From: Sphingomonadales bacterium
GTDB lineage: Bacteria > Pseudomonadota > Alphaproteobacteria > Sphingomonadales > Sphingomonadaceae
Length of the DNA stretch: 64,000 nucleotides
Assembly (NCBI GenBank): GCA_014763545.1
Contig: JACXVD010000008.1
Location: 1 to 64,000 of the forward strand
Direction of reading: 5' to 3'
The notes beneath the pieces were generated by a model. It saw nothing but the letters and a program-made list of their open reading frames with translations. It ran no database searches and had not been told where the DNA came from. The translations under genes and the position numbers were made by a program. Numbering within the stretch: the stretch's first letter is position 1; each line of letters starts with the position of its first letter. Below are positions 1 through 64,000 of the stretch, piece by piece.

Positions 1-434
1 TAGGTCAGCAGGCCGGGTTCTTCCCATACGGAGGCGGAGATCGGACCGAGCGAAGTGTGCATGCCCTTGTCGCGCAGCCAGGCCTCGGCCGCACCCAGCA
101 GCGCGCGCGCCACCTCTTCGTCCTCGGCGTCGAAATAGCCCCAATTGCCGACACCGGGGCCAAACCCCTGTTTCGGCTTCATTTCCAGCGCGAGGTGATC
201 GATGCTGGCGGAAATTCGGCCCACCGGCTTGCCGCCGCGCCGGGCGATGAACAATTGCACATCGGCATGTTCGAACAGCGGGTTCTTCTTGGGATCGACC
301 AGTTCGAGCTGTTCCGACCGCAGCTGGATCGCCGAGTGCGGGGTGCGCGCCGCAAAGTCGCGCCCCAGATCGACAAAGGCCTTGCGGCCCGCCTTGTCGG
401 TGACGGGGACGATCTCTATCTTGTTGGTCGACAC
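1..434 (-). CDS. GNAT-like acetyltransferase, C-terminal part outside window
   Basis: Reading leftward from a GTG at 434, about 144 codons are open and run off the window start. The start is supported by AAGGG upstream on the minus strand. The segment with GRISASIDHL, then GNWGYFDAEDEEVARALL, then WLRDKGM and a GPIS motif follows the order seen in large GNAT-fold acetyltransferase-like proteins (beta strand, bulge, helix, pyrophosphate-binding region). The substrate is unknown. It diverges from the desaturase gene at 580, and the 145-bp gap between them must hold both promoters. The family call rests on local pattern only. Confidence 0.5.
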   Translation of the reverse strand, partial: MSTNKIEIVPVTDKAGRKAFVDLGRDFAARTPHSAIQLRSEQLELVDPKKNPLFEHADVQLFIARRGGKPVGRISASIDHLALEMKPKQGFGPGVGNWGYFDAEDEEVARALLGAAEAWLRDKGMHTSLGPISASVWEEPGLLT

Positions 435-579
435 GGTAAACCCTTCGTTCAGCCCAAAGCTGCCCTGTGTACGCAGACCGGTATTTGTCAAGAATCAAGG
501 CGGCCAGTCCCATCCCGAGGCAAGGGCTGTCGCGCCGCCGGATTATCCGGTAAGGGCCCATTCGGAAATCCCAGAGCTT

Positions 580-1680
580 ATGAACGTGCAACAGACCATC
601 GCCCCCGCCGCCGACCGGCGCACTGCCCAGGCCGCACCCCGGCTGGCCGAAATCGCCGACGATATGGCGATGCTGCGCGCTGCGCGCGACATCACCAAGG
701 ATCTCTACGACGCGAAGCCCGGCATCTATTGGCCGGATATGCTGGCCAATGCGCTGCTGGGTTATGCCGCGCTGGCGGGCGCGATCCTGGTCGGCAACAC
801 GCTGCTTGCGGTGGTGCTGGGCATCGCGGCGTCGCTGCTGCTCTATCGCGCCCTGCTGTTCATCCATGAGCTGACGCATATTCACAAGAACGCCCTGCCA
901 GGCTTCCGCACCGGCTGGAACCTGCTGGTCGGCATTCCGCTGCTGACGCCGTCCTTCATGTATGAAGGGGTGCACACGCTGCATCACAAGCGCACGCAAT
1001 ATGGCACGGCGGAAGATCCCGAATACCTCCCGCTCGCACTGATGAAGCCGTGGAGCCTGCCGGTGTTCGTGCTGATCGCGCTGCTCGCCCCGATTGCGCT
1101 GCTGGTGCGCTTTGCGGTGCTGGTGCCGCTGGGGGCGGTGTTGCCGCCGGTGCGCAAATTCGTGTGGGAACGTTTTTCGTCGCTATCGATCAATCCCGAT
1201 TTCCGCCGCCGCCCGCCCGAAGGCGAGCTGAAGACGCGGGTGTTCTGGCTGGAGCTGGGCGGCTTCGTGTGGTCGTGGGTGGTGCTGGCGAGCATTCCTC
1301 TGCTCGGCTGGCGTCCGCTGCTGATCGCGCTGGCAATCGTATCCTTCACCGCGCTGCTCAACCAGGTGCGCACGCTCGTCGCCCATTTGTGGGAAAACGA
1401 CGGGGAGGCGATGACCGTGACCGCACAGTTCCTCGATTCGGTGAATGTCCCGCCGCCGGGCTTCGTGGCCGAGCTGTGGGCGCCTGTGGGTCTGCGTTAT
1501 CACGCGCTGCATCATTTGATGCCCAGCATGCCGTATCACGCGCTGCCCGAGGCGCATCGCCGCCTCAACCGCGAACTGGGCGCCGGGTCGACCTACGAGA
1601 AGGCGAACCACCCGGGCGCGCTGGTGCTGATGGCGCGGATCGCGCGCAGCACCATGACGCGGGGGCGCGCGCGCGGCTGA
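580..1680 (+). CDS. Membrane fatty acid desaturase
   Basis: A 366-residue integral membrane desaturase. It carries the three histidine clusters that hold the di-iron centre: HELTH, then HTLHH about 40 residues later, and HALHH near the C-terminus. Hydrophobic segments lie before the first box (two helices around residues 60-95) and between boxes two and three. Such enzymes introduce double bonds into acyl chains, or oxidise related lipids, at the cytoplasmic face of the inner membrane. The reading frame is open further upstream, but the ATG at 580 gives the usual family length and a plausible short N-terminus. The exact substrate (acyl lipid, carotenoid or other) cannot be told from sequence alone. 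It ends just before a bidirectional terminator. Confidence 0.8.
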   Translation: MNVQQTIAPAADRRTAQAAPRLAEIADDMAMLRAARDITKDLYDAKPGIYWPDMLANALLGYAALAGAILVGNTLLAVVLGIAASLLLYRALLFIHELTHIHKNALPGFRTGWNLLVGIPLLTPSFMYEGVHTLHHKRTQYGTAEDPEYLPLALMKPWSLPVFVLIALLAPIALLVRFAVLVPLGAVLPPVRKFVWERFSSLSINPDFRRRPPEGELKTRVFWLELGGFVWSWVVLASIPLLGWRPLLIALAIVSFTALLNQVRTLVAHLWENDGEAMTVTAQFLDSVNVPPPGFVAELWAPVGLRYHALHHLMPSMPYHALPEAHRRLNRELGAGSTYEKANHPGALVLMARIARSTMTRGRARG

Positions 1681-1707
1681 CACCGGCCAGCGAGCTTATC
1701 ACCATAG

Positions 1708-1746
1708 AAAAAGGGCCGCCTCCCATTGCGGGAAGCGGCCCTTTTT
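1708..1746. terminator. Bidirectional rho-independent terminator
   Basis: A 12-bp perfect stem (AAAAAGGGCCGC at 1708-1719 with GCGGCCCTTTTT at 1735-1746) encloses a 15-base loop. The arm is A-rich on one side and T-rich on the other, so it can terminate both the desaturase gene (plus) and the lipoprotein gene (minus), which converge here. Confidence 0.9.
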
Positions 1747-1763
1747 CGTTTGGGATAGCGCGA

Positions 1764-2030
1764 TCAGTTGGTCTTGACCTTGGCCTGCACGCCGTCGGTG
1801 CTGATCGTGGCGTCGACATCCTTGCCGTCGATCGTCACACTCGAACCACTCGGCGTCGCGTCGGGTGCGACCGTCGCGGTCGGGGCCACGATGGTGGTCG
1901 AATCGCCCGTCGGCACGGCAACGGTTTCGGTGGCCGTCGGCGTCGGCGCTTCGGTGGTGGTTTCGGTCTTGTTCGAGCAGGCGCCCAGCGCGAGCGCGGC
2001 GGCAAGGGCGGTTACAGCGTAGATCTTCAT
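1764..2030 (-). CDS. Small Thr/Ala-rich lipoprotein
   Basis: An 88-residue secreted lipoprotein. The start at 2030 is preceded by GAGGC. Residues 1-18 form a lipoprotein signal peptide ending in the lipobox LGAC, with the lipidated Cys followed by SNKTETTTE. The remainder is low-complexity Thr/Pro/Ala/Val followed by SSVTIDGKDVDATISTDG, with no recognised domain. It probably sits in the periplasm anchored to a membrane. Function unknown. Confidence 0.75.
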   Translation of the reverse strand: MKIYAVTALAAALALGACSNKTETTTEAPTPTATETVAVPTGDSTTIVAPTATVAPDATPSGSSVTIDGKDVDATISTDGVQAKVKTN

Positions 2031-2118
2031 GTCGAGCCTCCTTTGTGGCAACATTGGGGCATCAACTCGCAGGAGCGGTGATTGGTTCCGCCTTGCCGCG
2101 GCGCGGTCGGCTAGAAAC

Positions 2119-3216
2119 CTATTCCTCGGTGCGGATCAGCACCGTCTCACCGATCAGCAGGAACAGCAGGAACGGGGCCCATGCGGCCAGGAACGGCGGA
2201 TAGCCGCCAAAGCTGCCCATGGCGAGCGCGGCATTATCGACCACGAAATAGGCAAAGCCGAGCGCCATGCCAATGACCGCGCGCACCAGCACCTGCCCCG
2301 ACCGCGCCAGTCCGAAGGCCGCGATTGCGCCCAGCAACGGCATCAGCGTGGCGGACAGCGGACCGGATAATTTATGCCACCAGCTCGCTTCCATCTCGCT
2401 CGTCCGACGCCCGACCTCGCGATAGGCGGCGATCGAATTGCGCAATTCGAAGAAATTCTGCGCGTCGGCGTTGACGCTTTCGAGTTCGATCTGCGCGGGG
2501 GTGATGCCCTGCCCGACCACGACCGTGGCATGGCTGCGCGTCTGCGCGGTGCGCACATCGAAAATCTCGGCATCCTCGAGCTTCCAGCCCGGAGCTGCAA
2601 AGGTCGCCTTGGCCGCTTCCACCTGTTCGGCGGTCATGCCCTGTTGGTCGCGACCGTACCAGGTCACCCCGTTGAGCACGATATCGTTCCCGCTCCCGGT
2701 GATGGTGGTGGCGTAGAGGATGTTGCTCCCATCGGTCAGATAGACATTCGACTTGATCGCAGAGGTTTGCGGGATCGGGCCGTATTCCGCCGCCTGCCAC
2801 GCCTTGAGCGTGCCGTTGGCGCGGGTGGTCACCCGTTCGTTGAAAACGAAGCTCATCCCGCTGACGACCATCGCAGTGAGCAACATCGGCGCGAGCACCT
2901 GATGCGCGGAAAGCCCCGCCGCCTTCATCGCGATCACCTCGCTGTTCTGGTTCAGCGTGACGAAGGTGATCAGCGTGGCCAGCAGCACCGAATAGGGCAG
3001 GAAGCGGGCGATCAGCTGCGGAATGCGCAGCGAGGCATAGGTGAGCAATTGCGCCTGGCCATTGCCCGGCACGGCCAGGATGTCGCCGCTGGTCGACAGC
3101 AGGTCGAGCATCAGCAGCACCAGCACCAGCATCACCAGCACCGCCAGGATGCGAGCGACGAACATCCGCGCCAGATAGGACGTCAGCGTGCGCGAAGGGA
3201 AGAAGGCGAGTTGCAC
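2119..3216 (-). CDS. lptG: LPS export ABC transporter permease LptG
   Basis: A 365-residue YjgP/YjgQ-family permease, one of the two membrane subunits of the LptB2FG complex that extracts lipopolysaccharide from the inner membrane. The N-terminus (RTLTSYLARMFVARILAVLVM) leads into transmembrane helix 1. Three helices precede a periplasmic beta-jellyroll domain (roughly residues 100-265), and three more follow. The GTG start at 3216 is chosen because AGGAG precedes it and it lies 8 bp after the lptF stop. The frame is open further upstream, but that part only overlaps lptF. Order lptF then lptG in one operon is standard. Confidence 0.9.
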   Translation of the reverse strand: MQLAFFPSRTLTSYLARMFVARILAVLVMLVLVLLMLDLLSTSGDILAVPGNGQAQLLTYASLRIPQLIARFLPYSVLLATLITFVTLNQNSEVIAMKAAGLSAHQVLAPMLLTAMVVSGMSFVFNERVTTRANGTLKAWQAAEYGPIPQTSAIKSNVYLTDGSNILYATTITGSGNDIVLNGVTWYGRDQQGMTAEQVEAAKATFAAPGWKLEDAEIFDVRTAQTRSHATVVVGQGITPAQIELESVNADAQNFFELRNSIAAYREVGRRTSEMEASWWHKLSGPLSATLMPLLGAIAAFGLARSGQVLVRAVIGMALGFAYFVVDNAALAMGSFGGYPPFLAAWAPFLLFLLIGETVLIRTEE

Positions 3217-3224
3217 GCTGGCTC

Positions 3225-4439
3225 CTATTCCGCCGCTGCCGCCATCGGGCGCTTGCGCTTGAACAATTTGCCCAGCCGCTTGCCGAGCTTGGCGAAGGCC
3301 GATTCCAGCGCGCCGATCGCCTGCCCGCCGGGGACATAGGCGACGCGGTAATACATCCACAGGATCAGCACCGCGAAAATCACGAACGGCCCCCACAGCG
3401 CCAGCGTCGGGTCGATCCGGCCGAGCGTGGCGACATCCTGCCCGTACTGGTTCACCTTGTGATAGGCGACGACCATGATGATCGCCACGAACACGCCCAG
3501 CGCCGAGGTGGACCGCTTGGGCGGGATCGCCAGCGCGACGGCCAGCAGCGGCATCAGCAGCATCATCACCACTTCGACCATGCGGAAGTTGAAGCTTGCC
3601 TGGCTGGCGTCGCGCTTTTCCTGCGTCTGGCTGCCGCTCCAGCCGATGCGCAGCAGTTCGGGCAGGATATATTCCCGCTCCGCATCGCCGCGGGCGCGAA
3701 ATTCTTCGATCTTGGGCAGGTCGATCGGCAAGTCGTGGCGGGTGAAGCTGAGCACGCGCGGGGTGCTGTTTCCGGTATCCTGCACGATGGTGCCGTCGGT
3801 CAGCCGCAGGATGATGGTGTCGGGATTGTCCTTGGTGGCCAGGAACGATCCCTCCCGCGCGGAAATGGCCAGCACCTGGCCCTTGGAATTGGCGACGCGG
3901 GCGAAAATGCCCTTCAGCGTGCGACCTTCGTCCTCGCTCTGTTCGATCCGCAGCGCCATGCGGTCTTTCAGCGTGGTGAATTCACCGACCTTGATCGAAG
4001 CGCCTAGCGCACCCGACCGCAGTTCGTAATCGAGCTGCGCATAATAATAGCGGCTGATCGGCTGGATGTAGAACACCAGCGCCACATTCACCCCGATCAG
4101 CAACAGGGTGAGCAGATAGGGGACGCGCAGCAGCCGGGTATAACCCTGGCCCACCGCACGCATCACATCGAGCTCGCTCGAGGTCGCCAGTTTGCGGAAG
4201 GCAAACAGCACGCCGAGCAGCAGGCCGAGCGGCACCGCAAGGCTGGCATATTCGGGCAGCAGCGCGGCGAGCATCTTGAACACGACGCCGATCGGGCCGC
4301 CTTCGTCGCCGACGAACTGGAACAGCCGCAACATCTTGTCGAGCAGCAGCAGCGACGCCGCCAGCGCGAAGATCGCCAGCATCGGCACGATCGTCAGCCG
4401 GAAGATGTAACGGTCAATGGCGGGGATGGATCGGAACAA
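3225..4439 (-). CDS. lptF: LPS export ABC transporter permease LptF
   Basis: A 404-residue partner of LptG with the same plan: MFRSIPAIDRYIFR amphipathic start, transmembrane helix 1 (about 15-35), helices at about 55-80 and 100-125, a periplasmic domain, and three C-terminal helices, ending in a Lys/Arg-rich cytoplasmic tail. The ELDVMRAVGQG segment corresponds to the coupling-helix region that contacts the ATPase LptB. It is the first gene of the lptFG pair. The 125 bp to clpS downstream of 4565 hold its promoter region. Confidence 0.9.
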   Translation of the reverse strand: MFRSIPAIDRYIFRLTIVPMLAIFALAASLLLLDKMLRLFQFVGDEGGPIGVVFKMLAALLPEYASLAVPLGLLLGVLFAFRKLATSSELDVMRAVGQGYTRLLRVPYLLTLLLIGVNVALVFYIQPISRYYYAQLDYELRSGALGASIKVGEFTTLKDRMALRIEQSEDEGRTLKGIFARVANSKGQVLAISAREGSFLATKDNPDTIILRLTDGTIVQDTGNSTPRVLSFTRHDLPIDLPKIEEFRARGDAEREYILPELLRIGWSGSQTQEKRDASQASFNFRMVEVVMMLLMPLLAVALAIPPKRSTSALGVFVAIIMVVAYHKVNQYGQDVATLGRIDPTLALWGPFVIFAVLILWMYYRVAYVPGGQAIGALESAFAKLGKRLGKLFKRKRPMAAAAE

Positions 4440-4564
4440 GGCGGGCCGCTTGCTAAATTCTGGTGCGTCGCGGGCCTATAGCGCGCGAATTCGCCCCGGT
4501 CATGCCCTGTCGTGCATTTGCCCGCCCGGTACGTGTCCGGGCAAGAGCACAGGCAAGGGGATGG

Positions 4565-4969
4565 TCAGGCCTTTTCCAGCGTGCATTGCAGCGGATGTTG
4601 ATTTTGCCGGGCGAAATCCATCACCTGGTTCACCTTGGTTTCTGCGACTTCGTAAGGGAAGATGCCGCAGACGCCGACGCCGCGCTGGTGGACGTGGAGC
4701 ATGACGCGCGTGGCCTGCTCGATATCCATCTTGAAGAAACGCTTGAGCACGATCACGACGAATTCCATCGGTGTGTAATCGTCGTTGAGCATCAGCACCT
4801 TGTACTGGCTGGGCTTCTTCGGCCGGGCCTTGGTCTTGGTGGCGATGCCGATCTGGTCGCTGCCGTCCGTATCCTCCCCCTCCGGGCCGGCACAGGGCGC
4901 GGCGCGCGGCGCGGGCGCAAGGGCGCGCGCTGGGGCGGTGGCTGGGCGTGGAGTGGCGGTTCGGCTCAT
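4565..4969 (-). CDS. clpS: ClpS adaptor of ClpAP protease
   Basis: A 134-residue adaptor that delivers N-degron substrates to ClpA. The core (residues about 50-134) has the family hallmarks: [17 protein letters not shown] (the NDD residues line the N-degron pocket), then the His-rich helix [16 protein letters not shown] and the EVAETKV segment. The first 45 residues are Ala/Pro-rich and longer than in the enterobacterial protein (about 106 residues in total), which is common in alphaproteobacteria. It is a single gene. Confidence 0.92.
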
Positions 4970-5103
4970 ATCTGCGGCAATATCGTATCGCGACGGTCAA
5001 TCGCAAGATGGCAAGGTGATCGGGCAGTGCGCAATGTCGCAGGGACGCTTCGCGACCGTGCCGACCGACCATGCCCGTCGAGCGTTACCAAAGCCCAAAG
5101 AAG

Positions 5104-5133
5104 AAGGCCGGGCGGTGGTGACCGCCCGGCCTT
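5104..5133 (-). terminator. Rho-independent terminator after phasin gene
   Basis: A 13-bp perfect stem (AAGGCCGGGCGGT at 5104-5116 with ACCGCCCGGCCTT at 5121-5133) around a 4-base loop, lying 55 bases beyond the phasin stop. In the minus-strand transcript the stem is followed by CTTCTTTGGG, a modest U-tract. Confidence 0.75.
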
Positions 5134-5188
5134 TCTCATGTCGCCGGGAAAGGGGGAGAGGAGGGGCTCCCGGCGGATCGAAGGGCCG

Positions 5189-6091
5189 TTAGGCGGCCTT
5201 CGAAATCTTTTCGACAGCCAGGCTGACGCGGCTCGAAATCGGCGCGAACGCGTCATTCGCCAGCTTCACCATGGCTTCGGTGCTCTTCGAGGCCGAGCTC
5301 ACGGCGGCGTCGAAGTTGCGGCGGGCGAATTCGCCCTGCAGCTGGAAGAATTCGGTCGGCGACTTGACGGCGGCAACCTTCTTCATGTCTTCGGTGGCAG
5401 TGGCATAGGCGCCCTTGGTCTCTTCGACCATGTCCTTGCCCATTTCCTGCATGCCGGCGGCCAGGATCTTGCCCGATTCGACGAGGGCTTCGACATTGCC
5501 CTTCGAGAATTCGGTCACTTCCGAAGCGTAGCCGGTGGACTTTTCGTAAGCCGACTTCAGCTGCTCCTGCAGCTTGCCAGCGGCTTCCTTGACGGTTTCG
5601 ACGTAGTCGGTCTTCTTGGCGGTGGCCATGATCTTATCCTTCAGTTGCTTGACGCTAAGATGTTCGGTGGTTTCGGTGGTCTTCTTCTTCGCCGCGGGCT
5701 TGGCAGGGATGTTCTTCGCGGCGGGCTTGGCGACAACCTTCTTGGCGACGACCGGCTTCTTCGCCGGGGCCTTGACGGCAGTCGGAGCTTTCTTTGCGGG
5801 GGCCGGCTTCTTCTTCGCCGCTGCGGGCTTGGCAGCCGGGGTGGCTGCGGCAGCGGGTACAGGCTTGGCCGGGGCTGCCTTGGCAGGAGCCTTCGCCACC
5901 GGCGCCGCCTTGGCGGGCGCGGGCTTGGCCGGGGCTACCTTGGCCGGGGTAGCCTTGACAGGTGCAGCCGCAACCGCTTCCGGCGCTGCCGTTTCGGTGG
6001 GGGCCGGCTTGGACGCCTTCAGTTCCGCAGCCGCATCGGCATAGGCCTTCTCGGCGGCGGCATCAGCCTTGGTGTCCGCATTGTCTGCCAT
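5189..6091 (-). CDS. Phasin family protein with Ala/Lys/Pro-rich N-terminus
   Basis: A 300-residue PHA-granule-associated protein. The ATG at 6091 follows GAGGAAACC; codons further upstream are open but lack such a site. Residues about 1-150 form a low-complexity Ala/Lys/Pro extension (repeats such as PAKAAPVAKAPAKAAPAKP). The C-terminal about 115 residues are a phasin helical domain with the signature EFFQLQGEFARRNFDAAVS. Phasins coat polyhydroxyalkanoate granules and limit their size. The basic AKP tail resembles histone-H1-like or PhaM/PhaF tails that bind DNA, so a role in granule segregation is possible. The PHA synthase gene lies directly upstream, with shared operator-like palindromes between them. 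Confidence 0.85.
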   Translation of the reverse strand: MADNADTKADAAAEKAYADAAAELKASKPAPTETAAPEAVAAAPVKATPAKVAPAKPAPAKAAPVAKAPAKAAPAKPVPAAAATPAAKPAAAKKKPAPAKKAPTAVKAPAKKPVVAKKVVAKPAAKNIPAKPAAKKKTTETTEHLSVKQLKDKIMATAKKTDYVETVKEAAGKLQEQLKSAYEKSTGYASEVTEFSKGNVEALVESGKILAAGMQEMGKDMVEETKGAYATATEDMKKVAAVKSPTEFFQLQGEFARRNFDAAVSSASKSTEAMVKLANDAFAPISSRVSLAVEKISKAA

Positions 6092-6110
6092 GGTTTCCTC
6101 GCAAGTTATG

Positions 6111-6171
6111 TTGCACTGCACAAAATAGGCATTGCACTTGCGAAGTCAAGGATTTTTTGTGCAGTGCACAA
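6111..6171. promoter_or_regulatory. Palindromic TGCA-type operators before phasin gene
   Basis: A perfect 15-bp palindrome with a one-base centre, TTGTGCAGTGCACAA, lies at 6157-6171. A second TGCACTGCACA element lies at 6113-6122 and a weaker TTGCACTTGCGAA at 6132-6143. All share TGCA-N-TGCA half-sites. The phasin repressor PhaR of Paracoccus and Rhodobacter binds TGC/GCA-rich palindromes at phasin promoters, so these are probably PhaR-type operators. A related TGCAATCTGCGCAATTGCA stretch lies upstream of phaC near 8152. Confidence 0.6.
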
Positions 6172-6201
6172 TAATCCATTTCGGCGAATGAAACCAGTGT
6201 A

Positions 6202-8082
6202 TTAGCGTGACTTTACATAGCTGCCGGGGGCATCTTCCAGCACCGTATCACCCTTGGTGCCGGGCTTGCGCTTGCCCTTTGCCGGGACGGTTTTGTCATG
6301 GACGGAGCGGATCCAGTCGATCCAGTCGGGCCACCAGCTTCCGGGATGTTCGGTCGCCCCGGCGACGAATTCCTCGAGGCTGCGCGCGCCGTCCTCATTG
6401 GTCCAATACTGGTATTTATGGGCCTCGGGCGGGTTGACGACCCCGGCGATGTGGCCCGACCCCGCCAGCAGGAACCGTGCCGGCCCCTTGAGGTGGTGCA
6501 TGATCCGCCACACGCTGTCGGGCGGCGCAATGTGATCCTCGCGGCCCGCCTGCACATAACAAGGTGTCTCGATCCGGCTGAGATCGATCGGCGTGTTGAG
6601 TGCATTGAGCGAATCCGGCTCGACCAGGCGGTTGTCGCGATAGAGATCCTTCAGATAGGCCTGATGCCAGGCCGAAGGCAGATTGGTGAAATCGCCATTC
6701 CAGTGCAGCAGGTCGAAGGCGGGATAGTCCTCGCCCAGCAGGTAGTTGTTGACCACGTAGTTCCAGATCAGGTCCGGCCCGCGCAGCAGGTTGAAGGTCG
6801 CCGAGAGATAGCGCCCGTCGAGATAACCGTCGGTGCCGAGCTGCTCGATCATCGCCAGCTGCCCGTCGTCGATGAAGTTGAGCAATTCGCCCGCCTTCTC
6901 GAAATCGACCTGCGCGGTGAAGAAGGTGGCGCTCTTGACCTTTTTGGCGTCGCCCCGGCGCGCGAGGACCGCCAGCGTCGCCGCCAGCGTGGTGCCTGCC
7001 ACACAATAGCCGATGGTGTGAACCGCCTTCACATCCAGCCGCTCGCGCACGAGGTCGATCGCCTCGATCTGGGCCGCGATGTAATCGTCCCATGTCACAT
7101 CGGCGAAGCTGGCATCGGCCGACTTCCAGCTGACGACGAAGACCGTCAGCCCCTGTTCCACCGCCCAGCGGATGAAGCTCTTCTTGGGATTCAGGTCGAG
7201 AATATAGAAGCGGTTGATCCACGGCGGGAAGATCACCAGCGGGGTTTCCTGCACCTCGTCGGTCGTCGGGCTGTACTGGATCAGCTGGTACAGCCGCGTC
7301 TGGTGGATCACCTTGCCCGGCGTAACCGCGATGTTGCGGCCCAGCTCGAAGGCTTCATTGTCGGTGTGGGTCAGCTGCCCGCGCTTGAGGTCGGCCAGCA
7401 AATGGGCAAACCCCTTTACCAGATTGTCGCCCCGGCTCGACAAGGTGCGCTCGACCACAAGGGGGTTGGTCATCGGGAAATTGGCCGGGCTCAACGCATC
7501 GATCAGCGTGCGCGTGGCGAAACGCAACTGCTCACGCTTGGCCGGTTCGACGCCCTTGACCTCGTCGACCATCGCCATCAGCTGGTCGGCGAGCATCAGG
7601 TAGGTCTGGTGGATCAGCGCAAAAATCGGCTCCTCGCGCCATTTCGGATCGGCGAACCGGCGGTCGCGGCGCGGCAGGTCCGGCTTCTTCGCGTCACCCT
7701 CGCCGGCTTCCGGGCCGATCCCGTAGTGGCCCAGCACCCGTTCCCACAAATCCAGGCTGTCGCGCCACAGCGCTTCCTGCCGCTCGGGCGAGGAGAGCGG
7801 CATATGGCTGTACCAGTCGGCCAGCAAATCCGCCCATTGCCCCGGATCGGCGAGCTTGGCGGGCAGTTCCGCCTGCGCGTCGAGGGCGCGCTCGGTCTGG
7901 AATTCGAACCACATGGACTGGATCTGGGTCGCGACCCCCAGCCAATGCTGCATATCTTCCATCGCCGGGTCGGCAGAGGTGACATCAGGCAGGAACTGCG
8001 CATACAGGCTGCGCGCCGCATCCGCCTGCATCGCCAGCAGATCGGTCAGTCCCTCGCCCGCCTTCTCGCCCTTTTCGGCCAT
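6202..8082 (-). CDS. phaC: Class I polyhydroxyalkanoate synthase PhaC
   Basis: A 626-residue enzyme that polymerises (R)-3-hydroxyacyl-CoA into PHA at the granule surface. The start at 8082 has GAGGAG upstream. The N-terminal half (about 1-200) is the dimerisation and granule-targeting region. The alpha/beta-hydrolase core carries the lipase-like box GYCVAG with nucleophile Cys360, Asp516 in REDHIAP and His544 in GSGHIAG, which together form the Cys-Asp-His triad. Length and single-subunit form fit class I. It lies upstream of and co-oriented with the phasin gene, with an operator region between them. Confidence 0.95.
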   Translation of the reverse strand: MAEKGEKAGEGLTDLLAMQADAARSLYAQFLPDVTSADPAMEDMQHWLGVATQIQSMWFEFQTERALDAQAELPAKLADPGQWADLLADWYSHMPLSSPERQEALWRDSLDLWERVLGHYGIGPEAGEGDAKKPDLPRRDRRFADPKWREEPIFALIHQTYLMLADQLMAMVDEVKGVEPAKREQLRFATRTLIDALSPANFPMTNPLVVERTLSSRGDNLVKGFAHLLADLKRGQLTHTDNEAFELGRNIAVTPGKVIHQTRLYQLIQYSPTTDEVQETPLVIFPPWINRFYILDLNPKKSFIRWAVEQGLTVFVVSWKSADASFADVTWDDYIAAQIEAIDLVRERLDVKAVHTIGYCVAGTTLAATLAVLARRGDAKKVKSATFFTAQVDFEKAGELLNFIDDGQLAMIEQLGTDGYLDGRYLSATFNLLRGPDLIWNYVVNNYLLGEDYPAFDLLHWNGDFTNLPSAWHQAYLKDLYRDNRLVEPDSLNALNTPIDLSRIETPCYVQAGREDHIAPPDSVWRIMHHLKGPARFLLAGSGHIAGVVNPPEAHKYQYWTNEDGARSLEEFVAGATEHPGSWWPDWIDWIRSVHDKTVPAKGKRKPGTKGDTVLEDAPGSYVKSR

Positions 8083-8243
8083 ATCCACTCCTCGCTTTGC
8101 GGCTGGGGTTACAACCAGTCGGCAATTTTCTGCAATCTCAACGTTAGTAGGATGCAATCTGCGCAATTGCACCCGCAAGCGTATTGCTCCACAATTACGT
8201 GCGCGTTGCATTCCGTTTCGCGCATCAAGATTGCCAGGGAACG

Positions 8244-9443
8244 ATGGATACCGAATTCTACCGCATCAAGCGCCTGCCGCCCTATGTCATCGCCGAAGTC
8301 AACGGCATGCGGGCCGCAGCACGCGCCGCGGGCAGGGACATCATCGACCTGGGCATGGGCAATCCCGACCTGCCGCCGCCCCAGCATGTGATCGACAAGC
8401 TGTGCGAAGTTGCGCAGAAGCCGGATGCCCATGGCTATTCCCAGTCCAAGGGCATCCCCGGGCTGCGCCGGGCGCAGGCGAATTATTACGGCCGCCGCTT
8501 CGGGGTCGACCTCGATCCCGAGAGCGAGGTGGTGGTCACCATGGGTTCGAAGGAGGGGCTGGCCAGCCTCGCCACCGCGATCACCGCGCCGGGCGATGTG
8601 GTACTGGCGCCCAACCCCAGCTACCCGATCCACACATTCGGCTTCATCATCGCCGGGGCGACGATCCGCTCCGTGCCGACGACGCCGGACGAGAATTATT
8701 TCCGCAGCCTCGAACGTGCGATGGCCTTCACCGTGCCGCGCCCGTCGATCCTGGTGGTGAATTACCCCTCCAACCCGACCGCGGAAACGGTCGATCTGGC
8801 GTTCTACGAACGGCTGGTCGCCTGGGCGAAGGAGAACAAGGTCTGGATCCTGTCCGACCTGGCCTATTCCGAGCTGTATTACGACGGCAACCCGACCCCC
8901 TCGATCCTGCAGGTGAAGGGGGCGAAGGATGTCGCGATCGAATTCACCTCCATGTCCAAGACTTATTCGATGGCGGGCTGGCGGATGGGTTTTGCGGTCG
9001 GCAACAAGGCGCTGATCGCGGCGATGACGCGGGTGAAGTCCTATCTCGACTACGGGGCCTTCACCCCGATCCAGGCAGCAGCCTGCGCGGCGCTCAACGG
9101 GCCGCAGGACATTGTCGAGAAGAACCGCGAACTCTACCAGAAGCGGCGCGATGTGATGGTCGATGCGTTCGGGCGTGCAGGATGGGAAATTCCCTCGCCG
9201 CCCGCATCGATGTTCGCCTGGGCGCCGCTCCCGCCTGCGCTCCGCGAAATGGGCAGCCTCGAATTTTCCAAGCAGCTGCTGACCCACGCCGAAGTCGCCG
9301 TGGCACCGGGCGTGGGCTATGGCGAGGATGGCGAGGGCTATGTCCGCATCGCCATGGTCGAAAACGAGCAGCGGCTTCGCCAGGCGGCGCGCAATATCAA
9401 GCGCTACCTCGCCTCGATGGGCGTCAACAGCTCGGCCGCCTGA
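8244..9443 (+). CDS. Fold-type I aminotransferase, AlaC/DapL-like
   Basis: A 399-residue PLP-dependent aminotransferase. Features in order: substrate-binding DLGMGNPDLPPP near residue 37, MGSKEGL at about 100, NYPSNPTA at about 173, the Asp/Tyr pair SDLAYSE at about 204, and the Schiff-base Lys239 in SMSKTYSMAGWRMGF. This pattern matches the glutamate-pyruvate aminotransferase AlaC (YfdZ) and LL-diaminopimelate aminotransferase-like group, pointing to alanine or diaminopimelate metabolism. The ATG at 8244 with AGGGA upstream was chosen over an upstream in-frame ATG. It is divergent from phaC, separated by 161 bp. Confidence 0.85.
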   Translation: MDTEFYRIKRLPPYVIAEVNGMRAAARAAGRDIIDLGMGNPDLPPPQHVIDKLCEVAQKPDAHGYSQSKGIPGLRRAQANYYGRRFGVDLDPESEVVVTMGSKEGLASLATAITAPGDVVLAPNPSYPIHTFGFIIAGATIRSVPTTPDENYFRSLERAMAFTVPRPSILVVNYPSNPTAETVDLAFYERLVAWAKENKVWILSDLAYSELYYDGNPTPSILQVKGAKDVAIEFTSMSKTYSMAGWRMGFAVGNKALIAAMTRVKSYLDYGAFTPIQAAACAALNGPQDIVEKNRELYQKRRDVMVDAFGRAGWEIPSPPASMFAWAPLPPALREMGSLEFSKQLLTHAEVAVAPGVGYGEDGEGYVRIAMVENEQRLRQAARNIKRYLASMGVNSSAA

Positions 9444-9536
9444 TCCCCGCTTCCGCGTGCCCGCCTGCCTGCCGCTGGAACGGCGGGGGCGGGTTCGCGT
9501 TGAATTCCGGGGGTCTCGACCGCAGCAAGTCGGGGG

Positions 9537-10241
9537 ATGCTTTTGGAATTTGGCTGGCTTTCCGGCGACGCGCTCCCGCCCGCGCAGTGGGATTTGCGGG
9601 AGCGGGGCTGGCGACTCTACAGCCTGGGGGGGATCGCCAAGATGGCGCCGCCGGGCGTCCCGGTACTGGTCGACTGGCGGCGCGACAGCCGCCCCGAATT
9701 GCCCGAAACGCCGATGCGGCGCAGGCTGTGCCTGGTTGCCGGGGTGGAGAACAGCGATTGCCGGGCGACGATCGTGGCGGGCGGGCTGGGCGATGCTCTG
9801 GCCGGGGAGGTCGGGCTGGCCGAACTTGGCGCGCGGCTGATGCGGATTGCCCGTATGGCCGCGAGCCTGCCCGAGCGCATCGAGGCCGGCGGGCTGACGC
9901 TCGACCTGTTCCAGCGCGATGCGCGTGCGGGTCCACGCTGGGCCGGCTTGCACCCCCGCGAATTCGCGGTCCTGTGGCGGCTTGCCGAAGCCGGTGGCGC
10001 CGTCATCCCCAAGCAGGAACTGCTGGCCGATGTCTGGCGGCTGGATCACGATCCGGGCACGAACCGCGTTGCGGTCCATATCTCGCGACTGCGCGCAAAA
10101 CTTGCGCAAATGGGCTATGGCTGGCTGGTGGCTACCGATCCGGCAGGCGGATATCGGTTGAATACTGCGACGGGGGTCGGCAACCAGCCATGTCCGCTGT
10201 GGCTGGAGAGGGAAAGGGACGCACTCGATGGAATTTCGTGA
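9537..10241 (+). CDS. OmpR/PhoB-type winged-helix regulator with degenerate N-terminus
   Basis: A 234-residue protein. The C-terminal about 100 residues (GGLTLDLFQRDAR, LHPREFAVLWRLAEAGGAVIPKQELL, VAVHISRLRAKL, GYRL) are a typical Trans_reg_C winged-helix DNA-binding domain. The first 100 residues do not show the Asp-Asp/Lys pattern of a receiver domain, so phosphorylation is doubtful. No histidine kinase gene is adjacent. Its last 14 bases overlap the start of the crotonase gene, so the two are probably co-transcribed. Target genes are unknown. Confidence 0.65.
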   Translation: MLLEFGWLSGDALPPAQWDLRERGWRLYSLGGIAKMAPPGVPVLVDWRRDSRPELPETPMRRRLCLVAGVENSDCRATIVAGGLGDALAGEVGLAELGARLMRIARMAASLPERIEAGGLTLDLFQRDARAGPRWAGLHPREFAVLWRLAEAGGAVIPKQELLADVWRLDHDPGTNRVAVHISRLRAKLAQMGYGWLVATDPAGGYRLNTATGVGNQPCPLWLERERDALDGIS

Positions 10242-11034
10242 CAATGATCGGGTCGCGATCGACTTCGGCGCGGATGGCATTGCTCATGTGCGGCTGGTTC
10301 GCGCGGACAAGTTGAACGCGCTCGATCCGGCCATGTTCGGCGCGATTGTCGATGCGGGGCGCGCCTTGCACGATGCCAGGGGCCTGCGCTGTGTCGTGCT
10401 GTCGGGCGAGGGGCGTGCGTTCTGCGCCGGGCTGGATCTTGCCAGCATGGCCGGCGGATCGGGGGCGCTGGAAGGCGACCTGACCGACCGCACGCATGGC
10501 AATGCCAATCTCTTCCAGCAGGTGGCGATGCAATGGCGCAAGCTGCCGGTGCCGGTCGTCGCCGCGGTGCATGGCATCTGCTTCGGCGGTGGCTTGCAGA
10601 TCGCCAGCGGAGCGGACATCCGCGTCGTCGCACCCGATACGCGCATGTCGATCATGGAAATGAAGTGGGGGATCGTGCCCGACATGGGCGGCTATGCCCT
10701 GTGGCGCGGGCTGCTGCGCGACGATGTGCTGCGCGACCTGGTCTATACCAACCGCGAATTCAGCGGGGATGAGGCGCAGCAACTCGGGCTGGCGACCCAT
10801 GTCGATGCCGACCCGCTGGCCCGTGCCCTGGCCATCGCGCGCGAGATCGCCGGGCGCAACCCGCACGCGATCCGCGCCGCCAAGCGACTGGCCAACGCCA
10901 TGGCCGAACACGGCGCCGATCACCTGCTGCTGGAAGAAAGCCGCGAACAGCGCGGCCTGCTCCGCTCCCGGAACCAGATGGAGGCCGTGCTGGCTGGCAT
11001 GGAAAAGCGCGCGCCGAACTTCGACGATCCGTGA
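10228..11034 (+). CDS. Crotonase / enoyl-CoA hydratase family protein
   Basis: A 268-residue crotonase-fold enzyme acting on acyl-CoA. The oxyanion-hole segments are visible: GEGRAFCAGLDL (about residues 54-65) and VHGICFGGGLQIASGADIR (about 114-132). The general-acid Glu of classical hydratases would fall in MKWGIVPDMGG, where the expected E-x-x-x-G pattern is replaced by K-W-G-I-V-P. The reaction may therefore be hydration, isomerisation or hydrolysis. Start overlap with the upstream regulator gene suggests one transcript. Confidence 0.8.
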   Translation: MEFRDNDRVAIDFGADGIAHVRLVRADKLNALDPAMFGAIVDAGRALHDARGLRCVVLSGEGRAFCAGLDLASMAGGSGALEGDLTDRTHGNANLFQQVAMQWRKLPVPVVAAVHGICFGGGLQIASGADIRVVAPDTRMSIMEMKWGIVPDMGGYALWRGLLRDDVLRDLVYTNREFSGDEAQQLGLATHVDADPLARALAIAREIAGRNPHAIRAAKRLANAMAEHGADHLLLEESREQRGLLRSRNQMEAVLAGMEKRAPNFDDP

Positions 11035-11121
11035 ACCGCACCCACCCGGCAGGAAAGCGATTGAATTGCCCCTCGCCTTTGGCTAGGGGCCAGTGCCTCG
11101 CGCGCTTCGGCGGGCGGGAGA

Positions 11122-11195
11122 GGCCCGATGGCGGAGTGGTTACGCACCGGACTGCAAATCCGTTTACGCCGGTTCGATTCCGGCTCGGGCCTCCA
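11122..11195 (+). tRNA. tRNA-Cys (GCA)
   Basis: A 74-base cloverleaf. The acceptor stem GGCCCGA pairs with TCGGGCC, the anticodon loop reads CTGCAAA, the T-arm is CCGGTTCGATTCCGG, and CCA is encoded. Layout is the same as in other bacterial tRNA-Cys genes. Confidence 0.95.
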
Positions 11196-11227
11196 CTTTC
11201 ACCGGCGCAATCCGCACCGGGGCAAGT

Positions 11228-11303
11228 GCCGCTTTAGCTCAGTTGGTAGAGCACATCATTCGTAATGATGGGGTCACAGGTTCGAGTCCTGTAAGCGGCA
11301 CCA
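11228..11303 (+). tRNA. tRNA-Thr (CGT)
   Basis: A 76-base cloverleaf. The acceptor stem GCCGCTT pairs with AAGCGGC, the D-arm is GCTCAGTTGGTAGAGC, the anticodon loop TTCGTAA gives CGT, the T-arm is ACAGGTTCGAGTCCTGT, and CCA is encoded. It lies 32 bases after tRNA-Cys, probably in the same transcript. Confidence 0.95.
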
Positions 11304-11649
11304 CTTCTTTCATGCGACAATTCGGGCACAAGCAGGCGAATGTGTGTTCGGCTGGCGATGCGGTTGGGCGGCTGATGCACGCGGGCCTGATCGCGGTCGC
11401 CGCGGATCTGCACGGATGCGTGCGTCGGCGCGCAGCCTTTCCACGCTGCTCTCGCGCATATCGAACCTCGCACGAAGCAGCCGTCGGCAAGCACGATCGC
11501 GGGCGATGCCTGCCGATTTTCGCCCGGCTACCGGGCCCTTGCGTGGGGTCGCCCCATGTGCTGCACTGCGCAGCGCTTGGCTTGCCAAGCTTAGCGAGGC
11601 TTGCAACTATGCCCCCCACCGCCTCACCCGCAGGACAGAGCATCTCTTT
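11304..11649. other. 346-bp spacer without a recognised gene
   Basis: Lies between tRNA-Thr and the LacI-family gene. No ORF with coding character was seen on either strand. It contains a short inverted repeat, GCTTGG-CTTG-CCAAGC at 11575-11590, without a following T-run. It must hold the promoter of the regulator gene. Confidence 0.6.
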
Positions 11650-12678
11650 GTGAGCAAACCGACGATCGACGATGTCGCCGCCCTTGCCGGTGTCGCTCGC
11701 ACCACGGTTTCGCGGGTGCTGAACAAACAGCCCAATGTGCGCGAGGAAGTTCGCGACAAGGTGATGCGGGCGGTGGAGATGCTCGGCTATCGGGTCAACC
11801 TGCAGGCGCGCCACCTCGCGGGACGCAAGGCGATGCGGATCGGCATGGTCCATGCGTCGGACTTCGATAGCGAACCCAATTCCTACTTCGCTTCGGCACT
11901 CGAACTTGGTGCAACCCGCGCCTGCACCCGGATCGGTGCGCAGCTGCTGACACAGGTGATCAACCAGAACGATCCCGACGCCGCCTCGCAGATCATCGCG
12001 CGGGTGGCGGACGATCAGTGCGATGGGGTGATCCTGACTCCGCCCTTTGCCGATGATGTCGATCTGCTCGGTGCGCTGGGGGCGATCGGCTGCAAGGTGG
12101 CCTGCATCGCCGCTGCTCCGCAGGCCGGGCAGTTCGCCAGCATTGTCGGGATCGACGACCGGCAGGCGGGACATGACATCGGGGCGCATCTGGTCGAACT
12201 GGGCCACCGCGATTTCGGCTTCATTCGCGGGCTGGTGGGTCACCTTTCGGCGGAGAGCCGGTTCGACGGTTTCCTCGCCGCATTGGCCGAAGCCGGGATC
12301 GGCCCCGAGAAAGTCAGCGAATTGCGCGGGAACTTCACCTTCCGCTCGGGCCTCGAATGCGCGCAGCAGATGATTGCCAATGGGGCGTCGATTACCGCGC
12401 TGGTCTGCGCCAATGACGACATGGCGGCGGGCGCGCTGCTGGCAGCGCACAAGGCAGGCCTGCGCATACCCCAGGATATCGCCATTACCGGGTTCGACGA
12501 TACACCTGTCTCGGAGATCGTCTGGCCGCCGCTCACCACGATCCACCAGCCGCTTCGGCGGATGGGCGAGCGTGCGGCAGAGCAGCTGGCGCAGCAGATC
12601 AATGGGAGCGCATCCATTTTTACCTGCGATGTGGTCCCACACGAACTTATGGTACGTGATTCGAGTGTCGCACCATGA
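11650..12678 (+). CDS. LacI-family repressor of the adjacent sugar locus
   Basis: A 342-residue regulator. The N-terminal helix-turn-helix KPTIDDVAALAGVARTTVSRVL and hinge helix NLQARHLAGRKAMRIG are typical of LacI proteins. The rest is a periplasmic-binding-protein-like effector domain with TPPFADD, LVELGHRDFGFI, NDDMAAGAL and ITGFDDTP. The GTG at 11650 is used because the HTH begins immediately after it. A 16-bp perfect palindrome lies 81 bp beyond its stop and before the receptor gene, so it most likely represses the downstream receptor-hydrolase operon in response to a sugar. Confidence 0.85.
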   Translation: MSKPTIDDVAALAGVARTTVSRVLNKQPNVREEVRDKVMRAVEMLGYRVNLQARHLAGRKAMRIGMVHASDFDSEPNSYFASALELGATRACTRIGAQLLTQVINQNDPDAASQIIARVADDQCDGVILTPPFADDVDLLGALGAIGCKVACIAAAPQAGQFASIVGIDDRQAGHDIGAHLVELGHRDFGFIRGLVGHLSAESRFDGFLAALAEAGIGPEKVSELRGNFTFRSGLECAQQMIANGASITALVCANDDMAAGALLAAHKAGLRIPQDIAITGFDDTPVSEIVWPPLTTIHQPLRRMGERAAEQLAQQINGSASIFTCDVVPHELMVRDSSVAP

Positions 12679-12758
12679 GTTTAATATGCTGAATATTATG
12701 GTATAAATATGAGATAAGTGTGGAGGATTGACCGCAATGCTGTGATCTGGCAATAAGA

Positions 12759-12774
12759 TTGGAAGCGCTTCCAA
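12759..12774. promoter_or_regulatory. LacI-type operator before TonB-dependent receptor
   Basis: TTGGAAGCGCTTCCAA is a perfect 16-bp palindrome with the central CG typical of LacI-family operators. It lies 71 bases before the receptor start and 26 bp after a TTGACC that could serve as a -35 (12728-12733), so bound repressor would sit near the transcription start. Confidence 0.75.
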
Positions 12775-12845
12775 AAGAGACGCGCTCCACTGCTCCCTTC
12801 AGCTTGGCTGTGCGGGGGCGGTTCGCAAATGAGGAAGGGGATAGG

Positions 12846-15728
12846 ATGACCTTGAGGGATCGCGCGGGCGCAGCTGAAATTCGCCTGCCCAGGAATTATC
12901 GTTTCGGCGCAACCGCCGCGTCCTTGCTGGCGTTGCTGGCATTCGCACCGCAAGCGGCACTCGCCCAGGCGAGCGACGGCGACGCGTCCACCGATCAGGC
13001 GGAGAATGCGAAGAAGCAACCGGGTGACGATGGCGATGTGATCGTCGTGTCCGGCTTCCGCAGCTCGCTGGAAACCTCCATCAACACCAAGCGCGCCGAA
13101 ACGAGCATCGTCGAGGCAGTGTCCGCGGAAGATATCGGCAAGCTGCCCGATGTATCGGTCGCGGAGTCGATCGCTCGCCTGCCCGGGCTCGCCGCGCAGC
13201 GCGTCGCGGGGCGTGCGCAGATCATCTCCGTGCGCGGGCTCGCCCCAGACTTTACCACCGTGCTTCTCAATGGCCGCCAGCAGGCGAGCTCGGGATACAA
13301 CCGCGCGGTGGAATTCGACCAGTATCCGTCCGAGCTGATGTCCTCGGTGGTGGTCTACAAGACCCCCGATGCCTCGATCGCCGGCATGGGGCTGGCCGGC
13401 TCGGTCGACCTGCGCACCGTCCGCCCGCTATCGGCGGGTGCGAACAGCGGCTTCGCGGTGAACATTCGCGGCATGTATGACGAGGGTGGCGGGCGCAACC
13501 AGGACAAGTCGCAATGGGGCGGCCGCGGCAGTATCAGCTATGTCGGCCAGAACGCCGACGGAACGCTGGGCTGGGCGATCGGCTATGCGCATCTCGATGC
13601 GCCGAGCCATGTCGATCACTTCAAGGCCTATGGCTACGAGAAGTTCGACTTCGCGGTGTCACCCGACAGCGCCGATAACGCGCTGCAGCTCAATGGCCAG
13701 GAGGTGTTCGCGGTCAACAGCCGCGATCGCCGCGATGGCGTGATGGGGACGCTCGAATGGCAGCCGAGCGACCAGGTCCATTCGGTGCTCGACCTCTATT
13801 ATTCGCGCTTCAAGCAGTCGCAGGTCAGCCGCGGCGCGCAGTGGTTCTCGAACGGGTGGGCGGATAACGCCACCTTCACCAATGTGGAGACCACCGACGT
13901 CGGCGGGTCCGAACTGGGCAGTTCGGGCCATTTCACCAATGCCGTGCCGATTCTGCGCAACGATTCCAACGAGCGCAAGGACGAGCTGTTCTCGATCGGG
14001 CTCAACAACGAATTCGCGCTGGATGACCGGACGCATTTCATCGCCGATCTCAGCTATTCTTCGAACACGCGCGACGAAACCTATATCGAAACCTATGGCG
14101 GATACGGCGTCGGACCCTTCGGGACACGCACAACAGATAGTTACGACTTCGATATCCCGCTCGACGGTTACCCCCAATACAGCAATTTCGGCCTCGATTA
14201 TGCCGATGCGAGCCAGGTCTCGCTCGGCGATCGCGCACCGTGGGGTGGCTGGGGCCACGATGGCCTGCTCAAGAAGCCGCACATCAAGGAGACCGTGGGG
14301 GCGATCGACCTCGGGTTTACACACGATCTGGACGGTTTCTTCAGCGGTTTCGAAGTCGGGGTGAATTACACCCACCGCAACAAGCGCAAGACAGTCGACG
14401 AGATCGACCTGTTCCTGAAGAATTCGCGCGCGCAGGTGCTGGTCGGGTCGCAATATCTGATCGCGCCTACCTCGCTCGGCTTTACCGGCTTCGGCAATGT
14501 CATCGCATGGAACGTGCCGTCGGCGCTCGACAGCTATTACGACCAGGTGCAGCTGCAGGATGCCAACCACTTCGACAAGTCGTGGGAGATTACCGAGGAT
14601 ATCCTGACGCTGCGCGCCAAGCTGACCATCGATGCGGGCGCGCTGCACGGCAATCTCGGCTTGCAGGTCATCCCGCAATACCAGGCGTCGGACGGTCTGC
14701 GGATCAACGCGACGGTCAGCCCGATCGTAGTGGGCGATGTCCATGTCACGGCCGAATATACCGACGTGCTGCCGAGCCTGAACCTGTTCTACGACCTCGG
14801 TGGCGGGCACCGGATCCGCTTCGCCGCAGCCAAGGTGATGGCGCGGCCGCGAATGGACGACATGCGCGCCAACATGACGCCGAGCTATTCGAACCCATGC
14901 GCATCGGGTGGTTCGAACAACACCGATTGCCAGCCGGGCGGCACGGTTCACCCCTGGTCCGCCAGCGGCGGCAATCCCAACCTCGAGCCATGGCGCGCCA
15001 AGGCGGTCGACGTCGCTTATGAATGGTATGGCGGCAGTGCCACCTATTTCTCCGTCGCCGGCTTCTACAAGTGGATCGACACCTACATCTACACGCAGCA
15101 GTTGACTGCGGACTTCTCCGGCTTCCCGGCCCCGCCGACGGCAACCCCGCTGCCTGCTGGGGTGACCGCCAGCCCGATCGGGGTGCTGACGGCACCGGCG
15201 AACGGGCGGGGCGGCTATGTCCGCGGGGTCGAAGTCAGCGGGGCGTTCGAATTCGGTCGGTTGACCGGGGTGCTCGACGGGCTCGGGGCAAGCGGCAGCG
15301 TCGCCTATACCGAATCCAACCTCAATCCCACGACCTCGACCAACTCGGTCGTTCGCATCCCGGGCCTGTCCAAATGGGTCTACAACATCACGGGATATTA
15401 CGAGAAGAACGGGTTCCAGGCGCGGGCAAGCTACCGCTACCGCTCCGGGTTCAAGGGCGAGGTCGTCGCGCTGTTCACCAATCTGGCCTACACCGAAATC
15501 CTCGCGGACAAGCAGCTCGACGCACAGATCGGCTATAGCTTCCAGGATTCCAGCCCGCTGGCCGGGCTCGGTATCCAGTTGCAGGTCACCAATGTTCTCG
15601 ATTCCCCCTACCGCACGCGCCTGGGGCTGGATACCGGCGGCACGCGAACCAGCGATGGGAACGCGCTGCCGGAAACCTATGAGAAGTTCGGTCGCCAGTG
15701 GCTGCTGGGCCTGAGTTATCGCTTCTGA
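12846..15728 (+). CDS. TonB-dependent receptor, sugar-locus type
   Basis: A 960-residue outer-membrane receptor. The ATG at 12846 has AAGGGGATAGG upstream, and an unusually long signal peptide ends near AALAQA. The plug domain follows (VIVVSGFRSSLETSINTKR as TonB-box-like start, IRLPG-type LPGLAAQRV, ISVRGLAPDFTTVLLNGR). The barrel ends with the terminal Phe of LGLSYRF needed for assembly. Length and the SxETSINTKR motif match the large oligosaccharide-transport receptors of Caulobacter and sphingomonads. It is the first gene of the operon with GH3, halogenase-like protein, GH30 and permease; the natural ligand is probably a beta-glucan oligosaccharide. Confidence 0.9.
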   Translation: MTLRDRAGAAEIRLPRNYRFGATAASLLALLAFAPQAALAQASDGDASTDQAENAKKQPGDDGDVIVVSGFRSSLETSINTKRAETSIVEAVSAEDIGKLPDVSVAESIARLPGLAAQRVAGRAQIISVRGLAPDFTTVLLNGRQQASSGYNRAVEFDQYPSELMSSVVVYKTPDASIAGMGLAGSVDLRTVRPLSAGANSGFAVNIRGMYDEGGGRNQDKSQWGGRGSISYVGQNADGTLGWAIGYAHLDAPSHVDHFKAYGYEKFDFAVSPDSADNALQLNGQEVFAVNSRDRRDGVMGTLEWQPSDQVHSVLDLYYSRFKQSQVSRGAQWFSNGWADNATFTNVETTDVGGSELGSSGHFTNAVPILRNDSNERKDELFSIGLNNEFALDDRTHFIADLSYSSNTRDETYIETYGGYGVGPFGTRTTDSYDFDIPLDGYPQYSNFGLDYADASQVSLGDRAPWGGWGHDGLLKKPHIKETVGAIDLGFTHDLDGFFSGFEVGVNYTHRNKRKTVDEIDLFLKNSRAQVLVGSQYLIAPTSLGFTGFGNVIAWNVPSALDSYYDQVQLQDANHFDKSWEITEDILTLRAKLTIDAGALHGNLGLQVIPQYQASDGLRINATVSPIVVGDVHVTAEYTDVLPSLNLFYDLGGGHRIRFAAAKVMARPRMDDMRANMTPSYSNPCASGGSNNTDCQPGGTVHPWSASGGNPNLEPWRAKAVDVAYEWYGGSATYFSVAGFYKWIDTYIYTQQLTADFSGFPAPPTATPLPAGVTASPIGVLTAPANGRGGYVRGVEVSGAFEFGRLTGVLDGLGASGSVAYTESNLNPTTSTNSVVRIPGLSKWVYNITGYYEKNGFQARASYRYRSGFKGEVVALFTNLAYTEILADKQLDAQIGYSFQDSSPLAGLGIQLQVTNVLDSPYRTRLGLDTGGTRTSDGNALPETYEKFGRQWLLGLSYRF

Positions 15729-15741
15729 TCGTTACCCCCGT

Positions 15742-15796
15742 CCAATCCCTCGTCCGGCCAGGGCACCACACCGGTCGGCGCCGGGCGAGGGATTGG
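15742..15796 (+). terminator. Large intercistronic hairpin between receptor and GH3 genes
   Basis: CCAATCCCTCG (15742-15752) pairs perfectly with CGAGGGATTGG (15786-15796). The stem continues through a G-U pair into CCGGC/GCCGG, giving 17 bp around a 21-base loop. No U-run follows, so it is more likely an mRNA-stabilising or partial-termination hairpin that lets the receptor be made in excess of the enzymes. Confidence 0.65.
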
Positions 15797-15852
15797 CATT
15801 TCGCCCCCGTGAAGCGGCGATGGACCAAGCCAGAAAAAGGCGGCGCAGCCCC

Positions 15853-17823
15853 ATGAATTTGAAGAACTTGTCGATCCTGCTGGCGGCATTGCCCCTTGCT
15901 GCCTGCGCCCATGGGCCCGCAGGCGAGGCGATGGCGGCATGGGCGCCCGAAGAGAGCCAGGCGATTGCGGCCTGGCCGGTGCGATCGCCCACCACCGTGC
16001 AGGATGCTGAGGTCGAAGCGCATATCCGTGCGATCGTTGCAGGCATGACGCTCGAACAGAAGATCGGGCAGATGACCCAGCCCGACATCCGTTACATCAC
16101 GCCGGACCAGGTGCGCGAACATTACATCGGCACCATCCTCAACGGCGGCGGTGCCTGGCCGTCGATGGACAAGCATGCGAGCGTTGCCGATTGGGCGGCG
16201 TTGGCAGATGCCTATGCCCACGCATCGACCAGCACCGACATGCCGGTGCAGATCCCGATCCTGTGGGGCATCGACGCAGTTCACGGGAACAACAATGTCT
16301 ATGGCGCCACGCTGTTTCCGCACAATATCGGGCTTGGCGCGGCGCACGATCCCGAGCTGATCGAACGGATCGGCGCGGCAACCGCGCGATCCGTGCGGGC
16401 AACCGGGATCAGCTGGGCCTTCGCCCCCACGCTTGCGGTCGCCGAAAACCAGCGCTGGGGCCGCGCGTATGAGAGCTATTCGAGCGACCCGGCAGAGGTG
16501 GCGCGCAATGGCGCCGCACTCGTGCGCGGCTTGCAGGGCGACATGGTGGGCGAGGGTGCGGTGCTCGCGACCGCCAAGCACTTCGTCGGCGACGGCGGGA
16601 CCTATCTCGGCATCGACCAGGGAGAGACCCGGACATCTGCCGACTATCTCGCCCGGGTTCACGGGGCGGGGTATTATGCGACGCTCGACGCCCATGTGCA
16701 GTCCGTCATGGTCAGCTATAGCAGCTGGACGATGGATGGCCGCATCCCCTTCGGCAAGATGCACGGCGACAAGGCGCTCGTCACCGGCGTCCTCAAGCAG
16801 TCGCTCGGTTTCGACGGATTGGTCGTATCGGACTGGAATGCCATCGAACAGGTTCCTGGCTGCAGCGTCGATCACTGCCCGCAGGCGATCAATGCCGGGG
16901 TCGATATTTTCATGGTTCCCGAAAAATGGCAGGGCTTCATCGCCAACACCATCGCCGACGTGCGCGAAGGCCGGGTGCCGATGGCACGGATCGACGATGC
17001 CGTGACCCGCATCCTGCGGGTGAAATTCCGCCTTGGCCTGTTCGATCGCCCGACCTCGGCCAGCCGCTATACCGGCGATGCCTCCGCGATCAGCGATCGT
17101 CCGCTCGCGCAGGAGGCGGTGCGCAAGTCGGTCGTCCTGCTGAAGAACGACAACGGCACCCTGCCATTGGCTCCGGGCAAGCGCGTGCTCGTGGTCGGTG
17201 CCGCAGCCGACAGCTTCGCCGACCAGTCGGGCGGGTGGTCGATCACCTGGCAGGGCGACGCGATCGACAATGGCGATTTCCCGAACGGGGAGACGTTGCT
17301 GGCCGGGATGCAGCGCGTGTTCGGATCGGCGAACGTTACCTATTCGCCCGATGCACACGGCGTCGATCCGGCCCGGTTCGACGTGGTCGTCGCCGTGCTC
17401 AGCGAGACACCCCATGCCGAGATGAAGGGCGATGTGCGCTGGCCGGCGCCGCTGTCGCACTCGGCAAGCTATCCTGGCGACGCAGCCCTGCTGGCCCGCG
17501 TGTCGGGCAAGGGCGCGCCGGTTGTGACCGTCCTCTATTCGGGGCGCACGGTCTACACCACCGACCTGCTCAACCAATCCGATGCATTCGTTGCCGCCTT
17601 CCTGCCGGGGACCGAGGCGGGGGCGATGGCGGACCTCATGGCGGGCCGGAATGGGCTCGACTTCAGCGGCCGGCTTTCGTTTGCCTGGCCCAACACGCCG
17701 TGTATCTCGGGCGGGGAACCGGCCGGCGAGGCGCTCTTCCCCCGCAACTACGGCCTGTCCTATCGCGCGGGCAAGAAAACCGGCAAACTGCGCGAGGCCG
17801 AATCCGTGCAGAGCTGCCCGTAG
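15853..17823 (+). CDS. GH3 beta-glucosidase lipoprotein
   Basis: A 656-residue glycoside hydrolase family 3 enzyme. Lipoprotein signal peptide with lipobox LAAC (Cys18), so it is membrane-anchored in the periplasm or outer membrane. The N-terminal TIM barrel has HGNNNVYGATLFPHNIGLGA, AKHFVGDG (Lys242-His243) and the nucleophile Asp327 in VVSDWNA. The C-terminal alpha/beta sandwich begins around LLKNDNGTLPL. Closest in pattern to exo-beta-1,3/1,4/1,6-glucosidases that release glucose from oligosaccharides. Second gene of the sugar-locus operon. Confidence 0.88.
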   Translation: MNLKNLSILLAALPLAACAHGPAGEAMAAWAPEESQAIAAWPVRSPTTVQDAEVEAHIRAIVAGMTLEQKIGQMTQPDIRYITPDQVREHYIGTILNGGGAWPSMDKHASVADWAALADAYAHASTSTDMPVQIPILWGIDAVHGNNNVYGATLFPHNIGLGAAHDPELIERIGAATARSVRATGISWAFAPTLAVAENQRWGRAYESYSSDPAEVARNGAALVRGLQGDMVGEGAVLATAKHFVGDGGTYLGIDQGETRTSADYLARVHGAGYYATLDAHVQSVMVSYSSWTMDGRIPFGKMHGDKALVTGVLKQSLGFDGLVVSDWNAIEQVPGCSVDHCPQAINAGVDIFMVPEKWQGFIANTIADVREGRVPMARIDDAVTRILRVKFRLGLFDRPTSASRYTGDASAISDRPLAQEAVRKSVVLLKNDNGTLPLAPGKRVLVVGAAADSFADQSGGWSITWQGDAIDNGDFPNGETLLAGMQRVFGSANVTYSPDAHGVDPARFDVVVAVLSETPHAEMKGDVRWPAPLSHSASYPGDAALLARVSGKGAPVVTVLYSGRTVYTTDLLNQSDAFVAAFLPGTEAGAMADLMAGRNGLDFSGRLSFAWPNTPCISGGEPAGEALFPRNYGLSYRAGKKTGKLREAESVQSCP

Positions 17824-17842
17824 CGGCCCGGTCGGAGGGGAC

Positions 17843-19345
17843 ATGAAGCATATCAAGCGCATCCTGATCGCAGGTGGCGGGTCCGCCGGCTGGATGACTG
17901 CGGCACTGCTCGCGCGGCTGTTCCAGGGCCTGTACGAAGTGATCCTGGTGGAATCCGAAGAAATCGGGATCATCGGCGTGGGCGAGGCGACCATTCCGGC
18001 AATCAAGAAATATGTCGAGTTGCTCGGTCTCGACGAAAACGAGTTCATGGTGCGCACGCAGGCCAGCTTCAAGCTGGGGATCCAGTTCAACAACTGGTCC
18101 AGCCCCGGCAGTTCCTACATCCACGGGTTCGGGGTGATCGGCCAGGATCTCGAATGGCTGCGCTGCCACCAATATTGGCTCAAGTTGCATGCAGAAGGGC
18201 GCGCGGAAGACTTCTCGAAATATTCGATCAACACTGCGGCCTGCCCGTCCAACAAGTTCATGCGTGCGCGGCCCGACATGGCGGACAGCCCGATCGGGCA
18301 TATTGCCCATGCCTTCCATTTCGACGCGGCGCTGTTCGTGCAGTTCCTCACTGCCTATGCGCAGGAGCGCGGCGTGCGGCGGCGCGAGGGCAAGATCGGA
18401 GCGGTGAACCTGCGCGCCGAGGACGGGTTCGTCGAATCGATCACGATGGAAGATGGCGAAACGATCGCGGCCGACTTTTTCGTCGATTGCACCGGCCTGC
18501 GCGGCCTGATCATCGAGCAGGCCTTGCGGACCGGATACGAGGACTGGCGTCACTGGTTGCCCTGCGACCGGGCGGTGGCGGTGCCCTGCGAGCGGACCGG
18601 GAACTTCACGCCCTACACCAAGTCCACCGCCCATGGCGCGGGCTGGCAATGGCGCATCCCGCTGCAGCATCGCACCGGCAACGGCCATGTCTATTCCAGC
18701 CAGTATATCGACGATGCCGAGGCGGAGCGCATCTTGCTGGCCAATCTCGACGGTGAACAGCGGGCCGACCCCTTTCGCGTCAGCTTCCGCACCGGCAAGC
18801 GCAAGAAATTGTGGAACAAGAACTGCGTTGCCATCGGGCTGTCCAGCGGATTCCTCGAGCCGCTCGAATCGACCTCGATCCACCTTATCCAGTCGGCCGC
18901 GATCCGGCTGGTTCGCCTGTTGCCCGACGCCGGTTTCGATCCTTCCGGTATCGCGGAATTCAATCGCCAGAGCGATTTCGAATACGAGCGCATCCGCGAC
19001 TTCATCATCCTGCATTACAAGGCGACGACCCGCAACGACACGCCGTTCTGGGACTATTGCCGGACCATGGAGGTGCCCGCGACGCTGCAACGCAAGATGG
19101 ATTTGTGGATGGCCAATGGCCGCATCTTCCGTGAAGATGAGGAGCTGTTCGCCGAAGAAAGCTGGATCCAGGTGTTTATCGGCCAAGGCATGATCCCGCA
19201 TGGCCACGATCCGTTGGTCGCCATCAAGAGCGATGCGCAGATCGCGCAATATCTGGGCAACATCGCCGCCGTGATCGACAAATGCGTGTCGGTGATGCCG
19301 ACCCATGCCGACTATGTCGCCAAGACTTGCCCGGCGGAGAGGTAA
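17843..19345 (+). CDS. Flavin-dependent tryptophan halogenase-like protein
   Basis: A 500-residue FAD-dependent protein of the tryptophan halogenase family. The FAD-binding GGGSAG is at residues 11-16 and GEATIP at 47-52. Lys77 in ASFKLGIQF corresponds to the catalytic lysine, Trp-Gln-Trp-Arg-Ile-Pro at 268-273 is the halogenase signature WxWxIP, and Glu342 in EPLES is also conserved. GGAGGGG precedes the start. All active-site residues are present, yet the gene sits between two glycoside hydrolases in a sugar locus. This arrangement is frequent in sphingomonads and Caulobacter, and no halogenated product is known for it. Its true substrate is open. Confidence 0.85.
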   Translation: MKHIKRILIAGGGSAGWMTAALLARLFQGLYEVILVESEEIGIIGVGEATIPAIKKYVELLGLDENEFMVRTQASFKLGIQFNNWSSPGSSYIHGFGVIGQDLEWLRCHQYWLKLHAEGRAEDFSKYSINTAACPSNKFMRARPDMADSPIGHIAHAFHFDAALFVQFLTAYAQERGVRRREGKIGAVNLRAEDGFVESITMEDGETIAADFFVDCTGLRGLIIEQALRTGYEDWRHWLPCDRAVAVPCERTGNFTPYTKSTAHGAGWQWRIPLQHRTGNGHVYSSQYIDDAEAERILLANLDGEQRADPFRVSFRTGKRKKLWNKNCVAIGLSSGFLEPLESTSIHLIQSAAIRLVRLLPDAGFDPSGIAEFNRQSDFEYERIRDFIILHYKATTRNDTPFWDYCRTMEVPATLQRKMDLWMANGRIFREDEELFAEESWIQVFIGQGMIPHGHDPLVAIKSDAQIAQYLGNIAAVIDKCVSVMPTHADYVAKTCPAER

Positions 19346-19349
19346 TCCC

Positions 19350-20798
19350 ATGCGAAGAGCTGTAAGGCAGAGCACGACCATGCTTCTGGCGCTGGTGGTC
19401 GCCAGCTGTGTCGCCACGCCGGTCGACCGGCGCAGCGAACCGGCGCCGGCGGCGGCGATGGTCGCAGTCGCGCAATGGTCGTCCAGCGCCGATGCCAGCC
19501 GCAAGCTCGCGGCCATGCCGTCGCTGCAACTGGTCCCGATGGCTCCTGCGCCCGATGTGGTCACGGTCGAACCGCTGCGGCAATATCAGGCCATGGTCGG
19601 TTTCGGTGCCGCGATGACCGATGCTTCGGCGGATGTGATCATGGGCATGCCCGATGCCGAGGCGCGCGAGGCGTTGTTCGACGAGCTGTTCCTTCCCGAC
19701 CGGCAGGGCTTTGCCTTCATGCGCTTGCCGATCGGGGCGTCCGATTTCTCGCGCGAGCATTACAGTTTCGACGACATGCCTGCGGGCCAGGCGGATCCGG
19801 GGCTGGTGCATTTCTCGATGGCGCAGGCTGCGCCCCAGCTTGCAGCCACACGCGCGGCGAAGGCGCGCAGTCCCGATATGGTGTTGATGGCCACGCCATG
19901 GAGCGCGCCGGGCTGGATGAAAACCTCCGACAGCCTCGTTACCGGGCGCCTGTCACCCGGCCACTATGCCGATTTTGCGGCCTATCTCGCCCGTTATTTG
20001 GCCGAAATGGATCGCACCGGTCTGCCGGTCGACTATCTCTCGATCCAGAACGAGCCGCATTTCGAACCGGGCGATTACCCCGGCATGCGGATGGACCCAG
20101 CCGCGCGCACGGCCTTCGTCGGCGGCCATCTCGGCCCGCTGCTGGCGCGCCAACACCCCGCAACGAAGATACTCGACTGGGACCACAACTGGAACGAGCC
20201 CGACAGTCCGTTGGCGGTGCTGGCCGATCCTGCGGCCAGCAGCCACATCGTCGGGGTTGCCTGGCATTGCTATGCCGGGGATGTCTCCGCGCAGGGCGTG
20301 GTGCACGACGCATTTCCGGAAAAGGACGCGTTCTTTACCGAATGCTCCGGCGGGGAATGGGCGCCGCATTGGGGCGAGACGCTGGGCTGGATGACGGCGA
20401 ACCTCGTGATCGGGGCGACGCGCAACTGGTCGCGCGGGACATTGCTGTGGAACCTGGCGCTCGACGAGAACCATGGCCCGCACAAGGGCGGCTGCGGCGA
20501 TTGCCGCGGCGTGGTGACGATCGACAGCCGCACCGGCGCCGTTACACGCAATGTCGAATATTACGTCCTCGGCCATGCATCGCGCTTTGTCCGGCCGGGT
20601 GCCCGGCGGATCGCCAGCGACGAAATCGGCGATATCGCCAATGTCGCCTGGCAGAACCCCGACGGCGGCCTGGTCCTGCTGGCGTTCAACCACGGCACGC
20701 AAGCTGCCGTGTTCAAGGTGCGCGTCGGCGCGTCTGGTTTCTCCGCGACGATGCCGGCTGGCGAAGTCACGACATTCACCTGGCGATCGCAGGGCTGA
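19350..20798 (+). CDS. GH30 glycosidase lipoprotein (beta-glucosidase / endo-1,6-glucanase type)
   Basis: A 482-residue secreted lipoprotein (lipobox VASC, Cys20). The TIM barrel carries the acid/base Glu235 in SIQNEPHFE and the nucleophile Glu331 in FFTECSGG, preceded by ATPWSAPGWMK, all standard for GH30 subfamilies of glucosylceramidase and endo-beta-1,6-glucanase. A C-terminal beta domain follows (about 410-482). GGAGAGG precedes the start, 5 bp after the halogenase-like gene stop. With GH3 and the receptor it points to a beta-1,6-containing glucan as substrate. Confidence 0.88.
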   Translation: MRRAVRQSTTMLLALVVASCVATPVDRRSEPAPAAAMVAVAQWSSSADASRKLAAMPSLQLVPMAPAPDVVTVEPLRQYQAMVGFGAAMTDASADVIMGMPDAEAREALFDELFLPDRQGFAFMRLPIGASDFSREHYSFDDMPAGQADPGLVHFSMAQAAPQLAATRAAKARSPDMVLMATPWSAPGWMKTSDSLVTGRLSPGHYADFAAYLARYLAEMDRTGLPVDYLSIQNEPHFEPGDYPGMRMDPAARTAFVGGHLGPLLARQHPATKILDWDHNWNEPDSPLAVLADPAASSHIVGVAWHCYAGDVSAQGVVHDAFPEKDAFFTECSGGEWAPHWGETLGWMTANLVIGATRNWSRGTLLWNLALDENHGPHKGGCGDCRGVVTIDSRTGAVTRNVEYYVLGHASRFVRPGARRIASDEIGDIANVAWQNPDGGLVLLAFNHGTQAAVFKVRVGASGFSATMPAGEVTTFTWRSQG

Positions 20799-20826
20799 TC
20801 GCGGGCCGGGGCGAGGGGACGCGAGC

Positions 20827-22110
20827 ATGGACAATCTGCGCCGACTGGGGATTACCTGGGCCTTCGTCTCGGTGACGACGCTGTTCTTCGCGTGGGGCTT
20901 CATCACCTCCAACAACGACCCGCTGATTGTCGCCCTGCGCGCGGTGTTCGACCTCAACTATACCGAAGCGCTCGCGACGCAGCTGGTGTTCTTCCTCGCC
21001 TACGGGCTCATGTCCTTGCCCGCCGCATCGCTCGGCAACCGGCTGGGACCGGTGAATACGATCGTCACCGCGCTGGCGGTGATGATCCTGGGTGCGCTGC
21101 TGGTGCATTTCAGCGTGCGCTTCGACAGCTATGCGCCGATCCTGCTCGCGCTGTTCGTCCTGGCCGTGGGCATTACCACCTTGCAGGTAGCCTCCAATCC
21201 GCTGGCTGCTGCTCTGGGCCCGCAGTCGACCAGCCATTTCCGGCTGACCTTCGCGCAGACATTCAATTCGCTCGGCGTGGTTATCGGGGTGCATTTCGGC
21301 AGCACGATCATGCTGGGGGACAAGGTGATCAACAACGGGCACGGCCCGATTACCGATCCGGTCCAGCGGGCCGAAGCATTGGGCGCGGTCAATCACGCCT
21401 TCACGATCATGGCCGGCTTGCTGGCGGTCCTGCTGATCTTCGTATTGTTGCAGCGCAAGCGGATTGCGGCGGCGGCGGCAGGGATCGGGCCTACCCCGCA
21501 GGCGTCGGTGCTCGATGCACTCCGCTCGCGCTGGGCGCTTTTCGGCGCTTTGGCGATCGGCCTCTATGTCGGCGCGGAGGTGTCGATCGGTTCGATCATG
21601 ATCAACTTCCTGCACCAGCAGAGCATCCTGGGCCTCCCGTTCGAGGAAGGGGGCCGCTACCTCGCCAACCTCTATTGGGGGGGCGCGCTCGCAGGGCGCT
21701 TCATCGGCAGCTTCCTGCTGACCCGGGTCGATGCGCCGCGCCTGTTGGCGGTCGATGCGGCGATTGCCGGTGGCTTGTGCGTGGTGGTGATGTTCGGCAG
21801 CGGCGAACCGGCGGGCTATGCCGCCTTGGCGATCGGGCTGTTCAACTCGATCATGTTCCCGACGATCTTCACCGTCACGCTCGAACGTTCGGGCGCGTCG
21901 CAATCCTCCACTTCGGGCCTGTTGTGCCTTGCGATCGTGGGCGGGGCGTTGCTGCCATTGTTTGTCGGCATGCTGGCCGATTCGGTCGGCCTGTCGGTCG
22001 CGTTCATCATCCCGGCGATCGCCTATCTCGTGATCGCCCTTTTCGCGGGGCGTGCTGCGACTGTCCGACCGGTGGCAGTGGCCGAGGAACCCCCGGTCAC
22101 CATTGCCTGA
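20827..22110 (+). CDS. MFS sugar permease of the FucP/GluP family
   Basis: A 427-residue, 12-helix inner-membrane transporter. The start FFAWGFITSNNDPLI and the motif QVASNPLAAALGP are characteristic of the fucose/glucose-galactose:H+ symporter family. It probably imports the glucose released by the GH3 and GH30 enzymes. Last gene of the plus-strand sugar operon; only 7 bp separate its stop from the convergent esterase gene. Confidence 0.87.
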   Translation: MDNLRRLGITWAFVSVTTLFFAWGFITSNNDPLIVALRAVFDLNYTEALATQLVFFLAYGLMSLPAASLGNRLGPVNTIVTALAVMILGALLVHFSVRFDSYAPILLALFVLAVGITTLQVASNPLAAALGPQSTSHFRLTFAQTFNSLGVVIGVHFGSTIMLGDKVINNGHGPITDPVQRAEALGAVNHAFTIMAGLLAVLLIFVLLQRKRIAAAAAGIGPTPQASVLDALRSRWALFGALAIGLYVGAEVSIGSIMINFLHQQSILGLPFEEGGRYLANLYWGGALAGRFIGSFLLTRVDAPRLLAVDAAIAGGLCVVVMFGSGEPAGYAALAIGLFNSIMFPTIFTVTLERSGASQSSTSGLLCLAIVGGALLPLFVGMLADSVGLSVAFIIPAIAYLVIALFAGRAATVRPVAVAEEPPVTIA

Positions 22111-22117
22111 GCGCTCC

Positions 22118-22843
22118 CTAACGCCCGCAGTCCGGAGCCTTCGAAGTGCGGGCGTGGGCGAGCGTGTGTGCAATGGTCTTGGTCCAGATCGCGTAACCCG
22201 CCCGGTTCATGTGCAGGCGATCGCCGATATAGATTTCGGGGCGCGGCGCGCCGTCTTTCAACATCGGCGTTGCAACGTCGATATAGACGAGATCCGCCCG
22301 CCGTGCCGCCAGCGCGGCGACCATCGCGTTGAAGCTGCGCTGGGCATCGAATTGGTGCCAACGGGCAATCGACGGCTTGGCCGAGACGAAGAACACCGGC
22401 GTCGCGCCGAGCGCTTCCTGCTTGCGAACCATGAATTCTTCGAAGGCGGCGAAGGTCTGTTCGGGCGAAAGGCCTGCGTCGATATCGTTCTCGCCAGCGT
22501 AGAACACGATGCGCCGCGGAGTGTAGGGCGCGACGACGCGATCGAAATAATGGTTCACATCGCCGATCGTCGCGCCGCCGAAGCCGCGCTTGACCAGCGG
22601 CATGTGCATATCGTCCTTGAGCCCGAACCAGAAGCGGATGCTCGAACTGCCGACGAACAGCGTGGCGCAGTGCGGCGGCGGCGCGGATTCGTCCTCGACG
22701 CCGAAGACATGGATTTCGTCGGCGAAGGGCGCTGGCGTGGCATCTGCGCGGGCAGGATGCGGGGCCAGTGTGACACCCGCGCCGAATGCGAGGCAAAGGG
22801 CAAGGCCGATGCCCCGCAAATAGTGTGTCTTGTCGCCGTTCAT
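22118..22843 (-). CDS. Secreted SGNH/GDSL hydrolase
   Basis: A 241-residue protein with an N-terminal signal peptide (cleavage near ARADA). SGNH blocks are visible: VGSSSIRFW (block I, nucleophile Ser67), GFGGATIGDV (block II), YAGENDI (block III, Gly/Asn) and DRLHMN near the C-terminus (block V, Asp/His). Such enzymes often remove acetyl groups from polysaccharides, which would fit the neighbouring glucan locus. It starts 4 bp after the broken glycerol-3-phosphate dehydrogenase frame, so the two share a transcript. The frame is open far upstream by coincidence. Confidence 0.82.
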   Translation of the reverse strand: MNGDKTHYLRGIGLALCLAFGAGVTLAPHPARADATPAPFADEIHVFGVEDESAPPPHCATLFVGSSSIRFWFGLKDDMHMPLVKRGFGGATIGDVNHYFDRVVAPYTPRRIVFYAGENDIDAGLSPEQTFAAFEEFMVRKQEALGATPVFFVSAKPSIARWHQFDAQRSFNAMVAALAARRADLVYIDVATPMLKDGAPRPEIYIGDRLHMNRAGYAIWTKTIAHTLAHARTSKAPDCGR

Positions 22844-22847
22844 TCTC

Positions 22848-24067
22848 TCACCCCGCTCCCGCCGCAATCTTGCTCGCGACATAAGTGTCCAGTTCGTGCG
22901 CCTGCACTGCGCTGAATCTGAGGCCCAGCTTGCTGCGTCGCCACAATATATCGTCGGCACTGCGCGCCCATTCGCGTGTGACGAGGTGGTCGACCTCGCA
23001 CTGGTACAGCCCGTGGCCGAAATGGCGGCCGAGCGTGGTGAGCGATTGCGCCTTGCCAAGGATCGCGAAGCTCGTGGTGCCGTAGCTGCGCACGTAGCGT
23101 GCGACGATGGTGGGATCGAGAAAGGGGTATGCCGACTGGAGCCGGGCCGCAAGGTCTGCAGCACCGTCGCGCGGGAAATCGCCGCCGGGCAGCGCCGCAC
23201 CGCCGGTCCAGTCGCCGCCGGAAAGGGCCGGGCAGTGCGGCTGCAACTGCTCGACCGCTTCGGCAGCCAGGTGGCGATAGGTGGTGATCTTGCCGCCGAA
23301 GACCGACAACAGCTTCGGCTCATCCCGTTCGCCATCGAGCTCGAAGCGATAGCCTCGAACAGGCGCGGCACGACGATGTGCGAACCGCGCACCAGCCGCA
23401 TGTGCTTGTCGCTCTCCTCGCGCGCGAGGCCGACCACATCGAGCACGCGCGGCCCGGCTGCGTTGACCAGCGTGCGGGCACGGAACTGCGCGCCGCCCGC
23501 GGTGACGTTCCAATGCTCGCCGCAGCGTTCGAGCGCGGTGACTTCGCAGCGGGTGCGGATTTCGGCGCCCCGGTCTGCCGCATCGCGGGCGTTGAGCGCG
23601 ACCAGCCGGGCATCGTCGACCCAGCAATCCGAATAGACGAAGGCGCGGGTGAACTCGGGTTTCAGCGGCGTACCGGCGGGGTGGCGGGGCAGGGCGATGG
23701 TTTCGGTCGCAGGCAGTGCCCGGCGCTTGCCGATATGGTCGTAGAGCCACAGCCCGGTGCGCAGCAGCCAGCGTGGCCGCAGCCCCTGCCGGTAGGGCAG
23801 CACGAAGCGCAGCGGCCAGATGATGTGCGGGGCGATGCCCCACAGCAGCTCGCGCTCGCCCAGCGCCTCGCGCACCAGGGCGAATTCGTAATGTTCGAGA
23901 TAGCGCAAACCGCCATGGATCAGCTTGGTCGAGGCGGAGGAGGTGCCCTGGGCAAGGTCGCCGCGTTCGAACAGGATCACGCTCGCGCCGCGCCCGGCGG
24001 CATCGCGTGCGATCCCTGCGCCGTTCACCCCGCCGCCGATTATCGCGATGTCGAAGATTGCGCTCAC
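22848..24067 (-). pseudogene. glpD: Glycerol-3-phosphate dehydrogenase with internal frameshifting deletion
   Basis: The 5' part, from 24067 to about 23353, encodes a normal FAD-binding start (FDIAIIGGGVNGAGIARDAAGRG, GTSSASTKLIHGGLRYLE) up to GSHIVVPRLFE. The 3' part, in another frame from about 23351 to 22848, encodes RFELDGERDEPKLLSVFGGKITTYR through the C-terminal cap domain. The two halves join directly, skipping roughly 90-95 residues that family members carry between these motifs (about 406 codons remain of about 500). A single-base sequencing error cannot explain the missing stretch. The product cannot be functional as read. Confidence 0.85.
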
Positions 24068-24192
24068 TTACGTGGGTTTAGCGGATGGCGGCGCGCTGTC
24101 ACCAGCGGATCGTCGCAAAGCCGGGTGGTCCGCATCGCGCGGACGCCGCGCGTTGCCATCCCGATCGTTCCGTCGCATAGGATGGCCGGCGA

Positions 24193-25251
24193 ATGGGCCA
24201 GCGGATGGGGAAGGGCACCGGCCTGATGGTGGACAAGCGCAACAGGGTCACTTCGTTCGACGTGGCGGCGCGAGCTGGCGTCAGCCAATCGACCGTTTCG
24301 CGCGCGCTTTCCGGATCGCAGACGATCACCGATGCGACGCGGACGCGGGTGATGGAGGCTGCGCGGGCACTGGGCTATTACGTCGATGAGCGCGCGGCGC
24401 GGCTGCGCCGGGGGCATACCGGCACGCTGGTGACCGTGGTGATCAGCCGCCCGGGCGACGGGCCGCAGCAGATCAACCCGTTCAGCTATGCCTTGCTGGG
24501 CAGTATCTGCAGCGCCGCAGCCCATCACGGATTTGAAGTGCTGGTGCCGCTGCAGGCGGAAGAAGAAAGCCTGTTCGGCCATTATGTCGACCGCAACCAG
24601 GCCGACGGGATGATCGTGATCGGCACCACGGCCAACCAGTCGGCGTGGGATTATTTCCGCAAGATCGGGGAGACCGGCCAGCCGATCGCCTATTGGGGGT
24701 CGCCGCTGGGCGATCTCGACTGGATCAGTTCCGACAATGTGCAGGGCACAAGGCTGGCGGTGCAGCGGCTGGTCGAGGCGGGCTATCGCCGGATTGCCTG
24801 CATCGGTGCGGGCGAGCTGCGCCAGCGGCAGTTCACCGAGCGGGTCGATGCCTATGTCGAGGCGATGGCCGCCGCCGGGCTCGAGCCGATCCTCGTCCCG
24901 GTCGAGCCTGGGCTGGAGCGTGACGAACAGGGCCGCCGCGCGATTGCCGGGATGCTGGCATCGGGCCTGGAGTTCGACGCGGTGTTCGCCGTGTGCGACG
25001 CCATCGCCTTCGGTGCGCTGGACGTATTGCGCGGAGCGGGGATCGCCGTGCCCGGCGAGATCGGGGTCGTCGGGTTCGACGGCCTGCCCGCAGGCGAACT
25101 CGCCAGCCCTCCGCTGACCACCATCGAACCGGATTTTGCAACTGCCGGCACCTTGCTGGTCGAAGCGGTGCTGGGCGAAGGCCGCGGCGACAATCGGCAC
25201 CGCGTGCCGGTGCGCCTGCTCGAACGCGGGAGCGTGCGCTCTCCGGCGTAA
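24193..25251 (+). CDS. LacI-family transcriptional regulator
   Basis: A regulator of 352 residues if the first ATG is used; ATGs at 24205 and 24226 are also possible and leave the HTH intact. The DNA-binding domain reads VTSFDVAARAGVSQSTVSRALSG with hinge VDERAARLRRGHTGTLV. The effector domain has YWGSPLGDLDWISSDN, LVEAGYRRIACI, VCDAIAFGAL and VGFDGLPAGE. It is divergent from the glpD remnant, so it may once have controlled that gene and the adjacent esterase. Its effector is unknown. Confidence 0.8.
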   Translation: MGQRMGKGTGLMVDKRNRVTSFDVAARAGVSQSTVSRALSGSQTITDATRTRVMEAARALGYYVDERAARLRRGHTGTLVTVVISRPGDGPQQINPFSYALLGSICSAAAHHGFEVLVPLQAEEESLFGHYVDRNQADGMIVIGTTANQSAWDYFRKIGETGQPIAYWGSPLGDLDWISSDNVQGTRLAVQRLVEAGYRRIACIGAGELRQRQFTERVDAYVEAMAAAGLEPILVPVEPGLERDEQGRRAIAGMLASGLEFDAVFAVCDAIAFGALDVLRGAGIAVPGEIGVVGFDGLPAGELASPPLTTIEPDFATAGTLLVEAVLGEGRGDNRHRVPVRLLERGSVRSPA

Positions 25252-25273
25252 GTGTCCGGCGCCTGAGTAAACG

Positions 25274-26743
25274 TCAGGCGCGCGGCGCCTGGCGGCGGTA
25301 GCTTAGCGCCTCGGCGACATGGATGCGGCCGACCGCCTCCGCCCCGGCGAGATCGGCGATGGTGCGCGCAACCCGCAGCATGCGGGTGTAGCCGCGCGCC
25401 GAGAGGCGCATCGCCTCGGCTGCCTGGAGCAGCAGCTTGCGGCCTGGCTCATCCGGCGTGGCGTAGCGTTCGAGTGCGTCGCCGCTTAGCTCGGCGTTGG
25501 TCCGGGCGCGGGTCTCCTCCGCACGCGCGGTCTGGACCTTGCGCGCGGCGGCGACCCGCGCGGCGACTTCGGCGCTGCCTTCGGCTGGAGGCGGCAGGGC
25601 AAGGTCCATCGCGCTCACCGGGTCGACCTCCACATGCAGGTCGATGCGGTCGAGCAGCGGGCCGGAGACTTTCGACTGGTAATCGGCTGCGCAGCGCGGT
25701 GCGCGCGAACAGGCGAGCGCCGGATCGCCCAGATGGCCGCAGCGACAGGGGTTCATCGCCGCCACCAGCTGCACCCGCGCCGGGAAGGTGACATGCGCAT
25801 TGGCGCGGGCGACATCGACGCTGCCGGTTTCGAGCGGCTGGCGCAGCGAATCGAGCACGGCGCGCTGGAATTCGGGCAATTCGTCGAGGAACAGCACGCC
25901 GAGATGCGCCATGCTCACCTCGCCCGGGCGCACCTTCAGCCCGCCGCCGGTGAGGGCGGCCATGCTCGCCGAATGATGCGGCGCGCGGAACGGTCGCTGG
26001 CGGCTGATCCGGCCGCCTTCGAGCGTGCCTGCGACCGAAGCGACCATCGACACTTCCAGCGCCTCGCCCGGCGTCAGATCGGGCAAGATGCCGGGCAGGC
26101 ACGATGCCAGCAGGCTCTTGCCCGCACCCGGCGGGCCGATCATCAGCAAATTGTGGCCGCCCGCCGCCGCGATTTCGAGCGCACGCTTGGCGGTTTCCTG
26201 CCCCTTGACCTGTTTCAGGTCCGGGCCCGGCACCGCCGGTTCGACCTCGCCCGGTTGCGGGGCGGGCAGCGACTGCGTGCCTTTCAGGTGGTTGAGCAGG
26301 CTGACGAGATCGGGCGCGGCAAGCACCGGCACGCCGCTGGCCCAGCGCGCTTCCGCCCCTTGCGCCGCTGGGCACAACAGGCCGCATTCATGCTCGCTCG
26401 CATGCAGCGCGGCCAGCAGCACGCCGGGTGAGGCGACGATCCGCCCGTCGAGCGCCAGTTCGCCCACGGCCACGTAATCGGTCAGCTGTTCGGCATCGGT
26501 CACACCCATTGCCGCCAGCAGCGCCAGCGCGATGGGCAAATCGTAGTGGCTGCCTTCCTTGGGCAGGTCGGCGGGCGAGAGATTGACCGTGATCCGCTTG
26601 GGCGGGAGCGACAGGCCCATCGCGGCCAGCGCAGCCTGAACCCGCTCGCGGCTTTCGCCGACCGCCTTGTCGGGCAGGCCGACGACGGAGAATCGTGGCA
26701 GGCCCGGCGCGAGCTGGCATTGCACCTCCACGCTGCGCGCCTC
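25274..26743 (-). pseudogene. comM: ComM/YifB Mg-chelatase-like AAA protein, 5' end cut off by prophage
   Basis: Reads EARSVEVQCQLAPGLPRF at its N-terminal end, an internal position in the family, which normally has some 15 residues more. It then shows the ChlI domain (VNLSPADLPKEGSHYDLPIA), Walker A GPPGAGKSLLASCLPG, Walker B FLDELPEF, a CRCGHLGDP cysteine motif and the C-terminal MG-chelatase domain. Host codons end with GAG (Glu) at 26741-26743. The next bases belong to the prophage end, and a TAG in frame follows five codons later. A GTG at 26731 could restart translation. ComM is a hexameric helicase for branch migration in natural transformation. Confidence 0.85.
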
Positions 26744-27189
26744 TGTTAGGGGACACTAGGGGTTAGAGTGCCGTTGACCCGGGATTTTTTGGGCTTCGCC
26801 GGGATTTCGTGGGACGGAACCCACGGAAAAGTGGGCGTCCCCGCAGTCACGATAGAATTGGGCGGTTGAGCGGCGTTGTCTAGAGTCGCGGTTAATTTAG
26901 TCGATGATCGGACAAGTCCGGCTGGGTTCGCCATTTCTGAGAGGCCTGGCCCAGGTTGACCTCTTAACGGCTAAATTCCGCGCTCTGAGGTGCATCTCAG
27001 AGGTGGATCATGCGCCGTTGACGTGCCAATAAGTGCGACAGAACCGGGACATCACGCGTCCCAGTTTGGCAACCATGTCCCAGTTCCACCAAAGGCGCGG
27101 AATTCAGCTGTTCTCCGCGCGTCGAACAAGCTTGCTGCCAATCATCGCAGAGAAAGAACTGGGACAGGTTTCCGGCCTGCTGGGGCCGG
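26744..27189. repeat. Prophage left end (attL) with transposase-site-like repeats
   Basis: 446 bp without a gene. The terminal TGT is followed by three similar blocks with 20-22 bp spacing: CCCGGGATTTTTTGGG (26778-26793), GCCGGGATTTCGTGGG (26798-26813) and the shorter ACGGAAAAGTGGG (26823-26835). Mu-type ends carry several imperfect copies of a transposase-binding site spaced about 20-30 bp, so these are the probable MuA sites. Further in are four copies of a GAACYGGGACA-type word (separate entry). Confidence 0.7.
27042..27165. repeat. Four copies of AACYGGGAC in both orientations
   Basis: AACCGGGAC at 27042-27050 and AACTGGGAC at 27157-27165 on the plus strand; GTCCCAGTT at 27058-27066 and 27077-27085, the reverse complement. 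Three of the four extend to GAACYGGGACA. The cluster sits between the terminal repeats and the zinc-ribbon gene. It may be a transposase-site array or an operator cluster for the outward-facing gene. Confidence 0.65.
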
Positions 27190-27420
27190 TCACCAGTGCG
27201 CGTCACTGGGTGAGATGGTCGCCCGGCATGCACCGCATTTCGAGCAGCGCATACAATTTTCGGCTGATGAGATCGACATGCGCTTGTTGCGACGATGCAC
27301 CTCCATGGCGAGCAGCGAAGGATGCCATATCGCTGAGTGCCCGCAGGTCTCGCAGGTGACCTTGGCGGCATAGCCGCGCCGAGCATAGTCGGTTAGAGAA
27401 TCGAGGCGGATGGTACCCAT
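27190..27420 (-). CDS. Small zinc-ribbon-like protein
   Basis: A 76-residue protein starting MGTIRLDSLTDYARRGY; AAGGCAG precedes the ATG at 27420. CETCGH (about 24-29) and CSKCGA (about 59-64) form a two-pair CxxC knuckle likely to bind zinc. Proteins of this shape, with the same opening, recur in sphingomonads as conserved hypotheticals. It is divergent from the SRAP gene (34 bp gap) and points to the prophage end. Function unknown; nucleic-acid binding is plausible. Confidence 0.65.
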   Translation of the reverse strand: MGTIRLDSLTDYARRGYAAKVTCETCGHSAIWHPSLLAMEVHRRNKRMSISSAENCMRCSKCGACRATISPSDAHW

Positions 27421-27454
27421 CTGCCTTGATGGAACAGAAAGCGAACAAAGATCA

Positions 27455-28057
27455 ATGTGCAACCTCTACCGCATGACGAAGTCGGCAGCTGAAATTGCGC
27501 GCTTATTTTCGGCCAGTGATGCGTCAACGGGCACTAACTTCGCGACCGAGGTATATCCCGGCTACCCCGGCGCCGTGATCGCGGCGGGCGACCTTCGATC
27601 GATGGTTTGGGGTTTCCCCCTCGTGCTACGCAGCAAAAAGACCGGCGCTCCGCTCAAACCGAAGCCGGTGAACAATGCCCGCACCGACAAGCTCAGTAGC
27701 CCGATGTGGCGCAACAGTTTCGAGCAGCGGCGATGCCTGATACCGCTCACCGCCTGGGCCGAGGCAGAAGGACCGAAAGGCGCGATGACGCGCACCTGGC
27801 TAAGCGTGGCGGATGCAGAAGCATTTGCGGTCGCGGGGATTTGGCGCGTCAGTGCCGAATGGGGCGAATGCTATTCGATGGTGATGACAGATGCAGCCGG
27901 AGATGCGGCAATGGTTCACAGCCGGATGCCAGTCGTCCTTAGGGCTGACGATTGCGAAGTGTGGGAGAATGGTCCGCCCGGCGATGCGCTAGCACTTTGC
28001 CGGCCTTACACCGGGCGGATTGAAATCGAGCGCACCGCTGAACGTTGGGCGCGCTGA
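27455..28057 (+). CDS. SRAP-domain protein (YedK/HMCES type)
   Basis: A 200-residue SOS-response-associated peptidase family protein. After Met1 removal the catalytic Cys2 (MCNLYRMT) becomes N-terminal, forming thiazolidine cross-links with abasic sites in single-stranded DNA. NARTDKL and VHSRMPVVL provide the conserved Asn and His of the family. It is an accessory gene within the prophage left arm, unusual there. It may protect replicating phage DNA or counter abasic-site-generating defences. AT content is higher than that of the host genes. Confidence 0.85.
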   Translation: MCNLYRMTKSAAEIARLFSASDASTGTNFATEVYPGYPGAVIAAGDLRSMVWGFPLVLRSKKTGAPLKPKPVNNARTDKLSSPMWRNSFEQRRCLIPLTAWAEAEGPKGAMTRTWLSVADAEAFAVAGIWRVSAEWGECYSMVMTDAAGDAAMVHSRMPVVLRADDCEVWENGPPGDALALCRPYTGRIEIERTAERWAR

Positions 28058-28063
28058 GGCCAA

Positions 28064-28147
28064 TCAGAAAAGCGAATATACGAGAGACACCAAGCTCAAG
28101 GCATAGAGAGCCAGCAATATGGCGAACTCGATGTGAATGGCCTTCAC
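28064..28147 (-). CDS. Possible 27-residue single-span membrane peptide
   Basis: From a GTG at 28147 the frame reads KAIHIEFAILLALYALSLVSLVYSLF and stops at 28064, one hydrophobic helix with a short polar start. The same frame is open further upstream (SPSFLGPTNDGARVLV) to a TAG next to the lipoprotein gene end, so it could also be the remnant of a longer gene. No strong ribosome site was seen. Confidence 0.3.
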   Translation of the reverse strand: MKAIHIEFAILLALYALSLVSLVYSLF

Positions 28148-28204
28148 CAGAACACGCGCCCCATCATTGGTTGGACCAAGGAATGAAGGTGACGATGATA
28201 CAGG

Positions 28205-28693
28205 CTAGTTCTCCCTGATCCCTGCGACCATATTTTCCAGGACCAATTGGCATTCGCTTAGCCGTGGCGAACCCATGAATGACTTTATCCGGCCACACAG
28301 GAAGGTTACCCGGTCGCCTTTCTTCACGTCCAAGGCTTGTTGTTCAAAGCCGGCTGCGAGCCGGATGCTCGGAGTTGGCAGGACATCGGCCGATAGGTGG
28401 ATGACAGGTTCATCGCCAAAGTCGGACGAGACGCTGTCGATCGTTCCTTCGACAGCCAGCCACCGCCCCTCATAGTCTCGCTGTGCGGTCAGCTCGTTAG
28501 CTTCATAGGCGGCAACGATCTCCGCCACGTCAACCAGCGATGCTCTGGCGATATCTCCATCGCTTACAGGAGGTAAGGCGCCGGCCCCGTCGTCATCCGC
28601 AATGTCATAATTCAGATCAGCACTGGCTTCATCGCTGCTCTGCGGGCCGCAGCTCGCCAGAGCCAACAGCAAGATCAACCAACCAGTCTTCAT
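28205..28693 (-). CDS. OB-fold lipoprotein, prophage accessory
   Basis: A 162-residue lipoprotein (lipobox LASC, Cys15). Residues about 55-155 match the pattern of small tRNA_anti-like OB-fold lipoproteins: VAAYEANELTAQRDYEGRWLAVEGTIDSVSSD, then VIHLSAD, KKGDRVTFLCGRIKSFMGSPRLSECQLV. Such domains occur in periplasmic proteins of unclear role. The gene overlaps the repressor stop by 4 bp and is co-transcribed with it, so it is probably expressed in the lysogen. Envelope location suggests superinfection exclusion or another lysogenic-conversion role; this is inference. Confidence 0.7.
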   Translation of the reverse strand: MKTGWLILLLALASCGPQSSDEASADLNYDIADDDGAGALPPVSDGDIARASLVDVAEIVAAYEANELTAQRDYEGRWLAVEGTIDSVSSDFGDEPVIHLSADVLPTPSIRLAAGFEQQALDVKKGDRVTFLCGRIKSFMGSPRLSECQLVLENMVAGIREN

Positions 28694-29376
28694 AGTCGCC
28701 TCACGACTGCGATCACGCGGCCAATGATGGTCAGTTCGTCCTGGCCAACCGGGTAATCCGCGACATGTTCGTTGTCTGACTTAAGCACAACATCACCACC
28801 CGGCTTAATGCGTACCCGCTTAACCATGCCGATACCGCTGACGGCGAGAACCCAGATCTGATCGTTCATACGAATGGCATCGCGGCTGAGATCGATCAAT
28901 ATCACGTCACGATCCGAAATAGTTGGTTCCATACTGTCGCCGATGCCGTGCGACCAGCAGAGCTGGTTGGCAGGAGCCGAAGTAAGCATCCGGATAAAGT
29001 CTCGCGGGAAATGCCGCATCACTTCACCCGGATCGATCCCATCAAGGAATGCGCCGCCCATTCCATAGCCCAGTTCGAGCATCGGTATTGCGAGGCTGTC
29101 ATCGGACACATTTGGAGAGGCGTGGCGAAAAGGAAGATGTCGTTCGAGAACGAGGCCACCCGGCAATGTCGATGCTCGCTCGCCAGTCGCAACATAGTCC
29201 AAGTCGAGACCGTGTTTGCTGAGGCGGTCCAGATAATCGAGCGGAATGGATGAGCCGCCATTTTCGTAGGCGAGCTGGGTATTCTTCGACACGCCGCCGA
29301 GTTCTCCCAACGCCTTCTGGCTTAGGCCAAGACGCTCGCGTTCCTCGCGCAATCGTGCGGCGAAATGCTCAGCCAC
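28690..29376 (-). CDS. Phage repressor with S24 (LexA-like) peptidase domain
   Basis: A 228-residue repressor. The GTG start at 29376 places the HTH at once: LREERERLGLSQKALGELGGVSKNTQLAYENG. The C-terminal half is a LexA/UmuD-type domain with Ser148 in GIGDSMEPTI and Lys186 in GMVKRVRI as the self-cleavage dyad. This makes induction by RecA/DNA damage likely, unlike the Clp-controlled c repressor of phage Mu itself. Divergent from the early operon starting at 29462; operator-like repeats lie between. Confidence 0.88.
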   Translation of the reverse strand: MAEHFAARLREERERLGLSQKALGELGGVSKNTQLAYENGGSSIPLDYLDRLSKHGLDLDYVATGERASTLPGGLVLERHLPFRHASPNVSDDSLAIPMLELGYGMGGAFLDGIDPGEVMRHFPRDFIRMLTSAPANQLCWSHGIGDSMEPTISDRDVILIDLSRDAIRMNDQIWVLAVSGIGMVKRVRIKPGGDVVLKSDNEHVADYPVGQDELTIIGRVIAVVRRL

Positions 29377-29383
29377 AAAAAAT

Positions 29384-29435
29384 CCCAAATTTCTGGGTTG
29401 AAAGGTACATATTTTTGGGGCATGGTCCAAAAAAT
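29384..29435. promoter_or_regulatory. Operator-like inverted repeats between repressor and early operon
   Basis: CCCA-6-TGGG at 29384-29397 and TTTTTGG (29412-29418) facing CCAAAAA (29427-29433) across 8 bp. Both show A/T runs next to GG/CC, are AT-rich against the GC-rich surroundings, and lie in the 85-bp divergent control region. Probable binding sites for the S24 repressor and the Ner-like protein. Confidence 0.55.
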
Positions 29436-29461
29436 AGGGACAACTTATTGGACTGCGCCAA

Positions 29462-29656
29462 ATGCTCTTGGACCAGATGCACCCGGAGGACGTCAAGGCC
29501 GTAATTCGTAAGCGTTATGGGACTGTCGCCCACTTCGTCGAAGTCTTCGACCTCCCGCGCACGGGGGTGAGCGATCTCTTTCGCGGTCGCACTTCGGACC
29601 GGGTCAGCAAGGCTGTGGAATCCGTCCTCGTCCAGGATCGGAAGGAAGCGGCATGA
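29462..29656 (+). CDS. Ner-like DNA-binding regulator
   Basis: A 64-residue protein (59 if the ATG at 29477 is used) with one HTH: MHPEDVKAVIRKRYGTVAHFVEVFDLPRTGVSDLFRGR. Size, position as first early gene opposite the repressor, and HTH layout match Ner of Mu-like phages, which down-regulates early and repressor promoters. Confidence 0.7.
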   Translation: MLLDQMHPEDVKAVIRKRYGTVAHFVEVFDLPRTGVSDLFRGRTSDRVSKAVESVLVQDRKEAA

Positions 29657-29949
29657 GCGCGTCCAGCAAGCGGTTGACTGGATCATCGCCAGTGCCCCCG
29701 CCGTGCGAGGGGCCGAAGATCGGTCGGTTCGCCAGCAAGGAGCATTACGAATGGCTGGCAGCAGAGAGCATGCGGCTGATGGCCCTGTTCGGCATCGAAA
29801 AGAGCGATGCCACTGCGATTGCACGGCAGTTCCGCGGCTATCCCGAGCAGCGGCGGGCAGATGATTTGGTGCGGCACGCAGCGCTGACGCTGCGGGCGCG
29901 CCAGCGTTTCCTGTCGAGGGGCCGCAAGATGAAGGGGCTGGCAGCATGA
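29653..29949 (+). CDS. Hypothetical early phage protein
   Basis: A 98-residue, basic protein overlapping both neighbours by 4 bp (ATGA). Centre reads FASKEHYEWLAAESMRLMALFGIEK, mostly helical. No family recognised. Confidence 0.6.
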   Translation: MSASSKRLTGSSPVPPPCEGPKIGRFASKEHYEWLAAESMRLMALFGIEKSDATAIARQFRGYPEQRRADDLVRHAALTLRARQRFLSRGRKMKGLAA

Positions 29950-30701
29950 GCAGCTCCAAGCTTTGGGTGCAGACGCTACGTGGCGGCGAGCTGACGCTGG
30001 CGGGCAAGCGCTACTGGTCGCCCGATTGCACCGTGCTGAAGCACAACAGCTGGCACGAAGTGCAAGCGATCGGCGATGACTGGCGGTGGATCGAAATCCG
30101 GTTCCAGGGCGAGGTGATCCGTGCATCGCGGCTCCAGGACTGCGGGTTTCTTGATGCCGAAGGCGAGCGAGCGCTTCGCGAACGGAAGAAGGCGCTGCAG
30201 GAGGCGGTCAGAACTCAGCTGGCCAGAGAGGCGTTTGAGAGCCAAGATATTCTTGAGCGGCTCGGGCTGCATCTGCGCATACTTCCCGATCTGATCGATC
30301 AGGCGCTGGCTCAAGCGAATGCCCTGTCAGAGCGTGAAGCAGGGCAAGGCCTTGTCGGGCGCGCCAGTGAGCCGCCAGAAGAAGAAGATGGCGATGAAGC
30401 TGATCGGGCGCCACTGCCAGAACTCGTTCCAATTCGCGCTTCGACTTCGAGCGAAGCAGGGTGTCCAGAATGCGGCTATTGTCCTTCGCAAAGCGACGAA
30501 GTTCGGAAGAGCCAACCGCCTCATAGCTCTGGCGTAGCTGGGCCAGTCCCTCCGCCTCAAGGCGGTCTGACCAGCGAAGAACTTCCCGCTCCGCTTTCCG
30601 CGAAAAATCATCAAACCACATGCTGCCTCCAGTGCTGCTGTTGCCTGATGGCTAGGCGAGCCGGCGCCGGTCGTCATTGTCTAAGTGAGGTGGCGAAATG
30701 A
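29946..30701 (+). CDS. Stand-alone Mu-transposase C-terminal domain protein
   Basis: 251 codons. Residues 1-100 (RGGELTLAGKRYWSPDC, WIEIRFQGEVIRASRLQDCGFLDAEGERALRERKKALQE) parallel the C-terminal beta-barrel and basic helix of this phage's own transposase (ISLFGNRYWSPECRHY, VIEDYGFADQAGAKAASKRKKDH), but without any catalytic domain. Residues after about 130 are low-complexity and cysteine-rich, have atypical codon use and run antisense to another plausible ORF. The start overlaps the gene before and the stop overlaps the ParB-like gene start (ATGA), which supports an authentic full frame. It could modulate transposase assembly. The role is inferred. Confidence 0.6.
   Translation: MSSSKLWVQTLRGGELTLAGKRYWSPDCTVLKHNSWHEVQAIGDDWRWIEIRFQGEVIRASRLQDCGFLDAEGERALRERKKALQEAVRTQLAREAFESQDILERLGLHLRILPDLIDQALAQANALSEREAGQGLVGRASEPPEEEDGDEADRAPLPELVPIRASTSSEAGCPECGYCPSQSDEVRKSQPPHSSGVAGPVPPPQGGLTSEELPAPLSAKNHQTTCCLQCCCCLMARRAGAGRHCLSEVAK
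30208..30621 (-). CDS. Possible antisense gene in the early operon
   Basis: 137 codons starting MWFDDFSRKAEREVLRWSDRLEAEGLAQLRQSYE, with GGAGGCAGC directly before the ATG. The first 80 codons read like a charged helical protein. A second minus frame in the 3' part reads WRPISFIAIFFFWRLTG, so a frameshift is possible. It competes with the C-terminal tail of the plus-strand gene at 29946, and only one of the two may be real there. Confidence 0.35.
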   Translation of the reverse strand: MWFDDFSRKAEREVLRWSDRLEAEGLAQLRQSYEAVGSSELRRFAKDNSRILDTLLRSKSKRELERVLAVAPDQLHRHLLLLAAHWRARQGLALLHALTGHSLEPAPDRSDREVCADAARAAQEYLGSQTPLWPAEF

Positions 30702-31669
30702 ACGGCCACCCGCCTTTCTTCTCGAACGCCGAGGTCGTCGAGATCGACCCGGTCGAGATCTATGTCCCGGAGCGGATCGGCTTCCTGCATGAGGACAAGG
30801 CCGTTGCGCTTGGTCGCCTGATCGCGGTCGACGGGCAGCGCGATCCGATCAAGATCGCACGGCGCAGCGGCAATCCCAAGCAGCCATGGCAGCTGGTCAC
30901 CGGGCGGCATCGCCTGCGCGGTGCCGAGCTCGAGGGCATTTCGATCTTCGCGATCGAGGTGAACGGCAACGCCGAGGACTTCGCCGACCTCGAGGCGAGC
31001 GAAAACCTGCATCGCAGGCCGCTGTCACCAATCGAGCGGGCGAAATTCACTGCAGCCCTGGTGCGCGCGGCGCAGGAGCGGATCGCGCGCGAGCACGGTA
31101 CACTCAGCCATCAGCGCCTCGGCGCGAAGGCCCGCTGGGATCGCGTCAAACACGGTGAAACGAGCGCCGAAGAGGCGCTGCGAGACGAAACCGAAGATGC
31201 TTATGCCAAAATGGCACAAGCATACGGCTGGGAGGAATCGGTTGGCGAAGCGCTGGGCATGTCCCGCCGCACGATCCATCGCGATCTCTCGCTCTACCGG
31301 CTGCTCGTGGAGCCATTTCCCGAGTTGGCGGAGCCGCTCTCGAAGCATCCCGTCGTGGGCGAGAACGCGAGCCAGCTGAAGGCTATCGCCCAAGTCAAGG
31401 ACGAGGGGCAGCGCCGCGCGGTGATCGAGGCGTTGCTAGGTGACGACGAATTGAGCGCTGAACTGGCCCGCGCCCGTGTCGGGATCGATCGGCCGGGCGG
31501 CGCAGCGCCGACCGCCGAACAAAAGGTGCTGAGCGCGGTGATCGGAAATCTCGGCCGCCTGACCGCCACGCAGCAGAAGCACCATGTCGACAGCCTGGTG
31601 CGGGCGCTGAAATCCGACGAGGTCAAGCGCCAGCTGCGCGACCGGCTCAACGAGGAGCTGGGCGAATGA
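30698..31669 (+). CDS. ParB/Srx-fold nuclease-like DNA-binding protein
   Basis: A 323-residue protein. The N-terminal ParB-like domain has FLHEDKAVALGRLIAVDGQRDPIKI, VTGRHRLRGAELEG (the G-R-H-R box that binds CTP/ATP in the family) and LEASENLHRRPLSPIERAKF. An HTH follows, GEALGMSRRTIHRDLSLYRLL. GAGGTGG precedes the start. ParB-like proteins are frequent in early regions of Mu-like phages, perhaps for partition, transcription or target choice. No parA partner was seen. Confidence 0.8.
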   Translation: MNGHPPFFSNAEVVEIDPVEIYVPERIGFLHEDKAVALGRLIAVDGQRDPIKIARRSGNPKQPWQLVTGRHRLRGAELEGISIFAIEVNGNAEDFADLEASENLHRRPLSPIERAKFTAALVRAAQERIAREHGTLSHQRLGAKARWDRVKHGETSAEEALRDETEDAYAKMAQAYGWEESVGEALGMSRRTIHRDLSLYRLLVEPFPELAEPLSKHPVVGENASQLKAIAQVKDEGQRRAVIEALLGDDELSAELARARVGIDRPGGAAPTAEQKVLSAVIGNLGRLTATQQKHHVDSLVRALKSDEVKRQLRDRLNEELGE

Positions 31670-31848
31670 GAGCAAGCTATCCCCGTGCGATCGCATGGCT
31701 TGTGTGGAACGACGATTGTTCGTGGCTGGATGACAACGAGGCCACTCTGTCGATTACGGCCTGCCTCGTTTGCGATCTATTCGGCAAATCCGCCCGCCAG
31801 CTAGTGGCGGATATGCGGAAATTCCGCGCCGCCGAGGGTGATTCCTGA
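31666..31848 (+). CDS. Hypothetical small early phage protein
   Basis: 60 residues, MRASYPRAIAWLVWNDDCSWLDDNEATLSITACLVCDLFGK. Overlaps ParB-like gene (ATGA) and the methyltransferase start by one base. The segment TACLVCDLFGKSARQLVADM resembles a helix-turn-helix-like recognition segment, weakly. Function unknown. Confidence 0.55.
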   Translation: MRASYPRAIAWLVWNDDCSWLDDNEATLSITACLVCDLFGKSARQLVADMRKFRAAEGDS

Positions 31849-32549
31849 TGGCGCGCGGCGAAATCTCCACTGGGCGCAAGCGCAACAGCCATCCGCAGGA
31901 TTGGTGCGTCGACGAGAGCTGGGTGGCGTGGCAGCTGTTCGAGGCGCTGGGCCGCTTCGAGCAGGAGCGCGTTGCTGGCGAGGTGATCTGGGATCCGTGC
32001 GCAGGCAGCGGGCGGACCATGGTGACGTTCGCCGATGAGGGCTTCAAGGTATTCCTGTCGGACATCGTCGACAGGGTAGAGCGTGCCCTTTTCGGTGAGA
32101 ATTCCGATATTGCCTTTTTCCGCGCGGACTTCCTCGAAGAAACCGCTGCCCGCTCGGCCCGGCCATGCAGCATCGTCTGCAACCCGCCCTATTCCTACAT
32201 CGAAGGGATCGCCGAGGCCTTCGTCAGGCAGGCGCTGCGGATCGCGACACGCCGGGTCTGCATGGTGCTGCCGATCAAATGGCAGGGCAGCCAGACCCGC
32301 TTCGACCTGTTCGACCAGGATCATCCGCCGCAGGCGATCCTCGTCCTGACCCAGCGTCCCAGCATGCCGCCGGGAGACATGATCCCGGCGCTGGAAGCGG
32401 AGGGTAAGGCGTTTCGCGGCGGGGTGGTGGATTACGCCTGGTATGTCTGGAACGTGCAGCAGCCGACGCGGCGCCACCAGACGCGCATCATCTGGCTGCC
32501 GCCGCTGAACCGCCCCGACATGCTCGGCCCGATCGAGGGGCTAGCCTGA
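31848..32549 (+). CDS. Phage DNA adenine methyltransferase
   Basis: A 233-residue SAM-dependent methyltransferase. Motif I DPCAGSGRTM (49-58) binds SAM, and motif IV NPPY (112-115) is the N6-adenine/N4-cytosine catalytic motif. No target-recognition domain or restriction partner is visible. Probably modifies phage DNA to evade host restriction, a function that the mom system performs differently in Mu. Confidence 0.82.
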   Translation: MARGEISTGRKRNSHPQDWCVDESWVAWQLFEALGRFEQERVAGEVIWDPCAGSGRTMVTFADEGFKVFLSDIVDRVERALFGENSDIAFFRADFLEETAARSARPCSIVCNPPYSYIEGIAEAFVRQALRIATRRVCMVLPIKWQGSQTRFDLFDQDHPPQAILVLTQRPSMPPGDMIPALEAEGKAFRGGVVDYAWYVWNVQQPTRRHQTRIIWLPPLNRPDMLGPIEGLA

Positions 32550-32773
32550 TGGTTGGAATGACCGACAGAGAGCGGCAGATCGAAGAGCTGTATGATAGCG
32601 GTCTCCGTCCCAAGGAGATCGCCGAAGAGCTTGGCCTGTCTCGCCGGTACGCTCAACTGGTGATCTTCCGCCTCGGCTTGGCGGATACGGGAATCGACAT
32701 TCGCCATCACAAGGCGATGGAACGGGGGAGCACTGAGCTGCTTGCCGCGATCCGGCGGGAGCATGCGGCATGA
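32549..32773 (+). CDS. Small HTH protein
   Basis: 74 residues. TDRERQIEELYDSGLRPKEIAEELGLSRRYAQLVIFRLGL is a sigma-70 region 4/transposase-like helix-turn-helix. The ATG at 32558 is an alternative start. Early-operon regulator or replication accessory; target unknown. Confidence 0.6.
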   Translation: MVGMTDRERQIEELYDSGLRPKEIAEELGLSRRYAQLVIFRLGLADTGIDIRHHKAMERGSTELLAAIRREHAA

Positions 32774-33051
32774 TCGTTTCGCCCACCGCCCGCCAAGCCG
32801 ACATGCTGCGCTTCATCGCAGGCTATGTCGAAGCATGGGGGTTTGCCCCCACGATAACAGAAATGCGCGAAGCGCTCGGCCTGGCAAGCAAGAGCGGCAG
32901 TGCCCGGCTCATCGATGCCCTTGAGGAGCGCGGCCAGATTTCGCGCGTGCCGTATCAATATCGGGGCATCGAAGTGACCGGTGAAGTCGCGATCCCGCGG
33001 GCGCCGGACGGTGCGCCCTTGCACTTTGTCGCAATCGGGGAGGCGCTGTGA
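32770..33051 (+). CDS. LexA-type winged-helix DNA-binding domain protein
   Basis: 93 residues matching only the LexA DNA-binding domain: TARQADMLRFIAGYVEAWGFAPTITEMREALGLASKSGSARLIDALEERG. No peptidase domain. It may compete for SOS boxes or regulate phage genes. Confidence 0.7.
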   Translation: MIVSPTARQADMLRFIAGYVEAWGFAPTITEMREALGLASKSGSARLIDALEERGQISRVPYQYRGIEVTGEVAIPRAPDGAPLHFVAIGEAL

Positions 33052-33362
33052 TGGACACGCTGCAGCCCGGCCAGCTGGTTGTGTTCCGCATGGTTGGCGA
33101 ATTCGGCATCGGTCGGATCGAAGTGGTGCGTGAGACGAACGTAACCACCTTTCCCTGGCTCGACGCGCGCCGCGACTGGTCGAAGCTGAGGCGGCGGATC
33201 AGGATGGAGCAGATCGTCAACACTGTGCCCGAGGGCATGGACCCCGCCGAGCTGTCCGATCGGTTCAACATGCTCGCCAACATGCGCGATGCCTTCCGGC
33301 GGCGCATGATCGAGCTGCATGACCGCGCAGTCTGCCAGATCCTCGAAGAGGGGGCCGACTGA
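33051..33362 (+). CDS. Hypothetical early phage protein
   Basis: 103 residues. Starts MDTLQPGQLVVFRMVGEFGIGRIEV, a small beta-rich opening, followed by a helical basic part with RMEQIVNTVPEGMDPAELSDRFNMLANMRD. A GTG three bases upstream is an alternative start. Family not recognised. Confidence 0.6.
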   Translation: MDTLQPGQLVVFRMVGEFGIGRIEVVRETNVTTFPWLDARRDWSKLRRRIRMEQIVNTVPEGMDPAELSDRFNMLANMRDAFRRRMIELHDRAVCQILEEGAD

Positions 33363-33595
33363 TGCCGCGCCACACCAGCCAAGCCGAATATTACCGCGCC
33401 CATCGCCGCGCCTTTGAACGCGCGCTGAAAACCGGCGTCACCCCTGCCGAAGCACAGGCTGAAATCGAGCATGAGGCGCGCATCGCGCGCTGCCAAGACG
33501 ACCGGCGCCGGCTGATGTCGAAGTTCGCCAAGCCGACCGCGATCATGGGGCCGCAGGACGAAGATCGCGGCGAACCGTGGATGATGAGGGACTGA
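33362..33595 (+). CDS. Hypothetical early phage protein
   Basis: 77 residues, helical and charged: SQAEYYRAHRRAFERALKTGVTPAEAQAEIEHEARIARCQDDRRRL. Start overlaps the previous stop. No family recognised. Confidence 0.55.
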   Translation: MPRHTSQAEYYRAHRRAFERALKTGVTPAEAQAEIEHEARIARCQDDRRRLMSKFAKPTAIMGPQDEDRGEPWMMRD

Positions 33596-33599
33596 TGCG

Positions 33600-33761
33600 A
33601 TGAGCAACCTCAAGCCCGGACCTATTTTCCTCACCCCGGAACTGACCGCGAAGTTGGTCGGCGATCGCCCGGCCTATGGCAAGGGCATCGCTCACCTGCC
33701 GTTCGGGCAGCGTCCGCTGGTCGACCGACCCCAGCGCGGGCGGGACAACGACAATGGCTGA
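33600..33761 (+). CDS. 53-residue hypothetical early phage protein
   Basis: Starts MSNLKPGPIFLTPELTAKLVG and ends QRGRDNDNG. Packed 4 bp after the previous stop and overlapping the next gene start by 8 bp, like the other genes of this operon. No family recognised. Confidence 0.5.
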   Translation: MSNLKPGPIFLTPELTAKLVGDRPAYGKGIAHLPFGQRPLVDRPQRGRDNDNG

Positions 33762-33990
33762 CCGCGAATTCCTCCCGCATTTCGACGCCATGCGCGCATC
33801 ACTGGTCGCGCGCGGGCTGCTGGGCGCCGACTACCGCCTGACCGATGCCGGGAACCGGCATGTGGAGGCGATAAAGGACGAGTTGGCCGGTGCCGAAGCG
33901 CCGAGCGATCCCGCAGCGAAGCGCGTCTACTGGCGGCATGATTTCCGGCAACGGGCGCGGGAGCGGACCGGTGGAGTTGGCCATGCCTAA
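33754..33990 (+). CDS. Hypothetical early phage protein
   Basis: 78 residues: MADREFLPHFDAMRASLVARGLLGADYRLTDAGNRHVEAIKDEL, winged-helix-like in pattern, then a basic tail. Overlaps both neighbours by 8 bases. Confidence 0.5.
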   Translation: MADREFLPHFDAMRASLVARGLLGADYRLTDAGNRHVEAIKDELAGAEAPSDPAAKRVYWRHDFRQRARERTGGVGHA

Positions 33991-34435
33991 GGCCAAGGCG
34001 CATCCCGACCAGGTGAGCTTCGATTTCGACGCTCCTGCTCCGGCGAAGGGCTTTGCGGGACTGGCAGGGCTTGAGCGTCGCATTTGCGAGACCGTGGGCA
34101 GCATCCTGGCGAGCGATTTTCGCAGCCGCGCGGTGATCGCTGCCGAGATGAGCGACATCCTCGACGAGAACATCAGCGTCGACATGCTCAACGCCTATTC
34201 CAGCCCGGCGCGCACCGAACATCGCGTGCCGATGAGCCGGTTCTTTGCGCTGCTGGTGGTGACGGGTCGGCAAGACCAGTTCCGCCCGCTGCTGCGCGAA
34301 ATCGGGATTTCGGGACTTCTGGGCGACGAGGTGAAAACCGCGCGCCTTGGCCAACTGCAGCAGGTGATTGCCGAAGCGCAGGCGGAAATGCGCCAGCTCA
34401 AGGGCAACGCGCCGAAGATCAAGGGGAAGGAATAG
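33983..34435 (+). CDS. Early phage protein upstream of transposase
   Basis: 150 residues. Central part GLERRICETVGSILASDFRSRAVIAAEMSDILDENISVDMLNAYSSPARTEHRVPMSRFFALLVVTG is helical; the C-terminus is basic. GGAGTTGG precedes the start, and the stop abuts the transposase ATG. Similar proteins precede MuA in alphaproteobacterial Mu-like phages and are annotated only as DNA-binding. Function unknown. Confidence 0.6.
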   Translation: MPKAKAHPDQVSFDFDAPAPAKGFAGLAGLERRICETVGSILASDFRSRAVIAAEMSDILDENISVDMLNAYSSPARTEHRVPMSRFFALLVVTGRQDQFRPLLREIGISGLLGDEVKTARLGQLQQVIAEAQAEMRQLKGNAPKIKGKE

Positions 34436-36442
34436 ATGAAGCCGGAACGGCTCACCACCTGGCACGACGCTGCCCGCTCGGCCCCAATCCCGGCAGTCGC
34501 GCAACCGCAAGAGCGTTGCTGGTTTTCGGCTGCCGAACTGGCCGACCTGCGCCTGCCGGGCCTGCCGGGGAGCAAACGCTCGGTGGCGCGCAAGGCCAAG
34601 GATGAACGCTGGGCAAGCCGGACCTGCCCCGACGGTGAGCTGCTTGCACGGCCGCGCATGGGCCAAGGCGGCGGGCTTGAGTTCCATCTCGCGGTGCTTC
34701 CCGGCCCCGCGCGGGTCGAACTGGTGCGGCGTGGCGTGGTTTCGCCGCCCGATGCAGAGCGCCCCGAAGCACCGCAGGCAGGCAATTGGGAATGGTTCGA
34801 CCAGCAAAGCCAGGACGTGCGTGAACGGGCAGCCGCGCGGCTGGAAGCCATGCGCGAAATCGACGTTCTGGAGCGCGCGGGCAGCACGACAACCGCCGCT
34901 ATCGCGCTTGTTTCGGCGCGGCACGATGTCAGCCAGGCGACGCTGTGGAACTGGCGCAAGCTGATCGAAGGCGTCGCGGCATCCGACTGGCTTCCGGCGC
35001 TGGCGGAGCGCCGGAAGGGTGGCGGCAAGAAAGCCGAAATGGACGAACTGCTGTGGCGGGAATTCCTGAGCGACTGGATGCGCCCGGAGGAGCCTCCGCT
35101 GTCGTCCTGCTATCGCCGGGCACAGGCTCGCGCGACCGAAAGAGGCATGTCATTGCCATCGGAGAAGGCGCTCAGGCGCCGCATCGAGCGTGAAGTCGAT
35201 CCCGCCGCAATCATGCTGGCGCGCAAGGGCAAGGAAGCGCTCGAGCGATCGATCCCCGACAATCGCCGCACGCTGGAAAGCCTGCATGCGATGCACATGG
35301 TCAATATCGATGGCCATGTCTTCGATGTGTTTGTCACCCCGCCCGATGGAGGAAAGAAAGTCCGCCCGGTTATGGTGGCGATCCAGGACGTCTACAGCCG
35401 CAAGATACTCGCATGGCGGCTCGATCTGTCGGAAAACGTGTTGGCGACCCGGCTCGCCTTTGCCGATTTGTTTCGCAATTTCGGCATTCCGCGCATCTGC
35501 CTGCTGGACAACAGCCGCACCTTCGCCAGCCTCGCGCTGACTGCCGGGGCGAGAACCCGCTACCGTAACAAGATTCGCGACGAAGATCCTGCGGGCCTGT
35601 TGGTTTCGCTCGGAATCGAGGTTCGCTTCGCCCAGATTTACCACGGCCAGTCGAAGCCGATCGAGCGCGCATTCCGCGACATCGCAAGCGACATCTCGCG
35701 CAGCCCCGCTTGCGCCGGAGCCTACACCGGCAACAGCCCGACCAACAAGCCGGCCAATTACGACGAGCGGGAGGTGCCCTGGGCCGAATTCGAGAGTATC
35801 GTTGCGCAGGGTATCGCGGACCACAACGCCCGGATCGGGCGGCGCGGCGGCGTTTGCAACGGCCGCAGTTTCGACCAGACTTTCGACCAGAGCTATGCGG
35901 TGAAAGCGATCCGCAAGGCGACGCCCGAGCAGCTGCGCATGGCTTTGCTGGCTGCCGAGCGGAAGCGGGTGAACAGCCGCACCGGCGAAATCAGCCTGTT
36001 CGGCAATCGTTACTGGTCGCCCGAATGCCGCCACTACCACGGGCAGATGGTCACTGTGCGGTTCGATCCCGACGACCTGCACAGCGAAGTGCATCTTTAC
36101 GGCCATGATGGTGCCTATCTGACCACCGCCCCGGTGATCGAGGATTACGGCTTCGCCGACCAGGCGGGCGCTAAGGCCGCGAGCAAACGCAAGAAGGACC
36201 ACAGGAAGCTGGCGCGGGAAACCCTGCGGCAGGAAGCACTGATCGAGGCGGAGGAACTGGCCGCCCGACAGCCGCGGACCGCAGCTGCGGAACTGCCTGA
36301 TCCGGGCGTGGTGGAGCTTGCACCGGTGCGGCGCACTGCAGGTGCCGCTGTGCGCAAGGTCGCACCGGCACCGAGGGTCACATCTGAAAGCGAAAGCAGG
36401 GTTTTCTCGGCGCTCCGCCTGGTGCGGGGAACCGAGGATTGA
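34436..36442 (+). CDS. Mu-type transposase A
   Basis: A 668-residue DDE transposase/integrase. The N-terminal winged helix (about 28-75) binds the internal enhancer; a second HTH region (about 135-180, ISARHDVSQATLWNWRKL-like) binds the ends. The RNase-H-fold core carries Asp292 (NIDGHVFD), Asp358 (LLDNSR) and Glu410 (GQSKPIERAFRD), spaced as in MuA. A beta-barrel domain follows with GNRYWSPECR, and then a basic C-terminal tail that contacts MuB and ClpX in Mu. Catalytic residues are intact, so transposition competence is likely. Confidence 0.95.
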   Translation: MKPERLTTWHDAARSAPIPAVAQPQERCWFSAAELADLRLPGLPGSKRSVARKAKDERWASRTCPDGELLARPRMGQGGGLEFHLAVLPGPARVELVRRGVVSPPDAERPEAPQAGNWEWFDQQSQDVRERAAARLEAMREIDVLERAGSTTTAAIALVSARHDVSQATLWNWRKLIEGVAASDWLPALAERRKGGGKKAEMDELLWREFLSDWMRPEEPPLSSCYRRAQARATERGMSLPSEKALRRRIEREVDPAAIMLARKGKEALERSIPDNRRTLESLHAMHMVNIDGHVFDVFVTPPDGGKKVRPVMVAIQDVYSRKILAWRLDLSENVLATRLAFADLFRNFGIPRICLLDNSRTFASLALTAGARTRYRNKIRDEDPAGLLVSLGIEVRFAQIYHGQSKPIERAFRDIASDISRSPACAGAYTGNSPTNKPANYDEREVPWAEFESIVAQGIADHNARIGRRGGVCNGRSFDQTFDQSYAVKAIRKATPEQLRMALLAAERKRVNSRTGEISLFGNRYWSPECRHYHGQMVTVRFDPDDLHSEVHLYGHDGAYLTTAPVIEDYGFADQAGAKAASKRKKDHRKLARETLRQEALIEAEELAARQPRTAAAELPDPGVVELAPVRRTAGAAVRKVAPAPRVTSESESRVFSALRLVRGTED

Positions 36443-36513
36443 AGCGGCGCGCGACGATGCGGTGAGAGGCCCGTCGCGCGCCATGTCCACGAATGAACGG
36501 AAGGAAGCATAGC

Positions 36514-37473
36514 ATGAACGATCCCGCGGCACAGCCGGTCGATATCGAGGAGCAGCGACAGTGGCTGATCGACCATAAGGCGTCGTCAGGAGCCAGCTGG
36601 GGAACGCTTGCCAAGCGACTGAACATTGCACTCGGCACGCTCAGCCAGTTTGGCAGCCAGAGGGGCTATGCGGGCAACGAGCAGGCACTGGCCGACAAGA
36701 TCTTCCGCTATCGCCAGACGCTGGCGGCGCAGAAGTCCCTGCGGGTCGAGGCGCCGGAGATTCCGGGCTATTTCGAAACCGAAACCAGTGCCCAGCTGAT
36801 TCACATGCTGCATTGGGCGCAGCGCGGCCGGATCGTGACTGCGGCGATGGGGGCCGGGCTGGGCAAATCGACCACCGCAAAACACTTCCAGGCCTGCAAT
36901 TCGAACGTGTTCATGGCGACCATGACGCCTTCGACATCGGGCATGTTCGGAATGCAGCGCGCGGTATTGCGAGCGCTGGGCATGATGAACTGCACCGGCA
37001 TGACACAGGTGTTGAGCGAGCGGGTAATCAAGCTGGTTTCCGACCTCGATAGTCCATTGCTGATCGTGGACGAGGCGCAGCACCTGAGCGAACGGGCGCT
37101 GGAAGAGATGCGCAGCTGGCACGACCAGACCGGTCTCGGCATCGCCTTGTTTGGCAATGAGTCGGTCCAGCAGCGACTCGAAGGCAACCGATCTGCTGTG
37201 TATGCGCAGCTATTCAGCCGCCAGTCGCTCAAGCTCGTCCGGTCGATGCCGCTCACGGCCGACATCGATGCGCTGATCGATGCCTGGCGAGTTCGCGACG
37301 AAGCGGCCTGCAATTTCGTCCACCAGATCGCGAAAAAGCCCGGCGCCTTGCGTGGAGCAACGTTCACGATCGAGCTGGCGAGCATGCTGGCGATGGCATC
37401 CCACGAGGAACTGGCCGTCGAGCACCTGCAGGATGCCTGGGCGCAACTTTCCGCACGCGCGGTGCTGTCGTGA
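36514..37473 (+). CDS. MuB-like AAA+ target-capture ATPase
   Basis: 319 residues. An N-terminal HTH (SWGTLAKRLNIALGTLSQFGSQRGYAG), as in MuB, is followed by an AAA+ core with Walker A GAGLGKST (113-120) and Walker B LLIVDEAQH (182-190). MuB binds target DNA, activates MuA and prevents self-insertion. GGAAGG precedes the start; 71 bp separate it from muA. Confidence 0.9.
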   Translation: MNDPAAQPVDIEEQRQWLIDHKASSGASWGTLAKRLNIALGTLSQFGSQRGYAGNEQALADKIFRYRQTLAAQKSLRVEAPEIPGYFETETSAQLIHMLHWAQRGRIVTAAMGAGLGKSTTAKHFQACNSNVFMATMTPSTSGMFGMQRAVLRALGMMNCTGMTQVLSERVIKLVSDLDSPLLIVDEAQHLSERALEEMRSWHDQTGLGIALFGNESVQQRLEGNRSAVYAQLFSRQSLKLVRSMPLTADIDALIDAWRVRDEAACNFVHQIAKKPGALRGATFTIELASMLAMASHEELAVEHLQDAWAQLSARAVLS

Positions 37474-37652
37474 AGCGGCGGCACACGTTCAACCCGCTCC
37501 CTAGCTGGATCGAACAAGCGCGCTGCCTGGTTGCAATCCTGCGGGGTGAGCCGGGTTCGACCATCGAGACTGTGGGAGCGATCGGCCTGGGCATGCTGCT
37601 GTGGGCAGACGTCGTGGTGATCGGCGTGATGGCGGGGTGGCTGAAATGGTGA
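37470..37652 (+). CDS. Small single-span membrane protein
   Basis: 60 residues with one hydrophobic helix (ETVGAIGLGMLLWADVVVIGVMAGWL) near the C-terminus. Overlaps muB stop (GTGAAG context) and the next gene. Role unknown. Confidence 0.5.
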   Translation: MKRRHTFNPLPSWIEQARCLVAILRGEPGSTIETVGAIGLGMLLWADVVVIGVMAGWLKW

Positions 37653-38032
37653 TTTCAACCCGTATGCGCCCTGCCGATCCGCCGCGCAGCTATCCCTTTT
37701 CCGCGATCGCCGGGACAGGTGAATTGGCCCTGCGCGCGACCATCGTGCAGCTGGCCGCGGGCGAGTTCGAACTCGACGCGAAGGATCTCGTTTCGGCCCA
37801 CAGGTCGGAGCCGCTCGTGCGGGCCAGGGCTTTCGTGGCCTGGGCGCTCCGATCGCTCGGTGTGCCCGCCAGCTACAATTCGATCGGCGCGATCCTGGGC
37901 AACCGCAACCACGCGACGGTGATCAACCTGCATGAGAAGGCCCTGGTCTATCGCGAGCGCGACAAGGACTTTCGCGCCGCTTGCGATCGCATCGAGGCCA
38001 GATTCGAGCGAGTGAAGGAGGCATTTCGATGA
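37646..38032 (+). CDS. DnaA domain IV-like protein
   Basis: 128 residues. Residues about 45-125 match the DNA-binding domain IV of the initiator DnaA: SEPLVRARAFVAWALRSLG, NSIGAILGNRNHATVINLHEKAL (compare the DnaA signature with G-x-R-x-H-x-T-V). No AAA+ domain. It lies between MuB and GemA. It may bind DnaA-box-like sites to recruit or exclude host replication factors during phage replication; this is inferred. Confidence 0.75.
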   Translation: MVISTRMRPADPPRSYPFSAIAGTGELALRATIVQLAAGEFELDAKDLVSAHRSEPLVRARAFVAWALRSLGVPASYNSIGAILGNRNHATVINLHEKALVYRERDKDFRAACDRIEARFERVKEAFR

Positions 38033-38730
38033 ACGCCCGAGCGAAACCCGCGCAGTTCGACCGCAGCCAACAGCACCGGAAGGGCGCGATCGCGAAGATC
38101 CATGTCGGCCGCAAGCAGCTGGCGATGCATGAAGACGATTATCGCCAGCTGCTGTTCAATGTCACCGGCAAGACGAGCCTGACCGATTGCACCGTCGACC
38201 AGCTGGACATGGTTGTAGGTGCGCTCATTGGCCGCGGGTTTCGCCCGGTGCCGAAGAAGGGCAAGCGCGTTGCGCAGCATCCCATGGCGAGGAAGGCACG
38301 GGCGCTGTGGATCTCGCTCCACCAGCTGGGCGTGGTGCGCAATTCATCGGAAGAAGCGCTGGAGGCCTTCGCCAAACGACAGCTCGGTTGTGAGCGGCTG
38401 ATCTGGGCGCGCCAGCAGGATGCCAATCGGCTCATCGAGGCGCTGAAGGGCATGGCCGAGCGTGCCGGGTGGCGGCAGACCAGCCTGGCCACGCAGAAGA
38501 AGATCGATCCGCGCACGTTGCAATCGAGCCTGTGCGAGCTGATCCTCGCCAAGCTCAAGCAGGCCAGTGCCGTGCCGCAGGACTGGACACTCGATGTCGC
38601 CGCGTGGCGACTATGCGGCATCGACACGGCCGACACCGAAGGCGGATACGGACCGGAGCATTACGTGCGGCTGGCCGCTGCGCTCGGCAGCAAATTGCGC
38701 GAGCTGGCACCGGAAGGAGCGACAGCATGA
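38029..38730 (+). CDS. GemA-family regulatory protein (Mu gp16 type)
   Basis: 233 residues. The N-terminal RKGAIAKIHVGRKQLAMHEDDYRQLLFNVTGKTSLTDCTVDQLDMVV is the DUF1018/GemA signature. The middle and C-terminal parts are helical, with GWRQTSLATQKKIDPRTLQSSLCELI. GemA of Mu alters host DNA supercoiling and gene expression. GAAGGAGG precedes the start. Confidence 0.85.
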   Translation: MNARAKPAQFDRSQQHRKGAIAKIHVGRKQLAMHEDDYRQLLFNVTGKTSLTDCTVDQLDMVVGALIGRGFRPVPKKGKRVAQHPMARKARALWISLHQLGVVRNSSEEALEAFAKRQLGCERLIWARQQDANRLIEALKGMAERAGWRQTSLATQKKIDPRTLQSSLCELILAKLKQASAVPQDWTLDVAAWRLCGIDTADTEGGYGPEHYVRLAAALGSKLRELAPEGATA

Positions 38731-39053
38731 AGCGCGCACCTGAACCGCAGCCGGATTTGCGCGCGGCCATCCGCGTTGTCGAACGCCTGGCGCTCGCACC
38801 ATTTACCCGGATACGCCATGCAATGCCGAAGAGCTATTTCGGCCCGGCCTATGATCGCTGGCTCCGGCGCCAGCGCGAAGTAACCGGCGAGGTCGCAAAG
38901 GCGCTTAGCGCGGAAGGTGTGTTCATCGGGGAAACGCGCGACCTGGTCACGGTCGCATATTGCGGGATCCGCGCCTCTTCGACCACCGGCCTTCAGGGTG
39001 CCCTCAGGAACTGGAAAGCGGCTGCTGAGAAGCGGCTGGCCGGGGGGCAGTGA
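38727..39053 (+). CDS. Hypothetical early/middle phage protein
   Basis: 108 residues; basic and helical (YFGPAYDRWLRRQREVTGEVAKALSAEG). Overlaps GemA stop by 4 bp. No family recognised. Confidence 0.55.
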   Translation: MKRAPEPQPDLRAAIRVVERLALAPFTRIRHAMPKSYFGPAYDRWLRRQREVTGEVAKALSAEGVFIGETRDLVTVAYCGIRASSTTGLQGALRNWKAAAEKRLAGGQ

Positions 39054-39268
39054 TGGCAGCGAAACTGGTTCTGATCGAACACCTGCCCCGCGCCACGAAT
39101 ATTGGGCTGCCGGAAGCAGCGCGCGGATATGGCGTGGCCTATCGTCCGGGCGAGACGAACCGTTGCCCCGGATGCGGTCGGCAGCATTGGCATGTCGGCC
39201 GGGCCACCGCCGAATGCGCGTTCTGCGCCACGGCATTGCCGATCGTGGGTGATGGCGGCGAAAGATGA
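39053..39268 (+). CDS. Small zinc-ribbon protein
   Basis: 71 residues. CPGCGRQHWHVGRATAECAFC supplies four cysteines as two CxxC knuckles; zinc binding likely. A GTG three bases upstream is an alternative start. Precedes and overlaps the Mor gene. Confidence 0.6.
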   Translation: MAAKLVLIEHLPRATNIGLPEAARGYGVAYRPGETNRCPGCGRQHWHVGRATAECAFCATALPIVGDGGER

Positions 39269-39657
39269 ACCGTCAGGCCCGCCCTTCTACCGGCACGGGA
39301 TCGCGCATCCTGGATGAGCTCGCGGAGGTGATCGGCGAGCAGGCGGCGCTGGATCTCGCCTGGGCTTTTCGCGGGATCATGCTCTACATTCCCAAAAATC
39401 CTGAAACCGTGCCAGGAATCGCCGCGGCGATCGGGGATGAGGCGGCTGCAAAGCTTTGCGACACCTTCTGGCGCATGCCCATCTACATGCCGTTTGGAGA
39501 AGCCCTTGCCCGCAAGGTGCGGGCGATGGACGAGGCGGGAACAACCCGTCGCGAGATTGCCATGGCGCTCGGGATTGCCGAAAGGCGGGTCTATCGGATA
39601 CTCGAGCGCGGTGGTGATTCCCGCGCCGCAGATCCCCGGCAGTCGGAACTATTCTAG
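39265..39657 (+). CDS. Mor-family transcription activator
   Basis: 130 residues of the Mor/C family: ILDELAEVIGEQAALDLAWAFRGIMLYIP, then the beta-strand/HTH part FWRMPIYMPFGEALARKVRAMDEAGTTRREIAMALGIAERRVYRILER. These dimers activate middle or late promoters in Mu-like phages that lack good -35 boxes. It is the only such gene seen here, so it probably activates the two matching promoter blocks at 39661 and 50735. Confidence 0.88.
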   Translation: MNRQARPSTGTGSRILDELAEVIGEQAALDLAWAFRGIMLYIPKNPETVPGIAAAIGDEAAAKLCDTFWRMPIYMPFGEALARKVRAMDEAGTTRREIAMALGIAERRVYRILERGGDSRAADPRQSELF

Positions 39658-39660
39658 CCC

Positions 39661-39694
39661 GACAGGCCGAGTGCCTGTCTCCCGACATATAACG
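39661..39694 (+). promoter_or_regulatory. Probable late promoter, Mor-activated, of the lysis operon
   Basis: A perfect inverted repeat GACAGGC-N5-GCCTGTC (39661-39679) overlaps TGTCTCCCGACATATAACG (39676-39694), whose TATAAC can serve as a -10. The block ends 33 bases before the endolysin ATG. Nearly the same block occurs at 50758-50776, 34 bases before the protease gene. Confidence 0.7.
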
Positions 39695-39726
39695 CGGCGG
39701 CCATTGCCGCAGTTATCGCGCTGGTC

Positions 39727-40368
39727 ATGGGCAATGCCAGCGATCAATCCGAAATCCTCGTCGAAGGCTATTCGACGCGCTTCGTTGCCGCGTTCGACGA
39801 CCTTATCGATGTCGAGGGCGGCTACGTAGACGATCCTTCCGATCGTGGCGGCGCAACCAAATTCGGCATCAGCCTGCGCTTCCTGAAGGCAGAAGGCGCG
39901 TTCGATGAGGACGGCGATGGCTTCGCCGATTTCGATCTCGATTTCGATGGCGATATCGACGGAGCCGACATTCGCAAGCTGACGCCAGGCGATGCCCAGT
40001 TCCTGTATCACCGCTGCTTCTGGCAGGTGCTCGACTGCGAAAGCTTCCCTGTGCCGATTGGCGAGATGCTGTTCGACCAGGGCGTGAACGGCGGCAATGC
40101 CGCCGCAAAGAAGCTGCTGCAGCGGGCGATCAATGCCTGCCAGGCGCGGCGTGGACAGAATTTGATCGAGGTGGATGGCCAGCTCGGCGTCGCCACACGT
40201 GAAGCGCTCGACCGTGTCATCCACGCCAACTCAATCGGCATGGCAGGGCTGGTCGAGGCATTCCGTGAAGCTGTGCGTGATCGCTACCGCCAGATCGTGC
40301 GCCGTTACCCGAGCCAGAAGCGCTTCCTGCGCGGCTGGCTGGCGCGGGCGGAAAGGCTGGGCCGATGA
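39727..40368 (+). CDS. GH108-type endolysin
   Basis: 213 residues. The N-terminal glycosyl hydrolase 108 domain has catalytic Glu30 in DVEGGYVDDPSDRGGATKFGIS. The segment FLYHRCFWQVLDCESFPVPIGEMLFDQGVNGG and the C-terminal peptidoglycan-binding part complete it. An Asp/Phe-rich insert (FDEDGDGFADFDLDFDGDIDGAD, near residues 58-80) resembles a calcium-binding loop, unusual in this family. No signal peptide, so a holin is needed. First gene of the lysis operon. Confidence 0.85.
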   Translation: MGNASDQSEILVEGYSTRFVAAFDDLIDVEGGYVDDPSDRGGATKFGISLRFLKAEGAFDEDGDGFADFDLDFDGDIDGADIRKLTPGDAQFLYHRCFWQVLDCESFPVPIGEMLFDQGVNGGNAAAKKLLQRAINACQARRGQNLIEVDGQLGVATREALDRVIHANSIGMAGLVEAFREAVRDRYRQIVRRYPSQKRFLRGWLARAERLGR

Positions 40369-40967
40369 GCTTGCTGATCGCCCTTCGGAAGCTGGCCAGA
40401 TTGCTTGTGCGCTGGATCTTCGACGACTGGCGCAACGGGCCGCTGCTCTTCTTCGGCATCGCTTTTGCCATCATGGTTTTCCACCGCGCGCCGCAGCTGG
40501 AGGTCGAGCGCGATGCGGCCGTGGTGGGCTGGGAAGGCGAGAAGCTGGCGCACCGCGCGACCATCGAGAACTACCAGCGCGCGGCCCGTATCGCCCAGCA
40601 GAAGGCCGAGGCGAATGTCGCAAGGGTCAAGGCCGCCCAGGAAAAGGCCAGCCAGGAGATTGTCGATGATTACAAGGCTCGCCTTGCCGCCGCTCGCGAT
40701 CGCGCTGCTCGGATTGAGCGGCTGCGCTCCGCATCGCCCGCCGCAACCGATCCCGGCCGTACCGCAGCAGCTGGCGTGCCCGCAGCCGGCGCAGCCCCCG
40801 GCCGAGCTGGTGAAGCGCCCGGTGAAGATCGACTTCCTTCCGCCGGAGCGCTGACCGCCGCCGACGCACTGCTTTGTACCGAACAGGCCATCCAGCTCGA
40901 CGCACTGATTGACTGGGTACTGGCTCAAGCGGCGATCGACACTTCACCGAGCGAGGCGCACGAATGA
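40365..40967 (+). CDS. Inner-membrane spanin (Rz-like)
   Basis: 200 residues: a membrane anchor (LLFFGIAFAIMVFH, about 28-42), then a long coiled coil (about 50-120, EKLAHRATIENYQRAARIAQQKAEANVARVKAAQEKASQEIV), then a Pro/Ala-rich tail. Overlaps the endolysin stop. Works with the nested o-spanin to fuse inner and outer membranes in lysis. Confidence 0.75.
   Translation: MSLLIALRKLARLLVRWIFDDWRNGPLLFFGIAFAIMVFHRAPQLEVERDAAVVGWEGEKLAHRATIENYQRAARIAQQKAEANVARVKAAQEKASQEIVDDYKARLAAARDRAARIERLRSASPAATDPGRTAAAGVPAAGAAPGRAGEAPGEDRLPSAGALTAADALLCTEQAIQLDALIDWVLAQAAIDTSPSEAHE
40666..40854 (+). CDS. Outer-membrane lipoprotein spanin (Rz1-like), nested
   Basis: 62 residues read in the +1 frame inside the Rz-like gene: MITRLALPPLAIALLGLSGC signal peptide with lipobox LSGC (Cys20), followed by a Pro-rich mature part (HRPPQPIPAVPQQLACPQPAQPP). 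Fully embedded arrangement as in lambda Rz/Rz1. Confidence 0.75.
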   Translation: MITRLALPPLAIALLGLSGCAPHRPPQPIPAVPQQLACPQPAQPPAELVKRPVKIDFLPPER

Positions 40968-43039
40968 GCGACCAGACCGTCAACCCCGATCAGCTCGAGA
41001 ACATTACCGAAGTGCCGCCTGATCTGAAGGCAATCGTGTTTTCGCCGGCTGGCCCGCTCCAGGCGCTGCCTTTCGAGCTGCTGCTGGCGAAGCTGATCAA
41101 GGCCGACCTGGTCAAGGCTAACGAGGCCGATCTTCAAGCCGATGTGGCGCATGACGAAGACAGCGTTGCGGTCGTCATCAACGATCCCGATCCGCTGAAA
41201 TGCGGTTGGTGGCGCAAGATCGGCGCGAGTGGGGCAGGCAATTGGGCCCAGTTCGAGCAGTTCGCGAAATCAGTGCGCACCGCGGTCGAGACCGCGCGCG
41301 ACCAAGTACTAGGTTACGCCTCCGACGCTTCTGATTCGGCGGATGAGGCAGCCCTCTCCGCAGCCAACGCTGGAACAGCTGCGCTTGCCGCAGTGGAGCC
41401 GGTGCGACAACAAGCGAATGATTGGGTCCGCACCGACGAGCATGGCGAAAAGGCCTTGCTCGACATCGACCATCGCAATGCCCGTTTCTGGTTCAATGGA
41501 ATCGTCTACGCCAGCGCTGCTGCGCTCTATGCCGCGATGACCGGTGTCACCCAGCATGGTACCGAGCGAGTTGTCACGATGGGGCCGGTGCGGGACGGCA
41601 ATGAGTTGCTGGTTGGCGGTGCATTTGCCGACGCTGGCGATGTCGCCGAATGGACCGGAGGCGGTGGTGCAGTTGTCACCGCGCTGGCTCCTGGCATTGC
41701 GATCTCCGGGGCAGGCGGCTACGCCAGCCAGCAGATTACTGGCCTGACCGTTGGCGCAGCCTACCAGTTTCGGGTCACCGATCTTACAGCCGGCGCCAGC
41801 TATGGCCGTGTGTCAGTCGGTACCACAGCTGGTGGCAGCGAGATCATGGGTGCAACCAACGTCGCCAACGATGCGACCAGCACTTTCACGATCTACCCGA
41901 CCGCCAACACGATTTACATCAACCTGCTTGCCTGGGCCACGGGTGCGGAGCGGCGCTATAGCTTTGCCGGCTTCGAGCGGAATATCCCCTTCCATGGTTT
42001 TTCGCACACCTCGGGCACATTGATCGCCGAGTTCACCGAGCAGGCCGTGCCTGGCGCCAGCACGCTGTTGCATTTGCGTAATGAAGCCGGTGCTGTGATC
42101 ACCAAAAACATCCTGACGTTGGCCAGCGCAGCCACGGGAGATTCGAGCGGATCCATCCGCGCCGCCGACACGTCCTTCCAGTTCAACAGCGCGACGCTGG
42201 GGCGGGTCTTCGCCGGGCGGGACAATGTCCTTGCGATTGCTTGGGCAGCGAACGACGTGCAGGCCACTACCAACGGGCAGATGGCCGCCAATTCGGAAGT
42301 CAGCGTGGCATCGATCCCGACATTCGACCGCCTGTGCGTTGGGAATATCAGCGGCACTGGAATCATGGGCGGCACAATGCAGCGCCTAACCTATTTCCCG
42401 CGCCGGGTCGCCGCGCTTAGCGAGCGCGAAAGCTGGTTCGTCAAGCATCCTGATGCCATTCATATTCTGGGCGACAGTTTCGATACCGAAACACTGCGGC
42501 AAGCCATCGCGGCGCAATATCCGGCACGGCTTGTGACGCGGGATGGCGTCGGTGGATCGACCCTCCGCGAGCAGCTCGATCGTTACCTTCGCACTCCGGC
42601 GTTATGGTGCCGCACACTGGTGGTGATGGACGGAAGCGGAGATAGCGAGACGCGCACGCTCACCTGCCTGCCGGTAATGATCAAGACTGCTGGGCATCGA
42701 CGCATCGTCAAGATCGAGGCATCGCCAGCAAATGCGCTAGCCGGTTCGCCTGAGCGGGCAAGCTTCGATGCAATCATGGCGCAAGCGATCGAGATCATGG
42801 GGCCGGGCCACCACGTTACCTGCCTGGCGGCGCTTCAGGCGGCGAATGATGGCAGCCCGGAAGATCTGCAAGACGTGGCAGACAATATCGTTCCGCGCTC
42901 GCTCCGCTTACTGATCCCTGGTGGCGGTGGTGCTTACGATCCGATCCATGAAACGAACGTGGCGGAGACGATCCGTGCCAGTCAGCTCAAGGCTCACACC
43001 GATGCCTACCCCTGGCTGCTGCTTCCGGTGCCGGCATGA
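40964..43039 (+). CDS. Tail-fibre-like protein with C-terminal SGNH hydrolase domain
   Basis: 691 residues. The N-terminus (about 1-170) with FEQFAKSVRTAVETARDQVLGYASDASDSADEAALSAANAG is a fibre-type Ala-rich coiled region; repeated beta-rich segments follow (about 200-470). The C-terminal about 200 residues have SGNH blocks: GDSF (503-506, Ser505), GVGGST (528-533), DGSGDS (556-561, atypical block III without the usual Asn) and DPIH (659-662). Such domains de-acetylate surface glycans. The gene is in the lysis module, not after the baseplate. Probably a receptor-processing fibre, or a virion hydrolase. Confidence 0.65.
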   Translation: MSDQTVNPDQLENITEVPPDLKAIVFSPAGPLQALPFELLLAKLIKADLVKANEADLQADVAHDEDSVAVVINDPDPLKCGWWRKIGASGAGNWAQFEQFAKSVRTAVETARDQVLGYASDASDSADEAALSAANAGTAALAAVEPVRQQANDWVRTDEHGEKALLDIDHRNARFWFNGIVYASAAALYAAMTGVTQHGTERVVTMGPVRDGNELLVGGAFADAGDVAEWTGGGGAVVTALAPGIAISGAGGYASQQITGLTVGAAYQFRVTDLTAGASYGRVSVGTTAGGSEIMGATNVANDATSTFTIYPTANTIYINLLAWATGAERRYSFAGFERNIPFHGFSHTSGTLIAEFTEQAVPGASTLLHLRNEAGAVITKNILTLASAATGDSSGSIRAADTSFQFNSATLGRVFAGRDNVLAIAWAANDVQATTNGQMAANSEVSVASIPTFDRLCVGNISGTGIMGGTMQRLTYFPRRVAALSERESWFVKHPDAIHILGDSFDTETLRQAIAAQYPARLVTRDGVGGSTLREQLDRYLRTPALWCRTLVVMDGSGDSETRTLTCLPVMIKTAGHRRIVKIEASPANALAGSPERASFDAIMAQAIEIMGPGHHVTCLAALQAANDGSPEDLQDVADNIVPRSLRLLIPGGGGAYDPIHETNVAETIRASQLKAHTDAYPWLLLPVPA

Positions 43040-43479
43040 TCGGAAGTGAAGTAACCCTCCCCAAGTTTCTGCTGGGCTGGCTTCCGGCGTTGATGGCCAG
43101 TGCGGTCGTCGATGCCGGTGGCGCCTATCCGCCGCCGATCGTGCTGGAGCTGAGCGGGATCGAGATTCCGGTGATTCGCTGCCTGTTAGGTGCGCTTGGC
43201 ATTTTTGCCGCACGGCCACTGGCCCGCAAGAAAGAAGAGGCGCTGCCGCTGTGGCAATTCCTGCTCGTTACCGCAGTGATGCTGCTGATGGTCGAGATCT
43301 GGATTGTAGAAAGCAGGCCAGGCTGGCTGCTGACCTTTGCCGTGGCAATTGGCCTGGGCTTTAGCGGCTTTTCCCTGATCGAACTGCTGGGGGACCAGCT
43401 GAAGGAGTTGGTGAAGGCGGCATTCGACACACTCAAGCAATCGATCAGCCGGTTGACCGGGAAGAAGGATGGCGACTGA
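43036..43479 (+). CDS. Membrane protein, possible holin
   Basis: 147 residues with hydrophobic spans at about 10-28, 42-62, 72-90 and 93-115 and a basic C-terminal tail (SRLTGKKDGD). Several-span membrane proteins in this position of Mu-like phages act as holins. No family motif was recognised. Confidence 0.5.
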   Translation: MIGSEVTLPKFLLGWLPALMASAVVDAGGAYPPPIVLELSGIEIPVIRCLLGALGIFAARPLARKKEEALPLWQFLLVTAVMLLMVEIWIVESRPGWLLTFAVAIGLGFSGFSLIELLGDQLKELVKAAFDTLKQSISRLTGKKDGD

Positions 43480-43480
43480 C

Positions 43481-43870
43481 ATGGGCTACAATTGGTACGA
43501 GCTGGCACTGATCGCCCTCATTCTGGGCGGGATCGGTCTGGCCGTGTTGCGGGCGGGTCAACAAAACCCGGTCGGCACCGGAAGTCTCGACAAGCGGATC
43601 GGCGAAATCGACGGCGAGCTGAGAGGCGTCGCCATCAAGGTCGCCGACATCGAAGTGCGGGTCGAAGATATCGACCGGCGCGCCGCGAGCAAGAACGACA
43701 TCAAGCGGATCGAGAAGCGCCTCGATACGACCGATTCCAAGATGGACGATCTGACGCAAAAGGTTGGCGAGCTACGCGAAGCGGTCGCGGCCAAGCAGGC
43801 TTCGATCGATCACATGGGGCGCCAGCTCGACATGATCTTCCAGGTTATCGTGCCCAAGGGGATGAAGTGA
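43481..43870 (+). CDS. DUF2730-type phage protein (Mu gp25 type)
   Basis: 129 residues from the ATG at 43481 (an ATG at 43469 is also in frame). One N-terminal membrane helix (YELALIALILGGIGLAVL) is followed by coiled coil with heptad-like IDGELRGVAIKVADIEVRVEDIDRR. Synteny with Mu gp25; role unknown. Confidence 0.7.
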   Translation: MGYNWYELALIALILGGIGLAVLRAGQQNPVGTGSLDKRIGEIDGELRGVAIKVADIEVRVEDIDRRAASKNDIKRIEKRLDTTDSKMDDLTQKVGELREAVAAKQASIDHMGRQLDMIFQVIVPKGMK

Positions 43871-44184
43871 TGGGGTTCGCGAGCGATCTTACACAAGTTC
43901 AGGACGGCCATATCCGCCTGGCGGTGCTGCGCCTGCTCGACGAACAGCCAGGTTACCAGGCGAATGACAGCGTGCTGCATTCTGCGGTGGGCGCGATGGG
44001 CCTGAACTGCACGCGCGACCAGATGCGCGGCCATCTTGCCTGGCTGGCCGAACAGCGGATGATCACTACGATCGAAATCGCGGCCGGGCTGACTGTCGCC
44101 ACGCTGACCGAGCGTGGCGGCGATGTCGCCAATGGGCGCAGCCAGATCAAGGGCGTGCAGCGGCCTTCGCCCAAAGGCGGGTGA
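43870..44184 (+). CDS. ArsR-like winged-helix phage protein (Mu gp26 type)
   Basis: 104 residues: LAVLRLLDEQPGYQANDSVLHSAVGAMGLNCTRDQMRGHLAWLAEQRMITT is a winged-helix pattern. Position matches Mu gp26. Perhaps linked to terminase function. Confidence 0.68.
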   Translation: MGFASDLTQVQDGHIRLAVLRLLDEQPGYQANDSVLHSAVGAMGLNCTRDQMRGHLAWLAEQRMITTIEIAAGLTVATLTERGGDVANGRSQIKGVQRPSPKGG

Positions 44185-44188
44185 AGCG

Positions 44189-44794
44189 ATGGTCAGCCCG
44201 CGCGCAGCCAAGGCGGCCCGTCGGAAGGCGGCAACGAAGAACACGCCGTCCACGATCGACAAGCTCGATCCCGAGATCCGCGAGCTGATCGCGCATCTTC
44301 GGATCGACAAGGGCTACACCATCGATGAGGTGCGCGCCGCACTGGTGACGGAGATCGGCAAGGAACGTGCGCCGAGCCGGTCGGCGCTGGGCCGTCACGT
44401 CCGCCAGCTGGCCGATGTCTCGGCCGATCTGCGCGAAACGCAAATCTACGCCGAGGCACTGGCTCGCGAGGCAGGCGGCAAGACAGGCGGGCAGCTGATC
44501 GACATGAACAGCCAGCTGCTGCAGGCGAACATGTTCAAGCTGATGCTGGCCGAGCAGGAAGGCGAGGGGATCACGCTTTCGACCAAGGAAGCGAAGGAAT
44601 TCTCCGAGGCGCTGCGGAACATCGCGCTGATGCGCAAGACTGAGCTCGACGTGATCGAAAAGGCCGAAGCACGCGCGGCGAAGAAGGCGACCGCCGAGGC
44701 CGCGGAGAAAGCGACCAGGGCAGCACGCAGCAAGGGGCTGTCGAAGGATACGGTCGATGCCATCCGCCATGCTGTGCTGGGGAGCGATACGTGA
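44189..44794 (+). CDS. DUF3486 protein, small terminase candidate (Mu gp27 type)
   Basis: 201 residues. N-terminal HTH PSTIDKLDPEIRELIAHLRIDKGYTIDEVRAALV, then SRSALGRHVRQLADVSADLRET, then a long helical part (EKAEARAAKKATAEAAEKATR). The family precedes the large terminase in Mu-like phages and is the candidate DNA-recognition subunit. Confidence 0.78.
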   Translation: MVSPRAAKAARRKAATKNTPSTIDKLDPEIRELIAHLRIDKGYTIDEVRAALVTEIGKERAPSRSALGRHVRQLADVSADLRETQIYAEALAREAGGKTGGQLIDMNSQLLQANMFKLMLAEQEGEGITLSTKEAKEFSEALRNIALMRKTELDVIEKAEARAAKKATAEAAEKATRAARSKGLSKDTVDAIRHAVLGSDT

Positions 44795-45087
44795 TGCATC
44801 GGCGCGGAAAGTCCAGCCTGATGCGCATCGTGTTGACTAGCGTGCTGGTCGACGCCTTGGCGAATCTCATGCCGGTCGGCGGCGGCTCTGCCCCATCTGT
44901 CGTCATGGGCTCTCGTTGGCGTAACGGCCAATGGCGGAAAATCATTGCCGAGTATCCGAACGGCTGGAACGTCCGCATCAACTTCACCCGCACGGGCGAG
45001 ATATCCTCGACAAGCGCGGACATCCGGCTTGAAAGCCGGATCTGCGGCAAAAACGGCTCGATCGTTGTTGACGAGATGCCTGCATGA
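44794..45087 (+). CDS. Hypothetical phage protein between terminase subunits
   Basis: 97 residues (98 from a GTG at 44791). An N-terminal hydrophobic stretch (MRIVLTSVLVDALANLMPVGGG) precedes SRWRNGQWRKIIAEYPNGWNVRINFTRTG. Overlaps the terminase start by 4 bp. Not recognised; start uncertain. Confidence 0.45.
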   Translation: MHRRGKSSLMRIVLTSVLVDALANLMPVGGGSAPSVVMGSRWRNGQWRKIIAEYPNGWNVRINFTRTGEISSTSADIRLESRICGKNGSIVVDEMPA

Positions 45088-46625
45088 TCCGCTCTCCCGA
45101 AGATCAGGCCAAGCGGGACGAGTGGATTCGTCACCGCGAAATCCAGGGAGATCGTGAAGCGGCAGAACAGGCCCTGCTGCGACTGCCCAAGGGCGACTTG
45201 CTGCTTGTCTATCAGCAGCGCACGGTGGACCTGCTGTTCGCCGGTACCGCGCTGCTGGTGATCGAGAAGAGCCGCCGCATCGGGCTGACCTGGGGCGTGG
45301 CCGCCTTCGCCGCACTGAAGGCTGCCAGCGCGATGGACGCGGGCGGGCAAAACGTCTGGTACATGGGCTACGACAAGGACATGACCCTCGAATTCATCGA
45401 GGTCTGCGCCATGTGGGCGCGCGCGTTTGGCCTGGCCGCAGGTGAGATCGAGGAAGAGGAAGTCCTCGAAGCCGATGAGAAGGGGGTGAAGGCTTTCTCG
45501 ATCCGCTTCGCCAGCGGGTTCCGCATCACTGCCCTGCCCAGCGTTCCGCGCGCGCTGCGCGGCAAACAGGGCATCGTGATCATCGACGAGGCGGCGTTTC
45601 ACAAGAACGTCAACGAGGTGCTAAAGTCGGCAATGGCGCTGCTGATCTGGGGCGGCCAGGTGGTGGTGATTTCCACCCATGACGGCGTGGCGAACCCGTT
45701 CAACGTGCTGCTCGACGAGATCCGCGCCGGCAAGCGCAAGGGCATGCCGGTGAAAATTACCTTTGCCGATGCGATGGAGGCCGGCCTCTATGAGCGCGTC
45801 GCGCTGGTGGCGAAGACCAAGGGCACCGAGCTGCCGCCCAAGGAGCAGTGGGAAGCCGATATCCGCGCCTCCTATGGCGACGATGCCGCCGAAGAGCTGG
45901 ACTGCATCCCGGCCAAGGGCAGCGGCTCGCTGATCAGCCTCGAAGACATCATCGCGGCCGAGCATGACGATTGCGGTATCCCCGAACTCTACCAGGGCGG
46001 GCTGTGCTATTTCGGTCGCGACGTGGCGCGCCGGCGCGATGGCCAGATCCAGCTGGTGCTGGAGCTGATCGGGGATGTGCTGTGGGAGCGTGACGGCTAT
46101 CGCGAGATCGGGCAGAGCTTCGCGCACCAGGACGCGTTCTTCGACCGCATGTTCGAAACGCGCCGGATCGTCCAGGCGATGGTCGACCAGACAGGCATGG
46201 GCGAAAAGGTGGTCGAGGATGCGATCCGCCGGCATGGCGCAAGCCGCGTGGTCGGCGTGCTGCTGACCGGCCCGATGCGCGTCGATATCGCACTGGGCCT
46301 CGCCCGCCGGTTCCAGGAGCGCAAGATCCGCATCTGGAAGGATGCGCGTACGCGTGCCGATCTGATGGCACTCAAGAAGATCGGCAGCGAAGAATCAGGC
46401 GGCATCCGCATCGTCAACGATGGTGATGTCCATGCCGATGAGTTTTGGGCTTACGGCCTTGCCTCGCGCGCGTGCGACCTGGGCGGTTCGCTCTACGAGT
46501 ATCGCGGCGTCCGCGGCGACGGGCGGTTCAGCGGCATGCCCAAGCGCGGCGAACGCGGCTTCTTCCACCCTGACGACATTCGCACCGGAAGCGGCAACCG
46601 CTTTACCGGCAGAGGAGCCTGGTAA
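45084..46625 (+). CDS. Large terminase subunit (Mu gp28 type)
   Basis: 513 residues. ATPase domain with Walker A-like EKSRRIGLTW (about 60-69), VWYMGYDKDM, and Walker B GIVIIDEAAFHK. The C-terminal RNase-H-like nuclease starts at YFGRDVARRRDGQ, with later acids in AMVDQTGMGE and DVHADEFWA. It packages DNA by headful from the prophage end into adjoining host DNA. Confidence 0.9.
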   Translation: MIRSPEDQAKRDEWIRHREIQGDREAAEQALLRLPKGDLLLVYQQRTVDLLFAGTALLVIEKSRRIGLTWGVAAFAALKAASAMDAGGQNVWYMGYDKDMTLEFIEVCAMWARAFGLAAGEIEEEEVLEADEKGVKAFSIRFASGFRITALPSVPRALRGKQGIVIIDEAAFHKNVNEVLKSAMALLIWGGQVVVISTHDGVANPFNVLLDEIRAGKRKGMPVKITFADAMEAGLYERVALVAKTKGTELPPKEQWEADIRASYGDDAAEELDCIPAKGSGSLISLEDIIAAEHDDCGIPELYQGGLCYFGRDVARRRDGQIQLVLELIGDVLWERDGYREIGQSFAHQDAFFDRMFETRRIVQAMVDQTGMGEKVVEDAIRRHGASRVVGVLLTGPMRVDIALGLARRFQERKIRIWKDARTRADLMALKKIGSEESGGIRIVNDGDVHADEFWAYGLASRACDLGGSLYEYRGVRGDGRFSGMPKRGERGFFHPDDIRTGSGNRFTGRGAW

Positions 46626-48274
46626 TGGCCACATCGCCCGCCCTGGTCGACCAGTACGGCCGACCACTGCGCAAGGAACTGCTCGCGCGGGAAATCGCCG
46701 CGCCGACGCGCGCATCGATCCGCACGATCAGCTCGGGCCATCCTGCCCAGGGATTGGAACCGGTTCGGCTCGCGCGCCTGTTGCGCGAAGCGGAAGATGG
46801 CAACGCGATCGCCTATTACGAACTGGCCGAAGAAATGGAGGAGAAGGATCTCCACTACCTCTCGGTCCTGCGCACAAGGAAGCTGGCTGTTGCGCGGCTG
46901 CCGATCGAGGTTGAACCGGCCGATGACAGCGAGCAGGCAAAGGCCGATGCGCAGCTGCTGAAGGACTGGCTGGATCGCGACACGCTGCAGCTGGAACTGT
47001 TCGACATTCTCGATGCGATCGGGAAGGGAATGAGTTGCACCGAGATCGTGTGGGAGATGAAGCCCGACCTGTGGCAGCCCCGCGCCTTGAAGCGGCGCGA
47101 TCCGCGCTGGTTCGAGTTCGACCAGGTCAACGGTGAGGAACTGCTGCTGCGCGGCGGCGAAGATGGCGTGGGCCAGGCTAGCCCGCTTCCGGCAGGCAAG
47201 TTCATTACCCATTTCCATCCGACCAAGAGCGGCCTGCCCGTGCGGAGCGGCCTCGCCCGGATCGCGGCCTGGGGCTACATGTTCAAGAACTTCGCGATCA
47301 AGGACTGGGTGACCTTCCTCGAGGCGTTCGGGCAACCGCTGCGGATCGGCAAATACGGCCCGAACGAGAGCGAGGAAAACAAGGCCATCCTCCACCGCGC
47401 GCTTTACGAGCTCGGCAGCGATGCGGCCGCTGCATTCCCCGAGACGATGAGCGTCGAGTTTGTGGATCGCAAGGCCGGCACGGCACCGAACGATCTGTGG
47501 CGCAGCCATGCCGAATATTTCGACGACCAGATGAGCAAGGCGGTTCTGGGCCAGACCAATACGACCGATGCCAAGGCAGGCGGGATGGGTAGCGGCCAGG
47601 CGGACGTACACAACGAAGTGCGCGGCGACATCGAGGACTTCGACGCGATGCTGGTGGCAGGCACGCTAAACCGTGACCTCGTCCCGCCCTTCATCATCTT
47701 CAATCGCGGCCCGCGGGACAAATATCCGCGGCTCAAGATCGGTCGGCCCGATCCGATCGACATCAAGACCGAGATCGAGAGCGCAGCGAAGCTGGCCGAC
47801 ATGGGCGTCCTGATCGACGGGGAAGAGATGCGCGAGCGGGCCGGGCTGCCGGCTGCCCGCAGCGAGGATTCGGCGTTGAAGGCGAGTGGCGGCAACAAGG
47901 CCGGAGAAACGCCCTCTCAGCCCGCCGAAGCCCCGACCGATGCCGAATTGGCAGCGACCCGCCTCTTAGGGCCTCTTATGGGCCTTCGTGGGCATTTTGG
48001 CGGCGAGGTCTCGACCCTTCACGTGCGCAATGTCGAAACAGAGCCGGACAAGATCGATCTCACCGCAGAAGAGGCGCTGAGCGACTGGGAGGAGCAGATC
48101 GACCCGCTGCTGGCACCGGTCGATGCGTTGATCGGCGAGTGCCAATCGCTTGACGAGTTGCAGGCGCGGCTGGTCGAGGTGATCGGTTCCATGGACGATG
48201 CACGCTTTACCGAGGTGCTTGCGCGCGCCGGATTCGCCGCGCGCATCGCGGGCCTTGCCGAACCGCGGGATTGA
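46625..48274 (+). CDS. Portal protein, DUF935 family (Mu gp29 type)
   Basis: 549 residues with the family pattern: DQYGRPLRKELLAREIA, YYELAEEMEEKDLHYLSVLRTRKLAVA, EIVWEM, KFITHFHPTKSGLPVRSGLARIAAW, FLEAFGQPLRIGKYG. Forms the dodecameric vertex through which DNA enters. The C-terminus (about 420-549) is more variable. Confidence 0.9.
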   Translation: MATSPALVDQYGRPLRKELLAREIAAPTRASIRTISSGHPAQGLEPVRLARLLREAEDGNAIAYYELAEEMEEKDLHYLSVLRTRKLAVARLPIEVEPADDSEQAKADAQLLKDWLDRDTLQLELFDILDAIGKGMSCTEIVWEMKPDLWQPRALKRRDPRWFEFDQVNGEELLLRGGEDGVGQASPLPAGKFITHFHPTKSGLPVRSGLARIAAWGYMFKNFAIKDWVTFLEAFGQPLRIGKYGPNESEENKAILHRALYELGSDAAAAFPETMSVEFVDRKAGTAPNDLWRSHAEYFDDQMSKAVLGQTNTTDAKAGGMGSGQADVHNEVRGDIEDFDAMLVAGTLNRDLVPPFIIFNRGPRDKYPRLKIGRPDPIDIKTEIESAAKLADMGVLIDGEEMRERAGLPAARSEDSALKASGGNKAGETPSQPAEAPTDAELAATRLLGPLMGLRGHFGGEVSTLHVRNVETEPDKIDLTAEEALSDWEEQIDPLLAPVDALIGECQSLDELQARLVEVIGSMDDARFTEVLARAGFAARIAGLAEPRD

Positions 48275-48277
48275 CGG

Positions 48278-48859
48278 ATGGCGGACGGCGACCTGACCCC
48301 GGCTGACTTCGGCGTCGCGTTCACCTTTGCGCGGAGTGAGGCGGGCAATTTCACCGATGCCGGGGGCATCCTCCAGTTGGCTCCGATCGATGTGCCGCGC
48401 TTCGATCATGCTGACGATGGAACTCCACGCGGGTTGCTGGTGACGCCGGGCAGCGATCTCGGCCGGCAGGACCGGACGGCGATCGATCCCCTGATGCTGC
48501 CGCTCGATCTCGTGGCGGGCACGGATCCCGCTGCGCGCGAAGCGACGGTGTTTCATTGCTTCCGCCCGGAACCCACGCCCGAGGCAGCCGATGCATTCGA
48601 CGCCGGCATCCAGCGCCGTGCCTTGTACAGCCGCGATGCGGCCCGCACGATCGACGCCCTGCTGCGCCAACCCGGCCACCACCTTGCCATCGGCGTGGTG
48701 GCGGGATTTCGCCCGAACCTCGGCGGGTTCACCCGATTTCGCGGGCAACAATGGATCCTGACCGGCAAGCTGGCGGCAGTCGGAGGTGTGCTGGGCGACG
48801 GCAGTTCGGTCGAAGGGCGCGCACTGATCACCTGCGGGGCCGAGGTGATCGATGGCTGA
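48278..48859 (+). CDS. Hypothetical virion-associated protein
   Basis: 193 residues; beta-rich, with RGLLVTPGSDLGRQDRTAIDPLMLPLDLVAGTDPAAREATVF and a C-terminus RFRGQQWILTGKLAAVGGVLGDGSSVEGRALITCGAEV. Lies between portal and MuF and overlaps MuF by 8 bp. No Mu counterpart was recognised at this position. Confidence 0.55.
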   Translation: MADGDLTPADFGVAFTFARSEAGNFTDAGGILQLAPIDVPRFDHADDGTPRGLLVTPGSDLGRQDRTAIDPLMLPLDLVAGTDPAAREATVFHCFRPEPTPEAADAFDAGIQRRALYSRDAARTIDALLRQPGHHLAIGVVAGFRPNLGGFTRFRGQQWILTGKLAAVGGVLGDGSSVEGRALITCGAEVIDG

Positions 48860-50093
48860 GGAAGTGCTGCCACTGGTCAAGCCGGTTGAGGCGATAGCCT
48901 GGTTCAAGGCGAAGGGCTGGCAGATCGGCTTCGACTGGCGCGATGTCTGGCAGGAAGAGCACGCCCGCGCCTTCACCGTGGCCAAGGCCATGAGCCGCGA
49001 CCTGCTGGAAGATATTCGCGCGGCGGTGACCCGCGCGATCGACGAAGGCACGACGCTGGACCAATTCAGCAAGGAGTTGCGCCCGCGCCTGGTCGCGCGT
49101 GGCTGGTGGGGGCGCAAGTTGATGAAAGACCCAGCCACCGGCGTCGAGAAGGTGGTCCAGCTGGGCAGCCCTGCCAGGTTGCGAACTATTTACCAGGTCA
49201 ATCTTCGCAGCAGCTACATGGCCGGAAGGTGGCAGCGCATCCAGCGTTCGAAGAAGCTGTTCCCGTTCCTGCGCTATGTCTCGGTGATGGACGGGCGCGA
49301 GCGACCGGAGCATCACGACTGGCACGGCACGGTCCTGCCGGTGGACGATCCGTGGTGGGATACGCACTATCCGCCCTGTGGCTGGAACTGCCGCTGCGAT
49401 GCGCAGCCGCTCAACCAGCGCATGCTCGACCGGCGCGGCTGGGCCGTGAACACTCCGCCGCGTTTCCCCGAAAAGGATTACGTCAACAAGCGCACCGGCG
49501 AGGTCACCCGGCTGGAGCGCGGGATCGATCCGGGATGGAGCTACAATGTCGGCAAGGCCCCGCTCGATGGCCTCACCCCGCCGCCGCGGCTGAAGGGCGA
49601 CGGCCGCGAGGACAATACCAGCGAGCTCAATTCCCGGCAGGTCGGTGAAATCCAGTCTGCTCTCTCAGCAGGCGATTATGCGCGCGTGAGAGACTTCTTC
49701 GCCGCCTTCGGCCTGGACAGCCGGGAGGCGGCGATCGCCGGCACGGTGTGGCACGATGCGGCCGGCTGGCCGATGGTCGTTTCGACCGGGCTGCTGCGTT
49801 CGGCCGACGGCACGATGGTGCAGTTGGGCAGCGCGCAGGCGGCGGGCCTGGCGAAGGCTGCACAGGTGCTGCGCGATCCCGACACGATAGGCTGGATCTG
49901 GGTGACCGGGCGCGACGGCCGGGCGATGTTGCTGCGCCGCTTCATCTCGGCCGCGGGCGTGGTGGACTTGGGCGGCCGCTTCTGGCGCTGGCATGGCGGA
50001 TCGAATGCCGGCTTCCGTCGTGGCAAGCTGGTCTGGACACGCGAGGAAGGCGTGCTGGCGGCTTTCGATCCTCGGCAACCGCGCCACCCCTAG
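48852..50093 (+). CDS. MuF minor head protein with toxin-like C-terminal domain
   Basis: 413 residues. The phage head morphogenesis (SPP1 gp7/MuF) domain lies at about 20-200: FDWRDVWQEEHARAFTVAKAM, RTIYQVNLRSSYMAGRWQRIQ, SVMDGRERPEHHDWHGTVLPVDDPWW, YPPCGWNCRCDAQPL. After a linker, residues about 310-405 (SADGTMVQLGSAQAAGLAKAAQVLRDPDTIGWIWV, AMLLRRFISAAG, KLVWTREEGVLAAFDP) have the layout of the barnase/EndoU/colicin/RelE-like nuclease domains often fused to MuF. Ends at TAG 50091; the same frame continues into a second such domain. Confidence 0.85.
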   Translation: MAEEVLPLVKPVEAIAWFKAKGWQIGFDWRDVWQEEHARAFTVAKAMSRDLLEDIRAAVTRAIDEGTTLDQFSKELRPRLVARGWWGRKLMKDPATGVEKVVQLGSPARLRTIYQVNLRSSYMAGRWQRIQRSKKLFPFLRYVSVMDGRERPEHHDWHGTVLPVDDPWWDTHYPPCGWNCRCDAQPLNQRMLDRRGWAVNTPPRFPEKDYVNKRTGEVTRLERGIDPGWSYNVGKAPLDGLTPPPRLKGDGREDNTSELNSRQVGEIQSALSAGDYARVRDFFAAFGLDSREAAIAGTVWHDAAGWPMVVSTGLLRSADGTMVQLGSAQAAGLAKAAQVLRDPDTIGWIWVTGRDGRAMLLRRFISAAGVVDLGGRFWRWHGGSNAGFRRGKLVWTREEGVLAAFDPRQPRHP

Positions 50094-50591
50094 GGCAGCG
50101 TCGACGGGGGCAGGTGGCGCAAGACCGGTCGACCGGAGGCGTACGCCGCAATCGGTGGCGCCCAGAGCGGTGAAGATGTCGGCGAGTTCAAGACGGCGAA
50201 GCTGGGAACCGTATCTGCGGAAACAGCTGCGCGAGCCAAGCTGCAGGGCATCGAGCTCGGCGATCGGGAAATACGTTTGCAGCGCAGCGCCGCAGTTCAC
50301 ATCCTCAATCGTCACGGTCCAAACATAACCGCGGGGACCGCCGAGCGCGGCGTAACCCGCAAGGATATATTCGCGGCGCACCAGATCCTCGAGCGGGCGC
50401 ATCGCTTTGAACCTGCTGGTACCGCCCGGGACGGGATGGAGCGCATTCTTGCGCACAGCACGTTCGACGACGGCATGCCCGCGAGGCTGCTGGTTGACCG
50501 GTCGACCCGCTCGCTCAACATCGTGAGCCTCTACCATCCGACCAAGCAGGGTGCTGCCCGATCGAGTAAGCGTCGTAGTCGGAGGAAATGA
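50094..50591 (+). pseudogene. In-frame continuation of MuF: second nuclease-toxin-like domain after TAG
   Basis: The MuF frame stays open for 165 codons beyond its TAG: PEAYAAIGGAQSGEDVGEF, VSAETAARAKLQGIELGDREIRL, SAAVHILNRHGPNITA, RGVTRKDIFAAHQILERAH, PARLLVDRSTRSLNIVSLYHPTK, and a Lys/Arg-rich end. The H-x-x-x-R-H-G core followed by a helix and LNIVSLY strand is the pattern of phage barnase/EndoU-like nuclease domains. The only starts in frame are TTG at 50277 and a late ATG, so this is a readthrough product, a gene with a TTG start, or a toxin silenced by a nonsense mutation. Confidence 0.55.
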
Positions 50592-50689
50592 CCGCCGGCC
50601 TACATGCCCGAAGGCCCAAGGCTCTACGTCCGAAACGTGTGACGGCTGCCAGAGACATAATCCCGATCCCTTGCAAATTCAACAACTGC

Positions 50690-50704
50690 TTGGCGAATCG
50701 CCAA
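50690..50704. promoter_or_regulatory. 15-bp perfect palindrome in the leader of the protease/capsid operon
   Basis: TTGGCGAATCGCCAA, 7-bp arms around one base. It lies 45 bp before the probable late promoter block. The 218-bp stretch 50592-50809 otherwise holds no gene; a regulator-binding site is likely. Confidence 0.5.
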
Positions 50705-50734
50705 ACGCGCAGATATGGTTGGATTTAACGCGTC

Positions 50735-50776
50735 GCAGGCACCGGGGGGCGCCTGCATGTCGCCCGACAGGTAACG
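50735..50776 (+). promoter_or_regulatory. Probable late promoter, Mor-activated, of the protease/capsid/tail operon
   Basis: GCAGGC (50735-50740) and GCCTGC (50751-50756) form an inverted repeat followed by TGTCGCCCGACAGGTAACG (50758-50776). The last 19 bases match the block before the lysis operon at 16 of 19 positions, and the distance to the ATG is almost identical (34 against 33). Confidence 0.7.
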
Positions 50777-50809
50777 GCGAACCGCTGCCCCAATCTACGG
50801 CTGCTCATC

Positions 50810-51931
50810 ATGACGCAGCCGACACCCTCCTCTTCCGCCGACATTGCGGTGATTGCCAGCTCGATCGAGCTGGCGACCGAACAGGGGATCGTGGCGCGCA
50901 GCGTTTTGCTGTTGCCCTTCGGCGAGTTCTACGGCCGCGATGGACGCGGTCCATATCGCCTGGTCGATAGCAGCCATGCCGAGGAGGTCATCGCGGCCAC
51001 GCGCCAGTTCGCAGGCAATGCCGATCTGCTGATCAATTACGACCACCAGAGCGAATATGCCGCCACACCTGGCGTCGGCGGCCAGGCAAAGGCGGCGGGC
51101 TGGATCGATCCCGCTTCGCTCACCGTCGCCAGCGACGGCATTCGCGGCGATGTCGAATGGACCAAGCCCGCCGAGGCTGCGCTGCAGGCACGCGAGTATC
51201 GCTATCACTCGCCGCATTTTCGCGTTCACCCGAAAACGCGGCTGATCACGCGCCTGGTCAATGCCGGGCTGACCAATTCCCCCAATCTCGATCTTCCCGC
51301 ACTCGCCTCCCAGTTGGCGGGGCAATCCACCGAAGAAGAAGGTAACGACATGACCAAACCGGTACTTGCGGCGGCGCTTTCGTCGACCGCGCTGGCTGCA
51401 ATGCAGCTGACGGCCACTTCGCCCGACGACGAGGTGCTGGCCGCGATCGACAATCTGGTTGCCGACAAGGCCGAAGGAGAAAAGGTGCTGGCATCGGCCC
51501 GCACCGCGCTGGCGCTGGGCGCCGACGCCGACGGCGAGGCCGTGCTCGCCTCGATCGCCAGTGCCCGTAAGGCGGGCGAGCCGGACCCGGCGAAATATGT
51601 GCCGGTCGCCGCGCTGAAGGAAGTCAATGACCAGCTGGCCGAAATCCGCGAGGAAAAGGTTCTGGCAATGGTCGACCAGGCGGTGGCTGGTGGCAAGCTG
51701 ACCCCCGGCCAAAAGGACTGGGCGATCGCACTGGGCAAGAAGGATGTCGGCGAGCTGCAAAGCTTCCTCGGCACCGCGCCGACCTTCAAGGGCGGCAGCC
51801 TCATCGAAAGTAATGCGCCCGGCAGCGAGAAGACGAAGCTGACCGACGAAGAGCAGGCGATCTGCAGCCAGCTCGGCCTGTCCGAGGATGACTTCCTCAA
51901 ATCCCGCAAGTCCAACGAGGAGAACGCCTGA
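50810..51931 (+). CDS. Prohead protease I with scaffold region (Mu gpI/gpZ type)
   Basis: 373 residues. N-terminal protease domain (about 1-160): SVLLLPFGEFYGRDGRGPYRL, LINYDHQSEYAATPGVGGQAKAAGWID, REYRYHSPHFRVHPKT, ITRLVNAGLTNSPNLDLPAL, the Mu I-protein signature. C-terminal half is the helical scaffold (KEVNDQLAEIREEKVLAMVDQAVAGGKLTPGQKDWAIAL). Matures the head with gpT. Confidence 0.88.
   Translation: MTQPTPSSSADIAVIASSIELATEQGIVARSVLLLPFGEFYGRDGRGPYRLVDSSHAEEVIAATRQFAGNADLLINYDHQSEYAATPGVGGQAKAAGWIDPASLTVASDGIRGDVEWTKPAEAALQAREYRYHSPHFRVHPKTRLITRLVNAGLTNSPNLDLPALASQLAGQSTEEEGNDMTKPVLAAALSSTALAAMQLTATSPDDEVLAAIDNLVADKAEGEKVLASARTALALGADADGEAVLASIASARKAGEPDPAKYVPVAALKEVNDQLAEIREEKVLAMVDQAVAGGKLTPGQKDWAIALGKKDVGELQSFLGTAPTFKGGSLIESNAPGSEKTKLTDEEQAICSQLGLSEDDFLKSRKSNEENA
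51350..51931 (+). CDS. Scaffold protein from internal in-frame start (gpZ type)
   Basis: ATG at codon 181 of the protease gene, preceded by AGAAGAAGG at 7 bp, a strong ribosome site inside the gene. Gives a 193-residue product comprising the scaffold only, the same arrangement as I and Z in Mu. Confidence 0.65.
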   Translation: MTKPVLAAALSSTALAAMQLTATSPDDEVLAAIDNLVADKAEGEKVLASARTALALGADADGEAVLASIASARKAGEPDPAKYVPVAALKEVNDQLAEIREEKVLAMVDQAVAGGKLTPGQKDWAIALGKKDVGELQSFLGTAPTFKGGSLIESNAPGSEKTKLTDEEQAICSQLGLSEDDFLKSRKSNEENA

Positions 51932-52341
51932 TGGTCGCCCTGACCGAATCCCGCCTGACGCCCAAGCGTGACGGCCGCCGTTACTCGCGCGGTGCAGCCG
52001 CCGGGGTGAAAATTTTTGCCGGCGCGATCGTCGCGCTCAGTGCTGCGGGCTTCGCCACGCCCGGCGCAACCGCCGTGGGGCTGACGGCCGACGGGATCGC
52101 CGTGGACGATGTCGACAACACGAACGGTGCCAACGGTGCGCTGCAGGTCGAAGTCGAGAAGGGCACGTTCCGCTTTGCCAATTCGGCCGCGGGCGATGCC
52201 ATCACCGCCGCCGAGATCGGCGACACCGCCTACATCGTCGATGACCAGACCGTCGCCAAGACCGATGGCGGGGCCACCCGCTCGGTCGCCGGCAAGATCG
52301 TCGACGTGGACGCTCAGGGCGTCTGGATCGAAATCGCCTGA
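51931..52341 (+). CDS. Capsid-decoration-like protein
   Basis: 136 residues; beta-rich, with KIFAGAIVALSAAGFATPGATAVGLTADGIAVDDVDN and GDTAYIVDDQTVAKTDGG. The pattern (Ile/Ala-rich hydrophobic strand then repeated G-x-A turns) is that of small head-stabilising proteins placed before the major capsid gene. Family not assigned firmly. Confidence 0.6.
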   Translation: MVALTESRLTPKRDGRRYSRGAAAGVKIFAGAIVALSAAGFATPGATAVGLTADGIAVDDVDNTNGANGALQVEVEKGTFRFANSAAGDAITAAEIGDTAYIVDDQTVAKTDGGATRSVAGKIVDVDAQGVWIEIA

Positions 52342-52358
52342 TCGAAGGGATCTGACAG

Positions 52359-53255
52359 ATGAAAATTACCGGAACCGCACTGCAAACGCTCCATACAGCG
52401 TTCAATGCAAGCTTCCAGCGCGGGCTCGGCCAGGCCGAGACTTCATATCGCGCGATCGCAACCGTCATCAACAGTACCACGCGTGCGACCGAGTACGGCT
52501 GGCTCGGCAAGTTGCCGAAGATGCGTGAATGGCTCGGCGATCGCGTAATCAATGGGGTTCAGGCCCATGGTTATGCGATCAAGAACCGGGACTTCGAACT
52601 GACGATCGGCGTCGATCGCAACGATATCGAAGACGATCATCTCGGCGTTTATGCACCGCTGTTCGAAGAAATGGGCATGGCGACGGCCGCCCATCCCGAC
52701 GAAATGGTCTGGGAGCTGTGGCAGGCGGCCTTCGATACGCCTTGCTATGACGGTCAGAACTTCTTCGATACCGACCACCCGGTGCTCGATGCTGACGGTG
52801 CGAAAACCACCGTATCGAACATGCAGGCAGGCGCCGGCCCGGCATGGTTTCTCATCGACGATACCCGCGCCCTCAAGCCGCTCATTTTCCAGTCGCGCAA
52901 GTCCTTCGAATTCGTCGCGAAGGACAAGCCGACCGATGACAATGTCTTCAACAAGAAGGAATTCCAGTACGGCGTCGATGGCCGCGACAATGTCGGCTTC
53001 GGCTTCTGGCAGTTTTCCTTCGGCTCAAAGGCCGCGCTCGATGGCGACAATTACGGCGCTGCACGCGCCGCGATGCGGAACCTCAAGGGCGATTATGGCC
53101 GCAAGCTCGGCATTCGTCCGAAGACCCTCATCGTTCCGCCGAGCCTCGAAAAGAAGGGTCTGCAACTGATCAACGCGCAGAACGACGCTGCCGGTGCGAC
53201 GAACGTCTGGCAGGGCACCGCGAAGCTGATGGTCGCGGAGTGGCTCGATGGCTGA
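52359..53255 (+). CDS. Major head subunit (Mu gpT type)
   Basis: 298 residues with the gpT pattern: LHTAFNASFQRGLGQAE, EYGWLGKLPKMREWLGDRVINGVQAHGYAIKNRDFELTIGVDRNDIEDD, MGMATAAHPDEMVWEL, PCYDGQNFFDTDHPV, RPKTLIVPPSLE. Forms the HK97-fold capsid shell. Highest-confidence structural gene of the head module. Confidence 0.92.
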   Translation: MKITGTALQTLHTAFNASFQRGLGQAETSYRAIATVINSTTRATEYGWLGKLPKMREWLGDRVINGVQAHGYAIKNRDFELTIGVDRNDIEDDHLGVYAPLFEEMGMATAAHPDEMVWELWQAAFDTPCYDGQNFFDTDHPVLDADGAKTTVSNMQAGAGPAWFLIDDTRALKPLIFQSRKSFEFVAKDKPTDDNVFNKKEFQYGVDGRDNVGFGFWQFSFGSKAALDGDNYGAARAAMRNLKGDYGRKLGIRPKTLIVPPSLEKKGLQLINAQNDAAGATNVWQGTAKLMVAEWLDG

Positions 53256-53652
53256 TCCCAGGGGCCTGCGCGTCCGCGCGCTGCAGGATCGCCGTTTCCG
53301 CGGCGGGATCGAGTTCGGCAAGTCGCCGCGCGATCTGACCACTGCGGATTTCCGGCCCGGTCTCGACGGCGCGCGCCAGCTCGCAGCGATCGCAAGCGAC
53401 CCTCAGCTCGAATGCCATCTCGTGAGCGATGGTGACGAGCTCAAGGTCACTGCCGAGATGGTTGCCGAGCTCGAAGCGAAGATCGCCGACGGCGAGGACA
53501 ACGCCACGCTGCTTGTCGATATCCTGGGCGAACCGCCCGAGGACCAGACACCGGACAACGACGAGCCGCCCGCGGACGACAAGCCGGCGGCGACCGACAA
53601 GGCCCAGGGGGGCGCGAAGAAGGGCGGCGGATCCGCGAAGCCGGCCGGCTGA
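53248..53652 (+). CDS. Mu gp35-like protein
   Basis: 134 residues: RALQDRRFRGGIEFGKSPRDLTTADFRPG, then a short helical part, and an acidic/Lys-Gly-rich C-terminal tail (PPEDQTPDNDEPPADDKPAA). It lies directly after the capsid gene, as gp35 does in Mu; function unknown. Overlaps capsid stop by 8 bp. Confidence 0.65.
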   Translation: MADPRGLRVRALQDRRFRGGIEFGKSPRDLTTADFRPGLDGARQLAAIASDPQLECHLVSDGDELKVTAEMVAELEAKIADGEDNATLLVDILGEPPEDQTPDNDEPPADDKPAATDKAQGGAKKGGGSAKPAG

Positions 53653-53736
53653 CCTTCTACCAGGCGGCGGGAGATGAGTGGGCTCCCGTCGCCTGTCACC
53701 CCGCCGCCCGACCACGCCACATCCCGAGGAAGCCCA

Positions 53737-53798
53737 TCCTCAACCAGCGAAGCGACAGGACGAGCAGTCCTCAAGTAGCGAAGCGATAGGACAAGAAG
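53737..53798 (+). repeat. Two tandem 31-bp repeats before gp36 gene
   Basis: 53737-53767 and 53768-53798 share TCCTCAA-NN-AGCGAAGCGA-N-AGGAC-N-AG-N-AG, 26 of 31 positions identical. They fill the end of a 150-bp gap, one of the few gaps in the late operon, and stop 4 bases before the next ATG. Confidence 0.8.
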
Positions 53799-53802
53799 CA
53801 TC

Positions 53803-54225
53803 ATGCCCCTCTTTGCCGATCTTGCCGCGATGCAGGCGCGCTTCGAGGACCGCGATCTCCTCCAGCTGACCGACGACGACAATTCCGGGACAATCGACGC
53901 GGCGCGGATCGATGCTGCGCTGGATCGGTCCGACGCGCTCATCACCAGCTATCTCGCCGCGCGCTATCGCGACACCGCCAGCCTGCATGGCCACGCGCTG
54001 TTGACCGATATTGCCTGCGATTACGCCTTTGCGCTGTTGTGGCGCAGCGACCCGCCCGAATGGGTGGCCCAGCGCCGCAAGGATGCGGTCGCCCGGCTGA
54101 GGGATATCGCAGCCGGTACGATCAAGCTCGACCAGGGCGAGGAGGCGAATGCCGCCCGGCCCGGCCAGATCCTGGTATCGACCGATCCGCCCCGCTTCGG
54201 TCGTGACAAGCTGGCGGGTTACTGA
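53803..54225 (+). CDS. DUF1320 head-completion-type protein (Mu gp36 type)
   Basis: 140 residues: MPLFADLAAMQARFEDRDLLQLTDDD, IDAALDRSDALITSYLAARYRD, LTDIACDYAFALLW, RRKDAVARLRDIAAGTIKL. Matches the DUF1320 pattern of connector proteins. The stop overlaps the next start by one base. Confidence 0.82.
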   Translation: MPLFADLAAMQARFEDRDLLQLTDDDNSGTIDAARIDAALDRSDALITSYLAARYRDTASLHGHALLTDIACDYAFALLWRSDPPEWVAQRRKDAVARLRDIAAGTIKLDQGEEANAARPGQILVSTDPPRFGRDKLAGY

Positions 54226-54734
54226 TGGTCGCCGCGATCCGCATCACCAGCAAGGGCGGGCAGGAGATCGAACGTCGCCTGGCGCGCTTCGTCGCGGCGA
54301 ACGAGGACATCGATCCGTTGCTGAGCGGCTTCGGGCTGTATCTGGAAAGCAGCACGATCGAGCGCTTCGAATTCGAACGGGCGCCGGACGGGAGCCGCTG
54401 GAAACCGTCGATCCGCGCAAAGACCGAAGGTGGCAAGACGCTCTACAAAAGCCCCGGCGGCTTGAGGGACAGTATTACCCACCTGGTGCATTCGCGCAGC
54501 GTCGAAGTCGGTACGAACAAGATCTACGCCGGTGTCCATCAGCACGGTGCCACGATCCGTGCGAAGAATGGCGGGTACCTGGCATTTCGGCTGCCGGGTG
54601 GCCTGGGGTTCCGCAAGGTGAAGGAAGTCGAGATCCCGGCGCGGCCATTCCTCGGCTTGTCGGGCGAGGACGAAACCGAGCTTCTGGCGCTGACGGAAGA
54701 CTACGAGCGCGAAGCGCTGGGCGGTGCGGCATGA
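54225..54734 (+). CDS. Virion morphogenesis / tail-completion protein (gpG type)
   Basis: 169 residues of the phage_tail_S/virion morphogenesis family: LSGFGLYLESSTIERFEFERAPDGSRWKPSIRAKTEGGKTLYKSPGGLRDSI, EVGTNKIYAGVHQHGATIRAKNGGYLAF, IPARPFLGLS. In Mu, gpG lies before the protease; here it follows gp36. Confidence 0.82.
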   Translation: MVAAIRITSKGGQEIERRLARFVAANEDIDPLLSGFGLYLESSTIERFEFERAPDGSRWKPSIRAKTEGGKTLYKSPGGLRDSITHLVHSRSVEVGTNKIYAGVHQHGATIRAKNGGYLAFRLPGGLGFRKVKEVEIPARPFLGLSGEDETELLALTEDYEREALGGAA

Positions 54735-55264
54735 CGGGCGCGACAGTCCTTCTGATCGTGCTGGAGGTGCTGGGGGGCTGGCTACTGGCCGATTTCCTGA
54801 GCGGCTTCTTGCATTGGGTCGAAGATCGCTATGGTCGCGAGAGCTGGCCGCTCATCGGCAAAAAGGTGATCGGACCCAACCGCCAGCATCACAGCGAACC
54901 GCTGGCGTTCACCCGCACCGATCCAATCACCCGAAACTGGTCGGCTGCATTGGCGAGCTTCGTTCTCGCAATGCCCTTGCTGCTGCTGTTCGGGCCGCAT
55001 CTGTGGCTGGTGGTTGCTTTCATCGGTGGCTGCATTGCGAACGAGGTACATTACTGGGCGCACTTGCCGCATCGTGCGCCGGGGATCGTCCAGGCACTGC
55101 AAGTGGCTGGACTGTGCCAGTCCCGCCGGCAACATGCGCTCCACCATGCCGCGCCGCATCTCAGCAACTATTGCTCGCTGACCGATTGGCTCAATCCATG
55201 GCTCGATCGGATTGGCTTCTGGCATTTCCTAGAAAGGCTTCTGCCTAACAGGTGGCTGGCATGA
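54731..55264 (+). CDS. CarF/TMEM189-type lipid desaturase inside the tail operon
   Basis: 177 residues, four or so membrane helices. Conserved histidine pattern of the Kua/TMEM189/CarF family: GFLHWVEDRYG (His28), NRQHHSEP (His53, His54), NEVHYWAHLPH (His107, His111), QHALHHAAPH (His135, 138, 139, 143), and the signature YCSLTDWLNPWLDRIGFW. Known members (PEDS1, Myxococcus CarF) desaturate the alkyl chain of ether lipids to make plasmalogens. Coupled by ATGA overlaps to the gpG gene before and the gp37 gene after, so it is expressed with virion genes. Substrate here unknown. Confidence 0.85.
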   Translation: MTGATVLLIVLEVLGGWLLADFLSGFLHWVEDRYGRESWPLIGKKVIGPNRQHHSEPLAFTRTDPITRNWSAALASFVLAMPLLLLFGPHLWLVVAFIGGCIANEVHYWAHLPHRAPGIVQALQVAGLCQSRRQHALHHAAPHLSNYCSLTDWLNPWLDRIGFWHFLERLLPNRWLA

Positions 55265-55869
55265 TCGCGGCGACCGAACTGGCGATCATCGATGTGCTCA
55301 AGGCGGCCGGCGACGATGGGGTGCTGGGCTATCGCTATGTGGTGCTCGACACGTTCCCCGACGAGTTCGAGGAATATCTGCGCGAGATCCGCAATCTTCG
55401 TACGCCGGCGGCCTGGGCAGTGTTCCTCGGCCTGTCCGACGGCAGCGACGAGAGCGACGACGCAGGCTGGCATGGCAAGGCGCGCTTCGCGCTGGTTGTG
55501 GCGGCATCGAACCTGCGCAACGAGCAGCAGACGCGCCACGGTGACGGGTCGGTACCGGGTTCATACCAGCTGGCCATCGATGCCATTCGCCTGCTGACCC
55601 GCGACGATCTCGGGCTCGACCTGGTCGAGCCGATCACCGTTCGCGGTGCGCGCCTGGTCGCCCGTTCCGACCAGATGGTGAAGCAGAAGCTTTCCCTGAT
55701 GGCGATCGAGCTGGAATGCCGCCTGCCGCTCGGCGTGTTTGCCGATCCCGACGAAGGCGGCTTCCTCCAGCTGCATGTGGACTGGGACGTGCCGCCGTTC
55801 GGCAATGTCCTGCCGCCGCTGCCCGCGACCAATCCCGATGCCGCCGATCTGATCGAGGTGCCCCAATGA
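55261..55869 (+). CDS. DUF1834 tail-terminator-type protein (Mu gp37 type)
   Basis: 202 residues from the ATG at 55261: MIAATELAIIDVLKAAGDDGVLGYRY, RNEQQTRHGD, YQLAIDAIRLLTRDDLGLDLVEPITVRGARLVA. Position and pattern match gp37 of Mu. Overlaps the desaturase stop by 4 bp. Confidence 0.8.
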   Translation: MIAATELAIIDVLKAAGDDGVLGYRYVVLDTFPDEFEEYLREIRNLRTPAAWAVFLGLSDGSDESDDAGWHGKARFALVVAASNLRNEQQTRHGDGSVPGSYQLAIDAIRLLTRDDLGLDLVEPITVRGARLVARSDQMVKQKLSLMAIELECRLPLGVFADPDEGGFLQLHVDWDVPPFGNVLPPLPATNPDAADLIEVPQ

Positions 55870-56081
55870 AGACCGATTTCTCCGAAGCGCAGCTCCGCCC
55901 TGCCACTGGTCGCCGCGTGCGCCACCCCGATGGGCGCCTGATGGCGGAAGGCGGGGAGAGCGTTCCGTTCAACACATTTTACCGGCGCCTGCTCGACGCC
56001 GGGGATCTCGAACCGGTTCCGGCGGACAAGCCCACCAGCACCAGCAAGAAAACCTCTTCGAAGGGGAGTGACGACGCATGA
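55866..56081 (+). CDS. DUF2635 small protein (Mu gp38 type)
   Basis: 71 residues: QLRPATGRRVRHPDGRLMAEGGESVPFNTFYRRLLDAGDLEPV, the DUF2635 motif, then a Ser/Lys-rich tail. Always sits before the sheath gene. Confidence 0.78.
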   Translation: MKTDFSEAQLRPATGRRVRHPDGRLMAEGGESVPFNTFYRRLLDAGDLEPVPADKPTSTSKKTSSKGSDDA

Positions 56082-57553
56082 TCAACTTCGCGACCATCCC
56101 GGCTGATATTCGCACGCCGGGTCAGCATATCGAATTCGACGCCAGCCGCGCTGTCTCTGGCCTGCCTCCGATCGCCAACCGGGTGTTGCTGATCGGTCAG
56201 AAGCTGGCCGCCGGTGTCGTAAACCAGCTGACGATCCAGCCGATCGTGGAGGCAGGGCAGGCGGTCAACAAATTCGGCCAGGGATCCATGCTGGCCCGCA
56301 TGGCACAGGCATACAAAGCGGCCGATCGCTTCTCCCAGGTCGATGCCATCGCGCTCGACGATGCCGTTGGCGCGAATGCGGCAACGGGCACGATCACTGT
56401 CACCGGGCCGGCAACGGCAGCCGGCACGCTCGCCCTAATGGTTTCAGGCACCCGTATTCCGATCGCGGTGGCGAATGGTACCACGGCGATCAATGTCGCT
56501 GCAGCGATCGCCGCTGCGGTGAACGCCTTGCCCGACCTTCCCGTGACGGCTGCTGTTGGCGCCAATCCCAACGAGCATGTCGTCACCTTCACCGCCCGCA
56601 ACAAGGGCACAGCGGGCAATGAAATCGACCTCCGCCACAGCCATTATTCGGGCGAGGCGCTGCCGCGCGGTATCGCGCTGGCGATTGTCGCCATGGCCGG
56701 AGGGGCAGGTGACCCTGATATCGACGCCATCTGGCCGGTGATCGGCGACAATTCCTATCGCACGATCGTGGTGGGTTTCATCGATGCGCCGACCCATGCC
56801 AAGCTGAAGGCTGAACTCGACGATCGCTGGGGCGAGGCGCGGATGCTCGAAAGCGTCGCCTATGCCGCCAAGCCGGGAAGCCAGGGTGTGCTTGCGGCGC
56901 TGGGCGCCGGGTTGAACAGTGAACTGGTGACCGTTCTGGGCAGCGGATACAGCCCGAGCAGCCCGGCCGAGGTCGCCGCCAGCTATGCCGCTGCCTGCGG
57001 CTATCACAGCGCCATCGACCCGGCCCGCCCGCTCCAGACGCTGGAGGTCAAGGGTATGTTCGCTCCCAAGCCGAACCAGCAATTCACCCGTGCCCAACGC
57101 GAGGCCCTGCTGCGCGACGGTATCGCCACCTTCACTGCCGATCAGGGCGGAACCTGCCGGATCGAGCGTTCGATCACCACCTACCAGACCGACGAATTCG
57201 GGCTGGCCGACGTTGCCTGGCTCGATCTCGAAACGGTTACGACCACGGCCTATCTTCGGGCGAGTTTGCGCGGCCGGATCGCGCAGAAGTTCCCGCGGCA
57301 CAAGTTGGCCGGCGACGATGCGCGGTTCGGTGCCGGGCAGGCCGTCGTCACGCCGAAGATCCTGCGTGCCGAGCTGATCGCGCTCGCTCGCGACTGGGAA
57401 GAGGCTGGCCTGGTCGAAGGGTTGGACCAGTATGTCGCCGACCTGATTGTCGAGCGCGACGCTGGCGATCCGAACCGGGTCAACGCGCTGGTTCCGCCCG
57501 ACATCGTCAACCAGTTCCGCAGCTTCGCCGCCGCGATCCAGTTCCGCCTCTGA
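56078..57553 (+). CDS. Contractile tail sheath protein (gpL)
   Basis: 491 residues. Start IPADIRTPGQHIEFDASRAVSGLPPIANRVLLIGQ and C-terminus NRVNALVPPDIVNQFRSFAAAIQFRL are typical gpL ends. The variable outer domain lies in the middle (about 95-190). Shows that the phage has a contractile (myovirus) tail. Confidence 0.92.
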   Translation: MINFATIPADIRTPGQHIEFDASRAVSGLPPIANRVLLIGQKLAAGVVNQLTIQPIVEAGQAVNKFGQGSMLARMAQAYKAADRFSQVDAIALDDAVGANAATGTITVTGPATAAGTLALMVSGTRIPIAVANGTTAINVAAAIAAAVNALPDLPVTAAVGANPNEHVVTFTARNKGTAGNEIDLRHSHYSGEALPRGIALAIVAMAGGAGDPDIDAIWPVIGDNSYRTIVVGFIDAPTHAKLKAELDDRWGEARMLESVAYAAKPGSQGVLAALGAGLNSELVTVLGSGYSPSSPAEVAASYAAACGYHSAIDPARPLQTLEVKGMFAPKPNQQFTRAQREALLRDGIATFTADQGGTCRIERSITTYQTDEFGLADVAWLDLETVTTTAYLRASLRGRIAQKFPRHKLAGDDARFGAGQAVVTPKILRAELIALARDWEEAGLVEGLDQYVADLIVERDAGDPNRVNALVPPDIVNQFRSFAAAIQFRL

Positions 57554-57587
57554 GAGGCGAGCAAGACCCTTCTGAAAGGAGCATGAG

Positions 57588-57953
57588 ATGGCCAACAAGA
57601 ACCGCGTCGTCGGCCAGGTTAAGATCAAGGTCGACGGCCAGCTTTATCCGACCTCGGGCGAAGCCACGATGGAGATCGGCGGCCCGATGCGCGAGAACGT
57701 ACCGGGCGATTACGAAGCCGGTGCCTTCAAGGAAACCACCGCCCCGGCCAAATGCGAGGTCAGCCTGCTCTACAAGGGCGGCGTGAGCCTCGCGGCGATC
57801 CGGGCGATCGAGGATGCGACGATCACGCTCGAGACCGACAATGGCCAGACGTGGATCATGCGCAATGCCTATTGCAGCGAAGCACCCAGCTTCGGCCAGG
57901 ACGGCAAGGCCAAATGCGTCTTCGAAGGCCCGCCGGCGGAGGAAATGCTGTGA
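57588..57953 (+). CDS. Tail tube protein (gpM)
   Basis: 121 residues: RVVGQVKIKVDGQLYPTSGEATMEIGGPMRENVPGDYEAGAFKETTAPAKCEVSLLYKGG, the gpM signature. AAAGGAGC precedes the ATG by 4 bp. Partner of the sheath. Confidence 0.88.
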   Translation: MANKNRVVGQVKIKVDGQLYPTSGEATMEIGGPMRENVPGDYEAGAFKETTAPAKCEVSLLYKGGVSLAAIRAIEDATITLETDNGQTWIMRNAYCSEAPSFGQDGKAKCVFEGPPAEEML

Positions 57954-58282
57954 GCGGCCAGAAGGCGCGGGTGGCCACCCATCAGCTCAAGCATCCGATC
58001 ATCCTCGAGACCCTCACTGCCGGCTCCGATGAACCCAGCGAGGAAGTGCTCAAGCCGGCGGGCCATACCGTCACTGTTCGTCGTGCAAAGGCGAAGGACA
58101 TGCGCCTGATCGACCAGTTCGGCGATGGCCAGCCGATCGCGCTGACGCTCGCCATGATCGGGCGGCTTTCGAACCTCGACCACATCGAAATCGAGAACCT
58201 CGATCCCGAAGACATGGAAGAACTGGGAAACTTGGCGCTGCCCGACAAGGTGAGTGGCCGGCCGACTGGCGAGACTGCCTAG
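57950..58282 (+). CDS. Tail assembly chaperone, short form (Mu gp41 type)
   Basis: 110 residues from a GTG at 57950 that overlaps the tube stop. Pattern HPIILETL, TVTVRRAKAKDMRLIDQF, ALTLAMIGRLSNLDHIEIENLDPEDMEEL is that of the GpE/gp41 chaperones that coat the tape measure. Near the 3' end lies the slippery heptamer GGGAAAC, so a longer product is also made. Confidence 0.85.
   Translation: MSGQKARVATHQLKHPIILETLTAGSDEPSEEVLKPAGHTVTVRRAKAKDMRLIDQFGDGQPIALTLAMIGRLSNLDHIEIENLDPEDMEELGNLALPDKVSGRPTGETA
58225..58231 (+). promoter_or_regulatory. Programmed -1 frameshift site GGGAAAC
   Basis: In the zero frame the bases read G GGA AAC, the classical X-XXY-YYZ arrangement. Slipping back one base gives GGG AAA and continues LGAARQGEWPADWRDCLGTL with no stop until 58405. 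Tail assembly chaperone genes of long-tailed phages conserve such a shift. Confidence 0.85.
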
Positions 58283-58407
58283 GTACGCTGGCAGCCTATT
58301 TCCATTTCCAGCCGTCCGAGCTGTGGCGGATGGAATGGGACGAGGTGGAAATGTGGCTGAGCCAGGGCGAACGCCTGGCGAAGGCCGATAGCGAACAGGA
58401 CGAGTAA
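58231..58407 (+). CDS. Frameshift extension of tail assembly chaperone
   Basis: 58 codons in the -1 frame after GGGAAAC: PADWRDCLGTLAAYFHFQPSELWRMEWDEVEMWLSQGERLAK. The FHFQPSELWRMEWDEVEMWLSQ part is the GpE-like domain. No start codon of its own is needed; the product is a fusion from 57950 of about 150 residues. Ends 6 bp before the tape-measure GTG. Confidence 0.8.
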   Translation, partial: LGAARQGEWPADWRDCLGTLAAYFHFQPSELWRMEWDEVEMWLSQGERLAKADSEQDE

Positions 58408-58413
58408 CCCACC

Positions 58414-59967
58414 GTGACCCTGAAGTTCTCGATGATCCTCGAAGCGATCGACCGGGCGAGCGCCCCGGCGAAGCGCGTGCGGGCCAGCGTCGGGGGGATG
58501 ACGAAGGGTGTTGCCGGCTTTGCGGCCCAGATGCGCAAGGCAAGGCGCGATGTCCTGTCGGGGGCGCGATCGGTCGAATATTACCAGCGCCGGGCGGAAC
58601 GGGCTCGCCGGGTGTTCCGCGGCCGATCGCTGCAGCTGCTCGGCGCTGGTTTTCGTGCGGCCGGACGCGGTGCAGCGGCCTTCGGAACCAAGCTGGTGGG
58701 TGTAGCGGCGCGCTTGAAACTGGTGGAGCGTGCGGGAAAGGCGGCGGGACGCGGGCTCAAATGGGCTGGCGGCAAATTGCTGGGCGCAGCGAAGTGGGGG
58801 CTGGCCGCCGGTGCCGCTGCAGGCAGCTTCGCGCTGTTCGACATGTTCAAGACTGCCGGGAAGTTCGAGCAGTTCCAGATCATGCTGGAGGGTACCGAAG
58901 GGTCCGCCGCGAAGGCGAAAAAGGCCATGGCGTGGGTGCAGGGCTTTGCCGAGAAAACGCCCTACGAACTTGACCAGGTGATGGAGGCATTCGTCGCGCT
59001 CAAGGCCTATGGCATCGATCCGATGAACGGCTCGCTGATGGCGCTAGGTGATGGCGCATGGGGCATGAGCAAGGATTTGATGCAGGCAGTCGAAGCGCTC
59101 GCCGATGCCATGACCGGCGAATTCGAACGCCTCAAGGAATTCGGGATCCGGGCATCGAAGCAGGGCGACAAGGTGGTCTTCACCTATCGCAAGAACGGCA
59201 AGGACATCCGCCGCGAAGCGAAGATGACCGGCGAGGATATCGAGAAGGCGATAACCGGGATCTTCTCCGATCGGTTTGGCGGTGGGATGGCCCGCCAGGC
59301 AAAGACGCTGTTCGGCATCATCAGTAACATGAAGGACCTGTGGTCAAAATTCCTGCTGATGGTCGCCGACGCCGGCATCTTCGACAAGGTCAAGGCCAAG
59401 CTGGACGAGTGGCGCGCCCGACTGGACGTGATGGCCAAGGATGGCCGCCTGAAGGCCTGGGCCGAGAAAACCAGCAAATGGCTGGAGAAGGCCTTCGACA
59501 AGGGCGTGGACTTCGTCGAAAACACCGACTGGCAGGGGGTCGCGGCCGATTTCGAGCGTATTGCGCAAGCGGCCCTGCGCGTGGCGGATGCCGTGAACGC
59601 CATCGCCGCAAATTGGGAAAAGGTCAGCTGGGCGAGCAACCATATGGCCCTCCCGCTGTTCACTCGGACCCTCCTCGATGGATGGAACGCCTATGGTAAC
59701 GGTGGCAACGCTTCCGGGCGCCCGGCTGTACAGCCCAAGCGTCCCGCTTCGAGCGATCCGTTCCGGCGCGGTTCCCCCTGGTTGCGCAAGCCAGGTGCCG
59801 GCGCCCCGACGCGCCAGCCCGCCCAGCAGGTTAAAGTTGGCGGGAAGACTGAGATCGATGTGCGGCTGACCGGTCCTCTCGCTGCCAGCGTGCGTAGCAA
59901 CAAGTCGGTCAATCCGGCGATCGGCCAGGCGGTCTTTGTTGGCAAGTCGATGGGAGGGCCGGGCTGA
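58414..59967 (+). CDS. Tail tape measure protein (Mu gp42 type)
   Basis: 517 residues from a GTG. N-terminus FSMILEAIDRASAPAKRVRASVGGMTKGVAG, then an Ala/Gly-rich part with a hydrophobic stretch (GGKLLGAAKWGLAAGAAAGSFALFD, about 115-140), then the TMP_2-like segment QFQIMLEGTEGSAAKAKKAMAWVQGFAEKTPYELDQVMEAF. Length sets tail length; 517 residues predict a tail comparable to or shorter than Mu's. Confidence 0.88.
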   Translation: MTLKFSMILEAIDRASAPAKRVRASVGGMTKGVAGFAAQMRKARRDVLSGARSVEYYQRRAERARRVFRGRSLQLLGAGFRAAGRGAAAFGTKLVGVAARLKLVERAGKAAGRGLKWAGGKLLGAAKWGLAAGAAAGSFALFDMFKTAGKFEQFQIMLEGTEGSAAKAKKAMAWVQGFAEKTPYELDQVMEAFVALKAYGIDPMNGSLMALGDGAWGMSKDLMQAVEALADAMTGEFERLKEFGIRASKQGDKVVFTYRKNGKDIRREAKMTGEDIEKAITGIFSDRFGGGMARQAKTLFGIISNMKDLWSKFLLMVADAGIFDKVKAKLDEWRARLDVMAKDGRLKAWAEKTSKWLEKAFDKGVDFVENTDWQGVAADFERIAQAALRVADAVNAIAANWEKVSWASNHMALPLFTRTLLDGWNAYGNGGNASGRPAVQPKRPASSDPFRRGSPWLRKPGAGAPTRQPAQQVKVGGKTEIDVRLTGPLAASVRSNKSVNPAIGQAVFVGKSMGGPG

Positions 59968-61211
59968 TGGCATGGCGTGACCAATACCAGCAGGGAAGCT
60001 TTCGCGGCGCGACCTTCCGCACCGAATATCATGAACGGTCGGGCGGGCGGCGCGTGGCGGTGCATGAGTTTCCCGGCCGCGACGATCCCGAGGTCGAAGA
60101 TCTCGGTCGGCGGGCGCGCCGGTTTTCGATCGACTGCCATGTTATCGGTACCGCTTACACCAGCGCGCGCGATGCCCTGATCGAGGCGCTGGAAACATCG
60201 GGTCCGGGGTTGCTGGTTCACCCTTTCCACGGGCGCATGCTGGCCTCGGTGCTCGACTATCGCAGCACAGAGGATACCGAAGAGGGCGGGCTGTGTCGCT
60301 TCTCGATTGAGTTTGTCGAAGCCGGGCAACCGACCAGCGCGCCGGTTGCCATTGCCAATGGAAACAGCTCGGCCGACCAGGCCGAATTCGTGCTCGCCGT
60401 CGCACCTGCGCAGTTCGCCGCGAAATTCACTGTCAAGAACGCGGCGGCCTTCGTCGAAGATGCGGCGACCGGCCTGGTGGACGGCATGGCGGGCGCTGCC
60501 CAGACAGCGGCAGCCTTGCGGGGCGGTGCCGGGCCGACGCTGCGAGCGTTCGAAGCTGGCTTGCGTTTCCTGCCAGACAATATCTCCGGACTGATGCGGT
60601 CACCGATCGACCTTGGACTGGCGCTGGTCGGGCTGGTCCAGGCGGTGTCGGTCCTGGGCAGCGGAGTTGGCCGATCGCAGAAGCTCGCGTCGCTCCAGCT
60701 GATGCTCGACTGGGAAAGCGAAGCGCCGGTGTTTCCCGTTCGCACTCCGCAGCGCACCCGCGAAGCGGAAAACCGGATCGCATTGCTGCAGCTGTTTCAC
60801 GTTGCCGGCGCAGCCGAACTGGTGCGGGCAGCCGGGAGCGCGCGCTATGCCAGTTACGAAGAGGCGCGCGATACCTGCGATGCGATTGCCACGCGCCTCG
60901 ATGCCATGGCGCTGGTGGCGGCCGATGCCGGCGACGATGCGGGCGCCGACCTGTTCGACCGGCTGCGGTGGGCATTGACGCGCGACATTGCGGCGCGAGG
61001 CGCAACGATCGCCCGCATCTATACGGTTCGCCTGCCAACGACCGAGACCGCGCTGACGATCGCCCATCGCCATTATGGCGGCGCAGGTGGCGCGCAGCAA
61101 TCGCTCACCGATCGCGCAGCTGACCTGGTCGCCCGCAACGGGGTGGTTCATCCGGGCTTCGTTCCCGGTGGTGCCGAGCTTGAACTGTTGACCGTCGAGA
61201 ACGCGGCATGA
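59967..61211 (+). CDS. DNA circularisation / tail protein N (Mu gp43 type)
   Basis: 414 residues: MAWRDQYQQGSFRGATFRTEYHERSGGRRVAVHEFPGRDDPEVEDLGRRARRFSIDCHVIG is the gpN N-terminal signature. The C-terminal part resembles LysM-like TETALTIAHRHYGG. Baseplate/tail component. Confidence 0.85.
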   Translation: MAWRDQYQQGSFRGATFRTEYHERSGGRRVAVHEFPGRDDPEVEDLGRRARRFSIDCHVIGTAYTSARDALIEALETSGPGLLVHPFHGRMLASVLDYRSTEDTEEGGLCRFSIEFVEAGQPTSAPVAIANGNSSADQAEFVLAVAPAQFAAKFTVKNAAAFVEDAATGLVDGMAGAAQTAAALRGGAGPTLRAFEAGLRFLPDNISGLMRSPIDLGLALVGLVQAVSVLGSGVGRSQKLASLQLMLDWESEAPVFPVRTPQRTREAENRIALLQLFHVAGAAELVRAAGSARYASYEEARDTCDAIATRLDAMALVAADAGDDAGADLFDRLRWALTRDIAARGATIARIYTVRLPTTETALTIAHRHYGGAGGAQQSLTDRAADLVARNGVVHPGFVPGGAELELLTVENAA

Positions 61212-62254
61212 GCGTGCTTCCCTCCCATGATATCGCATTGGTCGTCGATGGGATGGCCTATCTCGGCTGGACTTCGGTCGAAGTCGGGCGCGCGATCGAC
61301 AGTGCCAGCGGAACCTTCGCCCTGGAACTCGCATCGAAAGAGCGCACCGATGCGCAGGAATGGGACATCGCCGATGGCGTCGCCTGCGAGATCCGGCTTG
61401 GCGGGGCCGTTCTGCTCACCGGCTATGTCGACAGCGTCGACCGGTTCATCGATCCGGAAGCGCGCGGGATACGGCTGCGCGGGCGCGACAAGGCAGCGGA
61501 CCTGGTCGATTGCTCGGCGGTCCACAAGCCCGGAAGCTGGTCGGGACGGCGGCTGGAAGACATTGCCCGCGACCTGCTGGCCCCCTTTTCCATCCCGCTC
61601 GAAGTCGCAGGCGATACCAGTCCCCCGTTCCGCAAGTTTGCACTGCAACAGGGTGAAACGGTGTTTGCCGCGATCGAGCGGATGGCCCGCTATCGCGGCT
61701 TGGTCGCCTGGTCGCCCGGCGACGGCAGGCTGGTGATCGGCAATCCGGACAGTGGCCTGCGCTCCGGCCGGATTTCGGAAGGCGAGAATGTGATCGCGGC
61801 CGAGGCGTCGCGCGACATGTCCGAGCGCTTTTCGGACTACCTGGTCAAGGGTCAGGCGTCGGGCGACGATCGCCGGTCGGGCAAGGCCGTGGCACAGGCC
61901 AAGGGAAGCGCAACAGATCCGGAAGTGACCCGGTACCGCCCATTGCTGGTGATCGGGGAAGAGCAGGCGGATGTCGCCTCGCTTTCCCGGCGTGCGGCAT
62001 GGGAGGCGGCGGTGCGCTCTGGCCGTTCCAAGCCTGTCAGCGTGACCTTGCCGGGCTGGTTCGACGATGCCGGCAAACCCTGGCAACCCGGAACGCGTGC
62101 GGCTTGCCGGCTGCAAAGCCTGCGAGTCGACGCCGATCTGCTGGTCCAGCGGGTCACAATGTCCCGCGATGCCGAACGGGGGACGTTGACCGAACTGGAG
62201 CTGGTCCCGCCCGAAGCATGGTCACAGCTGCGTGAGAAGGAACCGGCGCAATGA
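61208..62254 (+). CDS. Baseplate hub protein P (Mu gp44 type)
   Basis: 348 residues, late control gene D/gpP fold: SASGTFALELASKERTDAQEWDI, GGAVLLTGYVDSVDRFIDPEARGIRLRGRDKAADLVDCS, FAAIERMARYRGLVAW. The hub at the tip of the tube. Confidence 0.87.
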   Translation: MSVLPSHDIALVVDGMAYLGWTSVEVGRAIDSASGTFALELASKERTDAQEWDIADGVACEIRLGGAVLLTGYVDSVDRFIDPEARGIRLRGRDKAADLVDCSAVHKPGSWSGRRLEDIARDLLAPFSIPLEVAGDTSPPFRKFALQQGETVFAAIERMARYRGLVAWSPGDGRLVIGNPDSGLRSGRISEGENVIAAEASRDMSERFSDYLVKGQASGDDRRSGKAVAQAKGSATDPEVTRYRPLLVIGEEQADVASLSRRAAWEAAVRSGRSKPVSVTLPGWFDDAGKPWQPGTRAACRLQSLRVDADLLVQRVTMSRDAERGTLTELELVPPEAWSQLREKEPAQ

Positions 62255-62772
62255 GAGACATGATGCGCCATCTCATGAAGCCGGTAGAAGACCGCGTCCG
62301 TCTTATGCTGAGCCGTGCGATTGTCGGCCTGATCGACGACAATCGCACGGCGCAGGCGCTGCAACTCGACCTGTTGAGCGATGAAACGCAGGACGATGTC
62401 GAACGCTTCCAGAATTATGGCTTCACCAGCCACCCACATCCCGGCGCGGAGGCATTGGTCGGCTTCGTCGGCGGGCTGCGCAGCCACGGCATCGTCTTTG
62501 CGGTTGAGGATCGCCGCTACCGGGCGCGGGCGCTGCAGCAGGGCGAAGTCGCGATCTATGACGATCTCGGCAACATGGTCCTGCTCGGCCGCGAAGCGAT
62601 CACGGTAACCGGCGTCGCGCGTGTCGAGGTCGCGGCACCTGTCGTGCTGGTCGACAGCGCGGATTTGCGGCTGGGCGGCGAAGGTGGGGCCAAAATTGCC
62701 CGCGTGGGCGACGATGTCGACCTGGGCACGGGCAAGATCATCACCGGCAGCGACAAGGTAACGGCAGCATGA
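62251..62772 (+). CDS. Baseplate spike-type protein gpV (Mu gp45 type)
   Basis: 173 residues: QALQLDLLSDETQDDVERFQNYGFTSHPHPGAEALVGFVGG (OB-fold), YRARALQQGEVAIYDDLGNMVLLGREAITVTG, then a beta-helix-like C-terminus. The membrane-piercing spike of the baseplate; overlaps both neighbours by 4 bp. Confidence 0.85.
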   Translation: MRDMMRHLMKPVEDRVRLMLSRAIVGLIDDNRTAQALQLDLLSDETQDDVERFQNYGFTSHPHPGAEALVGFVGGLRSHGIVFAVEDRRYRARALQQGEVAIYDDLGNMVLLGREAITVTGVARVEVAAPVVLVDSADLRLGGEGGAKIARVGDDVDLGTGKIITGSDKVTAA

Positions 62773-63290
62773 CCGACCTTGCTCTCATCTGGACTGCGGA
62801 TGCGATGTCGGCGGATTTGGCCCTACAGGGCGGCCAGCTGGTCACCGATGACGGGATGCGTACTGCGATCCTGATCTCCCTATTCAGCGATGCTCGGGCG
62901 GCCGAAGATGCCGAATTGCCCGAAGATGGCGCCGATCGCCGGGGATGGTGGGGCGATACGCTGGCCGAAAATGCCGGGCCACTCGCCGGCACAGCCCGCG
63001 ACCGCAATCGGATCGGCTCGCAATTGTGGCTGCTGGCGCGCGCCAAGGTGACGGCCGCAGTAGTCAGCCGTGCACGGCAATATTGCGAAGAGGCGCTGGA
63101 ATGGATTGTTCGCGACGGGATTGCCTCGGCTGTGCGGGTGTCGGTCGAAGCGCGGCCATCGGCCAGCCGATCGGCCCTGCTGGCGATTTCGGTCGAGATC
63201 GATCGACCAGCCGGCCCGAGCCGCCAACGCCATGATTTCACCTGGGACGCTTCGACCGGCGACCTGACGATCGATGGGGATCCTGCATGA
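62769..63290 (+). CDS. Baseplate protein gp46 (GPW/gp25-like)
   Basis: 173 residues: TDDGMRTAILISLFSDARA, PEDGADRRGWWGDTLAENAGPLAGTARDRNRIGSQLWLLARAKVT, YCEEALEWIVRDGIASAVRV. Matches Mu gp46. Overlaps gp47 start. Confidence 0.87.
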   Translation: MTDLALIWTADAMSADLALQGGQLVTDDGMRTAILISLFSDARAAEDAELPEDGADRRGWWGDTLAENAGPLAGTARDRNRIGSQLWLLARAKVTAAVVSRARQYCEEALEWIVRDGIASAVRVSVEARPSASRSALLAISVEIDRPAGPSRQRHDFTWDASTGDLTIDGDPA

Positions 63291-64000
63291 GCTTCAGCCG
63301 ACCCACCCTGAGCGAAATCATCGAACGTGCCCGAGGCGATATTGCCAGCCGCCTGCCCGGCGCCGATGCCCAGCTTCGCCATTCGGTGCTCGACGTGTTG
63401 GCGCGAATGCATTCCGGGGCCGCTGCGTCACTGTATGGCTATCTCGACTATCTGGCGCTGCAGCTGATGCCCGACACGGCGGAAGGCGCCTATCTCAACC
63501 GCTGGTCCTCGATCTGGGGGATCAGGCGCAAGGCAGCGACACAGGCGACTGCGAATGCAATTGCGACCGGCAATGCAGGAGCATCGATCGCCAAGGGAGT
63601 TCAGGCGTTGCGCATCGACGGCGCGGCCTACGAGGTCATCGCGGACGCGGCCATCGCCGGTGGCACAGCGACACTGCAGATCAGGGCGGTGGATGCCGGA
63701 CCCGCCACAAGCCTGACCGATGGGACCGAGCTGACTTTCGTTCAGCCGGTTGCAGGGGTGAACGCGGCGATCACGGTAGACGGTCCCGGTGTTCCGGGGG
63801 TCGATGAGGAGAGCGACGAGGCGCTGCTGGCGCGCCTGCTCGCGCGAATTCGCCAGCAGCCCAAGGGCGGGGCCGCCCACGACTATGTCGCATGGGCACT
63901 GGCGCAGCCCGGCGTGACGCGTGCCTGGGCATGGGCCGGATGGATGGGGGCCGGCACGGTCGGGCTCAGTTTCGTCATGGATGATCGCGAGGATATCCTG
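63287..64000 (+). CDS. Baseplate J-like protein (Mu gp47 type), 3' end outside window
   Basis: The first 238 codons are present: RPTLSEIIERARGDIASRLPGADAQLRHSVLDVLARMHSGAAASLYGYLDYLALQLMPDTAEGAYLNRWSSIWGI, GVDEESDEALLARLLARIRQQPKGGAAHDYVAWAL. This is the typical gpJ/gp47 wedge protein. Tail-fibre genes and the prophage right end should follow. Confidence 0.88.
   Translation, partial: MSFSRPTLSEIIERARGDIASRLPGADAQLRHSVLDVLARMHSGAAASLYGYLDYLALQLMPDTAEGAYLNRWSSIWGIRRKAATQATANAIATGNAGASIAKGVQALRIDGAAYEVIADAAIAGGTATLQIRAVDAGPATSLTDGTELTFVQPVAGVNAAITVDGPGVPGVDEESDEALLARLLARIRQQPKGGAAHDYVAWALAQPGVTRAWAWAGWMGAGTVGLSFVMDDREDIL

Follow-up and report, generated by a model that had tools for sequence, protein, structure and literature searches.

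Membrane proteins of the PF10520 (Lipid_desat) family include plasmanylethanolamine desaturase, known as PEDS1 or TMEM189 in the mouse and as CarF in M. xanthus, and plant and algal FAD4, a phosphatidylglycerol delta-3-trans desaturase. Studies of mouse PEDS1 and of CarF from M. xanthus established eight histidines and one aspartate (mouse D100) as essential (PMC8960569, PMC9131029). A ninth histidine (mouse H131, CarF H113) occurs in functional PEDS1 and is missing from plant and alphaproteobacterial homologues that do not complement (PMC9131029), and the mouse F118A variant retains 6% activity (PMC8960569). Phage lipid desaturases have a precedent, and viral desaturases have been proposed to change membrane fluidity for infection and release (PMC7300359). 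In phage Mu, lysis proceeds through steps at the membrane in which a SAR endolysin, spanins and the releasin gp25 take part (PMC9239132).

Here we describe a PF10520 gene lying among the virion genes of a prophage, at positions 54731..55264 (+ strand) of the window, that is, of the whole 64,000-nt stretch of DNA analysed. It has an ATG start and a TGA stop, codes for 177 aa and belongs to a phage subfamily with Asn at the position of PEDS1 F118. Family, histidine set, embedding, mobility and distribution are read directly from sequence.

Gene and operon context

Upstream of the PF10520 gene lie, in order, transposase A (34436..36442, +), which marks the element as Mu-like, the B protein, an endolysin with which the lysis region begins (PF05838 Glyco_hydro_108; 39727..40368, +), the small and large terminase subunits (44114..46625, +), whose flanks are a site of the homologue in other Mu-like phages, and the portal. 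This gene order identifies the element, carried by a Sphingomonas-like bacterium, as a Mu-like prophage. Closer in, the order is the Mu gp36 homologue (head-tail adaptor; 53803..54225, +), the tail completion gene gpG/Phage_tail_S (PF05069; 54225..54734, +), the enzyme gene, the Mu gp37 homologue (PF08873; 55261..55869, +), the tail sheath gene (56078..57553, +) and the tube gene.

The ORF is a real gene and not a chance reading frame. Both junctions are ATGA overlaps, as the initial annotation had described: the start codon at 54731 shares bases with the gpG stop (54732-54734), and the stop of the enzyme gene (55262-55264) overlaps the gp37 ATG at 55261. In a simple consensus scan no promoter-like site was found near the gene, and one weak terminator-like site lay on the opposite strand. 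Since translational overlaps on both sides are combined with the lack of a promoter-like site, co-expression with the late genes is the most probable arrangement, and the gene is in all likelihood expressed late. The same features contradict an autonomously transcribed 'moron' with its own promoter and terminator.

Elsewhere in the window, a 691-aa ORF (40964-43039) lies between the endolysin region and a gp25-like gene. Pfam and PHROG searches gave no match for it, and pieces of it recur in the related phages L056, L093 and L141.

Catalytic residues and predicted fold

The product is a hydrophobic membrane protein that matches PF10520 at 151.6 bits (E 2.9e-44; cut-off 26.4 bits), while the fatty acid hydroxylase superfamily PF04116 scores 26.2 bits (E 1.2e-5), below its Pfam cut-off of 31 bits. 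Together with the Mu-like neighbours, the PF10520 match bears out the earlier claim of a lipid-modifying membrane enzyme in a phage head-tail operon. Alignment to PEDS1 also recovered the full set of conserved histidines that had been claimed, and the essential aspartate with them: H28, H53, H54, H107, H111, H135, H138 and H139 correspond to mouse H96, H121, H122, H187, H191, H215, H218 and H219, and D32 to D100, in the same order and, except for one shorter loop, with the same spacing. Their codons lie on the + strand at 54812..54826 (H28 to D32), 54875..54919 (from P49-N50 through H53-H54 to T63), 55049..55063 (H107 to H111) and 55133..55147 (H135, H138 and H139). The YCSLTDWLNPWLDRIGFW signature occupies residues 147-164. 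Asn50 stands at the F118 position, so that the chemistry may differ, and Thr63 takes the place of the ninth, PEDS1-only histidine H131.

Across 61 distinct phage proteins, the equivalents of H96, H122, H187, H191, H215 and H219 are invariant (61/61) and those of H121, H218 and D100 are present in 60/61; the F118 position is Asn in 60/61, and the H131 position is variable, with His in 3. The enzyme class of the gene product is well supported by these comparisons, and the window protein is very probably a PF10520 membrane enzyme active in lipid modification. A few members depart from the catalytic set and are possibly inactive: H121 is replaced by Asn in L108 and L109 (about 8004-8528), and H218 by Leu in L111 (416-958).

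Evidence on the fold comes from an AlphaFold2 model, VIA-align and the viral structure library BFVD. The model, built with 21 sequences, has a pLDDT of 88.8 and a pTM of 0.83. Its best PDB match by VIA-align is the di-metal lipid hydroxylase domain of Scs7p (148 residues, rmsd 4.4 Å), at Z 6.9 against Z 3.9 for the next unrelated row and short of the tool's own safe level of Z 8. The top BFVD match is a giant-virus (Harvfovirus) Lipid_desat protein (TM 0.69, E 1.1e-5). A Foldseek search of the model against the PDB returned nothing at E <= 0.001 (Scs7p, E 2.1), and by sequence neither the protein nor a 20-row profile retrieved a credible relative from the PDB. The match to Scs7p is uninformative on substrate.

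Distribution and movement among phages

Dozens of other bacterial viruses carry relatives of the PF10520 gene, in most cases among their late genes. Scans of IMG/VR gave 20 loci and then 107, of which 80 were kept; in the GenBank phage set, a single isolated phage, vB_EliS-L02, and an uncultured phage of 595 kb each had a relative; and whole-genome searches placed members of the clade in a small number of Sphingomonadaceae prophages. Many members are found in phages of Sphingomonadaceae and Erythrobacteraceae. Neither a plasmid search with the window protein nor a genome-contig search with the single window sequence found anything, and PHROGs v4 has no match for the window protein or 10 relatives.

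The tree has a phage-dominated clade of 56 of the 66 rows, including five alphaproteobacterial chromosomal proteins (support 100/99). By tree position and residues, the window protein belongs to a separate, phage-dominated subfamily, apart from PEDS1/CarF, FAD4 and the chromosomal PF10520 proteins of Sphingomonadaceae; the distinction from FAD4 is drawn from residues, and that from PEDS1/CarF from residues and model score. Chromosomal relatives were found in other alphaproteobacterial families, some grouping with the phage clade, and four such groups (f123, f153, f70 and f29) were called chromosomal by reading their neighbours by eye. In f123 (L063 and L064), the chromosomal member lies two genes from an opposite-strand lysozyme-like ORF, again as read by eye. 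A search of the host genome found no PF10520 gene other than that of the window, and the chromosomal proteins of Sphingomonadaceae form a distant clade; a recent gain from a copy of the host's own was rejected on these grounds.

The gene occupies at least four positions in Mu-like phages: between gpG and gp37 (the window, L025-L027, L031, L032, L042, L043, L071, L075 and L076), between gp26 and TerS (L024, L028, L030 and L055), between TerS and TerL (L001 and L090) and between TerL and the portal (L056). The first of these is where the initial annotation had proposed to look in other Mu-like phages, and several do carry the gene there. In HK97-like phages (L023, L034, L088 and L091) it adjoins head-closure or tail-completion genes; in P2-like phages (L029, L057, L099, L102, L106 and others) it follows the endolysin and precedes tail completion, the endolysin-PF10520 order being seen in eight P2-like loci; and in Cbk-like phages (L021, L033 and L035-L039) it stands between PhoH and the portal. 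In L105 its neighbours are an amidase endolysin (E 7.8e-57) on one side and an Rz-like spanin (E 1.1e-3) on the other.

On the tree, four label changes were counted for HK97-like members and four for gpG-gp37 members. These patterns indicate several transfers of the gene from one phage type to another and, probably, more than one arrival in the gpG-gp37 slot; mobility of the gene is well supported. A single slot common to all viral members was dropped on the tree and slot evidence. The gpG-gp37 site is empty in the close relatives L072 and L079, and by these comparisons the gene is an accessory, not a fixed, part of the Mu-like operon. The earlier description of a 'stable part of the late operon' is thus half right: dN/dS of 0.04-0.34 between relatives speaks for purifying selection, but slot and phage type vary and close relatives lack the gene.

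Small ORFs with two predicted TM segments (67-79 aa) also occur at the gpG-gp37 site of related Mu-like phages, either alone, as the only ORF there (L077:8990-9193 and L080:8969-9208), or just 5′ of the PF10520 gene (among them L025:2202-2405, L031:7744-7947 and L071:8430-8651). Two-TM ORFs accompany the PF10520 gene in L032 and L043 as well. Of these small ORFs, those tested had no Pfam match.

Proposed role and alternatives

Catalysis, late timing, substrate and benefit are what we infer for this gene. Our reading, to which we assign a probability of roughly 0.45 as a whole, is that of a mobile late-operon accessory gene whose di-iron lipid desaturase or hydroxylase would alter host membrane lipids just before lysis. 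The product would be a small integral-membrane di-metal (presumably di-iron) enzyme, encoded by a gene that would hop between late operons of unrelated tailed phages. Having no promoter of its own, it would be made alongside virion and lysis proteins, use O2 and host electron donors at the cytoplasmic membrane, and, towards the end of infection, alter the acyl chains of the bulk phospholipids of the host. The altered membrane order would serve membrane-dependent late steps, most likely lysis (the action of holin, endolysin and spanin), with adsorption or superinfection control as a less likely benefit.

Recurrence among late genes of Mu-like, HK97-like, P2-like and Cbk-like phages is consistent with this reading, as are the position beside lysis genes in L105 and the eight P2-like loci and the two-TM membrane ORFs that share the gpG-gp37 slot. 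Action on acyl chains of membrane phospholipids, and not on an exotic lipid, is the somewhat favoured substrate assignment. A benefit through lysis or release is proposed tentatively and falls short of even odds in our judgement; by analogy with Mu, a late membrane-lipid enzyme could affect Mu-type membrane lysis events. The link to lysis is not general: connector genes flank the gene in the window, and the recurrent slots may simply mark places in the late operon where insertions are tolerated. No electron-donor gene was noticed beside the PF10520 gene. A bolder version, a phage-specialised PF10520 class with a new substrate or reaction that would set or aid lysis by chemical remodelling of the cytoplasmic membrane, we regard as rather unlikely.

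Sphingomonads possess glycosphingolipids, and the enzyme might instead modify a lineage-specific envelope lipid, such as the ceramide of those glycosphingolipids, with a surface change that would block adsorption or superinfection. The many members in phages of Sphingomonadaceae and Erythrobacteraceae would fit such a role, as would a host with no other PF10520 gene and a nearest solved fold that belongs to a sphingolipid fatty-acid hydroxylase. But the Scs7p match is silent on substrate, relatives are also present in viral contigs without detectable neighbour genes in common with sphingomonad phages (many of L094-L147), chromosomal relatives from other alphaproteobacterial families group with the clade, and a function in lysogeny is ill-suited to a late-operon position. 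We consider this explanation unlikely.

Equally, the empty sites in L072 and L079 and the many slots and transfers could be those of a selfish or nearly neutral passenger that late operons tolerate and that is of benefit only under special conditions, for example cold or photo-oxidative stress. Against a passenger stand purifying selection, the near-invariance of the catalytic residues in the 61 proteins and the repeated changes of phage type, and we give this account only a small chance.

A true CarF/PEDS1, as the initial annotation had it, would make plasmalogens from host alkyl-ether PE and affect oxidative stress or signalling. PlasmethDesatCarF is indeed the best NCBIfam model (E 3.4e-28), and the eight histidines and the D100 equivalent are in place; however, the protein scores 98.8 bits against the cut-off of 500 for the equivalog NF045946. 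That score, together with Thr63 and Asn50, marks the phage proteins as a third group and not PEDS1. CarF-route plasmalogen synthesis requires alkyl-ether lipids, and alkyl-DHAP synthase (AGPS) was not found in the host genome (97.55% complete), a result that bears on the AGPS route and not on the anaerobic PlsA route. Of four host PF02913 proteins, three resemble vanillyl-alcohol/eugenol oxidases much more strongly than alkyl-DHAP synthase, and the remaining one resembles D-2-hydroxyglutarate dehydrogenase (D-2-hydroxyacid dehydrogenase type). Planctomycetota proteins from the same search retain both F118 and H131, which sets the phage clade apart. The plasmanylethanolamine desaturase identity is accordingly abandoned as very improbable. 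Members L100 and L103, with His at position 131, were considered as a rescue of PEDS1 identity and rejected, Asn being at the F118 position there too.

The Planctomycetota proteins come from MAGs (L044:9962-10501 and L045:9953-10510), and that of L044 scores 141 bits to the NCBIfam CarF model; the phylum lies outside the bacterial groups named for CarF (PMC9131029). The 595-kb uncultured phage likewise codes for a PF10520-like protein that is PEDS1-type by residues, with F118 and H131 (L022:5983-6441).

Repurposing of the PF10520 fold for a structural or assembly function in the head-tail connector, suggested by the place between gpG and gp37 and, in several phage types, close to tail-completion genes, is scarcely credible for a hydrophobic membrane protein that retains the catalytic histidines, is absent from phages with the same connector genes and has relatives adjoining lysis or terminase genes.

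Accounts of phage lysis centre on proteins, namely holin, endolysin, spanin and releasin. If the reading of a late lipid-altering enzyme is true, a widespread late-operon enzyme that changes lipids would amount to a lipid-based layer of phage lysis. The family has so far been overlooked: it has no PHROG, and the protein of the sole isolated phage among the GenBank records searched is annotated as hypothetical. Among the publications examined that name PF10520, none is on phages by title and abstract. For bacterial PF10520 matches in general, plasmalogen desaturase is no safe default name.

Comparison with known systems

CarF/PEDS1 shares with the window protein its PF10520 membership, the eight essential histidines, D100 and a membrane location, whereas about 55 N-terminal profile positions of NF045946 are left unmatched. 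FAD4 has the same family and histidine set, but in the window protein Asn replaces F118, a residue described as conserved across FAD4 and PEDS1, and Thr stands where plant homologues mostly have Arg (PMC8960569, PMC9131029). The chromosomal PF10520 proteins of Sphingomonadaceae, with the same eight histidines, differ by a separate clade (100/100), a longer N-terminus and the residues F118 and R131.

The desaturases of cyanophages and the Arctic vFAD are likewise phage-borne and thought to alter host membrane unsaturation; they are described as acyl-desaturases that have three His motifs and SCD-like models (PMC7300359). Unlike these classical desaturases, the window protein belongs to PF10520, has another arrangement of histidines and is embedded among virion and lysis genes. 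Its counterpart from the one isolated phage found is UIS25202.1 of the Cbk-like Erythrobacter phage vB_EliS-L02, annotated only as a hypothetical protein in a genome paper that mentions neither a desaturase nor lipids (PMC9127768). It belongs to the same subfamily (42% identity) and also lies beside head genes, in the order PhoH, gene, portal, but in a phage of a different type. Phage lipid desaturases as such were already known; what is new is a PF10520 subfamily with a signature of its own, without a PHROG and mobile in late operons.
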